Below are positions 1 through 64,000 of a DNA stretch of 64,000 nucleotides, piece by piece (position 1 is the first letter of the stretch; every line of letters begins with the position of its first letter). Origin of the DNA: Auricularia sp. M13 (Eukaryota > Basidiomycota > Agaricomycetes > Auriculariales > Auriculariaceae); assembly GCA_037042915.1 (NCBI GenBank), contig CM073203.1:930001-994000 (forward strand). The letters run 5' to 3'. A program made the position numbers and the translations under genes. The notes below the pieces were generated by a model. That model was not told the origin of the DNA. It worked only from the letters and a program-made list of their open reading frames with translations, and ran no database searches.

Positions 1-1062
1 ACTGGCTCGTTCCAAGATTAGCAGTGGTCGCCGGTCACTGGTGAGGTCTGGGCATATTCCTCCTGTCGAGCAGCGCTTGGCGCCGTCGGGTGCCGCATTG
101 CTATGCTAGTAACGTGGGGTACGGCAGGGCGTCCGACCATCGCTTTCTAGTTAGTGTTGACTGCGCCCTTCAGCACCATGATCCCTGAGTGCAGGCAATA
201 TGACTATTGGAGATCTGTGCATGCCCTGTGGCGAGGTCAAGTGCGATGAGTCTCGCGCATCTCGGAGGGACGCTGTCCGCCGCGGTGAGCTCAACCAGCC
301 GAGGTCCTGAGCAGGAGGGCGAGCACCACACGACCCTGCACGAGAGCGCCGGCGTGATGACTGGCCCTGGGATGATCGCGTCTTGAGCGTAGCTCTGGCA
401 CGGTGCTTAATATGCAGGCGCTGTGGAAGATCGAAGAGAAAGAAAGAAGGACTCGGCGTTCTGCGGCTTCGCGCGCGGCAGGCCCTGCAGCAGCGCAATC
501 CGACATACTAATCTCCTATCCGATTCGACGCAGTTCAGTAATTTCTCTTCCCCGAAACCTCGGCCAACACAATCATGAAGGCTGAATTACAAGAGCGAAG
601 TATCAGCGTCCAAGTTTCGATGCGATCGAAAGACGGGGCGCGCGGCTGCGTTTCTGTTCAGCGCTGAGCACTGAGCGCTGATCATGATAGTCGGGGATAT
701 GGCACGGGGTGGCAAAGAATGTAGAGCCCCGACGCCCGAGCGGGCGCGCGGCTGACCTCTGGGCGCAAGTCGGGCGACGAAACTCTCGTCAAATAGAGAA
801 AACGAAGATCATTCTGTAGAGTAGCATTATTCTAGTCACGGCCTGCCGCCCGCAGCAAGGGCGCGGGCAGTTTCAGGGCATCCGTGTCCTTCAACTGTAC
901 AACAGCAACAGCCCCATTCACGATGGTGGTATCTGTGGGTTCAGTAATTCCAACAGTGCCGTCACGCCCGGAGAACGAAGTCGTGGGCCAAGCAAGAGTG
1001 GCGTGACGTCGCGAAAAGAAGAAATGCACCACCGGGCGCGTTCGAGGTCGAGTTGTAACGCT
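1..1062. other. Intergenic / unresolved left edge
   Basis: I see no coding region I can support. Open frames on both strands are short, start at non-ATG codons or have no recognisable composition. The DUF6533 gene ends at 1063 on the minus strand, so its 3' UTR must lie here. A gene continuing in from the left cannot be excluded. Confidence 0.4.
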
Positions 1063-3190
1063 TCAGCGTATTTTACCCAACTCCAAATCGCCCAAATCGA
1101 CGTCATGCTCGCTCGCGATGTACAATTCACCATCGCGGTCGGGCCGCGCGGCGTTGGCGTCATCCTCGTCCTTCTTGGGTGCCTCGTCGAGCCGGAACGG
1201 GTTCCACGGCGCGCTCCATGGTGTCTGCGGGCTCTCGTCCGCCGGGCTGTCCTCGAAGTCGACGGTGGTGAGGTCGTAGTCGTCGAAGTCGTACGGCTGC
1301 GGGTAGCCGAGCGAGTCGAGCGCTGCGCGCTTCGGGGACGGCGTGGACGACATCGTGCGGCGGCGCTTGGGGGGCGTTCCCATGTTCAGCGTGGGCCCAC
1401 TGGGGGAGGCCGCCGCGGCGCGCATCGTGGAGAGCTCGGCCTCGAACACACTCGGGCCGACGTCGAGCGAGGTCGCGACAATCGTGCGTCGGGTGAGGAC
1501 GCCGCGCAGGTTGAGCGCAAGACGCGAAGCGAGCAGGCTGAACATGGAGCGCTGCAGACTGCGTATACAACAGTATATGATCAGCCATTGCCTCGGTTCA
1601 GATAGAAGAAAACTCACGTCACCAAGGTCAGCTTGAGGTCAGGAGGGGCGAGCGCGAATACGAAAAGGTTGGCGACGGATACGCAGAAAAGAACGCCGAA
1701 GTACATGAATCCTACGCGACTTATCAGTATTCTGCGGCTGCTAAGCGTGGCGACACGTACCATCCTGGTACATGATGCGAAACAAATCCGTGGTAACGTT
1801 CTCTTGGACTGCGAGAAGGTCAGACAGGTATACGACGTGCAGCCGATGCAGCAGGCTCACAGTATGGAATGAGTTTGGCCAGTGTGAGTATAACGACAGC
1901 TAGCAACGCAAACTTGAGTTATCTGAGGCCTTCGTAATAATTCACTCACTTGAATCAAAGAGGATGGTGCTGCCCCATACTGCTTCCACGACGTTGACCT
2001 CTTTGAACGCCGTGGCGCACGGCCGGATTTCTTGCGGTATCGTAACAGCTGCACAATGGCATCAGCCACTGACAGCAGGACACATGGCTCCGGTCTGAAC
2101 GCACTGAATGCAGCTAGCGTAAAGTAGGTAATTGCGCCGGACGTCGCCAAAGTGCAGAGCTGCAAACGCCATGAGCAAGCGCCCGGGGCGGTCGGCGTGG
2201 ATGGGACTGACAATAAACACCGTGAGCAGGAGGACGAGGACTCTGCGGCTGCGGTTCCAGAGCGCGTATGTACGGAGGAGCAGAATGACTGGGGAGGCGT
2301 CAGGACGGAGTCGCGAGCTTCGGCGCGCGACGTACGGTCAACGACGGCGAGGTTGAAGACGGAGAGCCAGTTGTCGATTGTGAACCATGGTTTGCATCTG
2401 AAAGTGAAACCGCTGTCAGCCGTGCGTCCCAGTTGCGACGGCGATCCGCTAACAACTGTACAAAGGAGACTGTCAGTTGCCGGCGATCGGCTCAGCGCAT
2501 GGGCCACGCACTCTCTGATCCAAGCTCGGGTTCGCGTATGCTGCATAGTGATCAGCCAACGCAATGCCGACGAAAGAAGGGAGGACGGACTGTTGATGAG
2601 GATAACGAGGTCGATGGGAGGGATGTAACGGTTCTAAAGCCGCGGTATCAAAACGTCGTCTCCGACGGCAGCGACGGTCCACGAACAAGAAAGAAGAGAC
2701 ATTTCCCCTGTGAGACACATTTAGCATGGACCGTTGCTACGCGTCGAGTCTCATGTAAATCTCACCAAGCTCCACCCGGGCTGCATCCATATGTACTCAA
2801 TCTGCGCCGCAAGCACTCATGAGTGCGCGTCGAGGGCCCCGGTGCGGGCGTTACAGACCTCTGCCCACATCGTGATGGCCATGTCCCAGAGGAGAACCAT
2901 GAGGAAGCCGACTGGCCATGAAGTCAGCCTTCCGTGTCGGCGTCGACAATGTAGCGCCGGTGAGGACTTACTGGATGCGTACTGCTCAGGTTGCGCAAGA
3001 TGTTGCACGCGATGAAAGACATCGAAAACACAGAGAGTGTCAGGAGCGAATGATACCCCGCAGAACAGCAGGCGGTGCCACGCATACGCACATTATTGAA
3101 CTTGGTGAGCCAGAGGGACTCGAGCTCGGCATGGACGCGTGCGGCCGTCGCGGGGTCCAGCGCGCTCAAGCGGTCCGTGAGGGAGGCCAT
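1063..3190 (-). CDS. DUF6533-type multi-pass membrane protein
   Basis: Multi-exon gene on the minus strand, start ATG at 3190, stop at 1063. Successive exons spell the hallmarks of the basidiomycete DUF6533 family: KFNN + VGFLMVLLWDMAITM, then IEYIWMQPGWSL, then NRYIPPIDLVI, then VILLLRTYALWNRSRRVLVLL. Later exons give LFRIMYQDGFMYFGVLFCVSVANLFVFAL and end in ALNLRGVLTRRT, followed by a hydrophilic Ser/Pro/Asp-rich tail (1063 to about 1550). Several short introns separate these blocks, for example gtgcgtatg after KFNN and gtacgtgtc after MYQDG. About seven transmembrane segments are expected from the family. Its function is unknown; receptor-like roles are only suggested by topology. Exon ends between 1900 and 2900 are approximate. 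Start choice: the first ATG of the exon leading into the conserved block. Confidence 0.78.
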
Positions 3191-3874
3191 CCCGTCAAAG
3201 GGAAAGAGGCAAAGTGAGAACGAATTATTTGAAGGCCAGAACGTGTAGGTCCGAACAAAGGAGCTGGGACGGGGGGAAGCGAATGCATTGGCGCCGTGAT
3301 GACCTCGAGGTATACAGCCACCGCGATCTTTCAATTTTCTGGCGCCCGTCAATCCACCCGGGAACACGTCGGGCATGCCGTTTTTGGGTAATCGCTGCCG
3401 GATGTCTGGCGCGCGCCAGTCCTCCAAGGTCATCCTGTCCAATCGCGGGCCGCAGCCGTGGCCACTGCATATATAGGCCTCCAGCAGGTCTCAGTCTAGC
3501 TTTGGCCCCGAGAGCAGGTAACCCGTTCTCAGCAATCTCGACGATGACTCTAAGATGAAGAGACAAAGGAAGATAAGCGATTGATCACCTGTTGCTGGCA
3601 GGTGCAGCGTCGGGATCCTCGCCCGTAAATACGGCCGCTTTCCGGCCATTGCAACTCTCAGCTGCATTAGAACCAGCACTGACGCCCGCCCCCTACAAAT
3701 GGTGTGCTGTGGGCTCACACTGTACCCTTGCTTTGGTCTTGCGGCTACTGTCGCCATTAACGACGGCTGGGACGGATCTTTTGGAGGACTTCCTTTGCTG
3801 TGCGCTCTTCAATTGAGGACTGCGTCCGCGGGAAATGCTGCTAGTTCGCGATGCTGAAATGTCAACTCGATTGC
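3191..3874. other. Intergenic, upstream of the DUF6533 gene
   Basis: No gene supported. It should hold the promoter of the minus-strand DUF6533 gene. A tatatata-like A/T stretch near 3468-3478 could be a TATA element about 280 bp upstream of that start, but this is weak. Confidence 0.4.
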
Positions 3875-4121
3875 TACATCAGCAAAGTTGGTTTTTGCTC
3901 ACGAGGCTCGTCAAGCCTCGTCGAGCCTCGTGAGCACTCAAGCGACTCAAGCTCGTACACAAAAGGTCCGCCTAATTTTGTTCGGGCGAGCTCGTCAAGC
4001 GTCTCAAGCTTTGCCGAGCTTGACGAGCTTGAGTGCTTGAGCAGCTTGACGAGCTCAGCCGAGCTCGGCCGAGCTTGACAAACAATCAAAGCTTCGTGAG
4101 CTCGCGCGTCTCCGGCCTCTC
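3875..4121 (+). repeat. Left inverted-repeat arm, AGCTC/TTGAG-rich
   Basis: Begins with the 26-nt inverted repeat, then about 220 bp of short degenerate words (ctcgtcaagc, gagctcgtcaagcg, gagcttgacgagcttgag, gagctcggccgagctt). The words are largely self-complementary, so the arm itself can fold. No coding signal. Confidence 0.7.
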
Positions 4122-4136
4122 CTCACGGTCATTCCT
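4122..4136 (+). repeat. LINE target-site duplication, 3' copy
   Basis: ctcacggtcattcct, identical to 9593-9607. It directly abuts the poly(T) run, which is the poly(A) tail of the minus-strand LINE. The last T is shared with that run, so the exact length is ambiguous by a base. Confidence 0.88.
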
Positions 4137-7100
4137 TTTTTTTTTTTTTTTTGTGGAGCGTCGACTCGCCCTGAGGCCACATAGTGGTCCAGAGGCTGGT
4201 CTATCTGTTAACTGTTGTCTTCAGAGCTAGGATGGCAACCTTACGTCGCCAGGAAAAACAGACGCGTCCGCCCGGGGAAATCGCACTTAGCACGCCTTTT
4301 TGGGGCAGTGTGGGGCTCGGAGTTGGGCGAATTAACCAACGCCGCTCGCAATTTGCTCTCCTATACCCACTAAAACCCCGGGCTGAGTTTCTTTGTAAGC
4401 TGTCAGGAAGGGCGCGGCCCTGTTGTTCCGCCACGTCATCCATTTCAGACCGGGATCCAGTGCTCTGTTCCCAAAAACACTCCTGTCCGTCAGTCTGTTG
4501 TCTAATAGCACGCGGGTCTTTATCATGCGCTTCCATTTATCTTGTATCTGTTGCGGAGTCCAATGCCAGTCCGGGTCCTCTCCATGCTCTATCCGTCGGG
4601 TGCAGCGCATCTTCCATATAAGGAACGCCGATTCGGACATTACTATCCTAAATGCGCGCGCCAAGCCGCTGGTTCGTTGTCCCCACGTGCCCGCCGGATG
4701 CACGCTCGCGCAGCCCCATATCACACCAACGGTCGGTTTGATCTCAATCTGCTTGTGGTACATGAACGCGGCCACCAGTCGCCAGACCACCGCTTGTCCT
4801 GAGTCCGGGCACTCAAGGAGGATGTGCTCCATCGATTCGAGCACGTGGCACGTCGGGCACTTTTCGCGGCTCTTCCACGGCTCTGGCATACTGCTGAAAT
4901 ACTTGCCCACCTTATGCGCGTCATGGAGGCCCTTCCAGAGGAAGATCCTCGCACCCTTGGATATGTCCGTATTCTGAACGTCCGTCCAGAGCTGCTTGGT
5001 CGTGGGCGCTATGCCAGATGCCCGCCTGATGTCTGTCTTGACCTGCGCGAGGACTGCCGCCGTGGCTCGCCTTGTCTTGTAACGCGACTTCTTCGCCAAC
5101 TTGATCGCCTGATGCGCTGTACGCTGGCGCATCTTCTGTATACTCAGGCCCGGAAGATCAAACGCTGCCATGTCGCCGACCTCTATGCGGTATGGCGCTC
5201 CCCAGAGCGCCGCTGTGGCCGCTCGTTGCATGTTGTCTCGGACGGCCGTATTCGCCGCCAGCCTCTTCTTGCTGACGTGCGTGAAGGTCGTAATCGCCGA
5301 ACGGCACCGCAGACCCGCAGCAGCTGCCCTAAGCGCCGCGCCATCCTCGTGTAGCTCCAGCCAGCCATGATCCTCGTGCCGGCGGCGCGTGTGCGTGAGC
5401 ACCGTCACGACCAGTTTGCATGGCACGGTGATGTGCACTGGCCGGTCCCTGCTTACTCTGCTCAGGGTGGCGCATACTGCGGCTGCCGTCGCATGGATAT
5501 ACGTTTGCGTCGGGCCTGAGCATTTGTGATGCATATCCTCATATTCCCCGCCTGGAAAATGCACGGAGAAGCCGCACTGTGCATCGTCCGTGTCCGCCTG
5601 GTGCATGGCCCCGCATATAATCGCGGCTACTGGTTCTGCGCCGGTACGGGCTTGCCCACGCGTCCCTGCATCGTCTCGCAGGACCTGAGCCACCGGGCGC
5701 TTGCGCAGGGCCAGCGTGTCTACGAAAACTCGCCCAAGATCTTCTAGGCGAGTCGCAGTGGTGGTGGACGGGTCAAACGCAATCTTCTCGCCCGCCGCTA
5801 TAGCATGTTCCCGCGTCGGTAGCAAGGTCAGCCAGTCTTCTGAGGCCGGCTGAACGTCAGCCGTCGCCGTGTTCCATTTCTCCGCTATCATGCTAAGGAC
5901 GTCCGTGGCTAGTTCCTGGCAGCGCGGCGGGTTCTTGCATCCTTCGGAGCGGTCTGACGTGCAGTTTTCACATCGGCAGGTGCGCCTCTTGACATGGTCC
6001 GGACAGTCCAGCTCTGCTATTTCCTCAAGGTCTTCGACAGTTGCTACTGCGTGGTTCGTTCTGAGACACCGTAATGGTCCCCTTTTCTTGTGCAGGGTGT
6101 CAACTCCCAACATTGCCGGATGGGACCATATCAGAGCCTGCTCCCTCGTTGCAAGCGGCAAGACTGGTGCGTCAACCGTCACGCCATATTTCCTTGCTGT
6201 TCTCACCATCTGTTTAAGAATGAACGGGAGTTTGTTGAGGTTCGGTCTCCAGTCCTGGCAGAATGGATTCACGCGTTGTTCCTGTGGGACGCGGCCGCCC
6301 TGCTCCACTAGTATGGCTGCGGCAAAGATACCATCCGCCACCTTGGCCCATGCTGGCCTGGTGGCCGCTGGGGCCATATAAGCGCTTACCCACGAGAGGT
6401 ATTGCGCCTCGTTTCTTTCCTCCGCGTGAAACACGTTCATACCGCCGTTGATTCTCTGCAGCCGCAGGGTGGACATATTAATTGGGTGCCGTCCTCCTCC
6501 TCCCCAGAAGAAGTCTAACGTCATTTTGTCCAGCTTACGTTCTACACTTTGCGGCATGCCCTGCGCTGCCGTCAAGTATTGTGTATGGCCTCCGATTATT
6601 ACCCGGGACACAATGCCCTTCCCGTTCAGCGACGGCTTGGTTTTTGACCAGCGTTTGAGAGTCGCATCCAGTTTGTCCAAAATCGTGGACCAGGTGTTCA
6701 CCACGCCGACTCCATTGCCTGGCCACGCTCCGAGGATCCTAGTGGGTTCGCCATCGCGCGCGATGCGTACCTGATCCGGGAAGCACGTGTCGGCCTCGTT
6801 CAGTCTTCGCTCCTGCAGAAGTCGCGCTCGGTAGAGCGGTGTGCCTATCGGTATGACTTCCGTTTTACTTGTGTTGAATTTCGCCCCTGACGCCAGACAC
6901 CACGTCTGTAGGATCCCACTGAGAGTCAGATACGAGTCCTCCGCGGATAAGTAGACTGTCGTATCGTCAGCGTAAAGTGAGGCAATCAGCTTCTCCTCCA
7001 GACCTTCGATGTTGATACCCTGCAGATCCGACGTTCTTAGCATTGCCGAGAGTGGCTCAATGGCCAGGTTAAACAGCAGGCATGAGAGCGGGTCCCCCTG

Positions 7101-9592
7101 TCTCACACCACGTGTCACCGTGTATTTCTCACTCACGCAGCCGTTTACGATGACCGCAGTTTTGGCGTGCTCGTACAGGGAGCCGATTACGCGGACCAGG
7201 CGTTCGGGGAAGCCGTATCCCCGCAGAATTGTCAGCAGATAGTCATGGCGGATGCGATCGTACGCTTTTTCTTGGTCCAGTGCAATTATCACACCGTCCT
7301 TGGCCTTCGCCTCGGCGTACTCAATTACCAGTGTTGTGAGCTTGGTTTGATCTGTTATGCTTCGGCCCCTGACGAATCCCGCCTGTGATTTATGGATCAT
7401 CGCAGGAGCTGCACGTGCAAGTCGGAGGGCCAATGCCTTGGTGTATATCTTGTAATCTGAGTTAAGTAGGGTGATTGGCCTGTAGTTCGCTATCTCACTT
7501 CGCTCTCCCTTCTTGTATAGTGGGCACAGCCAGCCTTCTGTGAAATTTGTGTTGCTGTCGACGCCATGCTCTTCGATGTCGTCGAACACTAGCTGCAGCG
7601 TGCTCAGCACGTCGAATGCCGGCTGGCCATTTTTCTGGGCCCACGCGAACTTTCGCATGAGCTCCTTCCAAAGCTCGTATATTAACCCGTCCAGGCCCGG
7701 CGCTGAGTCATTCTTGGACGCTCTCAGGGACTCCTCCACGTCGTCACGTGATATCCGGCGACCCAGATCCTCCACCGTCGCTCGGGACGCGGGCATCAGG
7801 ATGTGGCGGACTGCCGCGTCGATCGCTGCACCTCGGGCTTCTGCGTCTACGTCCAGGTCTGCTGACTGGACCCGTTCATGGTAATCCCGCGCGAGCTGCG
7901 CCATCTTTTTCGAATTTGTCGTGAAGCCCTGGGCGTCTCCGTCCGGGCCTCGGAGGACCGCAATAGTGTCCCGTGGCGCTGGATCCTTGTGCCAGCGGAA
8001 CCACGCTTTACTCATCATCTCCGCATCCATCCAGCTTTTCGCGGACCTCCGCGCAAACCTGCTATCGAAGTCTTTGTCGCGTAAACTCTCCAGTTCCCTC
8101 TCCGTAGCTCGCAGTTCAGACTGCAGTTCTTCGCGACGCTGGTTCGAGGCCACTGTGGCCAAACTGTCCAAGGTTTCCTTGCGCCTCTTTTCTGCAGCCC
8201 TGGTCTTGGACTGTCTTGCGCAGTTAATTTCCCTAGATCGCACTTTCGCTGCTGCCGTGATATCCGATTTGAATTGCTGCCAGATTCGCTGGGGGTTCAC
8301 TTCTGCTGAACGATTGCCTCCGACCGCTCCGGTAATGAGCTGGTGTGCTTTCCTGCCGATGTCGTCCACCAGCGCCATAAACTTTTTGTCCTTGATCCTC
8401 CCCGCCGTCATGGCCCATCTACCTGCGCCAATCTCTGGCGCATCTAGGTGTGCTATCTGGACTGAGACCCGGCTGTGATCCCCAGCAGTCAGGCCCGTGA
8501 TGTCTATTGACCAGTTTCTTGCTGACGAGTTCAGCGTCTGTGTCATGTATATTCTGTCCAGGCGTGACATTGCCGAGCGCGCAGGATTTCGCCACGACCA
8601 CTCTATTGTGTCGGGGAAGGACTCTCGCCATCCGTCTTGGACGCGCAGGAATCTTTTTAGTGCTGTCAGTGACTCGGGATTATCAATCGGGGACAATTTT
8701 GCGGGAAAACGGTCAATAGGGTCCTCCACAGTGTTAAAATCGCCGAGAACTATGTCTGGCCGTCCAAGGGTGAAGGACTGCGCTCGTAACTTCTTTCGCA
8801 ATCTCTTCCAGAATGCCTTATTTTCTTCTTTATTCGTCGGGGCGTACACGGCAAGGATGTTCAAGCGTTTTCCCCGGTGCCATTCGAAGTCCACTGCGAT
8901 CGCGCGGCCCTCGATCAGCACCTCATAGCGTGCCGTCTGTGTGTTCGTTAGCAGCTTGTTCAGCACTATTGCTACTCCCCCTGCCCCTGTCGGGTTATCC
9001 GGTTGCTCAGTATTGAAGACTCGGAGGTTCCGGTACATATTTTCCGCCTGCTCGACGTGTTCCCGTGTCATATGAGTTTCCTGTATGGCAATGACACCTA
9101 TCTTTTGTGCCCTGATGTCGTCTGCTAGCCGTCGCCATTTTATGCTGTTTCTGATGGTCAGCGCGCCTCGGCCTCGTATGTTTTCTGTTGCCACCCTAAG
9201 GTATGCCTTGGTCTTTTTCCGGCTCGTTGGTGGTACCGGCCGTTGTTGCTCGTCTAGAGCAGACGCACTCGATGAACGGCTTGAGCTCGAGTGCGCAGAT
9301 GTCGCGGAGTGTGCGCTGATGGTCTGTGTGTTGACTCTCCACCCTTCCGGGGTGAGGATACGTTCCGCCGCTGGCTGTGAGTGGCCTGACGGAGGAGGTG
9401 GGGCGAACGGGTGGTCGTCCTGTGTATGGTCGCGTGGGGGCCTGTGTACGGCCAAGGGAGATGACTCCCCGTCATTCATTTTCGCTGGTGAGCGAGTCTG
9501 TGGTGAGACGTGAGCCGAGGGTGAGGTACTCTCACCACCAGTTGCGAGATCCTCCGCCGTGCGAGGCCGCACGGACGGGATTCTAGTCCTCT
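4137..9592 (-). mobile_element. Full-length LINE-type non-LTR retrotransposon
   Basis: Minus-strand element with a 3' poly(A) tail (17 T on the plus strand, 4136-4152), a short 3' UTR and a single long ORF. The 5' end lies only about 113 nt upstream of the first in-frame ATG. Perfect 15-bp direct repeats (ctcacggtcattcct) flank it. No LTRs are present. The intact duplication, tail and ORF argue for a fairly recent insertion. The reading frame remains open up to the 5' boundary, so slight 5' truncation is possible. It inserted into the AGCTC-rich inverted-repeat element. Confidence 0.9.
4332..9479 (-). CDS. LINE polyprotein: AP-endonuclease, reverse transcriptase, RNase H-like, Zn knuckle
   Basis: 1,715 aa from the first in-frame ATG (9479); the frame is open upstream but only from GTG. 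A Ser/Pro-rich N-terminus precedes an AP-type endonuclease at about residues 95-340 (NIRGRG, IQETHM, VLGDFN, DRIYM, AGDHSRV). The reverse transcriptase spans about 560-900 (LYKKG, NYRPITLLN, QAGFVRGRS, ALDQEKAYD, RGVRQGDPLS, and catalytic YADD near 835). A Cys/His cluster follows near 1160-1190 (C-x3-H-x4-C-x-C-x2-C, then GCKNPPRC). An RNase H-like segment lies near 1290-1400. A zf-RVT-like knuckle near 1540 reads CPTCHVLESMEHILLEC. No separate ORF1 is present. No frameshift is seen, so it may be competent for retrotransposition. The RNase H assignment is tentative; the first two domains are secure. Confidence 0.93.
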   Translation of the reverse strand: MNDGESSPLAVHRPPRDHTQDDHPFAPPPPSGHSQPAAERILTPEGWRVNTQTISAHSATSAHSSSSRSSSASALDEQQRPVPPTSRKKTKAYLRVATENIRGRGALTIRNSIKWRRLADDIRAQKIGVIAIQETHMTREHVEQAENMYRNLRVFNTEQPDNPTGAGGVAIVLNKLLTNTQTARYEVLIEGRAIAVDFEWHRGKRLNILAVYAPTNKEENKAFWKRLRKKLRAQSFTLGRPDIVLGDFNTVEDPIDRFPAKLSPIDNPESLTALKRFLRVQDGWRESFPDTIEWSWRNPARSAMSRLDRIYMTQTLNSSARNWSIDITGLTAGDHSRVSVQIAHLDAPEIGAGRWAMTAGRIKDKKFMALVDDIGRKAHQLITGAVGGNRSAEVNPQRIWQQFKSDITAAAKVRSREINCARQSKTRAAEKRRKETLDSLATVASNQRREELQSELRATERELESLRDKDFDSRFARRSAKSWMDAEMMSKAWFRWHKDPAPRDTIAVLRGPDGDAQGFTTNSKKMAQLARDYHERVQSADLDVDAEARGAAIDAAVRHILMPASRATVEDLGRRISRDDVEESLRASKNDSAPGLDGLIYELWKELMRKFAWAQKNGQPAFDVLSTLQLVFDDIEEHGVDSNTNFTEGWLCPLYKKGERSEIANYRPITLLNSDYKIYTKALALRLARAAPAMIHKSQAGFVRGRSITDQTKLTTLVIEYAEAKAKDGVIIALDQEKAYDRIRHDYLLTILRGYGFPERLVRVIGSLYEHAKTAVIVNGCVSEKYTVTRGVRQGDPLSCLLFNLAIEPLSAMLRTSDLQGINIEGLEEKLIASLYADDTTVYLSAEDSYLTLSGILQTWCLASGAKFNTSKTEVIPIGTPLYRARLLQERRLNEADTCFPDQVRIARDGEPTRILGAWPGNGVGVVNTWSTILDKLDATLKRWSKTKPSLNGKGIVSRVIIGGHTQYLTAAQGMPQSVERKLDKMTLDFFWGGGGRHPINMSTLRLQRINGGMNVFHAEERNEAQYLSWVSAYMAPAATRPAWAKVADGIFAAAILVEQGGRVPQEQRVNPFCQDWRPNLNKLPFILKQMVRTARKYGVTVDAPVLPLATREQALIWSHPAMLGVDTLHKKRGPLRCLRTNHAVATVEDLEEIAELDCPDHVKRRTCRCENCTSDRSEGCKNPPRCQELATDVLSMIAEKWNTATADVQPASEDWLTLLPTREHAIAAGEKIAFDPSTTTATRLEDLGRVFVDTLALRKRPVAQVLRDDAGTRGQARTGAEPVAAIICGAMHQADTDDAQCGFSVHFPGGEYEDMHHKCSGPTQTYIHATAAAVCATLSRVSRDRPVHITVPCKLVVTVLTHTRRRHEDHGWLELHEDGAALRAAAAGLRCRSAITTFTHVSKKRLAANTAVRDNMQRAATAALWGAPYRIEVGDMAAFDLPGLSIQKMRQRTAHQAIKLAKKSRYKTRRATAAVLAQVKTDIRRASGIAPTTKQLWTDVQNTDISKGARIFLWKGLHDAHKVGKYFSSMPEPWKSREKCPTCHVLESMEHILLECPDSGQAVVWRLVAAFMYHKQIEIKPTVGVIWGCASVHPAGTWGQRTSGLARAFRIVMSESAFLIWKMRCTRRIEHGEDPDWHWTPQQIQDKWKRMIKTRVLLDNRLTDRSVFGNRALDPGLKWMTWRNNRAAPFLTAYKETQPGVLVGIGEQIASGVG

Positions 9593-9607
9593 CTCACGGT
9601 CATTCCT
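9593..9607 (+). repeat. LINE target-site duplication, 5' copy
   Basis: ctcacggtcattcct, an exact match to 4122-4136, at the 5' border of the LINE. Confidence 0.88.
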
Positions 9608-10249
9608 GATTCATTGGGCCCCGTTATTTGTTCTCCAGGCCATAATGCAGTAGAAATCATAGTTTAGAATTCAGTGGTTCAGATTATGCTTCATGAGTAT
9701 AGTATATACAAGCTGGCAAGGCAAGGACGCTGGAAAGGTGAGAAGCTGGACCTACAAGCGGTCTTGGAACCGACGCGTGTGTACGACGGCGTGCACAGCC
9801 TAAATAAGCACTAGAGTCAGTGACGTGCAAACTACGCAGCTGAGCGCACACACCTTTGCATCGTGAGTTGTGACACCTATAGACGACGGAAGGGTTAGTA
9901 AAGCACCAGCGGAGCAGATCTAGAACACAGCGCAGAAGCCGGGACAGATAGCAGACGACACAGCAGACCACCGAGCACGGAGTAGACCACAGAGAACAGG
10001 GACTGCAGGTAAGAGCCTAAGACAGAGTCCCCAGAGTAGAGCAAGTCCCGTACAGCCATATTCTAGAGCCAGTGTTCAAGTCCCATATAAGTACTGCGGG
10101 AGAGGGGAGTCCAGCGCGGCGCCAGTGCAAAGAACCGGGCAGCAGACGTTGGGAGAAGGAAGAGACTTGGTGAATTTCGGCGACCGCACACCGCGCTGCA
10201 GGAATCACCCGCCAGCGACCTTTCGAGGCCAAAAAATCGTACGACCTTC
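9608..10249. other. Non-coding interior of the inverted-repeat element
   Basis: No gene, no LTR and no recognisable promoter. Composition is less GC-rich than the flanking genes. It lies between the LINE insertion site and the right arm. Confidence 0.4.
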
Positions 10250-10489
10250 CACAGCGAGACCAGGTGCTTGAGCTGCTTGAGGAGCTTGACCGGCTTGAGC
10301 CGTTTGGCGAGCTTGATCGTGCTTGGTGGAGCTCGACGAAGCTCGGCGAGGATCGCTGAGCTCCGACTTGCTTCTTACCGTTTCCCAAGGAGCTCTTACT
10401 CGACGGAGGAGCTCAAACTTGCTCAAATGCCTTGAGCACGGGAAAGCCAGCCCGAGCCAGCTCGAGCAAAAACCAACTTTGCTGATGTA
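10250..10489 (-). repeat. Right inverted-repeat arm, AGCTC/TTGAG-rich
   Basis: Word composition matches the left arm in inverse orientation (gcttgagctgcttgagg, gagctcgacgaagctcgg, gagctccga). It ends at 10464-10489 with the exact inverse copy of the 26-nt left terminus. Confidence 0.7.
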
Positions 10490-11233
10490 TCACGACGAGA
10501 GTTACTCCAACAGCGTGCGTCGACGTGCCTCAAGCTGGTAGCTGTACCACAACGAAACGCATTTTCCGCTGCTCTTCGGCAATTAGGCTCATTCGAGCGA
10601 GCCGCCGTACAAAGGCCAGCAGAGCCCGCGGATCGTCGCCGTGGTCAACAACCTGACATCGCCAATACATCCGCTGTTCCCGAGGAGTGTCTGAGGTTTT
10701 ATTATTCAATGTGGCAGTTCTGAGGATCAGTACCTAGTATTGGAAAGCTTGCTCGCTATGAGACCGTGTATGCTGTGGCCCAGAAAATTACAGCGAATCT
10801 TTTGGCACAGCTTGCACAGCCTCTGTCGATCCCCCTGCAATCCTGGACCTGAGTTTGCGATTTGCATTACAGCCCTTTGTATGCCATGAACACTAGCGGC
10901 TACTCCTGTATGCTTATAGTAATTTATCGCTATTGTCACATACTGTATTCAATCTCACAAAGGTGGGAGGATCGCCAAGACCGTGCCACAGGGCATTATG
11001 TACTGTACTATGCGAAGCATTGGCCTCGGAATGGGTCACATCCTGAGTGCCGTGTAGCTGCTTATGTATGCCAGCTCGCATGGTTGAACTCACCTTTGAC
11101 TTGACAACGTGATACTGTATTATCTCAGCTACAGTAACATACCATCATGCGGAGTATGTACCTATCTCCTCGCCCTCATTGAAAATGTTCGATGAATAGA
11201 TGCATCAGTATGACTGTATCAGCCCGCAGTCTG
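10490..11233. other. Intergenic
   Basis: No coding sequence supported. The region is relatively AT-rich, and its right part is the distal upstream region of the small heat-shock gene. Confidence 0.4.
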
Positions 11234-11238
11234 CTCTA

Positions 11239-11246
11239 GAACATTC
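11239..11246 (+). promoter_or_regulatory. Distal heat-shock element half-pair
   Basis: GAAcaTTC within tctagaacattct, the GAAnnTTC unit bound by heat-shock factor, about 225 bp upstream of the Hsp20 start codon. Confidence 0.55.
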
Positions 11247-11311
11247 TCAAGGCATCATGATCCTGGGCTATGACGCAAGCTTATGAGATTCCTGATGAGC
11301 AGACCATTCGC

Positions 11312-11340
11312 GAATATTCGGAAGCTTCCGCGGAACTTCC
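11312..11340 (+). promoter_or_regulatory. Heat-shock element cluster
   Basis: Two GAAnnTTC units (GAATATTC at 11312 and GAAGCTTC at 11321) are followed by a GAAcTTC unit at 11333. They sit immediately upstream of a TATA box and about 130 bp before the Hsp20 ATG. This is the expected architecture for HSF-driven transcription. Confidence 0.8.
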
Positions 11341-11350
11341 GACCTCTGGG

Positions 11351-11359
11351 TATATAAGG
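11351..11359 (+). promoter_or_regulatory. TATA box of the Hsp20 gene
   Basis: tatataagg, about 110 bp upstream of the start codon and directly downstream of the heat-shock elements. Confidence 0.75.
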
Positions 11360-11466
11360 GCGCAAGACTGCTCCTCGAGTTCCTCAGACATATACCCAGA
11401 TACAGCTAGATCTCAAAAAGCGTTCTCATCTTCTCTTCTCTTCGCGACTACTTCACCTTCACAACC

Positions 11467-11973
11467 ATGTCGCTTTTCTGGACGACTTTCCCGTTCACCG
11501 ACTTTGAGCGCGCCTTCACTGACGCGTTCAACGACGGCACCGTTGCTCGCATTGGCGACAACGGTGATAAGGCACAGGGCTTCCGACCCAGGTAAGCAAC
11601 TCTCTGCGCTACCGCTTCAGGAAGCGACGAGGAATGCTAACGCTGTCGCCGCAGGATGAATGTGCACGAGAACAAGGAGAACAACCTTGTGACCGCCACG
11701 TTCGAGCTCCCGGGCCTGAAGAAGGAGGACATCGCAATCGACGTGCACAACAACCGGCTGACCGTCTCCGGCGAGGTGAAGTCCTCTTCGGAGGAGAACA
11801 AGGACGGCTGGGTCGTGCGCGAGCGTCGGACCGGGCGGTTCTCCCGCGTCCTGCCCCTCCCGCAGGGCATCAACCCGCAGAACATCTCGGCGTCGCTGAA
11901 CGATGGCGTGCTGACCGTGACGTTCCCCAAGTCGACGCCGGAGCAGGAGGCGAAGCGCATTGCTGTTAACTGA
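11467..11973 (+). CDS. Small heat-shock protein, Hsp20/alpha-crystallin family
   Basis: Join(11467..11591, 11655..11973), 147 aa; a 63-nt intron (gtaagc...ccgcag) splits an Arg codon. The N-terminal arm is aromatic (MSLFWTTFPFTDFERAF). The alpha-crystallin domain covers about residues 45-140, with ATFELPGLKKEDI and the family signature ASLNDGVLTVTFPK near the C-terminus. Family role: an ATP-independent chaperone oligomer that holds unfolding proteins in the cytosol during heat stress. The promoter carries several heat-shock elements and a TATA box, so heat induction is expected. Length is normal for fungal Hsp20 proteins. Start: the only ATG before the conserved block. Confidence 0.95.
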
Positions 11974-12236
11974 TCGCGACGCATACTTCATGTTCATGTA
12001 TTGCAACGCATTGTATTTTGTCTCATGAGGAATTAATGACACGGTTGTTCCTTGAAATCATCTTGATCCTTGTGCGCAAGTAAGAAAGTAAGTTAAGAAC
12101 GAATGCCCAACGAGGTGCCGGAATGCGGGCCTTTCAGGGAAAATAACTTGTCCCGACGACTGAATGCCTCCACTGCTCGAGTCAGCGGTGTGCCGAGGTT
12201 TGCAGATAAGAGCGCCTGGCTCTGTCCAGAGTTTTC

Positions 12237-15200
12237 ATGCCCATGACTAGAAACATGCCTGGGACACCAGCTCGCGGAACGTATCGCCTGGTCAACCAAG
12301 AGTCCGAGGACGACAAGGGCACCGCCGGTTCGCGCAACACTGTCGAAGGCGCTCCTGGCGACCGAGCTCGGCGCTGGATTGGCTTCAAGCACCTCGTCGT
12401 CGGCGCAGTGGCATTTTGCCTGCTATTCGCTTGCGGCCGCGTCTGGTCGCGAGTTGGGCTGGGAGAGGACGCAGAGGCCGTACCGCCAGAATGCGCTCAA
12501 CCGACCGTCCTTGCGCCCAAGAAGCCAGTGCTCGACAACCTTTGGCAGGGGCTGACTGTAGACGAGGTGGTCGACATACGCGAATGGCTGCTGGAACCTG
12601 CTCGAGGGCTGAACCTGACTCGAGGCGAGCATGCGGTCATGAAGTAAGCCGTCCGACGCCTCGATGATCCCGGTGTCATTGGAGGATGACTGACGCCGCT
12701 TCAGCAATAATTTCATCGAAATTATAGAGGCCTTGCACCCACCCAAAGCGAGTGCATTGGCCTATTACGCCGGTACTGGTCCGCGCCCACCGACGTTCGC
12801 GCGCGCCGTGCTCAACTTCGGCGGTCGTCACGAGCCCACTGTCGAAAGTGTGCGCGTCGGCCCTCTTCCCACATCCAATGCGACGCGGATGACTCCCTTG
12901 ACGGAGATTTACCATCGTCCTGTGGTTCCCCATAACGCTCGCATGCTGACAGTCCGTGAGTGCAACATACAATCTACAGTCTAGATCATTCGGGCTTACT
13001 ATTCCATGCTCGCAGAGGATAGCCTATTCAAGATGTTCCCCGAACTGACAAAGGGCCTGGAAAGAGTCACAGAAGCGATCTTTGGCGGCGTCATGCACGG
13101 CTTGCCAAATGACACAATTACCGTCGCTGGCTCTGGTCCGTGGTCCTTCGACGGATCCTGGCGCAGGTGCACACTCCTTTCTGTTCATGCGACGCAACTT
13201 CTTATCATATTCGCTGTAGGGCTTGGTTGCAATGGAAGAGAAACGGCCCTGGCTCATGGCTCAACCCGCTTCCTCTCTTCCAATACATCGACGTCTCGGG
13301 GACGGACGTCTCGCAGTGGAAGACCACCAAGGTCCCCCACACGCGCGTGCATTATTCCAGTACTCTGAATTTATCCGCAGATAGTGTACAACCGTCAGAT
13401 CTTCGACTCAAAAGAAGAGTTCATCCAAGCGTTCGACAATGGTACTCTGAAAATTGTCCACGACCCGGACATCGACCCAGACTGGACTACACGTAAGCGA
13501 AAGGGCGCTCCGCGCGATTTGGACGACAGGACTGGCCCGCGCTCCGTGTCGTTCAGCGGCCTGCGCTTCCGTGTGGATGAAGCCAAGCGATATGTTTCGT
13601 GGATGGGATGGGATTTTTATCTCGGTTTCGAGCGCGACATGGTGAGCTCTGCACCTTCTGCGCCGCCAGACTAATAAACCGACAACTTGAAGGGCATGTC
13701 GCTGTGGAACATCAACTTCCAGGGCGATCGCATTATTTACGAGCTCTCGCCACAAGAAGGTTCTTGGCCAAGCTTCTTTGAAAGCCGTTACTCATGCAGT
13801 CTACAGCACTGGCGCAATACAGTACGCCTAAGATCCGCAATCAATGAAAACATGTAAGACTCACAAATCGTAGGCGGAGACGACCCACGCCAAGCCACGA
13901 CAACATGGCTCGACAGGTACTTCGGGATGGGCGCCGCCGTGCACGAGATGATCCCCGGGTACGACTGCCCGCAAGGTGCCGTGTTCTTGCCCGCTACGGT
14001 GCACGGCTCGACAGGCTCCATGCATAACCCGCGCGCGATTTGCGTGTTCGAGATGGACACCGGCCGCCCGCTCAGCCGGCACCGCGGGTACGCGCCTGGG
14101 GAGACAGGCGCCGTCAAAGATTACGTGCTTGTCGTTCGGAGCGTCGCCTCTGTTGGAAAGTAAGTGTTGGTCATGCTGGAATGGGAGGGTGCTCACGGAG
14201 ACGGTGGTTGTCGATCTGCCCCGCAGCTATGATTACAGTAAGCAGTTCTTCATCTTAACAAGAGCATTATCTGATAGAGATTGCTGCCGCGCATTCCAGC
14301 TGTGCGAACGACTCTGTCGTGCGGATTGCAATGATCTGATCTCGAATTAGTTTGAGTATACTTTCATGCTGGACGGGACCATCGAAGTACGAGTGTCTGC
14401 ATCTGGATACCTGCAAGGTCCGTGCATTCGCACTACGCCAGATCTCAATGCTCTAATACATTCAGGTGGCTATTGGGATCCCCAGCAAGACCAGCACGGA
14501 ACGCGCTTGTACTTGCGGTCGAGTGAGTCCCCATTCATGCTCATAACCTACACTGTGCCGAATCAAATGGTATAACAGTGGGCACACTGCACGACCACGT
14601 CATTAACTTCAAGGTGAAATCTCACCGCCGCGGCCGTCTCGCTAGCTCACTGGCTTAGGTCGACTTCGATTTGGTGAATGAGCGCAACTCGCTGCTCGAA
14701 AAGCGGACGCAAGTGCGCGACGTGCCGCACGCGTGGCTGGACGACGACTGGGGCCCGACGACGCGCCAGCAGTTCATCGCGCAGCGTGTCATCAAGAACG
14801 AGGATGAAGCCCGGCTGCGGTACCCTGCCAACTTCCAGGGCGCCTACGCTATCATCAACGCGGACGAGAAGAATGCGTGGGACGTCCCTCGCGGGTACCA
14901 GATCATTCCCGGCATGTCCCCCATCCACAATGTACGTGCAGAGTTCAATTCCACTTCGCCGTGCGCTATTACGACGATGTTGGCTGAGGCATATGCATTC
15001 TCTATAATAGACAGTCGTGGGCTCCAAGCGGCTGCTGAAGAATGCGAATTGGGCGAAGGATAACATGGCCGTTACCCGGGTAAGCGGGTCATACAGCTCC
15101 CATTCCTAAGCTTCTAGTCTAACGAGTACTTCTCTTCCTCTTCTAGCGGAAGGAAACGGAGCCGTACAGTAGCAGCGCTTGGAATCAGCACCTTCCTGGA

Positions 15201-15765
15201 GCTCCGCCCGTGGATTTCGACCTGTTCTTCGACGGGTACAGTAGTCTTCAGCTCTATCGTGGGTCCCAGCTAGCATTGATTGTTCTCTAGGGAGAGCATC
15301 GAGCAAGAGGATATTGTGGCATGGATCAACGTCGGCACACATCATCTCACTCAAGCTGAGGTTCATTCTTCGATCCGTTCTCCTAGCCTGGACTGAAGGG
15401 TAGTTCAGGACATCCCAAACACGCGCATGAACACCGCAACGTCCAGGTCAGTCTCAAGAATCTATTCCTTAGAAAGGCCGCAATTCTCACGCATCACCAG
15501 CTTTGTTCTGTCTCCGCTAAACTTCCACGATTCAGACGTTTCACTCTCAAGCGCCAACGCCGTCCTCCTTTCACAAGATGGTGAGACAGGCAAGTGGACC
15601 GCAGACGAGAACGGGGTGCAGGAACCCCGCTGCGTGCCACGCGCGGCATCACCGCTCGACTACGGGCACGATGTGGCGTATGACCTCAACGGCGAAGAGG
15701 TCCGCAACCCTGCGTTGCCCTGGCTGCGCGCGAATCTCTTCCCGTATCTGAATTTGGTGCTGTAA
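12237..15765 (+). CDS. Copper amine oxidase, membrane-anchored
   Basis: Many-exon gene. The N-terminus (from ATG 12237) is hydrophilic, then carries one hydrophobic segment near residue 55 (HLVVGAVAFCLLFACG), a type II signal-anchor. Family blocks follow: YYAGTGPRPPTFARAVLNFGG, SFSGLRFRVDEAKRYVSWMGW, SLWNINFQGDRIIYEL, WLDRYFGMG (candidate catalytic Asp) and NYDY, whose first Tyr is the topaquinone precursor. The HDH copper ligands sit in LHDHVINFKVDFDL, and the third copper His in VGTHHLTQAEDIP. The enzyme oxidatively deaminates primary amines to aldehyde, ammonia and H2O2. The exon carrying the TPQ site is only 11 nt, and its join to the next exon is problematic (see findings). A 15-nt micro-exon lies at 13807-13821. 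The ending LNLVL is followed by a stop at 15763. Confidence 0.88.
14227..14237 (+). other. 11-nt micro-exon encoding the TPQ motif
   Basis: ctatgattaca lies between ccgcag and gtaagc. Joined to the preceding exon (ending GTT GGA AA) it gives N-Y-D-Y, the topaquinone cofactor site of the copper amine oxidase. One nucleotide is left over at the donor. Confidence 0.65.
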
Positions 15766-16111
15766 ACGTGTAGCATCGCGTGGTATTCCTTCATCAGTCC
15801 AAACTGTCTTTGTCAGCTGAGTTGAGGGAGCGGGACTGGAGCGGGGCTTCAGACTCCGAGGGAACTGCGCTGACACGAATACAAAGCACCAGCACGCTAC
15901 TGAGAGGCCTCCAGCAGACTCAGATGCTTGAGTAGTCGCAGCAGCGAATCCGGATTTGAGGTGCAAACTCATGATCTGCTCGGAGTTATCAAATGATCGA
16001 GATAACACTCGGCGATTGGCCCGACACAGCTTCTGCACATCCGGCAAAGTCCTTCCGTTTGAGCGTTTCTCTTCCCCTGACCTCCACTCCAGTCGCTGGC
16101 CGCCTCTAATA
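15766..16111. other. Intergenic between amine oxidase and metacaspase
   Basis: No gene supported. It holds the amine oxidase 3' UTR and the metacaspase promoter. No clear TATA box. Confidence 0.4.
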
Positions 16112-18250
16112 ATGCGAACCGCAGCGCAACCACTGGGACTTAGTCTCGACGAATCACTGTGGCGCGCGCGCCGCAGCAACTCGAACGCGTCTACGCACCT
16201 GTCTCCGACCCCTCATAGCCCGGCGCTCTCGAGCGGTGGACAGACTACACCCATGGATTTAATCATGTATGCCTGATATGGTTGGAAACTGCTGATCGAC
16301 GCTGAGAGCGCCCATGCAGCACGCCAGCCACGCCCAACAGCGGCGTCGAGTCGAGCTGCGCGTCCGTCTACTTTCGATCGCCCACGAACGCGAAGTCCGA
16401 GTGGGAACCAGTGTCGGTCGCAATCCATGACCCCCAAAGGCTCCTTGACGAAGGCGACTCGGCCAGCATGTGAGTTCATGGTGTCCAGCAGCGTCTTGTT
16501 GCTGACGGACATCCCAGACAATATCTTCCCGAGCAAATGCTGGGTATGCCCCAGTGCTAACTTTTGCATTCACATTCATGCTGAACTTTTACAGAAAATA
16601 TCGTTGTCACCAGTCCAACGAACATGGACTTCAATAGCATGTTACCCGCACTGGCGAGCATGGAGCAACAACTGCAAGCAGGAGCAGGCCGCCGGCGAGG
16701 CCTGCTCGTAAGTTTGCACCTTGAGAGCCATTTGGCAAGCCCTAACCTCGTTATTAGATTGGCGTACGGTACTGGGGTTCTGAAGACCCAGATAACGTGC
16801 TCGGTGGCGCATACGGCGACGTTGAAGACATGAAGCAATTGCTGATTGGTAAGTCATCTCTGCGTGTCTTGATCCATGCACTATTCCTCATCCCATTGTG
16901 CTATTAGATCATTTCAACTGGTCTCAAGATGACTTTACGCTGCTCAAGGACGACCGCGGCGACCCAGGCCTGCAGCCTACGCGGGACAACCTCGTCGGTT
17001 CCTGCCTTCCTTGCCCCTTCCAGTGCTTAACTCCACAACCCCCAATCGCGACTAGATCCGTGAGATGAAGAGGTTAGTGCACGGCGCACGACCGACTGAC
17101 CAGCTGTTCCTGCACTGTGAGTTCCCGTTCCCTTCCTTGCTGTGCACATTAACAGCGTCGATTTCCTGTTCTTTCCAGTTGCTGGGCACGGCGGTCAGGT
17201 TCAGGACATGGATGGGGACGAGACAGATGGCCAGGACGAAGGTCAGCCTGCCTTCGCCACCTGCTATCGTAGCTGAGCGAAGACGACAGTAATCGTCACC
17301 TGCGATGGATACAAGATTGTCGATGACGTGCGTCGGCCATCCACGCCTAGTCGAAGGCGATCCTGAGACCTGTGCAGGAACTATTCGAAATTCTAGTCAA
17401 ACCCCTGCCCCAAGGCTGCCGGCTCACGGCAGTGTTCGACTGCTGCAACTCCGGGACGGGGTTAGGTGCGCAGGATCCCTCATTTACCGCCTCACTGGGG
17501 CGTTTACTGACCGAGATCATCAGACCTGCCAGAGATCGTGCGCGCGACATCCGTCCCACCCCGTATGCGTTCGCTGTCCCCAAGCCCAACGCCGCCGACA
17601 ACAAAGATACGCGGCCACGTGCGGCCCCACCCTCCGTTCCGTCGGCTTACTTCAGGCCGGACTGTGCGTTTTGGCGCTCTGCCTTCCGCTTCTCGGAACT
17701 CGTTGACCTTCCTAGGAGTTGCCCAAGGTGGACACGAACCTACCCGACCGACCCATGAATACGCGAAAGGATAGCGATGGCGATGTCGTACGCTTGTTCT
17801 TTGCATCCTTCTATCACTTCATTCCTGACCTCTTGCAGATACTGTGGGCCGCATGCCAGGACAGTGAAGATGCGTTCGAGATGAAGATGCCTGACGGCTC
17901 AATTCGCGGCGCCATGAGCCATGTCCGTCTTTGAAAAGGCCTCTTCTCGAAGCACAGTCTCTCATGCTCTGACTTACAGGCGTTCATACAATCCGTGCGG
18001 CAAGACGCTCGACAAACGTATCGCAACCTCTATGAATCTCTTTGGTACGTACTTCCTTAACCAGTTCCCACCAGGAACAAAATGCTCATTCTACATATGT
18101 TTCAGTCGAAAGCTGCAGCAACACCGAAAGCATGCTCAAACACCACAGCTCTCCGGCTCTCGGCCCATCGTGCGTCCTTCACGCTGCATATAAATTCATG
18201 TGCTTAACCTTCTCTCTCGACAGCCACTCGACTCGCCCATCTCCATCTAA
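16112..18250 (+). CDS. Metacaspase (peptidase family C14) with Ser/Pro-rich prodomain
   Basis: Exons 16112..16266, about 16318..16482, about 16530..16552 and onward keep one frame through short introns. The N-terminal extension is rich in Ser, Pro, Thr and Asn. The p20-like catalytic domain runs RRRGLL + IGVRYWGSEDPDNVLGGAYGDVEDMKQLLI (split by an intron), then FAGHGGQVQDMDGDETDGQDE (catalytic His), then CRLTAVFDCCNSGTGLDLPEI. The second Cys of DCCNSG aligns with the catalytic Cys of DSCHSG. A Pro/Arg-rich insertion follows (RMRSLSPSPTPP...). The p10-like part contains WAACQDSEDAFE and AFIQSVRQDARQTYRNLYESL, and the protein ends LDSPISI. Metacaspases are Arg/Lys-specific cysteine proteases involved in stress and proteostasis. 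Exon borders after 17480 are less certain. Confidence 0.85.
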
Positions 18251-18608
18251 ACCTCCTGGCACTCCACCCTGGTCGCACATGTACTGTACTTGAATCTCGC
18301 TGTCTGCCCCTCGCTCAATCTGTCGGTGTACTTACAAAGTGTCGCATACTGAAACGAATCGCGAATGTACTTACAAAGGATGGCGTACCGCCATGCATGC
18401 ATGCAAATCTTACAACACGCACTCTCGGGAGAGGGGGCACAGTCTGAGTCCAGTAGACCGACAGATATCCCCACGCAGATGATGCAGTTAGACCACAACA
18501 GGACGGTGTGACATGTACATGTACAAAACAGCGATACTGTACCATAAATTACCATAGGTATAGATTGCTCGATGCTCAGATCTCAGAGTCAGAACCAGGG
18601 GAGATTCG
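18251..18608. other. Intergenic between convergent genes
   Basis: Contains the 3' UTRs of the metacaspase (+) and the arrestin (-). A near-repeat of about 20 nt containing gtgtcgcatactgaaacg and cgcgaatgtacttacaaag occurs around 18335-18375. No coding sequence. Confidence 0.4.
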
Positions 18609-18640
18609 TCAGCGGGTCAGCGGGTCAGCGGGTCAGCGGG
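18609..18640 (+). repeat. Short tandem repeat, 4 x 8 bp
   Basis: tcagcggg repeated four times without mismatch, 17 nt beyond the arrestin stop codon, i.e. in its 3' UTR. Confidence 0.9.
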
Positions 18641-18656
18641 TTCATTTCATTCCAGT

Positions 18657-21608
18657 TCAGTTCAGGACGTCGTATCGCGGCGGCTCGTCCCCCGCGGGAC
18701 TCTCCAGGCCCGAGATGAGGCGCTCGAACTTGCGCGAGTGCTCGGGCAGCGCGGCCGCGTCGCCGGGCGCGACGGGGCCCTCCGCGTCGCCCTCGGGGTC
18801 GGGCGGCGGCGTGTGGTGGTGGAAGTGGTGCTGCTGCATGAGGAACGCCGCGCCGCGGCCGTACGGCATCGCCGGGATCGGCTGCATGGCGAGCGGCGCG
18901 GACCCGCCGTGCGAGGTGTACAGCGCGGGCGGCATCTTGCTCTGCGCGCACACGCACGAGAGCGGGCGGTGCACCGCGTCGTCCGTCTGCGCGCTCCGGC
19001 TGTACGTCGGGAGCGACGTCCAGTCGTGGTTGCAGCGGCACTGCGAGTTCGCGCCCTCGTCAGCCACAGCCATAACGGTTTCCAGATACGCGCTGGGCGC
19101 TCACCGAGAGGATGTGCACGGGCGTCTGCACGACGATGTCGAACTGCTTCCTGCGTCCAGTCTTCGCGTCCATCTCCAAATCATCCCCGCGCTCGGTGCG
19201 AATGATGATCTTGAGCGTATGGTGCACGCCGAGATTGCTCTTCGGGTGGCGGTTCGTGAAGTGGATGCGGCCGCACGGCTGGGGGATGGTGAGCTCGGCG
19301 TGCAGCATCCACGGGCCGTCGGGCGAGAGCATGTTGACGAGCGCGTCGTCGCGCTGCACCTCCTGCTGGCTCCCATTCCCATTACCGACGGCGCTTTTGC
19401 CTGACGCGGCGGCGGCGGCAGCGGCGGTCGCGGCGTACGGGTCCGAGCAGATGTACGGGAAGAGCGGCGAGGCGGCCAGCGCGTCCAGCGGCGAGTCGTG
19501 CTCCTCGATGTCCACCGGCAGCAGGCGCCACGTCGGGTGGTCGCGGTCGTCGTGCTTGAGCGAGAGCAGCTCCCACCGCCTTACAGGGTCGTGCCGCACC
19601 ACCTGTCTTCGGTGCGCGTAGTAATCCACCCGCTCTGCAAAAAACAGGACGCGATTACAATCAGTCAGCGTAGACATTGCCAAGCCGCATGGGAGACTGA
19701 CCCTCCAGCGCAATCGTAATGCGATATATTCGAATGGGCGCGAGGGGCATGAGCGTCATCCAGACAGGCAATCGCCCGCCGATGGGCGCGCCGCGGCCGC
19801 CGACGACGATGAGGTACCGCATCTGCGTCTCCCACTGGCGCTCGATGTGCACGTGCGAGCCGACGCCGAGCGCGGAGCCGACGGTGTCGGTGACGTCGCC
19901 GAGCTCCTCGTCGCCCGGGCTCGCGATCAGCACAACCTCGCGCACGGCGACGATCTTGGGCGTGAACGCGCCCTGGCGGTGCACGTACGCCTTCAGGCGG
20001 TACGTCGTCGAGCCGTACTGGCATCGGATCGTCGGCGGCGTGCTCGCGGGGATCGCGAAGGATATCGGGTAGGTGTATGTGCCTGCATATGCGCGTTCAG
20101 GCTCGACTGGCAGTCCTGCCGCGCTGCTTACCCTTCTTGAACTCCTGCCAGCCATTCTGCTGCCCTTGCTTCGCCTTCTCCTTCGCCTTGGTGTCGAGCT
20201 TGAGCGTATGCGCGAGTTTCGTCCACGTAGACTTCTTCTCGCGCGTCCGGCCGCGTTCGCGGGTCGGGAGGTCAGCGGCGGGCGGCAGCGAGGAGATAGA
20301 CGGCCGCGCGGGCTCGACGCTGACGTTGGTCTGTGTCTGGAGCAGCGTGCCGCTCGAGTGCTCGCCGCGCTTCCACGGGAGGGGCATCATCTGGCCCAGG
20401 CTGAAGCGGCGCGAGGAGTTCGGGCGCAGGATCGACTCGGTGTCCGCGGACGAGATGACGGACGGCGCGCGGGCGGGCGAGCGCGACGAGGACGCGCGGC
20501 GCGGGCGGCGGGGGCGGCTGGTGCTGGTGTTGGTGCTGGTGCTCGCCTCGTGCTCGCTTGGCGGGGTGTATGCGGGCGGGGGCTCGCCGGCGCGCGGCGG
20601 CATCTGTGCCTGGGGCAGCTGCTGCCTCGAGCTCTCGCGCGAAGATACGCTTGGCTGCGAGCCGTCTGATCAAACATTGGCAGGCCAGTTCAGGTACCAT
20701 TCGACAGAGCAGAAGAGCATACGCACTGAGTTGGCTGAATCTGCCGGTACTGGCCAGGGCGGGTCCATCGCGCCTGCGGACGTCCTCGGACGAGCTGGCG
20801 GGGACGCGGAGATGTGAGCCAGGGTTGTTGCGCATCACAATGGCGACATCAGCGGGCCACGCACCCATCAAGCTCGGCCGTCGGCGACAGTATGGGCGAC
20901 GCGGTGGCCGACGCGATAAGCGGCGAGAGGACGGTGTGGTCGTGCTCGTCGTCGGACATCATGGGCGACAGCGCGCGCGCGTCCTCGTGCGCGACGGGGC
21001 TCGCGCGGCCGCGGTCAAAGTAGCCGTTGTCGAACGAATGCGAGCGCGGGGCGGGGCGGTCGTCGCTGTTGCGGTCGCTCTGCTGCTCCTGGTCCTGCTG
21101 CTCGCGCCGCTCGCGCCTGCGCTGCCGCTGGGTGTCGCTGTCGCTGTCGTCGGCGTCGTTCGCCACGGTCTCGGTCGAGTCGTCAAAATGGTGGTGGCCC
21201 TCTGGCTTGACGCCTGGGCCGAGCGAGACGTTCCTGCGGGCGCTGGAGGGCGCCTCGAAGAAGACGGTCTTGGCTGAGAGGATATGGCGTTCCTCGGTGA
21301 TGTCGATGCGGCGTGCGCCAATGCCTGCGATAGATAGAATGAGCCTCGCAGCGCACAGAGCGCATGTACGCGCCTTCGGGCCACTCTGTGCGCGTGCGGC
21401 CGTCCAGCTCGACCTCGATGCTCGTCACCTTGACCGGCTTGTCCACCCGGAACACCAACAGGCCGCGCAGGAGCGCCGGCGGGGCGTTGGGGACCGCGTG
21501 CCATTTCGTCGAGTTCAGGTCGATCCCGCCGCGCAGGAAGACGACGGCCTCGGTCAGTCGGATGGACAGCGACGGCCCGCTCCCAGTGCTGCTCCCGCTC
21601 CCGCTCAT
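18657..21608 (-). CDS. Arrestin-related trafficking adaptor (ART) with PY motifs
   Basis: Start ATG at 21608, stop at 18657, short introns. N-terminal arrestin domain: LSIRLTEAVVFLRGGIDLNS, LLRGLLVFRVDKPVKVTSIEVEL, GRTRTEWPEG, ITEERHILSAKTVFFE. A long disordered Arg/Glu/Gln/Asp- and Ser-rich linker (about 20700-21170) leads to PPAYTPPS, a PPxY motif. The C-terminal arrestin domain includes TYTYPISFAIPASTPPT, YRLKAYVHRQG, HVHIERQWETQMRYLIVVGG and LHAELTIPQPC...HPKSNLGVHHTLKIIIRTERG. The tail ends EPPRYDVLN, a second PPxY. ART proteins recruit the Rsp5 ubiquitin ligase through PPxY motifs to drive endocytosis of plasma-membrane transporters. The frame across the 20685-20880 introns is consistent (ELDG + SSEDVRRRDGPALASTG). 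Confidence 0.88.
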
Positions 21609-21945
21609 TGGCGCCGGTGCTGGCGAGCGCAGGGACGAGATCGGTTCTTGGGGACGTGAAATGCCCGCTAGCCCGGCGATTACCGAAAGATGCCGGGATA
21701 AGTCCCCGCCAGACTCGAAACATTCTCGAGGCCGTAAATGCTGTCTCCTCGCCCCAAAAAATATTCAGCGAGCTGGTGTAATTTATATCTATGGTAGAAT
21801 AAGCTGTGAAGTTGGGAGGATACAGATACAGTGAATACTGGACTATAGTGCGGGAGTTGGCTACTGGGGAAATATCTAGGAGTCTCTATGGTAGGCCAGA
21901 AGGTGTCTAAAGAGTATAAGTTAGTAGTAAATGGTTGTATGATAC
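21609..21945. other. Intergenic; possible edge of the 899-aa gene's element
   Basis: AT-richer sequence with no gene. tccccgccag near 21703 is matched inversely near 25127 outside the other end of the neighbouring gene. Ten bases are too few to claim terminal repeats. Confidence 0.35.
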
Positions 21946-24701
21946 CTAATGATGTGTGAATTCGTCAAGGTCCATCTCGTCCTGCTCCAGTCTGTTGAGT
22001 TCTGCAATTGCCGCCTTCAGACGTGCGACCTTCGCCGTTTTTGTCGGGAGACGACATTTGACGAGCGGAATGCAGTGCTCATCGTTCTGGTCCAGCCCGC
22101 GATAACGATGCCATTCGAGCTCCTGCTCAAGAATGTCGTTGTTCATCTTCATAGAGATGAGTTCCGGGTCCCGGATGCGTTTCGGCCCATATGCGTCGAG
22201 ACGGCACACCCGCTCGTCCCGCTGCAGCTGAGCCTTGCGCTCCTTTTCCTTACGAACCTCTGCCTCAGCCCGCATGTGTTCGATCTCGGCGATGGCTGAT
22301 TTCCGTGCGCGGTCTGCGGAGTCAAGCTTCCGTGCTGCAGCGCGGATGAAAGCCCGAACTGGTGGCGGCTGTCGAGGAATCCAGTCTCCAGTATCGTTCT
22401 GGCGGTACATTCCTTTGGCGTTGAGAATATCATCACTCATGTTGGGTGCCGTGCGATGGGCCTGTCGCATGTAGCCCAGAATTCCTTCGTTACGGTCGTT
22501 TGTCGAGGGGAAGAACAGCCGGTCCAGGTCCAGCTCAGAAACAGAGGCAAGCGCACCATCAGAGGCAAACTCCGTCATAAAGGACTCCTCCAGCTTGTCG
22601 ACAGCGCCAGTAACAAGTGCTGAGAAGACTTCGTTCAGACAGGGCAGCCGATCTGCCTGGAACATGCAAAGAATGGCGTAGATGATGTCCTTGTCCTCGA
22701 AGGGGCAGCCCCGCAAGACAGCGTCTTTGTGGGAGTAATCTGGCGATGCCTGGGTGACGAGGGAAGGGTTGGCGGCCAACTTTCGTAGGTGAGCCTTGAG
22801 CTCGTGATGCAGCGGGCCAAGATCGATCGCGTTTGTTCCCGACGTGCGCGCGATTGCAACGTATGGCTGCGTGGCACACTGCCCAAGTAGAGCAAGTGCT
22901 GCACACTCAGTAAGTGTAGGGCCGTCCTGCAATGCGTCCCAGATGTTCTGCTCGAAGTTTGTGAAGCCAGCAACCTTCTTCTTCCAATAAATCAGGTTCA
23001 TGAAGTCAAGCAGGTAGTCGTTGTGGAGAATGATGAATCCGCCAGCATGGCAGGTCGCCTGGAATCGATTCCGGTTGGTGTTCGGGAATTGGACGGTCTG
23101 ATCGAGCTGCTCGCGCATAAAGTTGTTGAACGTCCGCTGGTAGCCCTGCTTCAACTCCGAGGCGTTAACCAGAGCACCAAGCATCGCACCAAGCTTAGCA
23201 CCACCGCGTTTGGAGATGCTTTCAGCGCGCTCCTGAGCCGCAGAAGGACCCGCTGCAATAGCAGCAGCGTTGTCCTTGTTCGGCATGAGGAGCGGTCCTT
23301 GGACTCCCGCCAAATCCCAGTAAGCCATCATCCGCTCGTTGCCAGCAACAACCATATTGAGTTCCTTGTGCATGGCGCACCCAAACCATAGCCAGAGGTC
23401 GATAGAAGCCTGCTGCTCGGGTGGGAGTGCGGCAAAACAGTCACAGCCGATCTGGATCGCAACGTCGTCGAGCCCGTGCTGGTGTAGTCGTTCCCGCTCC
23501 GCATCCGACAGGGCGTCCCAGGCAGCCTTTCCACCTGCGCGGCGAATCACCTCGGTGGCCACACGAGCTGTTAGCGCCTGGTAATGGTCCTGAGGCAGCT
23601 CGGAAAGTGCAGCAGTGCCTCGGGCAAGGCGGTCCACGCGCTGTTTGAGAGCCCTGAGCTTCCGGCCGGTCAACTTCATCTCCGAAGCATGGTCCGAGTT
23701 GGTGCCCACAGCAAGCGAGAGAATGTCATTCATTGACACGAGCTTCCGTATTGCCAGTGGGGATTGGTTCCAGACGGTGCGGAAATCTTCGAGCTTGGCC
23801 TCCAGGTCGTCAACTTGTTTATCGGCAGTATGAGAGTGCTGCTTGTCCATGCCAATAAAAGACGTCTTGCACTGCCCGTTCTGGTCTTTCACAGATAGAT
23901 GGCTGGCCTGGTAGTGCTGATTGCGGTCTGTAGTGCCGTCAGACATGATGGAGAACCCTGAAAAGTACCGGATTTAGCTGGCAACCGGGCGACCAGTCAG
24001 GACTGATACACACCTTTAGCAGTCTGGAGAGAATCAACCACTTGGAGCTTAGCAGCAATAAGCCCTTCCTTGACACAGAGAGCAACGGTCCAGCGAGTGA
24101 AGGACCCTTCAACGGTAAATCCAAAAGCCTCGCAGACACGCTTGACGGTGTAGAAGATATTGGCCATCGCAACGTTGCCGTGGCAGTAGAGATCGCGAAT
24201 CAGGTCACGGATGTTATCAGGGACAACTCCATTGACCTTCATTCGAGCAGTCCGGGATTCAAGCAAACGTTTGGCCAGTCTAGCAGGGCTTATAAGATGA
24301 CCGCCAGTCCTCCACTTGAGCTGCCGAGTAAGCGCAGCCTGGAGACGGTTCCGTTCCTTGCGGGAAGCATTGAGGGACCGTTTGTACTGATCGGCCGCGC
24401 GGGACATCTCGTCCAAGGTGGTAGCAATCTGAGGATCGAGATCTGCCACCGTTGCACGTGCTGTCCGCGCTTCCTGCTTCCACCGGTTTGCGGACCGCTG
24501 GAACGATGACCGCTCCGTTGACAGCTGCTCAAGCTGTGCTTGCTGCTGAACAATGCGCTTCTCTGCAAGAACTAGCTTGGCCGCTGTGAACTCTGCACGC
24601 CTCGGACTGACGCGTGGTACCGGTGGAATGTTCTCCTTATTAGAGGCCGATAGACGTCCATTTTCGCGCCGGGCCTGCTTGGATCGCTTAACACGACCCA
24701 T
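21946..24701 (-). CDS. Agaricomycete repeat-family protein, probable transposase (SDGTT/MHKELN type)
   Basis: Join of 24014..24701 and 21946..23957 on the minus strand, 899 aa; a 56-nt intron (gtgtgt...ttcag) splits a Gly codon. Residues about 30-155 form a predicted coiled coil, preceded by a basic start (MGRVKRSKQARR). Conserved blocks include MSDGTT (Asp236), CDC (401-403), MHKELN (425-430), NKDNAAAI (456-463) and, further on, FFPSTNDRNEGILGYMRQAHR. I recognise this as a family repeated across agaricomycete genomes, often near DUF6589 genes. Its biochemical role is not established. Acidic residues in invariant blocks (SDGTT, NDRNEG) suggest an RNase H-fold transposase, which is inference. 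The frame is intact. No convincing terminal repeats were found. Confidence 0.75.
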
Positions 24702-25171
24702 GCACAATGTTTGCGGTGCCCAGGCGTCAGGATTCGGCGGTACGGATCGGCGGTGCGTGGAGAGCGGAGAGGAAATTGAGACCGAGCAGCTTATGTAAGG
24801 CACGTGCACCGTCAAGTTCATTCCGAATCATGAAATTCTTATTCCTCCGTATCCGCAGCACAATTTATTCTGCAACTTTCTGAGACACTATTTGGGATAT
24901 GGATCTTGATTTCCTAGGCCATAACAGCATTTCTCGTCTGTTCCTCATGTGGGAATACGATGCAGGAGGTAAACCAAGACTTACGGCTGTGATTTAACAC
25001 CTAGCATCTCAAGTACCATTTACACCCGTAATTATCAGGCATCAATTTGAATTTATTTCGCGCTGTAGGAGTTATCATAGGCCCTGGACAGTCGCCTCAT
25101 ACGGAGGAAGCCGGCCGGAAGTAAATGACCTGGCGGGGATTTCACGTCCCCACGGTTCTGGTCGAGATGCA
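24702..25171. other. Intergenic, AT-rich
   Basis: Holds the upstream region of the 899-aa gene and the flank of the 7.1 kb element. No gene or clear promoter motif. Confidence 0.4.
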
Positions 25172-25180
25172 CGTTCCTCG
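25172..25180 (+). repeat. Left 9-bp target-site duplication of the 7.1 kb element
   Basis: cgttcctcg, identical to 32254-32262 in direct orientation, exactly at the border of the inverted ends. An adjoining A on the left would make it 10 bp if the last A of the element is counted. Confidence 0.85.
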
Positions 25181-25262
25181 TAGACTCAACAAAGCCCGCT
25201 CGGCCGCGGCCGAGCGCCCTCGCAGAGGGGCTTATGACAAAGTCCGCCAAATCGGGGACCCA
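25181..25262 (-). repeat. Left terminal inverted repeat
   Basis: Contains the perfect 20-nt palindrome cgctcggccgcggccgagcg near the tip and, inward, ggcggactttgtcat followed by a cctgggtcc-type sequence (read on the minus strand). The outer 47 nt (25181-25227) occur exactly at 37871-37917. Confidence 0.85.
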
Positions 25263-25634
25263 GGATTATAGAATAATTCACTCCCCGTCACATTTGAGTG
25301 CTCAATGAAAATACAAAAGTTGAAGCCAAGAAGCTATATAACCAGCATATATACTTATATTCTTGATAACCCTGGCGATTATAGAGATCGAGAGGGTAAG
25401 AGTAGTGCGTTGGATATTCAAAGGGCAGTACTCCTGCTTTTACCTGCGTCCCCAAAACGACTTTCTAGGCCCCAATAATTCATGTTTAATCAACATAAAA
25501 CATATTTGATGACGTTTCCGGGTGTAGGACTGCTCGTTCACTTGTACCGTAGCTGCATGTCCGGAAGGCGAGGTGCCCGGAAGCATTCCCTTCCGTGATC
25601 TTATCGATAACAGTCGCCGTCACCGCGGTCGGCA
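25263..25634. other. Subterminal region and promoter of the DUF6589 gene
   Basis: AT-rich, with no gene. Contains an atatatacttatat stretch near 25348, which could serve as promoter for the gene starting at 25635. Confidence 0.4.
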
Positions 25635-28500
25635 ATGCCACCGCGCCGTACACCTGCAGACGATGACACAGATTATAATGCATCCAAGCAGATCAAGTGG
25701 GAGACGCTCTTCCCAAAGACTCAGCACCCTTCTGCCTTCTTCAAGGCTTGCGCCATTCTCTCGCTCATGTCTTACTTGGACTACACTCCGCGCAGATTCC
25801 TCGATTGGTTCTTTGCGACGGAGCACGCCCCCGTGAAGAAGCGCGCTGGGCAATGTCTAAGTCCCACGGGCGGCATATCTCCGCTGACGGTCTGGCTACA
25901 AAACATCGGAGACCGTTTCGACGGCGGCGCCGCTGCGATCGAAAATGCCATCGATCCCTTTGTAAAGGCCGTTCTACTCCGCGAAAGCACTGCAGCTATC
26001 CAGTGCAAAGACCTCAGCATCCTTCCCGAAGACATGACCCTGTCAAACCTCCTGGCTAGGGTCGGGAACGGCACTGAGAGCATCTCATCTCGTATCTGTA
26101 TGCTTATGCCGCGCTCGGTCTCTTGGCTTCTATATGCGACGTCGGCAGACAACTCATACAGGCGCAAACTACGCCGTCGCACATCCGCTACTTCTGAGGG
26201 CGACAATGGGTTGCCTGCCACTACCGAGGACCATGCTGCGCCCGACGGTGACGGTCCCCAGCTTGCTGATGAGGAGGGCCCCGAGTTTATCGAAGAGGGC
26301 TTGAGCTGGCATGCTGAGTATCCGGGTTTCAGTCGCAACCCATTCATGGTACACTGATCCCTGTTTTGATTGTGTATTGGCTCAAAGCTCACATTCGAGT
26401 AGGCCGTAATCTTTGCTCTTTCGGTCCTGCTCTTTGTCCGAAACCGTGCCACCAATGCGCTACCATTTCTTCTCGGAGTGGTCATGGTTACCCACGGTGC
26501 TAGCGCACGCATAATGTCAACGTTCAGCTGCCTCGGTGCCGTCGTCTCAGCACGCAGTCTAGACCGGTTTCGCGTTCGCATCTCGAAGGATGCAGTTGCG
26601 CGCGCCATACATGCAATAAAGGCGTGTCCGCTCTGGTTCTGGATCATCGACAACATTAATCTATACATTCGACGAGCAGCTCAGCGAATCAACAAGATGA
26701 ACTACATGATCCATGCGACAAACTCGGCGGTAATCTTTCTCCCAAGTCACATTCCCCTCGCTGCGCTCAGTGTTGACGACTTCCTCAAGCTACATGGCAA
26801 GCGTACCTCTGCTGTGCAGAACGACATCCGTCCGACTTCAGAGGACGATTCTCATATGCTCTCGGCGTTTGAGGCCGTTGTAGAACAGTTTCTCGTTGCT
26901 TACTGTCCCGGTTCCGACCGGTGGAGCGATCGGACGACTCTCAAGACACGAGCTGCAGCAACCATGCCATCTGTCGACCCTCTGCCACCCGAAGTCACCG
27001 TCACCTATCCTACTGGTGTGCTTGACGCTAACGAAGGGTCGTACAAAGGAATCATCGACGCAATCGAGCGTCTCAGGAAGCGCTTGCATTTGTCCGACGA
27101 CGACTGGGCTAAGCACCTTCGCGTAGGGGCTGGAGACTATCTCACATCACGAAACATCCGTGGAGCTCAGTATCTGCGCCAGTACGAGCAGAGCTCGTCT
27201 GAACGACTCGACACTATTCTTCCGCAATCACAGCTCTTCCATTTCGCCATGCGTGCTGCCGACGTCATTCATTCTGAGCACCTGGGTGACTCAGTCAATG
27301 ATCCAGGCTCTCTCTCGCGACAGAAGGACCTGCTACACCGCACCTACGACGTCAACAAGGTGGACTACGCGAATGCGAAGGCGCTGATACGACATTCTCT
27401 CATTGCTCGTATTCTGCACTGCGTTATGGTTCTCAAAGGATTCAAATCCTGGTCTGCTCTCAGCAAATGGCGCCCAGACTACGAGGATCTCCATTCAACT
27501 GCTAAGACTGTTGTTCGCCAGTACGCAACGGTCCGTGCGGCCGAAAAGGCCCAAGACGCTGGCGACGATGTTCTCGCACACACAATCTACTTCATCATCG
27601 ACTCATTGCGCTTTTGCGAGTTTGAATCTGCGGTTTCTCATGGTGACGCTGGCCGAATCCTTGTTGTGCTCAAGTACTGGGCATTCGACTTTCGAGGCGC
27701 TCGCAGCCACAACTATGCGCGAGAATGCGTGGAGATTCTTTTACGATGGCGACATGAGCTTAATGATGACATGCGGAAGATGTGGGCAGCATCGTGGTTC
27801 GTGAATCGCTGGGGAAAAGCAGGTCGCTTTATTGCGAGCGATTTGTACCTCGAACAACTCAACTACTATGTGAAGGTGAGCAGCCAACAGTTCTTTGACA
27901 GGTTAATAAATGCTGTCTGAATAGGTTGTTCATCTGGCCGACGGAAGCGGCGCCAACATCCAGAACATCATCGCCAAGGGGTCGTCGTGCGTTGAGGCGC
28001 TCAGCGCACTCTCAGAGGCAGTCTCTCAATTCGTTGGCGTTGAGCAAGCCCACCGTAAGCACAAGGAAGCACAATTCAATCGCGATCTCGAGGTGCTTGT
28101 GCTCAACATGCAGAACGCTGCTCTACACACGCTCACCCGAGAATCCCATCGATCATTGCCTCTGCAAGAGAAACCCCGATCGTCGAAGCCCCCTAAGGGC
28201 CTACAGGTCCCTCAGCGGCCCAAGTCTACAATCAACAGCCTATTCAACAAAGGGATGGAAAGTTGGAACGGGAAGTTCGAGGAATTCCTCGACGAGACTA
28301 CCTGGGATCCCGCGCTGGGTCCGGCGTCTGACCAGATGCGCAACCAGGCTGAACCATCTCAACTGGGCGCAGAAGACCTAGCAATCGAAGCTCACGGGTA
28401 CGCTGGCAGTTCCGATCCCGTTTGCGATGGGTTTGGGGGAGTTGGAGGTCTGAATGAGTTCGATGGCGGGCCAACGGCTAACGAACAGAACGACTCATAG
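25635..28500 (+). CDS. DUF6589-type protein, candidate transposase
   Basis: Join(25635..26348, 26403..27875, 27925..28500), 920 aa; three phase-0 exons and introns of 54 and 49 nt. The central part matches what I know of the DUF6589 family of agaricomycetes: WFWIIDNINLYIRRAAQRIN (Asp321), GAGDYLTSRNI (Asp483), HGDAGRILVVLKYW (Asp653) and SHNYARECVEIL (Glu679), with STINSLFNKGMESWNGKF in the third exon. Function is unknown in the literature as I know it. It lies inside an element with target-site duplications, so I infer it is the transposase, with Asp321, Asp483 and Glu679 as candidate acidic triad. The tail is hydrophilic and disordered. No frameshift is present. It faces the helicase gene, tail to tail. 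Confidence 0.8.
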
Positions 28501-28635
28501 TTTAGGCCAATATGCATTGCATGATGTACTCTGAATTAGATTGTGTACTTACTTTTGTTTGCATTCATACGCCCTTCAGGTTAATCATGGCTCGTTGCAT
28601 CAAGTAGACAGTGCTGTACTGAGAGATGAAGCTAT

Positions 28636-31600
28636 TCATTGTGCATTATCGCGAGTGTTATCATACATTGGATAGTTTGGTGGATGAGTGTTTGACTGGA
28701 AATGATTGTGGGGAGTACTGTAGAGGTACGGCGGCGGGGGTGGCTGACGACCGCTGTTATCCACGTGCAGCAAGTATTGCTGACTAGACGGTGGTGTGGG
28801 GAGGTAGGAATTATATGGAGTGGAGTAGGGATTATACGATCTGGTCATGGTCAACGGACGCTGGGATAGGTGCTGCTGTACGAATGGAGAGTCCTGCGGT
28901 GAGATCGGCAGTGGCTGCGCGTAGTCCATCACATTGCCAGTGCCATTCTGGTGGCCGAGAAAGTTGAGCCCAGGATTGGGCGGTGGAAAGGTGCCCCTGA
29001 CATACGCATGCCAATGCGGCGGCGGGGCTTGAGGGAATGGCGAACGTGCGGCTCCGGACCCCACGTGCATCATCGGCGACGCGTGGTGATTAATCCCAGC
29101 AATGGATGCAGGACGGGACTCCAGCATCTGCGGAGTAATACTGAACGCGTAGCTGGACACGCCGGGTGCTGGGAGTTGGGGTGGTGCTGATGCAAAGGGG
29201 TCGTCCGACGCGACATGCAGACGACGCGCGTGATCAAGCACCGGACTATCTGCAAATCGCAGCTGGCGCGGTCCAAGGCTTGGTGAGTCCGGTATCTCAG
29301 AGCCGCGAGGAGTGTCCATGAGCATAGCAGGAGCGGGCGTCCCGCCTGCCCTGCCTTGCGAGTCGTACCGAGCGCGCGAAGGTGTTGACGGTTGCGCCGG
29401 ACCTGTGTCATGCACGGAAACGTCCCCTCCTGTTGCATTGCGCGAGGGTGTAAGAGGATCAGGTCCAGAGGCTGCGGCAGCACGCATCTGAAGCGGCGCA
29501 TTGTTGCGAGGATGTGGCGTGTTGCTGCGAACTAGATAACACGGGGAACAATTAGTGAATGTAAAATACGTTGATGAGACCATTTAATTACCGGGTTGGA
29601 CTGCAGCGGCATCCAGACGGGTGCGCTTCGTGGCTCGTCGAGCAGAGGCAGGCGTGGCGCGCGGACTGTGCAGGTGCGGTACAGTTGTGACCCACGCTGT
29701 GAGAACGGCGACTGCACCGTCAATCTCTGCGGGCCTCGCGAGATCCCATGTTATTTTTCGACGAATATCGGCCACGGTAATGGTGGCAAGATTGGCGAAA
29801 TGCTCTGAGTTCTTGCAGAGCTGGTTGACAACGGCGTCAGGCATGACGGACTGAGCACTGGTCAACAAGCCACATTCCGTCTCTGCATACCGTGACCTCC
29901 AGGCCAGTAGTCGGTCATACAGGTCGTCCACATGTTCCTGCAAGACGGAGCGTTGCATGTTGCGCGCGACACGACGAGACGGTGTGGACGGAGCAGACGG
30001 TTGGGATTGGCCAACAATAGAAACCGAATCGGCGGACCTGTCAGAGTCCGATTGCGCGCTCGCATTGGACGCAGCGTCGTCGGCGACGTCTACAGGTTCC
30101 GAAGGCTGTGATGAACGTAGCGGTCGCAGAAAGTCGTTCTTGAACTTTCCAAAGCGTGTGTCGTCCTCAGGTACAGAGTGAATGAGATTTAGCAGCTCGG
30201 GATTGCAGACCCAGCATTTCCCGCACTTCTCTCCGGGCGGTGGCACGGGGCGGACATTGAGTACAAGCCAGATGGCGTCAAAGCGCAACTTCTGCGCTCT
30301 CCGGCCAGTGACAGGGGTATCGGACATGTCGAGAGTTGTGTAGACCGTCAACCCGGTATCGGGGCGGAATTCCTGCTCGACGAAACGGTGTGCGCAAAGC
30401 CGCTCAGCATGTCCAGACCAGCCCAGATTGATAAATGCCACCAAGGACTTGGACAGCTTCTCGCGCAGCTTTGTCCATTTTGCAGGCTCGAGTTTCTTCT
30501 TCTTTGGTGGACGCCCGCGAAGGCGAGCGACGGCCGGAACAGCGGCAGGAATAGGTGGCGGTGGCGGAGGCACAAAGGCGTAGTCAGGAGCAAATAATAT
30601 GCAGACTCCCTGCGTGGCGGGGTCTCTGCCGGTGCGACCCCACCGCTGAGAGAGGTTTGGCATGGTGAGAACAGCACCGTCAGCCTTCTGGTGTCGGCCC
30701 TTGACGTCGAAGACGGCACAGTATTCAATATCTCCGATGTTACACCCCATGCCAGCAGCATCCGTTGCACATAGAATGCGGGTGTTCCCAGACGCGAATG
30801 CATCCCATGTAGTTGCCTTCATGTTCGTGGACGCTACCGACGAGTACGGCAGTGCAGCAGAAGCACGCATGTTGGACGGGAGGCAGCGGTCAATTGTCCG
30901 ACATCCCCCAATGCAGTCACCGATCTGGTAGAAATAGAACAGAGACTTTGGAATAGCTGATCTCGGGGTCTCGGAATGCAGAGTGTCAGGGATGAGAGAA
31001 AGAGCTGCCATGACATCCGAAGAGACCTTCGGCCTGTGGGCCACGATATAAGCCAATGTCCGCCGAGAAACACCGAGGTCCATGCCAAAAAACGGCCGGC
31101 AGCCATACCGGAATGTGCTCCAGAGGATAGAAAAGCTCGCTGTGTTGAGAGTAGCCGACAGCGAGACGAAGGGGATATCCTGACCGGTGAACGAGCGCAG
31201 CCGATCGAGAAAACCGTACGCTTCGCGGAATGACTTAGCCCATTCAGCTACGACATGGGCTTCATCGACGAAGACAGCCGCAAGAAACTTGCGAAATCGC
31301 GGATTACTGAGGAGGTCTGTGATGCGCTGCGTGAGCGACAGCTCAGGAGAAATGTATACCAATTGCCGCTGTCCTCGCGCAACAGCGGCAAATTCTGCGT
31401 CGGCTTCTGCTGTAGTCAAGTCCTCGTTGATTGTGCATGCTGAGAGTCCCTTGGCCTTTGCCTGCGCAACCTATACAGAAATGAGAGCTGTAATTGACTG
31501 TCGGGAGAGCATATACACACCTGATCATACTCAAGTGCCTTCAGCGGACAGATTACGACGACGACGCCCCGAGGATTCAGGCAAGCGGTGCCCTCAATTA

Positions 31601-31862
31601 TAAGACTTTTTCCGTAGCCAGTTCCAGCGATATAAATGCCATCGAAGCGCTGGTCAATGCGCTGTATCATTGTGGCCTGTTCATCGCTAACGGAGAAGGA
31701 CAGCGACAAGTCGCGCTGCAGCCTGTGCTGTATTTCGGCCAGGGTGAAGCGCGGCGACTGGTAGACACCGTCAACAGGCCTTCGCCTTGTGCGGCGAGCG
31801 GGTTGTGGCGGAGTACGAGCTGCACCAGGTGCGGCGGGCGAGTCGGGTGCATTGGGCGTCAT
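28636..31862 (-). CDS. RecQ-like DEAH-box DNA helicase with disordered C-terminal tail
   Basis: Exons 31521..31862, 29592..31470 and 28636..29531, 1,038 aa; introns of 50 and 60 nt, phases consistent. Motif I is GTGYGKS (80-86), then VVVVICPLKALEYDQ, VYISPEL, VDEAHVV (DEAH 183-186) and SLSATL (217-222). In the C-terminal RecA lobe come ILCATDAAGMGCNIG and QRWGRTGRD (389-397, motif VI). RKLR/CxxC-like residues follow (CGKCWVC), then a Ser/Asp-rich segment. The last exon is a roughly 300-residue Pro/Ser/Gln/Asn/Tyr-rich tail (SQQYLLHVDNSG..., YPMYDNTRDNAQ). The motif order is that of RecQ/Sgs1 3'-5' helicases. The usual winged-helix and HRDC domains are not evident. Location inside the 7.1 kb element implies a role in its mobility or in replication of its intermediates (inference). 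Confidence 0.88.
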
Positions 31863-32179
31863 CCGCAGCGCGCGCGACCAGCACCCGCACCGCAGAAAGC
31901 CCGAATGCGCAGAAAAGACGAAGGCTAGCGCCTGGCAGAGGTCCTAGGCGCGTAAAGCGAGCGCGAAAATGGCGATTAAAGAGCTCTGAAATTAGCAATA
32001 CGTCGAGTGCAGGGAGAGTGTGGCGCGGAATCAGAGCCAACTTCCGTCGCGTCAGGACCCCGTTCAGTTGCACCGACCCACTTAAAAATTATGCAGATCT
32101 ATTGGAAAAGGTCTTGGGTATATTTTATTTCTATTATACGACCGGATACAAGTTTTCGCTGGAGCGCTAGAGCTATGAA
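31863..32179. other. Promoter / subterminal region of the helicase gene
   Basis: No gene. AT-rich stretch tatattttatttctattatacg near 32118-32140, then the right terminal repeat. Confidence 0.4.
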
Positions 32180-32253
32180 CCTGGGTCCCCCGTTTGGCGG
32201 ACTTTGTCACAAACCCCTCCGGCCACCAGCCGGAGGGTTTGGTTCCGAATCTA
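32180..32253 (+). repeat. Right terminal inverted repeat
   Basis: Starts cctgggtccc, shares tttggcggactttgtca with the left end, and carries the hairpin ccctccggc-cacca-gccggaggg. It ends ggttccgaatcta. The terminal 25 nt (32229-32253) occur exactly, inverted, at 37844-37868. Confidence 0.85.
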
Positions 32254-32262
32254 CGTTCCTCG
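32254..32262 (+). repeat. Right 9-bp target-site duplication
   Basis: cgttcctcg, an exact direct copy of 25172-25180. Confidence 0.85.
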
Positions 32263-32457
32263 CTTGGCGGAAGCTGTCCAACAACGTCCGGCTCCGGCCC
32301 GAACATGCTCTTCCGCGGACTCCGACATCAGTCCTTTGCTTCCTACTCTCGCAAGCTTCGTAGATGAGACCGGCCGACAGAGGGCTAGCAAGGGCGTAAA
32401 GATACCATACTATATGTGTATGAATTTGGAAATAATTACCTCGCGTACCAGGGCGTA

Positions 32458-33206
32458 TACCATCCGACACCGGGAAGTGAGATACTTTCTGATATCTCGC
32501 TACTGAGACTTACCCTTCCCTCCGGACTTTTTGCATCGCATTCCCAGGCATAAAATACAGGGGGGTAGACGTTTTTCCGGAGGGGAAATGTGCAGAGGAC
32601 GGCGAGCAAAGCAATACACCAGGAAGTGAAACATTTCGGAAGCATCTGATGCATCAGCAATCGACGCTCGGCCGCTCGGAAGTCATTTCGTCCCCACTAG
32701 GAGTCTTCAAGAAAACGACAAAGGCGTCAATATTGTATCCTCAACAGCTACCATGAAATACCTGAAGTCTTCAATGCACTTCCGGGCGCGAACTTCGAGG
32801 CTATAAAAGGTACCGAGCTCTGTTCCGAGCTTCCGAACATCGAGCTGGCTACCCCGTTGAGCATCCAACTGCGTTTGAGCCACATACACGCAAATCCAGC
32901 CTCTTGTAGGTTGTAAATACACATTATAAACCATATTGAAGAGGTGGGAGGGGTCAGGGCGTAGGGGGAGGCGTGGGTTGCAAATGGCAGACGGCGTACA
33001 CCACCATCCACACGACGGCAACGGCTCTGGTCACCGCTGCAAAGCCGTTTTCCCATCGGACACTTCAATGTTAGGTAGCCTACCCATTTCTGCATGCGTC
33101 TATAACAGCTCAAGTGTCCACGACGTGTGTGTGGCGCGCTGAAGACGGAAAAGTGCGGAATATTTCACTTCCCAGGGGGTCTTTCACTTCCCGGTGTCGG
33201 ATGGTA
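32458..33206. mobile_element. MITE-like element, 749 bp
   Basis: Perfect 23-nt inverted termini (32458-32480 and 33184-33206) that begin taccatccgacaccgggaa. TA at both ends could be a Tc1/mariner-type TA target duplication. Subterminal gaagtgaaa words recur near 32622 and, inverted, near 33164. An internal hairpin (ttccctccgga / tccggaggggaa) lies at 32516-32587. No coding capacity. Confidence 0.78.
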
Positions 33207-33318
33207 CTGAGTCATGACAAGCGCAAAAATTGAGTTCAGCAAGATTCGTGACAGGAAAATCGGTCCAAATGAATCGTACATGTTGCAAACATCCTGCGCT
33301 ATTTCTACATAGCATAGG

Positions 33319-36300
33319 CTATCTGAGATTTGGGGTTGTGTTGGTCTGGTTCTGCGCACTGAGCGCACGATTCATGATGAAGAGCGAGCGTACATCCATC
33401 CTGGGCAGTGTTTCTGTGCACAGCGCAGGTGTCCGGGGCATAGACAGGGCGGGCATCGTGACATCACCAGTCCGAAGGAGTCTGTTGAATGCTGAAAGTA
33501 ACCTGTCCTTCGGCGCTACGAGTGGGTCGCCGTCTACAGCAATCTTCTCCCCTAGCCGTTGTACCCGAGCCTCGTCGAACTTGGATAAGTGCAGCACCTT
33601 GGCCGTCAGCGCGTACGCAGCCGGCGCGTCGACGGCGATGTCGTCCAGGAACTCTATCGTGCCCGCAAAACCCTTCTCCAAGATGTGCGCGTTCAGCTTG
33701 CCCTTCTCGAGGACACGGGCGAACAGGCTGCCCGCAAGAGTCGCCTCTGCGTCCTTGCCCTCGAGCGCCTTGCTGAATACTGCGTCGACCAACCTGTACC
33801 GCTGATCCTCGGGGAGCGACTCGAAGTACTGCTCGCTCTCGTCCAGCTTCCTGATCGCAAAGAACTCCTTGGTGTCCTCCTCGATCTGCTTCTTGATCTG
33901 GGCCTCGGACAGCTCCGAGGTCGCCGTCGCCTTGGGCATCACGCTGACCCCATGCGGCGGCTTTAAGCGTGGCAGCATCTCGAGCTCCTTGCGTCGACCG
34001 CCGTCGCTCATGCCAGACTGGCTAAAGTCGACGCCAGGCTTGCGACTCCGCGAAATGCTGGGCGTGTTGGTGATATCCTCGCCCGAGTTTTGCGTGAGCG
34101 CAGCGAATGGATTCATGCTCGTCGGGCGTAACAGGGCCGCAGTGTGCTCGCGCTCGTCCGCGCCGACCTTTTTGCCGGCAAACACAGACGACCGGCGCGC
34201 GGACTCCTTTGCTGCCTGTCCACTACTTAGTAAAATGCTGAAAGAAGTTCTACTATGCCACAAACCTGGTCGTGCACAGCAAACAACGTCGACGAGGCCG
34301 TGGTGGCCTTACGAGGGATCCACTTGCGCTCGCGAAGTTCAATGACATCCTACAGGGCCATCAGAGGAGCCCACGGAAATCAAATAAACCCAGAAACGAG
34401 CCTGAAGCAGGGACCTCAATCGAGAATCGATATCCGGGCTGTCCAAAAGGTCGCGCATGCGCTTGAAGTAAATGTCCATATGCGACCGCGCCTTGGTCGT
34501 ATCGAGCGCTTGGCCGACCGTCGACAGCAGCTTGCAGATGGACTCGATCTCCTCCTCGCCAGGGTTGTCGATATTACTGGTTAGCTTCTTGATGCACTCG
34601 TGCATAATGCGCTCCGTCAGCAACTGCAGCTTAAACAGCTCGCCGAGGAAGCGGACGAGACCGAGCCCACGGCGCCTGGCTTTCTGCGCGGCATAGTACT
34701 CATCCGAGTACATCTCCTCATCCGCCCGCGCCGTGTCGTTGCTCTTCTTCTTCGCCGCATCGTCCCCGGCCTTGGCCTTCGCCGCGGCGGCAGTCTGCGC
34801 CTGCACGCTCCACCCGCGCTCGAAGTCCTCCTGGCACCGGTTGAGCAGGTATTTGCGGAACAGCAAGCCGCCCTTGACGGGGTTGCCCTCGCGGTTGCGG
34901 ATGCCCTCGTCCATGACGCCGTCCGAGATCTGCTCCATCATCTTCCGACACAGGCGCGCGTATAAAAACGAGCGTGACTCGTCGCTGGTTGCAGTCTCGA
35001 AAATAATACGGACGACGGCGGCGAGAGTTCTGGCATCCCTTTCATCCTCGGACTCGTTCGCCCACTCGATGATGAAGTCAGAGATCAAGTTAAAGTTCTT
35101 GCCCGTGAGAGCGCCAATGACTCGCTTGATCTGCGCGGCATCTGCGCCGGCGATGCCGTCGTAGTCACTATTGCCGTCGTAATCGCTGGCGTCGATGTCG
35201 ACTTGTAGAGCTGCGATGCATGTCCAGGTATCTGCGTGATGCACAAAGACGCGCTGGAGCTGACTGGTAACCGCGCCGTATAGCGGCTCCCAAAATGGAC
35301 TGGATTTCGCGTCCTCGTACAGTGCAGCAATGAATCGATGCACAGGGAATTCTTTGCCGTCACAACGGCTTCCCCAGCGCATCAGATCGACCAGGACTGG
35401 ATCGAGCTCTTCCCACGATAGCTGCAGGAGAACAGCTTTTAGAGACCGCCGCACATCCACTTTGCTGTCCAATGCGGGAAGCGACACAGCGGCAGAAAGC
35501 TGACCGTCCAGTTGCTGAATGACCGGAGGTTCTTGGGTTGACGTTTCGCTGAATGCAGGAGACCGACCAAGAGCACGCCAGCGCGCGGCGACGTGCTCCC
35601 TGGCTATCTGACCCAGTCTTGATCTAACATCTCGGAAAATTGGGTCGGTCTTCCAGCCAGCCAACGCGGTCGGCAGAGGTTCAGAAACGTCCTTCCAGCC
35701 CCGGCGCTGTAGATCCTCAAGCTTCTGAAAGACAGTCAGTCGCGGCGCTGAGCTAGATATGTGATTATCTGCACACCGTCAGCATTTGAAGAAGGGTCGC
35801 CGAAGTGCCTGGGTGCTCCTTCAACCCGGACAGTCTCGTGTAGAGCGCCGTCAGCAGTTCGCGGCTCTTAACCTGCTGCCAGAGTCGTCGACCCCGCCGC
35901 AGAAGGATGCGACACAGGCATGTCGCTTCGAGATCGAGGCCACCCCCCGTTGTGACGCAAAGAAGATCCATGTAGTCGTATAGTATGCGATCTGTCACAG
36001 CCTGCAAGCACCAAAGCTCGTCGACGAAAGCACAGAGCGTCACTCTACGCAGCGATGTGTCCATCACTGCTAACGGCGTTTCCTGACCGGTACCGATGCG
36101 TTTCCCGCGTTCCTCGCGCCAGGTATCGCGCATAACTTCGAGGACCTGGTAACGAACAAGTTGGCGACTGGTCAACGTATTTCCGACCGAGGTGCAAATG
36201 GCTGGGTCGCGAATGTAGGATGGCGTTGCCGACAGAAGCCCCGTACACACTGCGCCATGCAGGCGTGCAAGCCGCAGATAGTCTTCTCTGGTGGTTCGCT

Positions 36301-36580
36301 CAAGCAGCACGGTACGAATGCTGGAGATGACCTGGCGTAGCGTATCCGTAGGTCGGACATCCAGACTACGAGCCACGACGGCGACGAGCTCGTGAGCCTT
36401 ACGGCCAACGTCAGACGGGGCATGCAATCCATTCAGGACGGCCCTCAGACCGGTTTCGTACGACGGAACAGACGCGTCGAATGCGCTTGAGCTCGAGCTC
36501 TCGAGCTTTCTGAAATGCAAGTCAGTGTTCCAATACGATGGCGCATTAGTACGGGGTCGTACGGACCCGGTAGTGGCCAT
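33319..36580 (-). CDS. eIF4G-like translation factor (MIF4G + MA3 domains)
   Basis: Exons 35777..36580, 34402..35724, 34266..34349 and 33319..34215, all phase 0, 1,035 aa, start ATG 36580. MIF4G domain from about residue 440: QIKRVIGALTGKNFNLISDF, IIFETATSDESRSFLYARLCRKMMEQ, GLLFRKYLLNRCQEDFERGW, RRGLGLVRFLGELFKLQLLTERIM, then SLLQ + DVIELRERKWIPR. The MA3 domain follows near residues 820-960 (QIKKQIEEDTKEFF, RYRLVDAVFSKALEG, LLSAFNRLL). The roughly 420 N-terminal residues are helical and unlike the usual eIF4G N-terminus; I see no clear eIF4E-binding motif. Family role: scaffold for eIF4A/eIF3 in translation initiation. It may be a divergent paralogue. Intron 34350-34401 appears to be GC-AG. 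Flanked by a MITE and repeats. Confidence 0.85.
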
Positions 36581-37834
36581 TTCGCAAAGCAGCGTATGAC
36601 CAGGAAGGAAAGCCAGTGACCAAACAGAACCTCATGGCAGGGTCGAGGCTGGGAACATTGCAGCCGACCTCAACTCCCCTGCCCGCAGCTAAGCTGACTG
36701 CCTTCTTGCCATTCACCATTCAAATCCCGCGGCTTAATCAAGGCCGACTCCAGAATATACGCTGGTGACGTAGGGCGCGCAATTGCTAGCGGCACACGAT
36801 CGTCCGGACTCCACATGACTGCAGAGTTACGGGCAAAGCATGCCGTACCATTGCAGTATAGAATAAATCGAAACAAAACCTTTGAAGGCCCACCAGAAGC
36901 CAATTATTTTACGTCGACTGCAGCGGGTGTCGTTGAGCTAGTGCCGATGAATCGGACTCGGATGGAGCAACAAGGTCGTGGTCAAGTTCGTGCAACGCGC
37001 TTGAAACTCCGACGTCGTTCGTTCCTTTTCCTAAAACAAGGCATACCTCCGCGATGCTCCGGTCCCATTTGCCCTCCCCAGTCACCCCTTCCTTAGGCAA
37101 ACTCATGATCCATTTAGCTCAACGCTACGGCATGCAAGGAAGATCTTCCTGCCTTCCAATCTTCTTACTCCCCACAGTGCATGGTCAACACGAATCCTTC
37201 TTCTGAGGTACTTAATGCTGCGAGAGAGCCTGGCTCCTCTACCGCTCTGTCTATCCCCGCAAATACAAAAGAGCGGCGAGTGTCACGGTCGCACTTTACA
37301 CTACGGCAACGGCAGTGAACGACTACCTCTGATTTAGCAAGCAGAACGGTGCAATGCATCTGCATTCTTCTTGCAAACCGTGACACTGGGTGCTTGCGCT
37401 AAAGTTTCGCTCACGCGGATTGAAATGTCGGAGCCAGCGCCCCTTAAGTCCTGGTGGCGCCGTATAGCACTGCTCTGCTGAGATTCTAACCAAAGGAGTC
37501 GAGATACGGCACGTGAGGCCCATTGACTGACGCATAATGCCAGCACAAAACCCAAGAAATAGCGCAGGCACTTGACATGACCAGACGCAGAGGCAAACCG
37601 ACAAACACAGACCCACTAACTTGAGACAGCGGCAGCCACAGTCGTGGATGATTCGGCATGGCCAGGCCCATCGAATACACAACACGCAGCCAGTAACAAA
37701 AGGCAGGCAGCAGGGCAGAAACCTCCGGCTTAAGTACCTTTAACAAAAATGACGTCACAGACCGTCGTCATACGCAGCGCCGACAGCAAGAGAATGGCCC
37801 AAATGGCCAATCAAGTAAAATTTACCTGCTCAGA
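36581..37834. other. Intergenic, 1.25 kb
   Basis: Upstream region of the eIF4G-like gene, then sequence with no supported gene. The small open frames lack ATG starts or conserved content. Confidence 0.4.
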
Positions 37835-37843
37835 TGTCAAAAT

Positions 37844-37917
37844 TAGATTCGGAACCAAACCCTCCGGCGACTCTGCGAGGGCGCTCGGCCGCGGCCGAGC
37901 GGGCTTTGTTGAGTCTA
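37844..37917. mobile_element. 74-bp miniature derivative of the 7.1 kb element
   Basis: Begins tagattcggaacc (25 nt identical to the inverted right end, 32229-32253) and finishes ...ttgttgagtcta (47 nt identical to the inverted left end, 25181-25227), with only two extra bases between. Perfect 9-bp direct repeats tgtcaaaat flank it at 37835-37843 and 37918-37926. This is either an extreme internal deletion or an end-to-end fusion that was itself inserted. Confidence 0.85.
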
Positions 37918-37926
37918 TGTCAAAAT

Positions 37927-38491
37927 CAACAGCGAGGATGCGGACAAAGCGGCAATGATGCGGACTTGACAGTGATGTCACGGTAATGACGCGGAGCTGT
38001 GAGGCATAACTCCAGCGTCATAACGGTAAATCCGACCTTCTGCGTGAGCTCTCCCGCGTCAGGGGAAATACGTCATTGCGCAGGAAAAGGGCGAGCAGAA
38101 AAGCAAGTCATAAAGCCTGGGTTTTTCAGCGTCATCGCTATGACACGGGCAAAGCTGCAGGTATAAAAGCCAGAGGAGCGTGATGCGATTTCCCCGTCTC
38201 TAAAGAGATTGCATCCGGTTTTGACAGCTAAGGCAAGTTTTGGTAACTATACGATAATATACTCACAACGCTGGGTATTCCCTTTGCCCTGCGCTAGGCG
38301 GGCGCTTTCACGGCTTTATGCGTTAGATTTATTCTCGTCAGAATGGCAACGCCTTCTTGGACGAATCGCACGCTTTAGGCTCTGGAAAGTGGGAACATGC
38401 TCCTTTTGGCGTGCAGTATCATTACTCGACCCCGAATATGAATTCCTATCTCATCCAATCCAAAATCCCATTACGTAGATCTATGCGTACC
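37927..38491. other. Intergenic with TGACG/CGTCA-rich stretch
   Basis: Many ATGACG/CGTCAT-type words between about 37745 and 38150, on both sides of the miniature element. A TATA-like gtataaaagcc lies at 38160 with no ATG-started gene downstream. The 3' UTR of threonine deaminase is at the right edge. Confidence 0.4.
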
Positions 38492-40542
38492 CTATTGCTC
38501 GACGCCTCTAAGATAGCGCAGATACACCTCATTTTCAGTTTCCTCGACGTAAGGATACCCAAGCTGCGACAGGAAGCCCTCGAACTCCTGCGTCGCGCCG
38601 GCGGGGACTTGGATGCCGGCAAGCACCTTGCCCAGGTCTGAAAGCTGTCAACCACAGCACAATGTGCAGTGAGAATAGATGTTTGCATACCTGCACCGTG
38701 ATTCCTGTAGTGGAACAAGGAGATGTTCCAGGTTGCAGGGAGCGTCTGCAAGAATTTGCGGAGTGCTCCTGGTCGCTCGGGGAACTCTGCGAGGTGAAGT
38801 AAGCGCTCATTAACATGAAGGCAGATAGAACCTCGATAAGCCACGCACCGAATCGAAAGACGCGCTCATCCGGGACGCGCTGTCGTCCGCCTACGAGGTA
38901 TCGCGCATGGCTCTTGGCCATTTCGTTGTCGCTAATATCGATAGCGCGCATGCCGAGGGCCGCGAGCTTCTCAATCAGCCCGCGCACCTCGTCGACACGG
39001 TTTGCGCTTTCGGTGATGAACGACATGTAGATGTGCGCGCGCGCTGGGCCCTCGTAGCGGTACGCGAACTCGGTGACCGCGCGGGGGAAGATAGTGTTGT
39101 GCAGCGCGACGAAGCTGCGCGGCGGCGCGTGAGGGCGAGCGTTAACGGGCAGACGGGGACGGCAGACCTGCCAGGCCGCTCGGGGATCTCCACGCTCAGG
39201 AGCGTCTCGCGCCCTTCACCCAGCTCGGCGCGCTCGGCGACGAAACGGAGGCGACCGAAGTTCATGTTGGCCCCGCTGACGACCGCGACGAAGGTCTTGT
39301 TGGCGCCAACCAGACCATTGTTGATGATGTAGCTCTTCAGGCCGGCAAGGGCGAGCGCGCCGGCGGGCTCAGTTATCGAACGCGTTTCTGAAGTGGGTCA
39401 GCTTGCCAGTTTGCGTTCGCAAGAATAATTATACCCTCGAAAATATCGCGGATGGCAGCGCAAATCTCGTCGTTGTTGGTCTTGACGATGCCGTCAATGA
39501 GTTCCTTGCATATCCGGAACGGCTCCTCGCCCACGATCTTGACCGCGGTGCCGTCGCTGAACGGACCAACCTCCGACAGCGTTACGCGCTCGCCCTTCTC
39601 TAAGCTGCGCGCCATGGCATCGCCGTCTACGGTTTCCACGCCCATAACACGCGTCATGGGCGCACCGATACGCTTGACGTACTCCGCGATGCCGCTAACC
39701 AGGCCACCGCCGCCCACAGCAGCGAATATCGCGTCGATGTCGTCGCGCGACTGGCGTAGTATTTCCAACCCGACCGTTCCCTGACCCGCAATGACGAGCG
39801 GGTCGTCGTATGGCGGGACGAACACGAGGCCATGCGTGCGCGCTAACCGCGCGCATTCTGCTTTCGCTTCGTCAAAGTCGTCGCCGTGCAGCACGACTTT
39901 GGCACCGAGCCTGGCGACGTTGCGAATTTTTATTTCCGGCGTGCCTTTGGGCATGACGATCGTGCACGGAATTTTGAGCTGCTTTCCGGACAACGCGACG
40001 CCCTGCGCGTGGTTCCCTACGCGTATCTCAGCTCAAAATATTCAAAGACTAGAGAACAGGCTGAATGCACCGGCGCTGCAAGTGACCACGCCTTTCCAGC
40101 GCTCGTCGTCGCTGAGGCTGGCCATGAAATTGTACGCGCCACGAATTTTGAAGCTGAAGACGTCCTGCAGGTCCTCGCGCTTGAGAAATATCTTGTTCCC
40201 AAGCCTGGCGCTCAGGTTGGGCGCGGCGACCAGCGGCGTCTCGCGCACGACATCGTAGACCTTGGCGGTGAGAATAAGCCGCAAGTAGTCCGGCGCGCCA
40301 TTGGGCAAGATGTGGTGCGGCGACAGGCGCGAGTAGGCACCGTTCGGCGCGCTCAGTGGCCGCGGCGCGTCGGACGAGTACTCGAGCGTTGTCGCGGTGG
40401 CCATCGGGGTGGCCGGCGGTCGAGTCACAGACTCGTCTAACGGAGTGGCGCCAAAGAAGTAGCGGCGATAGCGGCGGAGTTTCGCGATGGAGATGCGCGC
40501 CGCCGTCAGCTCAGCGTCTTGCTGCTGCTGGACCATAACCAT
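38492..40542 (-). CDS. ILV1: Threonine deaminase (threonine ammonia-lyase), biosynthetic
   Basis: Start ATG 40542, stop at 38492; introns near 40025-40075, 39370-39415 and 39120-39165, with further short ones in the C-terminal half. The catalytic PLP domain shows [41 protein letters not shown] (Schiff-base Lys in FSFK), [42 protein letters not shown] and [15 protein letters not shown]. Two C-terminal ACT-like units follow ([11 protein letters not shown] and [17 protein letters not shown]), as in feedback-regulated Ilv1. It converts threonine to 2-oxobutanoate plus ammonia, the first committed step of isoleucine synthesis, in mitochondria. The Arg-rich N-terminus ([10 protein letters not shown]) is compatible with import. 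Confidence 0.95.
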
Positions 40543-41526
40543 CGTGGAGAGCTCTACCCACCTCGCATACTGGGAGAGGACATCTTATACGTTATGGTGC
40601 GGGATTGAACGGCAGGTGAGAACGCCATGTGATGCGGAACAGGCCGCAACTGCGTTCGACACCGTGGATGAGCCAATGCAACTTGCGAGGTCCTCACGAG
40701 ACAGCTCTCACTTACATAGTTTTCATGGATACGCCTATATGCATTAGACGCGTTGATCAAAAAGAGAAGAGGGCCAGTCTTCCATGGTTCAAGTGTTACG
40801 AGAGGGCTGCACGTGCCTGTGCAAGATCCGTACACCTGAAGGGGTAGGTTTGCCAACCTGTGGATCCAAGCATCGTGGATTGCTTTCCCTATTCCTGGTA
40901 CCGTATCCCCAGCTGAAATATTGGATTACAGGCGATCCTCGGGCAGATTTATCGACACGAAGAGTGCTCCGGCGAGTCTCACGTCGTGACTCGGATATTC
41001 GCTACTTTCTTTACGTTGCATCATAGGCGGCCGGTCCGGAAATCCATTCTGCTCTAGAGTCCGGGTGGCTGAGACACTGAAACGCCACATCAAAGACGGT
41101 CAGTGCACGTGGTGCATGTGAGAGAGGGGGTATCCATCTCAAGTTGACCGTGCTTTCTCGTAAATAGGATCGCGGAAGAGACCTTGCTATCCAAACGGAC
41201 CATTAAGCATTCCATACCATGTCCTCGTGCTCACCCCTCGCGACGCGAAGCCATTTACCCTCCGGAATCCCGGTCACTGTCGTCAAAAGGTGCCAGTTGA
41301 GAGCCGTTCATCGAACTCGGGACAAACGACTATCCGATGTCAGTTTTGCCTTCAACCAGCCCCACGCGTTGGTTCTGTGATGGCAGAGAGGGAACAATGC
41401 CGAAAGTGGAAGCGCGAATACTATACATGAGCATGGAATAGTTCAATCTCCGGATAGCAGCAGCATAATCGTCCACGAAGGGGCAGAGCCGAAGTCAGCG
41501 CATAGTATGCCAGCCCTGAAAGAACC
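40543..41526. other. Intergenic, about 1 kb
   Basis: Upstream region of ILV1 (which reads away to the left) and 3' side of the F-box gene. No supported gene or repeat. Confidence 0.4.
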
Positions 41527-43167
41527 TCAAGCATCCCACAATCCCAGTTCCCGAGCTTCCTTAGAGTCAGTAGCTGTAAATTCACGATAGTCGAGGCTCG
41601 AGAAGACGAGCGGAACGAGCTCCGGCGGGCTATGAGGAGCCTCCAGCGGCGCGAATTTGACGCCCACAAGAGTCAGGCTCGCACGCTCTTCGAGGGCACG
41701 AGAGTCCTGCCCTAGAGCCTGACCAAGAAGCAAGGCCTGCAGAGGAAGGATCTCCATGGCTTCGTCCAACGCAAAGACTGTCACGTTCTCCAAGGCGGTG
41801 CACGGTATACCGCGGTTCGCACCGGCAGAAATTATTTCGGAGTCAAGCACGTCTGGGTCCAGCTCGTAATCCGTGTCCGAGTCAGAGTCGGGATCGTCGA
41901 CCAGGGGTGCAGCGGGCATGATGACCCCGCGCACCCACGACTCCGTCGGAAGGTCGATCCAGAGCCTACGCAGAGCAGGTAGCGGGCAGTTGAAGCGCAG
42001 CAGGTCGCTGATGAACTCGTTCTCCAGCCGGATATAAGTAAACCGCGCGGCGAGGATGCGCAGATCGTTCAGAGGTGTTCCATCGGCACGGTCCCAGTAC
42101 GCAAATTCGTACTTGCGGACGCGCCCGCTGCCGTCCTCCGGGGCGATAGTTACGAGCGTGGCATCGTCGTTCCCGCCGCCGTTGTCCTTGACGTGCAGTC
42201 TTAGAGGCCCAGGAATAGCTTCCCAGACTGACTCTCTCCAGTCCGGTGAGTCGCTGTATTGCCGTACGAAAGGGATCGTGTGCACAGCCAGCATGGATTC
42301 TATCGTCGTAAAGAGAGTGGAATTCGGGTCGTCCTGATCATAGACTGTGAGCCGTTTAAGCGCAAGTCCACGAAAGTCGATGCGCGGCTCCGAGTCGTCA
42401 TCACCTGGCAGGAATCCGATTTTGAGATTGGTGAGCGAAGGGAAGTGCGCGGCGAGCCGTATCGGCGGAGTCGGGCGATTGTACACGAGTATAGCGCGAC
42501 GAACGCCGGAAAAGGCTGAAATGGGCTGCTCGCTCGGGACAACATAATGAAGGTCGATGTCGGACAGTTTCGGTGCGGCACCTGCGAATAGTCTCGCAGG
42601 CACAGGTGACGCGTAGGGCCTCCTTTTGTCCATTAATCCTCTCCAGATAGACAGTTGTCTCAAATGAGGAGCCGGGGAGCTGAGGAAGGGGTATAACTTG
42701 GCGCGAAAGACGTCTGGGGCTGTGATGCTGAGGCCCACCAGCAACGGCAAAGCTCTTTGAACCGCAGCGAACACGTCCTCAATCAGAGGGTGAAGCTCAT
42801 CGTATGTATGCTGTGCTCTGCCGACGCGGTCACAAACGTTGCAATGGAGAGTAAGATCGATGCGCAGGTCGTGCTGCAGGGCGTGTGTTGTCAAATCAGA
42901 GAGCGCCTTTAGACGTCGCGAGCAGTGGTCCAGGTCAATGAACGTGATGTAGACGGTCTTTTGTATGGCGAGTCCACCACCATGGTATGCGGCAAGCTTG
43001 AATGTGCGACATGTGGCGGAAAGCCGTCTGAGGTCCTCGATGTATAAGTACTTCATGGTTTCCACTACAATTTCGATGGGGAGCTGGGCAAGGCCGCTGG
43101 GCATACGGTTCACGGTTGCGCTAGCCGCGTCGGTTGCGCAAGAAGCACCGTGAACGTCAGATGTCAT
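41527..43167 (-). CDS. F-box-like domain protein
   Basis: Single uninterrupted frame, 546 aa from the first ATG (43167); a GTG-started extension of four codons is not a plausible eukaryotic start. The F-box-like motif is near residues 25-60: LAQLPIEIVVETMKYLYIED LRRLSATCRTF (L-P-x-E-I core). The remainder consists of leucine-containing degenerate repeats (PHLRQLSIWRGL, FPSLTNLKIGFL, LRRLWIDLP) and an acidic Asp/Ser stretch near 440. F-box proteins dock substrates to SCF ubiquitin ligases through Skp1. Basidiomycetes carry hundreds of such genes, mostly uncharacterised. The intronless structure is unusual among its neighbours. Confidence 0.8.
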   Translation of the reverse strand: MTSDVHGASCATDAASATVNRMPSGLAQLPIEIVVETMKYLYIEDLRRLSATCRTFKLAAYHGGGLAIQKTVYITFIDLDHCSRRLKALSDLTTHALQHDLRIDLTLHCNVCDRVGRAQHTYDELHPLIEDVFAAVQRALPLLVGLSITAPDVFRAKLYPFLSSPAPHLRQLSIWRGLMDKRRPYASPVPARLFAGAAPKLSDIDLHYVVPSEQPISAFSGVRRAILVYNRPTPPIRLAAHFPSLTNLKIGFLPGDDDSEPRIDFRGLALKRLTVYDQDDPNSTLFTTIESMLAVHTIPFVRQYSDSPDWRESVWEAIPGPLRLHVKDNGGGNDDATLVTIAPEDGSGRVRKYEFAYWDRADGTPLNDLRILAARFTYIRLENEFISDLLRFNCPLPALRRLWIDLPTESWVRGVIMPAAPLVDDPDSDSDTDYELDPDVLDSEIISAGANRGIPCTALENVTVFALDEAMEILPLQALLLGQALGQDSRALEERASLTLVGVKFAPLEAPHSPPELVPLVFSSLDYREFTATDSKEARELGLWDA

Positions 43168-43483
43168 CGTGGTGGACACAATGAAACTGGAAGAAGAGGT
43201 CTCGACCGGCTGCTGCCGGCCTGGGCTCGGCGCTCGCCTTCAAGTTGAGCACTGAGCGTACACTCTGAGTTCGAGGAAACGGCAATTAAATTCTGTTCAA
43301 TGTACTGAGCAGCACTCAGGCCCGCGTGACAATTGGTGCGCGATCGTGCGCAAAGATGGACAGGAATTTGCGCGGGTACCGGCGATAGCATGCCGCAAAC
43401 AGCGTGAATGTAGCTCAAGCGCAAGTCCGGATTTAAGCGGCATTGCCCTTGTCCTTCTCGTCCCGGATTTTCCACTCAGGGCA
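43168..43483. other. Divergent promoter region
   Basis: 316 bp between the F-box gene (-) and the aspartic protease gene (+). No TATA box recognised. Confidence 0.4.
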
Positions 43484-45272
43484 ATGCAAGCCCTCCTCAC
43501 GCTCCTTTTCCTGGCCCCGCTCCTGGCGGTGGCAGCCTCCATCCAGCCGCCTGCCGCGGTCGTTGAAGCTGGCCATGCCATCACGCTCGAAAGACGCGGT
43601 GTAGTGCATAAAAATGGCGTCGCCAACATCCGCGGCATTGGCATTCACCTGGCTCGCGTTCACGCGTCAGTAGCTCAGGCCCTGGTGCCTTCGTGGCTAA
43701 TTCTACTGTAGTAAGGTCCAGCGCGGCTTTGCAGCGTACAACCGCAACACCGGCCTCCTGCACCCGTTCTTCTCCAAGCCGGGCAGATATGCAAAGCGCG
43801 CCCTGGCCACTGTCGGCGTTCCGCTCACTGACGACGACGAAATCCTCTGGCATGGTGTCGTAACGTGCGTCTGGGCCGGGTCTCAGTCGCGTAATGCCAA
43901 AAACTAAGCATCTTCTTGCGCAGCGTTGGGAACCCGGGAACCAAGTGCGTTTATGCAAAAGTCAAGGTCGTATTGGAATTAACATTTATGTTGCACTTCA
44001 GGTTCAAGGTCGACTTCGACACTGGTGCGCGCTAATGCTAGTTCCTGACGCTCGGCGCTTATTTGCTCTCGCGCATCAGGCAGCTCCGACTTTTTCCTCC
44101 CCTCGAGCGCGTGTAAGGTCAATTGCGCGGGCCACACCCGGTATGCTCGCTCCTTGTACCTGTTTGTATCGGGCTCACCGTGTGTTAATCGTAAGTTACA
44201 ACGTCGGAAGCAGGTGTGTTCGCATTTCTACCTGCTTTTGCATTCTTACCTTTTGTCCCAGCAAAACCGCCAAGAAGACTACCAAGAAGTTCACGCTCAA
44301 CTACCTTGATGGCTCTCAAGTGCAGGGCGACATCTACAACGACACTGTTTCTTTCTCGCAGACCATCACCACTGGCACCGGCGCCAACAAGAAGACGACG
44401 ACGACTAAGATTACTGCTCAAGGCGCCGCTGTGGGAGCAGCAAGCGTCTACAGCGATGGATTCGCGCTCGATGAGTTCCCTCCTGACGGCCTCATGGGTC
44501 TGGCGTTCCCACAGCTGTCAACTTTCGGCCGTAACCCGGTGATGCACAATCTCATTCAACAGAAGCAGATCAAGCCTGTCTTCAGCGTCCAGCTCGGTCC
44601 CGACAAGAGCGAACTCGTCCTCGGCGGTGCCAATTCCAACAAGTTCAAGGGCGCGTTCACATGGGCACCGGTCAATCCTGTTGTTCGTCTTGACTTCCTT
44701 TCTATACGACGGGTTCAAGCTGACCGTGGAATAAAGGGATTCTGGCAGATCAAGGTCGGCTCCATGAACTACAAGGGAAAGGGTTACGCCAAGGGCTTCC
44801 AGGCCGTCGTTGACACCGGTACCACTGTCATCTTTGGAGACGAAAAATCCGTGCGTGCGTTGTACAAGGCTATCCCGGGCTCCAAGGATGCCAGCGAGAC
44901 CGTCTCACCGGGCGCGTTTACTGGTGAGTACCACGTCAGGCTTTCCCTCGACCGATAAAGTCAGTCTCACTCGTTATTTCACAGTTCCTTGCAAGTCGAT
45001 TCCAACCGTTTCGTTCACCATTGGCAACATGACCATCCCGATTTCTCCGCGCACATTTAACCTCGGTGCCGTCTATGATGGCTCGAAGGATTGCGTCGGC
45101 GGCATTGTCATCGGCGACTCGAACTTCTGGATCCTCGGCGACGTCTTCATGCAGAACACTTACACGCGTCAGTCACTCGTGATCATTGTCTGCCTTTCAT
45201 GTCATGACTAAGCATCTTCCCACAGAGTTCGACATCGGGAATAAGCGCGTGGGCTTCGCTGCGCTCAAGTGA
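43484..45272 (+). CDS. Secreted aspartic protease, peptidase A1 (polyporopepsin-like)
   Basis: Exons 43484..43665, 43712..43864, 43924..43944, 44002..44024, 44080..44140, 44196..44213, then 44262 onward to the stop at 45272. Signal peptide MQALLTLLFLAPLLAVAAS, then a propeptide with RRG and KR sites. Active-site Asp 1 is in FKVDFDTGSSDFFLPS, assembled from three exons. The flap region contains FTLNYLDGSQVQGDIYNDTVS, and Asp 2 is in AVVDTGTTVIFGD. C-terminal blocks GIVIGDSNFWILGDVFMQNTYT and FDIGNKRVGFAALK are typical. It is a secreted acid protease for extracellular protein digestion. Exons of 21, 23 and 18 nt are notable. The intron near 44693-44746 is uncertain: its length is a multiple of three and it contains no stop. 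Confidence 0.93.
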
Positions 45273-46772
45273 GCTCACAACCGGGCAAAGGACAACAACT
45301 TTCCGTGCTATTTCTTAACAGTGCACGAACCATTCTCATCATCAACCCCATCCTCATCCGATCTGCTACGGACATTGGCTTTCCCCTCTGCCGTCGCGTC
45401 CTCTCGCTGACTACTATATCACCTGATCTTTTGGACGATCTAATACCACCCTACATTCAATTTGTATCTCCAGTCGCTACTCGCATCCGCTCCCTATCAG
45501 ACACTCGTTCACGCACCGTTCCAACACGCGGCTAGTCATTATGGATCGTCACGACTTACCCATTGCATCTTGCCACGGATTTCAAAATAATCCCGCGGTT
45601 CAGGTGCTGAAGCTTTGAGTTGACGGCTGGATGCAGGCTTTCGTGCAGTCCCGCTATGCGACTGGCTCATTTGCCACATAGCAGTGGGCGTTCAGATCCT
45701 TCAAATCAGTCGCGATGTAAGGCGAAATTGATGGAATGAGATCTGTTCCCCGACGGTATTGTCATTGCTATTCAGTACGTGAGGATGAACCCACCACCAC
45801 GTTATGCCGGATGCCGCAGTAATAGGCTTGTCCGGACATCGATTCAGAGGATGATTCAATTTACTGACGGGAAACGCTTCCAGCTTGGCAAGTTCAGCTG
45901 ACCGTCGTTTCCGTCGTGAGATTGATTGCAGAACGATTAAATCACGGCAGCGGTCTGCGTTTATGGGACAGCGAAGGTTTGAGAGAACAAGACAACATGG
46001 CTACGAGTCTTTGCTCGGAATGACTTCAGGGCTGGTCGTCGAATCATCGGCCAACGCGGTCCGACGACGTGGTTTCTGCACCACGACCGTGACGGCTCGT
46101 GCAGCGCCGACTTCGCTCAGCAGGCTTCGTCGACTGGCTATCCCCTCCATACAGAGTCCCCGAGACCAGAATCTGAAGTTAGCTGACCCGCGCGCAGTTC
46201 ACAATCGCCCATTTTTCGTACGTTTGAAGCGTTACAGCCTGAGAGGGCCGCGAGTCCTCGGTTCTCGTAGCTTACATCTTGTTGTGCTGCAGGCCTCGTG
46301 CGTCGAAAAGCAGCGCTGGAAGGCACGTGCCTTCCAAGTAGCATGATCTTTGAGCCCGACGCTTCAAGTTGCACGCAATTTTACGTTCACTCGTCGCCTT
46401 CCTCGCAGTCTCAGCATGCAGATAGATGGACCATGCATATATGAGGCCCTGCCATTCGTTCTCTTGCCGAGACTTCATTATCCATTACTTTGTCGGCAGG
46501 ACTTTTTCCGACAATATAAATCGGGCTCACCCACGCCTTTCTTTGATCTCTCCTCCTGCTCTTTCTGGCTCGCTCTCGCAGTATCCCTCGGCTCTTCGCT
46601 GTGAGTACTATCTGACTGATGACATGCGGTATTGCTTACCAAAATTTCTGTAATTTCTAGTCATTGGCCGCCGTTTCAAGTTCACAATATCCTCGTACTC
46701 CGCACAGTCGTTGCCCACAGTGTCTCCCTTCGATATTTACCCACATATCTCCACTGCCTCCACACTCGATTC
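45273..46772. other. Intergenic, 1.5 kb
   Basis: Lies between convergent genes. No supported coding region; the open frames are short and compositionally random. Confidence 0.4.
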
Positions 46773-48786
46773 TTATTCTACTCCCCTCTTGCGCTTCGTC
46801 CCCTTCGCTGGCTTCGGGCCCTTCCCTTTCTTCGTCTCCCTCGGGGGTTTCACCTTGGGTTCCTCGCCGGGCTGGTACACCCCCTCCTTGACCCATTTCA
46901 TCGGGGGCTCGCCCGCTGCTGCCTCAGTGTCAAGAACGAGGCCCATCTTCGGAATCTTGTCCCAGTCGTCGTCGCGATGCGCAGACGCAGTGGGCCGCAG
47001 CGCCTTCCACAATGGACCCCGCCTCGCGCGCTCCGCCGCCCACTCCTTGCACAGCGCAGGCATGTACTTGCCTCTGCCAGCGCTGAACTGCCAGTGGTTC
47101 AGGCACTCCAGGCCTTTCCCGTCCTTCCCCCGCGCCAGCTCGCGCTCGATGAGGAACTTCAGGAGCTTTCGGAAGTCCCCTTTGAAGTTGCGTATCACGG
47201 TGCACTGCGGCACCCCGTCCCCCTTCCGGTGGCGCCCGTAATACTCCGGCGAAGTCGTGAGGGTGTCGTCGCCGCAGAGGAAGCACGGGTATTGCTCGCC
47301 ATAGTTCTTGAGGAACCTGTTGTGATAGCGCTCTTTGTGCCGTCTGAGCGCTTCCCCCGACAGGTCCGTCTTGTCGCACTGGTCGCAGGACAGGTCGCCT
47401 AGCGGGTCGTCCTCCCTCTTCTTGTTGTGCCCTGCCGAGATAGTCTGGCGTCTTTTGACCGTGGATGCCCGCCTTGTCGCTGAGGCAATAGACGGTGAAG
47501 CCGATCCCGAAGGCTGCGACTGTGCTGGTGGTATGTAGATATTGTCTTCTTGGACGACGTGTCCAAGTGCAGCGGGTGCCTGTCCCGCTGAATCCAGTGA
47601 CGCCTCTGCTCATTGTTCCGTGAGTGGCGGATAGAGGTCTGGGCTGCAAGGTACGTACCTGAAGACGCGTCCTGCTGTGCTTCTTCGTCGTCCTCAGCTA
47701 GAATGCCGCTTGGGAGCGCGAGCATTCCCATTTCCCAGGCATATTCATCGTCGGCGAGGGAAGGGAGGTCGTCGCTCTCGTGTGGGGCGCTCTCGAAGCC
47801 AGCGAGCGAACCACTGCCATCAAGGCCTTCTCCCGCGAAAACGGACTCGGCACCGGCCCACATCGACGAGTTGTCCATGCTCGCATATCGCGACATCGTC
47901 GCGAAGTCACCCAACGCCGCGCTCGACATACTCCCATCAAACTCGTCACCAACCGCCAGAAGCGGGTTAGAAGTTTGCGGCGCGTACAGGTCGGGGCCGG
48001 CGGAGGTGCAGCTGCCATCCAGCCCACTCCATGTCTGGCCGTGCTCGTTCAAGGACCAATGGGCGGACGTTGACGGGTCGGTCGCGAGAATGGGATCGTG
48101 GCTCATCGTCTGGTGCAGCCCCATGCTTCCGTTAGCAGCGCCGACGAAACGGTTCTCAGGCGCTGTCTGGAACATCTTTTGTGCGGGCACGCCCCCGAAG
48201 ACGCTCTCATTCTGCGTGGCACGACCGATCAGTTTCTTGCTTCATCCACTGTGTATGAACTCACCATGCTGGGATTGTCGAAGGATATCGTCCCCTCAGG
48301 CAGAGGGAGGACTTCCTTGCCAAGGTCGCTGCAACACGGCAGCCGCGATGGGCCCGCGATTGGCGACGGTTCTTGCGTGTGGTGGACAAAGGCCTGCTTT
48401 GTCGTCAGCGGAGCTCTGATACCAATCTGGGGGTCATGCCATCTCACCTTGCCCATACCGATCTCGCTCAGATCCTGGGGGTAGGCCTCGAGGTTGATCC
48501 ACTGTTGCCAGCAGTCATCACCGGCACTGTCGCCAACCTCTTGCGCCACTGGCCCGAGGCCGTCGCCCGCGTTCCACGCGCGTGGCCGGTCAGCGGCCTG
48601 GTCGTCGACGGCGTACTCCGATATCGTGAGGCGGGGGCGCTTGTGGCGGCGTTCGTCGGCGGGGCAGTCGGCCTCGGTGGTGGGATGGCTTGAAGGTGGC
48701 ACCGCACTCATCGCCTGCTCGCGTGCTGTGGCCTTCGTCTTTGCGTTGTGGGTGTTCTTGCTCAGCTTGCTATTCCGTTTGCTCAT
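46773..48786 (-). CDS. C2H2 zinc-finger protein
   Basis: Exons 48265..48786, 47659..48211 and 46773..47605 (phase-checked), 635 aa; start ATG 48786 (MSKRNSKLSK). The first half is acidic and Ser-rich with low complexity, as in activation regions. A classical finger, C-x2-C-x12-H-x4-H, reads CDQCDKTDLSGEALRRHKERYH. A second Cys pair follows (CFLCGDDTLTT, then YYGRHRKG), a divergent finger. The C-terminus is strongly basic (KVKPPRETKKGKGPKPAKGTKRKRG), likely nuclear localisation. Probably a nuclear DNA-binding regulator; target unknown. I do not recognise a named orthologue. Confidence 0.8.
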
Positions 48787-49251
48787 CGTCGCGAGGAGGG
48801 AAAAGTTGCGGTGAGAGGAAAGGTGGTGAGCGGAATATATACTTCCGGCCGCTGCTTCCATTGAACGTCCGGCTCTTTTGTCCCATGCCACGTGGTTGTC
48901 ATGCGCACACAGCCGCCTCCAACCAGCCGTGGTCCACCTCGCCCGCATAATGGATAATATGAAACGGTCAAGAATCCAGCCCCGTCACAGTACGTCCTTC
49001 AAGTTTTGCCGCCCGCTCAGCTGCAGCCTTCAACTTCACTGCAGCTGCCGCATTCTCACAGCGGCTGACAACTCAGCTGAAAGCTTCAGCCGCTGCGGGG
49101 CTCATAGGAATTCTCACTCCTGCCATCTTCGACACGACGCCAGGGGATATTTTTCGTTGTGACGCTTGCTCGATGTTATGTCAGGAAGCACTAGTACATG
49201 GCAGACTCGTAGTACAGGGGTTAATGTCATCGGAACGTCTCAATCCGGTGA
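48787..49251. other. Intergenic
   Basis: Promoter side of the zinc-finger gene and 3' side of the first NTF2-like gene. Repeated ctgcag/cagctg words near 49020-49090. No gene. Confidence 0.4.
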
Positions 49252-49853
49252 TCAATGGTCCACAGGCAATTGCGACCTGAAACGCACTATGGTCGCGCTG
49301 TCCACGAATTCCTTGACGCGCCAGATGACGAACTTGCCGCCAGGCGTGTCCTGCCGCACCTGGAACACTCCTAGGTACTCGTTCGTGAACGCCTCGCCCC
49401 GCTTCGTCGTGCCCTTTGAGCTGAACTAATGCGCCGAATCCGAATACGGATACCGCCATGTAAGTTGGCGTGCTCAATCCGCGCAGTAGATATTGAGAAG
49501 GACGCACGTGAGCAGTAATCTCCCCCGGCGCCTCGAAGACTTCATGCAGGCTCAACTAAGTTACAAAGTTCTTAGCCTGCAACTCGACTTGATCATGAAT
49601 AGCTCGAAACCTGACGTACAGTGACCATGCCGCGATCAAACAGCTTCGCGAACCCGCCGCGGAACCAGTTGAGCCACGCCTCCTTCGAGGTGCTGGGCGG
49701 GAGGTTGAGCGAGGCGGGCAGGATGACGTGCTCGTAGGAGACGTCGCTGAGCGCGCCGCTGAGCCGCTCCACGGAAATCTCCTCGCACCCGACGAGCCAG
49801 TCGAGCACCGGCTGCAGTTGCGCGGACGGCTGGGACGGCAGGCCGGCGACCAT
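49252..49853 (-). CDS. NTF2/SnoaL-like small protein, paralogue A
   Basis: Three exons, about 150 aa, start ATG 49853. Exon 1: MVAGLPSQPSAQLQPVLDWL to RGMVT. Exon 2: LSLHEVFEAPGEITAH. Exon 3: FSSKGTTKRGEAFTNEYLGV, VFQVRQDTPGGKFVIWRVKEFVDS, ending PVDH. The ...GTTKRGxxxxNEYxxVFxVR...KEFxDS pattern is that of the SnoaL-like/NTF2 fold, whose members include isomerases, cyclases and binding proteins. No catalytic assignment is possible. It is a tandem duplicate of the next gene upstream, with the same exon structure and about 75-80 percent similar sequence. The C-terminal ending differs. Confidence 0.78.
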
Positions 49854-50601
49854 TGGATCGGGATGGTTATGTGTGAATTTGGAAACGGTGGCTCTGAGGG
49901 CCTGGGTTTGCCGTGCATGTGCGCGGCAGGACGATGCTGCTTTTATACCCTTTACTAACACATGTGGCGCGGAGGCGTGAGTCAGCGACGCTCATGCCGG
50001 ATGTTAGTCAGCATCTGGTGATCGCGTGCGCCGAGAAGACGCAAGGCACAGTGCACTGGGCAGACGAGATCTCACCATAGAAGAAGTCTCGTAGCAAGCA
50101 GTGTTAACGCAATCTCAAGCATCTATCAGGCTCTGGGCCCGGCAGCTACGTTGACTGGCAGTAGTAGGCTTAACAATAACTTACGAGGGCTGGGAAATAG
50201 CGGGAGAAAAAGCGTCCGTACTCTCGCCGTGGGGAATGAGATCTGAGAGTCGGTTTCTGACATCCAGGTAAAAGCACTCCGATCGCGAGCGTGGACGACT
50301 TCTGAAAGACTATGCAGCTAACCAAGTCAAATCTCATACACCGTTTGCGTCATCCTCATGTCCTTATGTCGCATTCAATATTGGCAAATCCGGCAGGAAT
50401 CAAAAAGACCTGACCCCAGAAGCAGTCAATCATGAAAATGAGTACCGACAATCGCTGGCTGTCAAAATTATGGTATTAATTTAATCTCAGTCAATTTCAA
50501 AGACGCAGGTAGACTGAGAGAAAGACAGATGAGTACACCATGACACGACAAAGGGCTTTCCAATAAAACAACTCGACTCACCTCCCTGTTCAAGCCTGAG
50601 C
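49854..50601. other. Spacer between the tandem NTF2-like genes
   Basis: About 750 bp without a gene. It should contain the promoter of paralogue A and the 3' UTR of paralogue B. Confidence 0.4.
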
Positions 50602-51225
50602 CTACTCGGCGATCTGCGCGGCAAACTTTGCAGCAGCCGCGCTGTCCATGAACTCCTTGATGCGCCAGATCACGAACTCGCCGCCCGGCGTGTCCTGCCG
50701 CACCTGGAACACGGCGAGGTACTCGTTCGCGTACGCCTCGCCACGCTTCGTCGTGCCCTTCGAGCTGTACTGTGTGTATGCCGTGTGAGCCGCCCCGGGG
50801 CACTCAGATCCAGAATGCGGCAAATGAGATGGAGTGCTCATGATCAGTGAACGCACGTGAATGGTGATCTGTCCCGGCGCCTCGAACACCTCCTCCAGAG
50901 TCAACTGATCAGAAGTGTACCGCGTAGTCAGTAAGTCCTCAGCACTGAGCAGGCACTCGACTGCCAGCGAACGGCGAGAAGAACTTACAGCGACCATGCC
51001 GGGATCAAACAGCTTCGCGGCCAGCCCGCCGCTGAACCAGTCGAGCCATGCCTGCTTGGAGGTCGCGGGCGGGATGCCGAGCGAGGCGGGCAGGATGGCA
51101 TGCCAATACCCGACGTCGCTGAGCGCGCGCCCGATGCGGTCCGCGGAGAGCTGCTCGCACCCGACGAGCCAGTCGAGCACCGGCTGCAGTTGCGCGGAGG
51201 GCTGCGGGGGGAGGTTCGCGACCAT
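50602..51225 (-). CDS. NTF2/SnoaL-like small protein, paralogue B
   Basis: Three exons, about 146 aa, start ATG 51225. Exon 1 runs MVANLPPQPSAQLQPVLDWL to FDPGMVA, exon 2 LTLEEVFEAPGQITIH, and exon 3 YSSKGTTKRGEAYANEYLAV through WRIKEFMDS to AAQIAE. Both introns (gtaagt...gatcag and gtgcgt...cacag) are multiples of three and free of stops, so the unspliced frame is also open. The alignment with paralogue A shows these are introns. Family as for paralogue A; function unknown. Confidence 0.8.
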   Translation of the reverse strand: MVANLPPQPSAQLQPVLDWLVGCEQLSADRIGRALSDVGYWHAILPASLGIPPATSKQAWLDWFSGGLAAKLFDPGMVAVSSSRRSLAVECLLSAEDLLTTRYTSDQLTLEEVFEAPGQITIHVRSLIMSTPSHLPHSGSECPGAAHTAYTQYSSKGTTKRGEAYANEYLAVFQVRQDTPGGEFVIWRIKEFMDSAAAAKFAAQIAE

Positions 51226-52323
51226 TTTAAACTTGAGGCGGAACTCTGCAGCTGTTGGCGATTTATGTAGGTGTATATTAGTACTAGTAGGAGTCCCACG
51301 GTGATCGCCGCCGGAGTTAGGACTGCTGTATACGGTATTTGAACTGTGCTTGGTAATGCTGAGAGCGCGTTCGTAGGCAGAATTACGAGACTTGCTCAAC
51401 AGCTGCAGCTGCTCTTGGTCTCCGACCCGGAGTGCATGATTCTCTGGTCGAAATACTTACTAGCTTCTGGCAGCTCCTGTGCGTCAGCAGGATGACCCTC
51501 GGGCGAGTCGTAAACTGCGAGAACAAAGCGACAGGTTCAGTAGGATCTTTTCTGTCTTCGTAACGTGAAGCTTCTGGCGCGAGCATGATGCAGCGGTACC
51601 TAAAGCGAGGAGAATGTTCGTCGAAGTTGCTCTCAACAGTTCGCTTGCACACATACGGATGGGAATGCGAAGAAAGACGCAAGGCAGATACTGTAGGTGC
51701 GTGATATCCACTGCATTACCGCACCGCGGAAGACAGCCCGCAGAGAGCAGCGCGAGCATGAGAACCTAACAGAAAGTGTACTCAGGTCGGTAGGAAGGCG
51801 CGCAGGTTCGTAGGAAAAGTTTCGCAGGCCGCGGTGACGTGAGCCAGGGAGAGTCGGAAAAGCTCAAGTCGAGGACCAGTACCCTGTGCTTCATACTAGA
51901 GATCGTGATAGGAGGCGAAAAGAGGGCAGGAGTAGAGTAGACTGTAGTGCGTAGTCGTCCTCGTAGGATCCATCGATTCAATACCTGGCTGCGCCTGGCC
52001 GTGCCCAACCTCAGCATCAGACACACTGGCGCCTCATAACATCCAGGACTGGAGGCACCACTACTGTACGCCTATGTGCGTCTATGCAACCACAGCCGTC
52101 GACAACAAGGCAAAACCAAGGGCATACGTCCGAATAAAGCCCTCTTGAGTTGGGTCGGTCGCCGTGTAGGAAGAAAAAGCTGACAGAAGCATACATAGAC
52201 GACCCTAGAAGTATGTTGACGCAGGGAGTGAAGGAGGAATGAGCAAAGACTCAGGCCCAGAGGCCAGAGAGTGCGTTATTGTTTGTCCGCACAAACATCC
52301 CATCATCCACGCACGCAGTCGCA
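51226..52323. other. Intergenic, 1.1 kb
   Basis: Divergent promoter region between the NTF2-like gene and the clathrin light chain gene. No further gene seen. Confidence 0.4.
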
Positions 52324-53235
52324 ATGGCAGACCTCCTCGGCGGCGGCAACGACGACATCGACTTTGACGCGGCGGCCAGCCAGTTCCCCGACCTCGACGC
52401 GCTGGGCGACGACGCGCCCATCCCCGTCGCTGCCCCGCGCGCCGGCCCCGCGGGCGCGCCGCCCGTCGTGAACTTTGCGTTCGACGACCCTGCGCCCGTG
52501 CCGGTGCAGAGCAACGTCAAGGTCACCGGAGACGACGAGATTGAGCGCTTCGAGAGCGAGTTCCCTGATATTGGCGTGCCGGTGCGTACTGGACTTCGAG
52601 TGGGACGTGGAGGCTGATGCACGCGTAGGCGTCGCCCCCGCCGCCGGTGAGCCAGGTGCCGTCGTTCCGGCCGGCGGGCACGCAGCAGCCGTACACGCCC
52701 CAGCCGAGCGCGCCGTACCAGCCGCCGGCGCTCGAGGAGGAGGAGCCCGAGGTCATCAAGTGCGTTGTCGTGTCCCATTCGTTGTCGCCGGCCGACCGCT
52801 GACCGCCATTGACAGGCAATGGCGCGAGCAGCAGCAGGCGCGTATTGCGGAGCGCGAGGAGGCCGCGCGGCGCAAGCGCGAGGAGACGGTGGCCAAGGCC
52901 GAGCAGGCCATCGACGACTTTTACCGCGACTACAACGAGAAGAAGGCCAAGCAGATTGCGTCCAACAAGTCAGTGCTCGTTCATTATAATCCCAGGCTCA
53001 GTGACTAACTGCGCATCACAGAATCGAAGAAAAACACTTCCTGGAGGCGCTCACCGACTCGCTCTCGCAGGGCACGACCTGGACCCGCATCTGCGACATC
53101 ATCGAGCTGCAGAACTCGCAGTCCAAGACCCTCGCCCGCGCTGGGCCCGGCACGACCGACCTCACGCGTTACAAGGAGGTCCTGCTAAGGCTCAGGAGGG
53201 AGGGCGACCACGCGCCCGGTGCCGCTGGCTACTGA
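52324..53235 (+). CDS. CLC1: Clathrin light chain
   Basis: Join(52324..52581, 52629..52759, 52816..52968, 53022..53235), 251 aa. The acidic N-terminus carries the conserved EFPDIGVP-type motif (ESEFPDIGVP, residues about 77-86). A Pro-rich spacer comes next, followed by the heavy-chain-binding coiled coil (WREQQQARIAEREEAARRKR, DFYRDYNEKKAKQIASNK). The C-terminal domain is HFLEALTDSLSQGTTWTRICDIIELQNSQ. It regulates assembly of clathrin coats in endocytosis and trans-Golgi traffic. Length is normal. The GEP4-type gene follows 216 bp downstream on the same strand. Confidence 0.96.
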
Positions 53236-53451
53236 GCACTGAGCACTGAACGAGCCCCAGTTACATACTTTCTTGTCGGCTAGTTTTTCTCTTCTCGAGC
53301 CCGTTCATTCTCATTCTAGAAAGGTTATGGCTGCTTTTCTACTCTATGCTGAGAAAAATGGACTTGGTCATTTGAGAGAATGTGCTCTGCTGTGAGGCCT
53401 CGGCGCGGAGTTGGCACGCCTGACTGCTCAGGAAGTTGCTCAGCTCTCGCC

Positions 53452-54537
53452 ATGTCGCTCAACTGGCCCGCGACCATCGCGCTCCTCGCCAGCGTCTCCG
53501 TCAAGCCGCGATTAATCGTGCCCCATGTGTCCATACGAGGTCAGCGCTGACTAGTAGTACTCACCCGCGCCTGCTCATCTGCGTGGCCTGTGTCAACACA
53601 TTCAGACATCCGCCAGCTGGACTTTGCGGCCCTGCGGAAGGCGGGGTACGACAGCGCCGTGTTCGACAAAGACAACTGCCTCGTGCGTCGCGCCTGTCGC
53701 TGCTGCCTTACGAACCGCGAGTTCATGCGAAGCTGCAGACGCTGCCGCTGCAAGACGCGCTCATACCCGACCTCGCGGTGCGCCAGCCCAGAACACCTCT
53801 ATCCCTATGAAATTCGATGTGCGAGCCTGGGGTGTGTGTGTATAGGACGCGTGGGCGGCGTGCAAGAGCGCGTTTGGGCCGGGCCGCGTGCTCGTCGTGT
53901 CCAATAGCGCCGGCACGCCGGACGATCCGGGTGGGATACAGGTGCGTCTCGAGCATGCATATCTCCTGCACCTTTCAACATTCTCATTGATGATTATTCG
54001 CAATTACCGTAATGCGAACGCGAACGATAGGCCGAAAGCGTCGCGCACAAACTCGGCGCGCCCGTCCTGCCGCACAGAACGAAGAAGCCGGGCTGGGCGT
54101 GCGTGCGCGACGTCCAGCGCCATCTCCACCTCCACCTCAACACCACCACTCCGTCGAATAACTCGGAAAAGCCGACCTCGGGGAAGACGGTGGTCATCGG
54201 CGACCGGCTCTTCACGGACGTCGTGCTCGCCCACCGCCTATCCTCCTCCTCCTCCCTCTCCTCGCCCTCCTCTTCATCTACATTAGCGGTACTCGTCGAG
54301 CCCTGGGACGCGCGCGATGCGCGACTGCTGCGGTTGGCCGAGGCAGGCTGGCTGCGTCTCGCGCGGCGGGTAGCCGGGCTGCCGGACGTCGAGGTCGGCG
54401 TGGGTATCAGGGCGCTGAGGGGGTGGGAGGAGGAGGTGCGCAGGTTCGTGAGGCCGTGGAGCCCGCCGCCTGCGCCGCCGGATACGCGGCCTCTTTTGAG
54501 ACGGGAGATGGGCGCGAGCGAGTGGGAGGGGAAATGA
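53452..54537 (+). CDS. GEP4: Mitochondrial phosphatidylglycerophosphate phosphatase (HAD family)
   Basis: Join(53452..53539, 53606..53682, 53739..53777, 53846..53941, 54031..54537), 268 aa. N-terminus SLNWPATIALLASVSVKPRLIVPHV is typical of the family. HAD motif I is AVFDKDNCLT, motif II VLVVSNSAGTPDD, and motif III with HRTKKPGWACVRDV followed by VVIGDRLFTDVVLA. It dephosphorylates phosphatidylglycerophosphate to phosphatidylglycerol, the precursor of cardiolipin, at the mitochondrial inner membrane matrix face. The 39-nt third exon restores the expected CLTLPLQDALIPDLADAW sequence. A Ser-rich low-complexity insert lies after DVVLAHRL. Confidence 0.93.
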
Positions 54538-54901
54538 GACTAGTGCAGCTAGGTTGTCGTCACAGTGCATGCTCTGCAACGGCGTCTTGTTGGATTTCCT
54601 CAGCAGATTTAAGCTGTCTTGGTCTTGGGCTTGCGGGTCTCAAGAGCGCCGGGGCCGGGGGTCCAAACAACTCCTGTTCACTCGAGAAGATTGATGATAA
54701 CTTTAAGGTACTTATTGTCGGACTCGGACTACACAAGGGAGAGAAGAAGAAAAGATTACTGAAGCGCTGCACACGAATGTCGCATCTGTTCCATATATTG
54801 GACCCAGGCGCTTGAAGAGCAGCGGCTGCACGCTTTGGCCGCGTCCGGTGATCGAGCCTTGGAGGTCGCCAGAACAAGCTCGGCCGCGCGAAAGTTGAAA
54901 G
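54538..54901. other. Intergenic between convergent genes
   Basis: A minus-strand open frame (about 54560-54870) ends with a Pro/Arg- and Ala/Glu-rich stretch, but it lacks a credible start and family match. I leave it unannotated. Confidence 0.4.
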
Positions 54902-56447
54902 TTACGTGAACTCGACACGGAAGGTGTCAAACGCAGGGATGTTGATATCGCGTAGTTGAGCCTCTGGAAATCCGTACACCAGAATCAACTGTAGCTTCAA
55001 GCTCCTCCCGAGAGCCTTGAGTTGCGCTAGGAGATCCAATGCGTCCTGGGCCTCCGGGGGGCACTGTTCGTCAATGCATACCACTTCCAGCCTGAGCGCT
55101 CGCAGACTCTGGCAGTGCTGCTGAACACCGGCCAGGGACCTGAGCGCGTGCCACCCGAACTGGTGCTTCGGCGAGTTCGTCGCGTCGGCTATGATGGCCA
55201 AGTGTAGATGTGTAAGCTCTGGCAGCACCGTTAAAACGCAGAGGAAGTTGTCAAGGGCGATGGACGGAATCTCCACGGTGTGCACAGAGGCAAGACTCTT
55301 TTGTATACCCAAGATCATCGCGATGCACGCAGAGTGGTTATCGTCGTCGTTAAAGATGAACATGCGTGGACCAGGAACGAAGGCGCGGATGCACGTCCTC
55401 CCGACACTTCGCATAATACTGAGCCTGACTGTACCAGTGAGGAGAAGCTCTAGATGCCGCGGTGTCGTGGGCACGATCTGGTCAAGATCCACGTCGGATA
55501 GTCGTGAAAGACGCCAATCAACGTAGTGGCGTCCGAGATCATACAGTCGATCCAACGTCTGTAACCGCACTCGCATGAGCGATGCGGGGGCGGGGCCAGT
55601 TGGAATATAGCCCGCAAATGCAGCGCGCAGCGAGTTGAGTTTGAGTGACTGTAAGACCGGACAGAGGCGGAAAAGATTGGCGAAGGAGGGAGCAGACGCT
55701 GCGCTCGACGGCCCCGTCAAAGAGAGATGCGTGACAGTAGAAAGCGCAGGGCATGTTCTAGGTAAGCTGACACTGCCCATGTGTAGCGTGCGCAGGCTCG
55801 CCACCTGTCCACCAAGAAAACCGTCGGGTATGTCCACGTGGTTGTGAATACCTGTCAACGTCCTGAGGAGGGGTGCAGGAAGCCACAGACGGAGAGCGTG
55901 TCCGCGCGGAGAACATTCTATAGTCCTCAGATGGTGCATGTGTTCGACCAGAGATAATGCCACCAATCCGGAGGCGTCGGGAGGGGGACAACCATGGAGA
56001 TCGACAGGATGCTGCCGACTGCGAGACAAGGCCATATAGAGAAGCTCAGGTCTATTGCGATAATTGTCTGAGAGATCGATGTCCTCCCAGACCGCGGGCT
56101 GCATGAGGGTGATATCGCGCCAGTGCCGCGACACGTGCGAAACGGCGATCCGGTCTCGAAACGGCAGAAACGCGAAGCACAAGGCAGCAACTTCGGGCGG
56201 AAGATGACGCAGAAGGTCCTTGGAGACACTCCATTCTCGTACAAGCTCGCTCAAAATCTGCACCGCAGCCTTTGCGAGGTCGTCGGAAATTTGCTCAACT
56301 TGCGCTAGCCTGTGGTGTTGTCAGCCCGGTGACGGCCTCGCGACATTGACATTACTCTGTGACGCTATGTGAAAGTGACTCGAAGCTGGCCGTGAGTCCC
56401 GTACGCAACGCTTGCAACTGGTGGCTGCGTGCGTCGACGAGCAACAT
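54902..56447 (-). CDS. F-box protein with leucine-rich repeats, tandem copy 1
   Basis: Exons 56356..56447 (92 nt) and 54902..56309, 499 aa. Start MLLVDARSHQLQALRTGL; a 46-nt intron splits a Glu codon. The F-box is near residues 60-100 (LLRHLPPEVAALCFAFLPFRDRIAVSHVSRHWRD, F-box core LP..V...F). It is followed by irregular leucine repeats (LLRTLTGIHNH, ALSTVTHLSLTG, RLSDVDLDQI). Probable SCF ubiquitin-ligase substrate receptor. The paralogue immediately upstream shares identical exon 1 length and phase. Confidence 0.83.
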
Positions 56448-56743
56448 GTCATCCCAATTCAAGGTCCGCAATCATCCTTCACCTACAGTCACAGAGATTT
56501 ATTCTCCTTTGACAGTTATATGTACAGGGGACTGGTGTAGGCGCAAGCATACTTTCCCCGACCGCGACGTCCAGGGAGCTACCGTCTATGCTTCCCGATC
56601 TAAACTTGAAGGTGAATTCCACGTCGACTGCCCCGAGGGAGCCCGGCTGCCCAAAGGCGACGAGACCAGATCCCGACAATGCTGCTTCCAGGGTGTAAGA
56701 TCGTACTCTGAAGGTGTTGCGCTATAATTACACACTTACTGCA

Positions 56744-58310
56744 TCAGGAGGTCACAGAGAGATCGAACTCAACATCAAATGTTTCAAACGCAGGAATCTC
56801 GAAGTCGCGTAGCTGGACCTCCGGGAATCCTTTGACAATCACCAGAGGCAGCTCGCAATTTTCGAGTGCCTTCAGCTGCGCCAAGAGGTCCGATGCATCT
56901 TGAGCAGTTGGCGGGCATTGTTCGCCCCAGCATACCACGTTCAGTGTAAGCGAATGCAGTCCTGGGCGATGATGGTGCAAGTTCGCCAAGGGCCGGAGCT
57001 CGACCCACCCTAATTTGATGAAATCGGCTTTTATGAACACCGCCAGATGAGCGAGTTTGGGCAACGCCGCCAGAACGCGGAGAAAACTAATGAGCGAGGT
57101 GGACGGGATTTCCATGGTGTGAACGTGAGCCAGAGCCGTTTTCGCGCCCTGGACCATCTCCGCAACGGCCGCGCCGTCCTCGTCGTGGTCCACATAATTA
57201 ACCGTACGCCGACGCCGACCAGGACCGGATGCAATGATGTACGACCTCCCCGGGCCGAAGCTGTACTCTCGCCCAATGGTGAGCTCGACAGCGCCATTGA
57301 CGAGAAGTTGCAGACGCTCCGACGTTGGAGCGTCGACCTGGTCGAGCTCCAAGTGAGTGACGTTCGCAGGTCGCCATTTCACATAGTGAACTGCGAGATC
57401 ATAACCATAATCACTGGTATCCAGGCGAATGTGAGCGAGCGATGCAGGGCAGGGACCGCGAGGAAGAAAGTCGGCGAACGCGGGCTTTAGTTGGCCCAAA
57501 GTGAGTGATTGCAACACAGGACAGAGGTCGAAAAGTGATGCGAATGACGGAGCGTGCGCCGCGGTCGATGATTCTTTTATAAGGAGATGCGTGACGGTAG
57601 AGAGAGCGGGACATATCGCGGGAAGGCTGACACTGTTGATGCGTAGATTCCGCAGTCTGGCGGCCCGTCCACCTAGGAAATCTTGGGGTATATCCGCGTG
57701 ACCCTGAAGACCAGACAAAGTCTCGAGCAGTGGTGCGGGAAGTGAGAAGGAAACAGGGTGCCCACGCGAAGAGTATTCTATCGTTCTGATATGATGCATA
57801 TGTTGGGCAAGAGTTAATCCCACCGAGGGAGAGAAATCGACGGGAACCCCACGGAGGTCAACTGGATGCTGCCCACTGCGAGATAAAGCCATGCGAATGA
57901 GCTCGGGCTTATTGCGAAAGTTGTCTGAAGTATCGATGTCTCTCCAAATCGCGCGGTGCACGAGGGTGATATCGCGCCAATGTCGCGAGACGTGCGAAAT
58001 GGCGATCCGGTCTCGAAATGGCAGAAACGTGAAGCATAATGCGACAACTTCGCGTGGAAGATGACGTAGCGCGTCGTGGGCTTCGCTCCACGTGCTTACA
58101 AGCTCGAGCAGAATGCTAGCGGCGGCGTTTGCGAGGTTGTCGAAAATTTGCCTGATTTGCGCTGCCCTATAATATTGTCAGCCTGCGCGCTGGGGAATGT
58201 ATCTTGTGGTCAATATACTCTTTAATGCCATGTGAAAGTGCCTCGAAGTTGACAGTGATGCCGGCACGCAGCGCTTGCAGTTGGGGGTCGTGCGCGTCGA
58301 GGAGCAACAT
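56744..58310 (-). CDS. F-box protein with leucine-rich repeats, tandem copy 2
   Basis: Exons 58219..58310 (92 nt) and 56744..58166, 504 aa. Start MLLLDAHDPQLQALRAG. F-box region ALRHLPREVVALCFTFLPFRDRIAISHVSRHWRDI; leucine-rich part similar to copy 1 throughout (for example QHPVDLRGVPVDFSP against QHPVDLHGCPPPDAS). Gene structure and phase are identical to copy 1, so this is a recent tandem duplication. Divergence is greatest in the C-terminal, putative substrate-recognition half. Confidence 0.83.
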
Positions 58311-58897
58311 GACACTCCCGCTTCGAAGTCCGCATTGGCATTTGGCAATGCTTTTTCACGACAAATTGACGGACCCCATCTCCCTTTGCCTGCTGGACGT
58401 TGAACAAGCACTATAATGTGGTCTTGGGCAATACGCCTCGAGGACGGAGCACGAAAACGAGTCATTGATATCTAGCTATGCAAGGGCGTAAATGCAAGGA
58501 AGCGTACGAGAGCTTGAACGAAGCCGCGGCACCGGGAGGAGATCGAGGAGAGGGGAGGAGGGGTGGGGGGTTAGGGGAGGCGCAAAGTTATCGCGCACGA
58601 CAATGCAAAAGGGGACGGAAATATGCAAAGTGGGATAAGGGGCGAGGAAGGAAGAAGGCGGACGGAAGGGAATTTGATGCGTGTAACCTACTGTTGGGAA
58701 GATGCTACCTACTGCGAGACTTGTACCTAATTGAGATGCTACCTACTGAGATTGACTAACTACCTACTCTACTTGTCATTGAGGGAACCGATGCCGTGGC
58801 GAAAGAGACTAACTACTGCTACTAGAGAGAGGGGGAGAGAGAGACTGGGAATACGAGACGGAGAGCATGCAACGGCAGAGAGCAACGGCGAGGGGTA
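58311..58897. other. Intergenic, purine-rich, with G-run cluster
   Basis: Between the F-box gene start and the transportin stop. The plus strand is very purine-rich at 58530-58680 and carries repeated ctacctact words near 58690-58770. No gene. Confidence 0.45.
58552..58577 (+). promoter_or_regulatory. Potential G-quadruplex motif
   Basis: Four runs of four or more G (58552-55, 58560-63, 58565-70, 58574-77) with loops of 4, 1 and 3 nt, about 245 bp upstream of the F-box copy 2 start and 320 bp past the transportin stop. Confidence 0.55.
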
Positions 58898-61800
58898 TCA
58901 GACATTGTAGCGCTCGCGCAGGCGCTCCTGGATGACCTGCGGGAACTGGCTCATCTGCGACGCCCACCCCGCGGGGTCCATCTCCTTGAAGCCGCGGAAG
59001 ATGCTCGCGAACATCTCGTTGAGCTCCGGGCTGGGCGTGTTCCACCTGACGACGGCGTTGCAGAACCAGATGAAGCTTTTCGCGATGCCGCTCGGGTTGC
59101 GCTGCACGAGCGCGCAGAAGCCGCGGAAGGCTGAGTCCTTCTCGTCGTTGTCCTTGATCTCCCACAGCGCCTGGCACCAGTGCTGCGCGAACATCTCGAG
59201 ATGCGGCGCGACGATGTCCGCGTGCACGAGCCCAATCCGGCCGATCGTCACCGCGGCGTTCTCGTGCAGGCTGCGCGGGCACTTGGCGTTGAGCAGGATG
59301 GGCACCAGCCGCTGGATCAGCGGCTGCACCCATGGCGTGAACTCGGGTCCGTGCCGCAACGCGATCTCGCCGACGGACCACGCGGCGTTGTTCGTCGCGC
59401 TGACCATCTCAAATATGGGCTCAGGCGTCAGTTGGTTGACCACCTCAGGGAGGATTTGCGGGAGATACGGCCGCAGGAGGTCGAAGCACGAGACGGCCAT
59501 ATCGCCGACAAGCGCGTACGCGGACTGGCGCACTGGCGGCTCGGGGTACTATTGCACAGCGTTAGTATCGAAATGACGACGTCAATGTGAAGTGACATAC
59601 CCTCAAGCAGAACGGCAACATCGACATGAACGGCGGCTGGCAGCTGTCCATAAAGCGCGCGATTTCCGTACCCATGCCCTGCACCAAGCCGCTGAGCAAG
59701 TCAAGCGCGACAATAATGTACTGCTTGTCGGGCTCGTCGTAGGCCTCCTTATTAGCCTCATACTGCTGGAACTGCACAAGCGAGCGCGAGATGAGGCCAT
59801 GGCAGCGGTCGAACACCGGGGCCGCATAGGGGATAAATCCAGGGCCGATGGCGATGGTGACAGACGACAGACACTCGAGGAGCGGCACGAGGTCGAAGTC
59901 GTCGTCGCGCAGACGCTCCCAGCGCGCAATGAGCGGCGGCATGAGGATCTGCACGTACATCGGGTTCTGCAGCGCGTTCCCCACGGCGTCGGCGAGCGTG
60001 CCGACGGCGTCGTACAGGATGAGCATGTTCTTCTGCTGGTACTTCTCGAACGCCAGCACGAGGTTGCGCAGGATCGGCTCAAGGTACGGCACGAGCAGCG
60101 CGCCCGCGTCCTCCTCGAGCGTCGCGAACGCGCTGCAGCCCGCCTCCTGTACGCGCTTGTTGTTGTCAAGCACCATGCGCAGCAGCTGGCGAGGGGCGAA
60201 GATGAATGAGCATGCAGGGTCCTAGGGATGACATGGCAGAAGGCTGAACGCACCGCTTCCATGGTGGGCACGAAGAAGCGCTCGACGTGGTCCGGCGCCG
60301 TGGAGTGCGTGCACCAGCTCGCGTAGCGGCCGAGCGTCCAGCATGCAATGCATCGGAGCAGAGGCTGTGGCCGTGTGTCAGAGTCACAGAAACGCGACGT
60401 GGCCCTGGGTGAGCTGTGAGCTGACGCACCTTTGAGTCATTCAGCACGGAGACCAGATACGGAATGAGCACGCTCAAGTGGGGCTCGATCGCCTCGATGC
60501 AGCCTGCGGATAGGAGGAAAGGAAAGAAGGAAAACGGGCATCAGGATAGGAAAGAAAGCGCAAGGGTCGCCGGGACGACAACGCACCTTCCGCAATCGCA
60601 CCCAGCGCGAGGATGCCGCTCTCCCTCTGCAACCAGTTCTGGCTCCAGAGCTTCTCCTTGAGGACCGGGAGGAGAATGGAAAGCAAGTCACCGCCGAAGC
60701 GAAGGGCGAGCACGTCGAGCGCGGCGGCTGCGCACTTGCGCAGGTTCCAGTCGGTCGAGAGGTCGTCGTCGTCATAGTCTTCATCGTCATCGTAATCATC
60801 ATCATCATCGTCCCCTCCTGGAGGGCGCTGCTGCTTGTCCGCGTCCTCGGCGCGCTCGAGGCCGTGCGACTTGCCAGAGTAATGGCGCGGCTTGATGTCC
60901 TGGTCGCGATCGGGCACGGCCGAGTCCTCTTTGTCCGCGTCGAGCCAGATGAGCTCGTCCTCGGAGAAGATCATGCACTGCAGCAGGACGGGCGCGACCT
61001 TGGGCACGAGCGGCTGGAGGTACGGCGCGAGATCGAGGTCCTCGGCGAAGGTGAGCCAGAACTCGCACGCCTCGAGCGCGAGCGTCTCGTTCTTGTCCTG
61101 GGCCGAGTAGAGCATGTACTCTGCGACGTTGTGGATCTCGGGCATGAGCTTGTCCGGGCGCGAGCCGAGCAGCATGACGAGGCCGAGGCACACGTTGCGG
61201 CGCACGCTCGCGTCCTCGTCCGACGCGCGCTGGAAGAGCGTGCTCATGTACTGGTCGATGTGCGCGTAGAGCGACTGGGAGCCGATGGGCACGAACTGGT
61301 CGAGGGCGGCGAGCGCGTGGGCGCGGACGTTGGCGCGCGGGTGCTCGGCGAGAGCGAGGAACTTGGGGATCATGTAGTCCAGCGGGCGGTTGCCGTTGAT
61401 GTCGATGTCGAACTTGCGGGGATAGTCCATGCACGACTTTTCGAACACGTACATGGCCGCCTGGAATTTTGCGATGAGATTCATGAAAGAAAGAAAGAAA
61501 ATAAATCAGAAAAAAATGGGCTAAAAAATCGCGCTAATAATCAGATACGCACCTCCTGTCGCTCGCCGTCGGGAGAGTCGAGCAGGGCGATGAGCATGGA
61601 CAGACACTCTGGCCAGTTGCCGGGCTCGAGGATCTCGAGGTAGGCGATGATGTTGTGGGAGGCGGAGGTGCGGACCATGGGCGAGGGGTCGTTGAAGGCG
61701 AGCAGGATGGACTCCTTGACGAACTGGGCGACGTCGGGCGGGGCGCGCAGCAGCATCTTGGAGTTGTTCTTGAGGATGTAGCCGGCCAGCGTGCGCAGGC

Positions 61801-62040
61801 GCTCCGTCTGGTCGGGCATGCGCGCGAAGATGTGGGCCAGGTACGCGGGATAGTCGGGCACCTTTTGGAAGTTGTTCAGGCGCTGCAGCGGCAGCACGCG
61901 TCAGCCAGCGAGCTCGTCGTCGGACGCAGCGAGCGCACCAGGGTTATCGTCGCCTGGATCTTCTTGTCCGGGTTCGTCGACTCGTGCACCGTCTGCAGGA
62001 TCTCCTGCAGCCCGGCGGGCTGGGGGGTCCACGTCGCCAT
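58898..62040 (-). CDS. KAP104: Transportin (karyopherin beta-2), nuclear import receptor
   Basis: Start ATG 62040 (MATWTPQPAGLQEILQTVHE), stop at 58898; about seven short introns. HEAT repeats run throughout (RLNNFQKVPDYPAYLAHIF, FNDPSPMVRTSASHNIIAY, HPRANVRAHALAALDQFVP, LQRESGILALGAIAEG, CSAFATLEEDAGALLVPYLEPIL, SLHENAAVTIGRIGL). The acidic loop (D-rich, encoded near 60760-60815) matches the H8 loop that releases cargo upon RanGTP binding. It imports PY-NLS cargoes such as mRNA-binding proteins through the nuclear pore. The C-terminus FRGFKEMDPAGWASQMSQFP is family-typical. Roughly 900 aa, normal length. Confidence 0.96.
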
Positions 62041-62455
62041 TATCTCGTGCGCGGGCTCGTGAATAGCGTGCGGGGCGTCGGCGGCGGCGGCGAGGCGAGT
62101 ATAGAGGGCGTCCGGGGCGTCGACGGACGGGGTGAGATCGTTGGATTTGCACTTGTTGCGGCAGCCACCCTCGGCTTACAAAATATTTTGCCCCCGACGT
62201 CCTTCCATTTTGTTCTTTTTATCCTCTTTCCTCATCACACAAGAGCCACAAGATGGGTTATTGACGCGGAGGGTTATGAAGCCAAACTACAAGCCTTACC
62301 ACCGCTTCCGCTTCATTATAGCCACGGTTGGTGGCACCGCTCCTTTGTCATCGCCTTGAAGGGTACTCGCTCGCGACGTCAACAAGAGAGGGTAACAAAA
62401 AATAAAAGTCGTCTACTACAAGGGTTCATTTTGCTCCGCGAGACACAAGACGGCA
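62041..62455. other. Intergenic
   Basis: Promoter of the transportin gene (pyrimidine-rich stretch near 62190-62235) and 3' UTR of the ERD2 gene. No gene. Confidence 0.4.
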
Positions 62456-63318
62456 TTATGCAGGCAGCTCGAACTTTTGTCCTTTCATCACTCTAATGTT
62501 GTTGTCAGTTCGAACCCTCCAGCAAAACCTATCACTCACTTTGTGAAGTACACGTAGAAAAAGTCGAGGTAGAGCCCCGTCTGGACGAGGCCGGAGATGA
62601 CGGCAATGGGGTCGACGTTGCCCTCGGTAAAGTAGCGGTAGATCCAGTTGGGGATGTAAAGCGCGCGGTAGGCGCCGAGCGCCGCCAGGTAGTGGGTGGT
62701 AATTGTCTCTGCCTCGCCGGTGCGCTGCAGCATGAAGAGCTGCGGCAGGATGGCGACGCTTTCGAGGTATATGGAGAACGCCCAGAGCACCTCGATCAGC
62801 GTGAACTTGTAGTTGAACACCAGCGCCAGCAGCGCTGAAGGGCCCAGCAGGTACTCGATGCGGAAGGTGTCGATGGAGGGGTCGTTCGTCGGTCTGCACG
62901 TGGCTCAGAACACGCGGCGGCGTCGCGGCAGACGGCGAGCTCACCTAAAGCGCACGCGCATAAGGTAGAGGATGTAGACGGAGCTCCCAATGAAGAACAG
63001 CTTCATAATCACGTTGTAGAACGACACAAACTCGAACGTGAGCAGGTCCAGGTACCGCGACACGAACACCGCGACGTAGAGCGCCTGCGTCTTGAACGAT
63101 ATACCTGCAGAGTCCGCGCCGTCAGCCAATGGCGGGTCAGAACACCCAGGAGCATGTACGCGCCTCGACATGAGCGTGTTGTTTGTATCTTGTGCAGCAG
63201 GATGAATATGGACGCCAGATGCGACAGGTCGCCTGCCGGCGCGGGATTGAGTTGGGTTGGGTTGACCGCAGCCAGAGCAAAAATCCAGGCACGCACCGAA
63301 GAGACGAAAGAGATTCAT
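62456..63318 (-). CDS. ERD2: ER lumen protein-retaining receptor (HDEL/KDEL receptor)
   Basis: Four exons; start ATG 63318. After removal of the first intron the N-terminus reads [20 protein letters not shown], continuing [17 protein letters not shown]. Then [75 protein letters not shown] and [12 protein letters not shown] + [11 protein letters not shown]. All hallmarks of the seven-helix Erd2 family are present. It binds C-terminal HDEL-type signals in the Golgi and returns escaped ER residents by COPI vesicles. The last intron (62477-62540 region) splits a Lys codon. Normal length, no defects. Confidence 0.96.
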
Positions 63319-63881
63319 GAGGGGCAGGCCGGCGCCACTGGGCACGATATTACAGCAGGTTCTACACCGTCGGCGCGGAGGGCGTGCAGAGCGACGTGTT
63401 CAGTTCAGACTCCGGGTTCACAAAACCTTTCTGACGTCGTCCAAAAAATTTGACAGCCTACACATTTTGCCTATTATCCTTGGATATCTCGTCTCATACG
63501 CCCTCTACCGTGGCCTACAGCTCGCCCTGTTCTTATACGCTGCGGGAGACCGCCAGGCGTAACCAATGACGTGGCTCTTCCAACCTTCCTTGGCTCACAT
63601 TTCTTCGGGACATCTACGATTCGCACTTATCCCTGGATATCTGTTGGCTATCTCACCGCTCTTCTGCTTCCTGGCCGCTGGACTCCTCATCTGACTATCA
63701 CCATCTTGGCAACCCTGACAGTACAAACTGTCTTGTCCACTCTGCAATTGGCTACAAACCTACAAGGTCCTCCACGCGACCTATACCGTAACGGTTGTCG
63801 TCCATCGCACCGGCATTCTTCCCGCAGCCGTCTTCGAATAGACCAGTAACCCTATTCTTGGGCCCTCACTCATCCTAGTAC
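63319..63881. other. Intergenic
   Basis: Between ERD2 (start) and the 3' end of the partial oxidoreductase gene, both on the minus strand. No supported gene. Confidence 0.4.
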
Positions 63882-64000
63882 CTAATCCTCCATTACAACG
63901 ACCGTCTTCCCGAAGTTCGCGCCGGACAGGACATCTACAAGTGCCCGCTCGGCACCCTGCATCCCTTGCACAATGTGCTCCTTGTACCGCAGCTCCCCGC
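63882..64000 (-). CDS. C-terminus of an MDR-family NAD(P)H oxidoreductase (partial)
   Basis: The last 38 codons are visible, stop at 63882; the gene continues beyond the window. GELRYKEHIVQGMQGAERAL followed by VDVLSGANFGKTVVV is the characteristic C-terminus of the medium-chain reductase family, close to the prostaglandin/leukotriene reductase and alkenal reductase branch (K-Y-x-E-H...GxNxGK-x-V-V). Substrate unknown. Confidence 0.75.
   Translation of the reverse strand, partial: GELRYKEHIVQGMQGAERALVDVLSGANFGKTVVVMED

Follow-up and report, generated by a model that had tools for sequence, protein, structure and literature searches.

The 64,000-nucleotide stretch of the Auricularia sp. M13 genome analysed here (the window) carries a mobile element of 7,073 bp that is complete and probably recently mobile (Table 1). 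It is very probably an autonomous AcademH-type element, a cut-and-paste DNA transposon with a DUF6589 protein serving as its DDE transposase. The assignment of DUF6589 as a transposase is probably the new part of this finding.

Table 1. Features of the element and of a minimal copy in the same window
Feature	Position	Strand	Description
Target site duplication, left copy	25172..25180	.	9 bp, CGTTCCTCG
Whole element	25181..32253	.	7,073 bp, TAGA..TCTA ends, termini recurring in the genome
Left end, transposase side	25181..25275	+	95 bp, recurring in 1-kb copies
Subterminal inverted repeat, left arm	25225..25271	+	47 nt, 87% complementary to 32173-32219
Probable transposase gene (DUF6589, DDE type)	25635..28500	+	Exons 25635-26348, 26403-27875, 27925-28500; 920 aa; profile match and alignment
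Proline-rich ORF	28636-29583	-	315 aa, inside the element
RecQ-like SF2 helicase gene	29584..31862	-	Exons 31862-31521, 31470-29584; 742 aa; profile match and motifs
Right end, helicase side	32166..32253	-	88 bp, recurring in 1-kb copies
Subterminal inverted repeat, right arm	32173..32219	-	Partner of 25225-25271
Target site duplication, right copy	32254..32262	.	9 bp, CGTTCCTCG
Minimal same-family copy	37844..37917	-	74 bp: 47 bp left end, 2 bp, 25 bp right end

The termini of the element read TAGACTC... on the left and ...GAATCTA on the right, and the initial annotation was correct in describing a perfect 9-bp direct repeat, CGTTCCTCG, at both borders. It had also placed inverted ends at 25181-25262 and 32180-32253. 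Such ends exist, but only the outermost 7 bp, where six of seven positions match, and an inner 47-nt repeat are inverted; the arms of the latter form the longest inverted pair found in a search of 24800-32700. The left-end sequence is 98.9 and 92.6% identical to L021 and L027, respectively, the two representative 1-kb copies compared, and of the five 1-kb copies in group A, four are 94-95% identical to the right end. A small palindrome is found in the left end (25197-25216), and the right end also holds a palindrome (32215-32237). Subterminal hairpins as a trait of both ends were considered and dropped in that form, since only six of the ten ends tested stand out (at most five of 200 shuffles reaching the value of the end) and four do not.

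Elsewhere in the same genome, duplications of 9-10 bp flank 13 of the 14 two-ended copies of the family. Eleven of these are perfect 9-bp repeats and one is 10 bp long, while another of 9 bp, outside an end with a small deletion, was identified by eye; the last copy has none. Since the ends recur with differing duplications, the structure seen in the window is not due to chance, and the association of such ends with 9-bp duplications at other sites, set beforehand as a check, is borne out. Empty sites have also been found. The full copy C3, which is flanked by a 10-bp duplication, has matching empty sites at seven places with 97-98% identity, and one 1-kb copy has an empty site at C2:549634-549775 with 99% identity. 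For each of these two insertions the junction was aligned across at one place, where the target is present once. Recurring ends, duplications and empty sites thus agree with the earlier description of the sequence as a mobile element. The genome contains twelve non-autonomous 1-kb copies, which are up to 99.7% alike among themselves, a similarity that speaks for recent activity, and the 74-bp copy in the window is flanked by the 9-bp duplication TGTCAAAAT at 37835-37843 and 37918-37926. Copy counts exclude three one-sided left-end pieces at 8.66-8.73 Mb of C1, which are truncated small copies within a repeated segment, and C2:3979653, which matches the C10 type.

The two main genes are unbroken and convergent, as had been proposed; they are not the only reading frames inside the element, which also includes the proline-rich ORF. 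For this ORF the second full copy offers at best a doubtful counterpart (E 0.017); clear conservation between the two full copies is confined to the DUF6589 and helicase genes. The exon borders of both genes are splice sites predicted by reading the DNA. Between the two full copies DUF6589 has a pN of 0.15 against a pS of 0.765, the latter being saturated, and the helicase has a dN/dS of 0.107, so both genes look constrained. The helicase contains the motifs GTGYGKS, DEAH, SATL and QRWGRTGR and a four-cysteine cluster. Its match to TIGR00614 (E 4.5e-15, 55.4 bits) is below the curated cut-off of 219.8, and its score for Helicase_C exceeds the cut-off; the best solved relatives are RecQ and BLM. 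That the element brings its own helicase is therefore upheld.

A 480-aa ORF of the DUF6589 gene matches Pfam PF20231 (DUF6589), a family without an assigned function, with an E-value of 1.9e-97 and 327 bits, well above the curated cut-off of 27. Candidate catalytic residues of the 920-aa protein are D321, D483 and E722. In an alignment of the eight longer DUF6589 proteins out of 21 loci, the first aspartate is conserved in all seven rows reaching the column, the second in 8/8 and the glutamate in 7/7. Two earlier alignments, one of 21 DUF6589 frames with fragments mixed in and one of 17 rows, were set aside. With a single DUF6589 protein as query no relatives were found in viral contigs. A single-sequence fold of the 480-aa ORF gave a mean pLDDT of 35.1 and was unusable, so an RNase H fold has no support from this model.

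The pairing of DUF6589 with a RecQ-like gene is general in this genome. Such a gene is found beside 17 of the 21 DUF6589 loci, at a distance of 1.3-4.2 kb (limit 8 kb) and on the opposite strand in all 17 cases, while 2000 trials of random placement gave a mean of 0.28 pairs and a maximum of three. Conversely, 15 of the 16 matches to the helicase of the element, its own match counted, adjoin a DUF6589 locus. Beside the other four DUF6589 loci no helicase match was seen up to 8 kb away, a count that is not firm as 31 of 81 candidates were scored. Inverted ends with 9-10-bp duplications enclose seven of the 11 pairs examined in this one genome, and for the remaining four no ends were found in the stretches read; the expectation that the pairs lie inside such ends thus holds for the former only. 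In the boundary scan, the boundaries of the window element, C3 and C10 were not outstanding by score alone, and the true boundary in the window ranked second. The top-scoring boundary of C6 was an inner pair with a palindromic "duplication" inside a long inverted repeat, and the outer pair, ranked second, was used instead. Together with the conserved D/D/E residues, the pairing supports the earlier suggestion that the DUF6589 protein is the most likely transposase of the element, as judged from sequence.

According to the initial annotation no described superfamily has this gene pair. This has to be revised, as AcademH, the helicase-bearing lineage of Academ described by Kojima (2020, Mob DNA 11:15), is reported to encode a helicase and to generate 9- or 10-bp target site duplications (TSDs) (PMC10045372). 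It is described from animals and fungi and has, like the present element, a low copy number. A RecQ helicase is also named in Academ (PMC3627910), and the domains given for fungal Academ copies are DEAD and recQ_fam (PMC6416283). The element encodes an SF2/RecQ-type helicase, and its family has TSDs of 9 bp in 12, 10 bp in one and none in one of 14 copies. It does not differ from AcademH in the features compared, helicase and TSD length, and its proposed membership rests on these two, with AcademH compared by its description. AcademX, of the same superfamily, is unlike the element in that its TSDs are described as 3 or 4 bp long and a nuclease takes the place of the helicase (PMC10045372). The TSDs given for Zisupton (8 bp) and Plavaka (2-3 bp) also differ from the 9-10 bp found here (PMC12730594). 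KDZ and Plavaka transposases are abundant in the same genome, with 149 and 87 exon matches, as fits a fungal genome, and their Pfam profiles matched none of the eight DUF6589 proteins scanned.

It is less probable, and on balance unlikely, that DUF6589 is unrelated to Academ and that the elements form a separate, undescribed superfamily which came to have a RecQ helicase and 9-bp duplications by convergence, with the helicase-side hairpins as the working substrate of its own RecQ-like enzyme. Consistent with such a distinct lineage, no profile link from DUF6589 to any named transposase was found: a scan of the eight proteins gave no match to known transposase families in Pfam, and the DUF6589 alignment, used as a profile against solved structures, matched no transposase (one irrelevant match, E 0.79). 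The literature searched has no paper naming DUF6589 and none treating PF20231 as a transposase. However, AcademH as described already combines the helicase, fungal hosts and TSD length, and membership is a simpler explanation than convergence in every one of them.

The DUF6589 protein might instead be a mere accessory, the mobilising enzyme being encoded elsewhere in the genome and the copy in the window a passenger. Its catalytic role is deduced from sequence, and the gene layout is divergent in four of the 17 pairs; the retained D/D/E residues, and the restriction of clear conservation and apparent constraint to the DUF6589 and helicase genes, make this reading very improbable. Mutator-like elements have 9-bp TSDs, and a member of that group with a captured helicase would account for the duplication length. 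This is slightly less probable still, as the MULE profile (PF10551) was unmatched by the eight DUF6589 proteins scanned, the six MULE matches of the genome lie elsewhere, and the pairing of helicases with quite divergent DUF6589 loci rules out a recent capture. KolobokH, described as a fungal lineage with a RecQ helicase, is already contradicted and can practically be dismissed, since Kolobok is described with TTAA-specific 4-bp TSDs and RR..YY ends, against TSDs of 9-10 bp and varied sequence and TAGA..TCTA ends here, and since the helicase of the element is a separate gene on the opposite strand and not located downstream of the transposase domain.

For an AcademH-type element, which would then be homologous to Academ, transposition may proceed as follows. 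The DUF6589 transposase would bind the ends, cut at the TAGA/TCTA termini and join the ends to the target with a stagger of 9 bp, sometimes 10 bp, the repair of which would give the TSD. The RecQ-like helicase would be an accessory protein, probably unwinding the ends or helping gap filling at the donor or target. Several of the element ends are able to fold into hairpins. Full copies would move the twelve 1-kb copies and the 74-bp copy in trans.

A Pfam family without a function thereby gains a likely job, as the transposase of AcademH-type elements. "Hypothetical" and RecQ-like genes in such genomes can then be told apart from host repair genes and assigned to transposons. How much DNA transposition requires may be delimited by the 74-bp copy. 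With its two genes unbroken, the element offers a clean system in which to ask why a helicase is present in some cut-and-paste elements.

The window element is bordered in the window sequence by a duplication that directly adjoins it on both sides, and its termini read TAGACTC at the start and GAATCTA at the finish. An inverted repeat of 47 nt, 87% complementary, starts 44 bp in from the left end and 34 bp in from the right, and the repeats enclose two convergent genes. The left gene keeps an unbroken frame over three exons by our reading of the exon structure, and its main exon matches Pfam DUF6589 (E 1.9e-97). The right gene has two exons and encodes a protein with the helicase motifs GTGYGKS, DEAH, SATL, and QRWGRTGR, followed by a C-terminal cysteine cluster. 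It is labelled RecQ-like because its recQ_fam match (E 4.5e-15, 55.4 bits) lies under the curated cut-off of 219.8 bits and its nearest solved structures are RecQ and BLM. Immediately after the helicase stop lies a proline-rich open frame, perhaps a third gene that changes fast or else a late exon; in the corresponding place of the C3 copy stands a 329-aa frame of doubtful similarity (E 0.017).

Element copies, genes, and gene pairs with inverted ends (positions without a contig name are those of the window)
Feature	Position	Description	Ends	Duplication	End-pair score
Window element and pair	25181-32253	7,073 bp	TAGA	CGTTCCTCG	22.7
DUF6589 gene	25635-28500 (+)	920 aa
RecQ-like gene	29584-31862 (-)	742 aa
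Proline-rich frame	28636-29583 (-)	315 aa
74-bp copy	37844-37917	5.6 kb from window element; 47 bp outermost left end + 2 bp + 25 bp outermost right end		TGTCAAAAT
Second full-length copy and pair	C3:2045704-2052749	7,046 bp; long open frames where both genes stand	TAGA	GTGCCGGAGG	23
C10 pair			TAGG	GGGTTTCCC	22
C13 pair			TAGC	GCGCTTGGC	29
C2 pair			CATACTCC	GGATCGAAC	46
C9 pair			CATACTCC	GGCTCTTAG	33.8
C6 pair			CAAGCTCC	CCTCCGAGC	46

Copies were sought in the genome (52.1 Mb, 14 contigs), in which the window occupies C11:930001-994000, using each end of the window element as query, and the counts are lower bounds. At least 14 two-ended copies are present, namely the window element, the C3 full-length copy, and twelve of 958 to 1,329 bp; four one-sided end pieces were excluded. 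Perfect 9-bp target site duplications (TSDs) border 11 of the 14. The C3 copy is flanked by a 10-bp duplication, and a C5 copy (257 kb) has GAACAGAGG on either side, read by eye past a small right-end deletion. For the copy at C2:2621338-2622666 no duplication was found. The small copies fall into two groups, with identities of 88.0 to 99.7% and 92.5 to 99.4% within and about 55 to 57% between them, and in the two representatives compared homology to the full copies is restricted to about 80 to 110 bp per end. Three truncated small copies (L034, L035, and L036; C1:8.66-8.73 Mb) lie within a repeated segment that is at most 99.6% identical among places.

The 74-bp copy has its own 9-bp duplication, and of the 47-nt inverted repeat it keeps just three bases; among 18 matches scored, this locus is the only full-length one. 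Movement may need no more than about 25 and 47 bp, or the middle of a larger insertion may have been lost later; the sequence fits both.

When flanks of 70 bp were joined for 13 of the 14 copies (with a wrong boundary for one, C5 at 257 kb) and searched against the genome, two gave an unoccupied counterpart spanning the junction. The small copy at C2:549634-549775 has one at 99%, and the C3 full copy has them at seven places (97-98%), six of which are three inverted pairs about 0.67 kb apart. The target is single at the empty site read for each of the two copies, its tenth base being substituted in the C3 case. The C3 copy (L026) is inserted in another repeat that is found at seven other places (C8, C9, C1, and C3). 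The remaining 11 joined flanks had no match over the junction in the genome, as would be expected of unique flanks when the assembly is single and haploid.

The pairing of DUF6589 with a RecQ-like gene is general in this genome. Its 36 exon matches to the DUF6589 profile were grouped by us into 21 loci. Helicases were searched with the window protein (16 matches) and with TIGR00614, for which 31 of the 81 first-look candidates were scored; of its 35 matches 33 were used after two second pieces of listed genes had been dropped. Among these matches a RecQ-like gene is found within 8 kb of 17 DUF6589 loci, and none is found within 8 kb of the other four. The two genes of a pair lie 1.3 to 4.2 kb apart and never share a strand, 13 pairs being convergent and 4 divergent. 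With loci placed at random the mean was 0.28 pairs and the maximum 3 in 2000 trials, using midpoint distances and an approximate length of C4. The divergent pairs are at C1:4941938, C2:727547, C1:3298610, and C4:3541861, and two divergent pairs (L039 and L044) appear close in sequence. A Plavaka search reported a 21,545-aa open frame at C5:4280003, perhaps a run of N and not a gene.

Flanks were read for 11 pairs, several partly, and in seven of these the ends are inverted and the duplication is perfect. As a control, 110 mismatched left-right pairings gave best scores averaging 21.1 (s.d. 1.7), from which the C3, window, and C10 boundaries do not stand out by score alone. The true window boundary ranks second in its scan (against 24.2), as does the chosen C6 pair, behind an inner pair scoring 47. 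The window and C3 boundaries were accepted on account of their many copies, and that of C10 because its ends match those of the copies (one match, for example, is 94.9% over 39 bp, another 81.9% over 72 bp). A rule asking for TAG at each end and 9 bp or more is passed by window, C3, C10, and C13, and by none of the mismatched pairings. One of these, C2 left with C8 right, reached 33.8, and we read the two as related ends. The C9 case is slightly weaker since part of its left duplication falls in the end of an adjacent repeat; the C9 element abuts a copy of the same repeat that houses the C3 full copy. No pair of ends was found in the flanks read for C5, C7, C8, and one divergent C2 pair.

DUF6589, proposed as the transposase in the initial annotation, probably has this role. 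Eight of the 21 loci were aligned; identity to the window protein is 77% for the C3 copy and 19-25% for the others. D321 (IDN) is kept in 7/7 rows reaching that column, D483 (GD) and a histidine 35 residues beyond it in 8/8, and E722 (D-x3-E-x2-N) in 7/7 reaching it; the alternative candidate glutamate (NYARE) is kept in just 5/8. DDE transposases can have a long insert before the E, and the conserved D/D/E pattern fits such an arrangement. Known transposase profiles and solved structures gave no match to DUF6589, and the single-sequence structure model (pLDDT 35) demonstrates no fold. The coding DNA of the two full copies is about 72% identical, and their ends are 94.6% (92 bp) and 89.4% (104 bp) identical. 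Between them the helicase has a dN/dS of 0.107 (dS about 2), and DUF6589 a pN of 0.15 against a saturated pS of 0.765. This suggests that selection holds both proteins and both ends; it would not hold on to a helicase that is idle.

When it comes to classification, KolobokH, the other fungal RecQ carrier, is ruled out by its TTAA duplication. AcademH, as described in passages citing it, carries a helicase and makes TSDs of 9 or 10 bp, both shared with the window element, and AcademX makes TSDs of 3 or 4 bp (PMC10045372). Low copy numbers of AcademH are noted for Basidiomycota, Ascomycota, and Mucoromycota (PMC10799480). Kapitonov and colleagues, as PMC3627910 cites them, reported that Academ has a RecQ helicase, and in one survey protein domains, for example DEAD and recQ_fam, are given for 81% of fungal Academ copies (PMC6416283). 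The window element is thus likely of AcademH type, one step short of tested membership. The literature searched held no paper on DUF6589 and none relevant on PF20231, and within it the connection of DUF6589 with elements of AcademH type may not have been published before.

Hairpin-forming palindromes lie just within the ends (32215-32237, 25197-25216, and the ends of the stretches L069, L070, and L071). Ten ends were compared with 200 shuffles each, the figures being without correction for ten tests. At the helicase side, shuffles did as well in 3 (window), 0 (small copy), 0 (C10), 0 (C13), and 5 (C2) cases; at the transposase side only C2 is marked (5/200), the others giving 13, 23, 123, and 107. 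Both ends of C2 are identical. The hairpins are thus marked at the helicase-side end in four families, and weak or absent at the transposase side in three of them. Kojima, as cited in PMC10045372, has linked the lengths of AcademH and AcademX TSDs to the differing accessory enzymes of the two. The RecQ-like enzyme could open the hairpin-forming ends, or it could assist gap filling.
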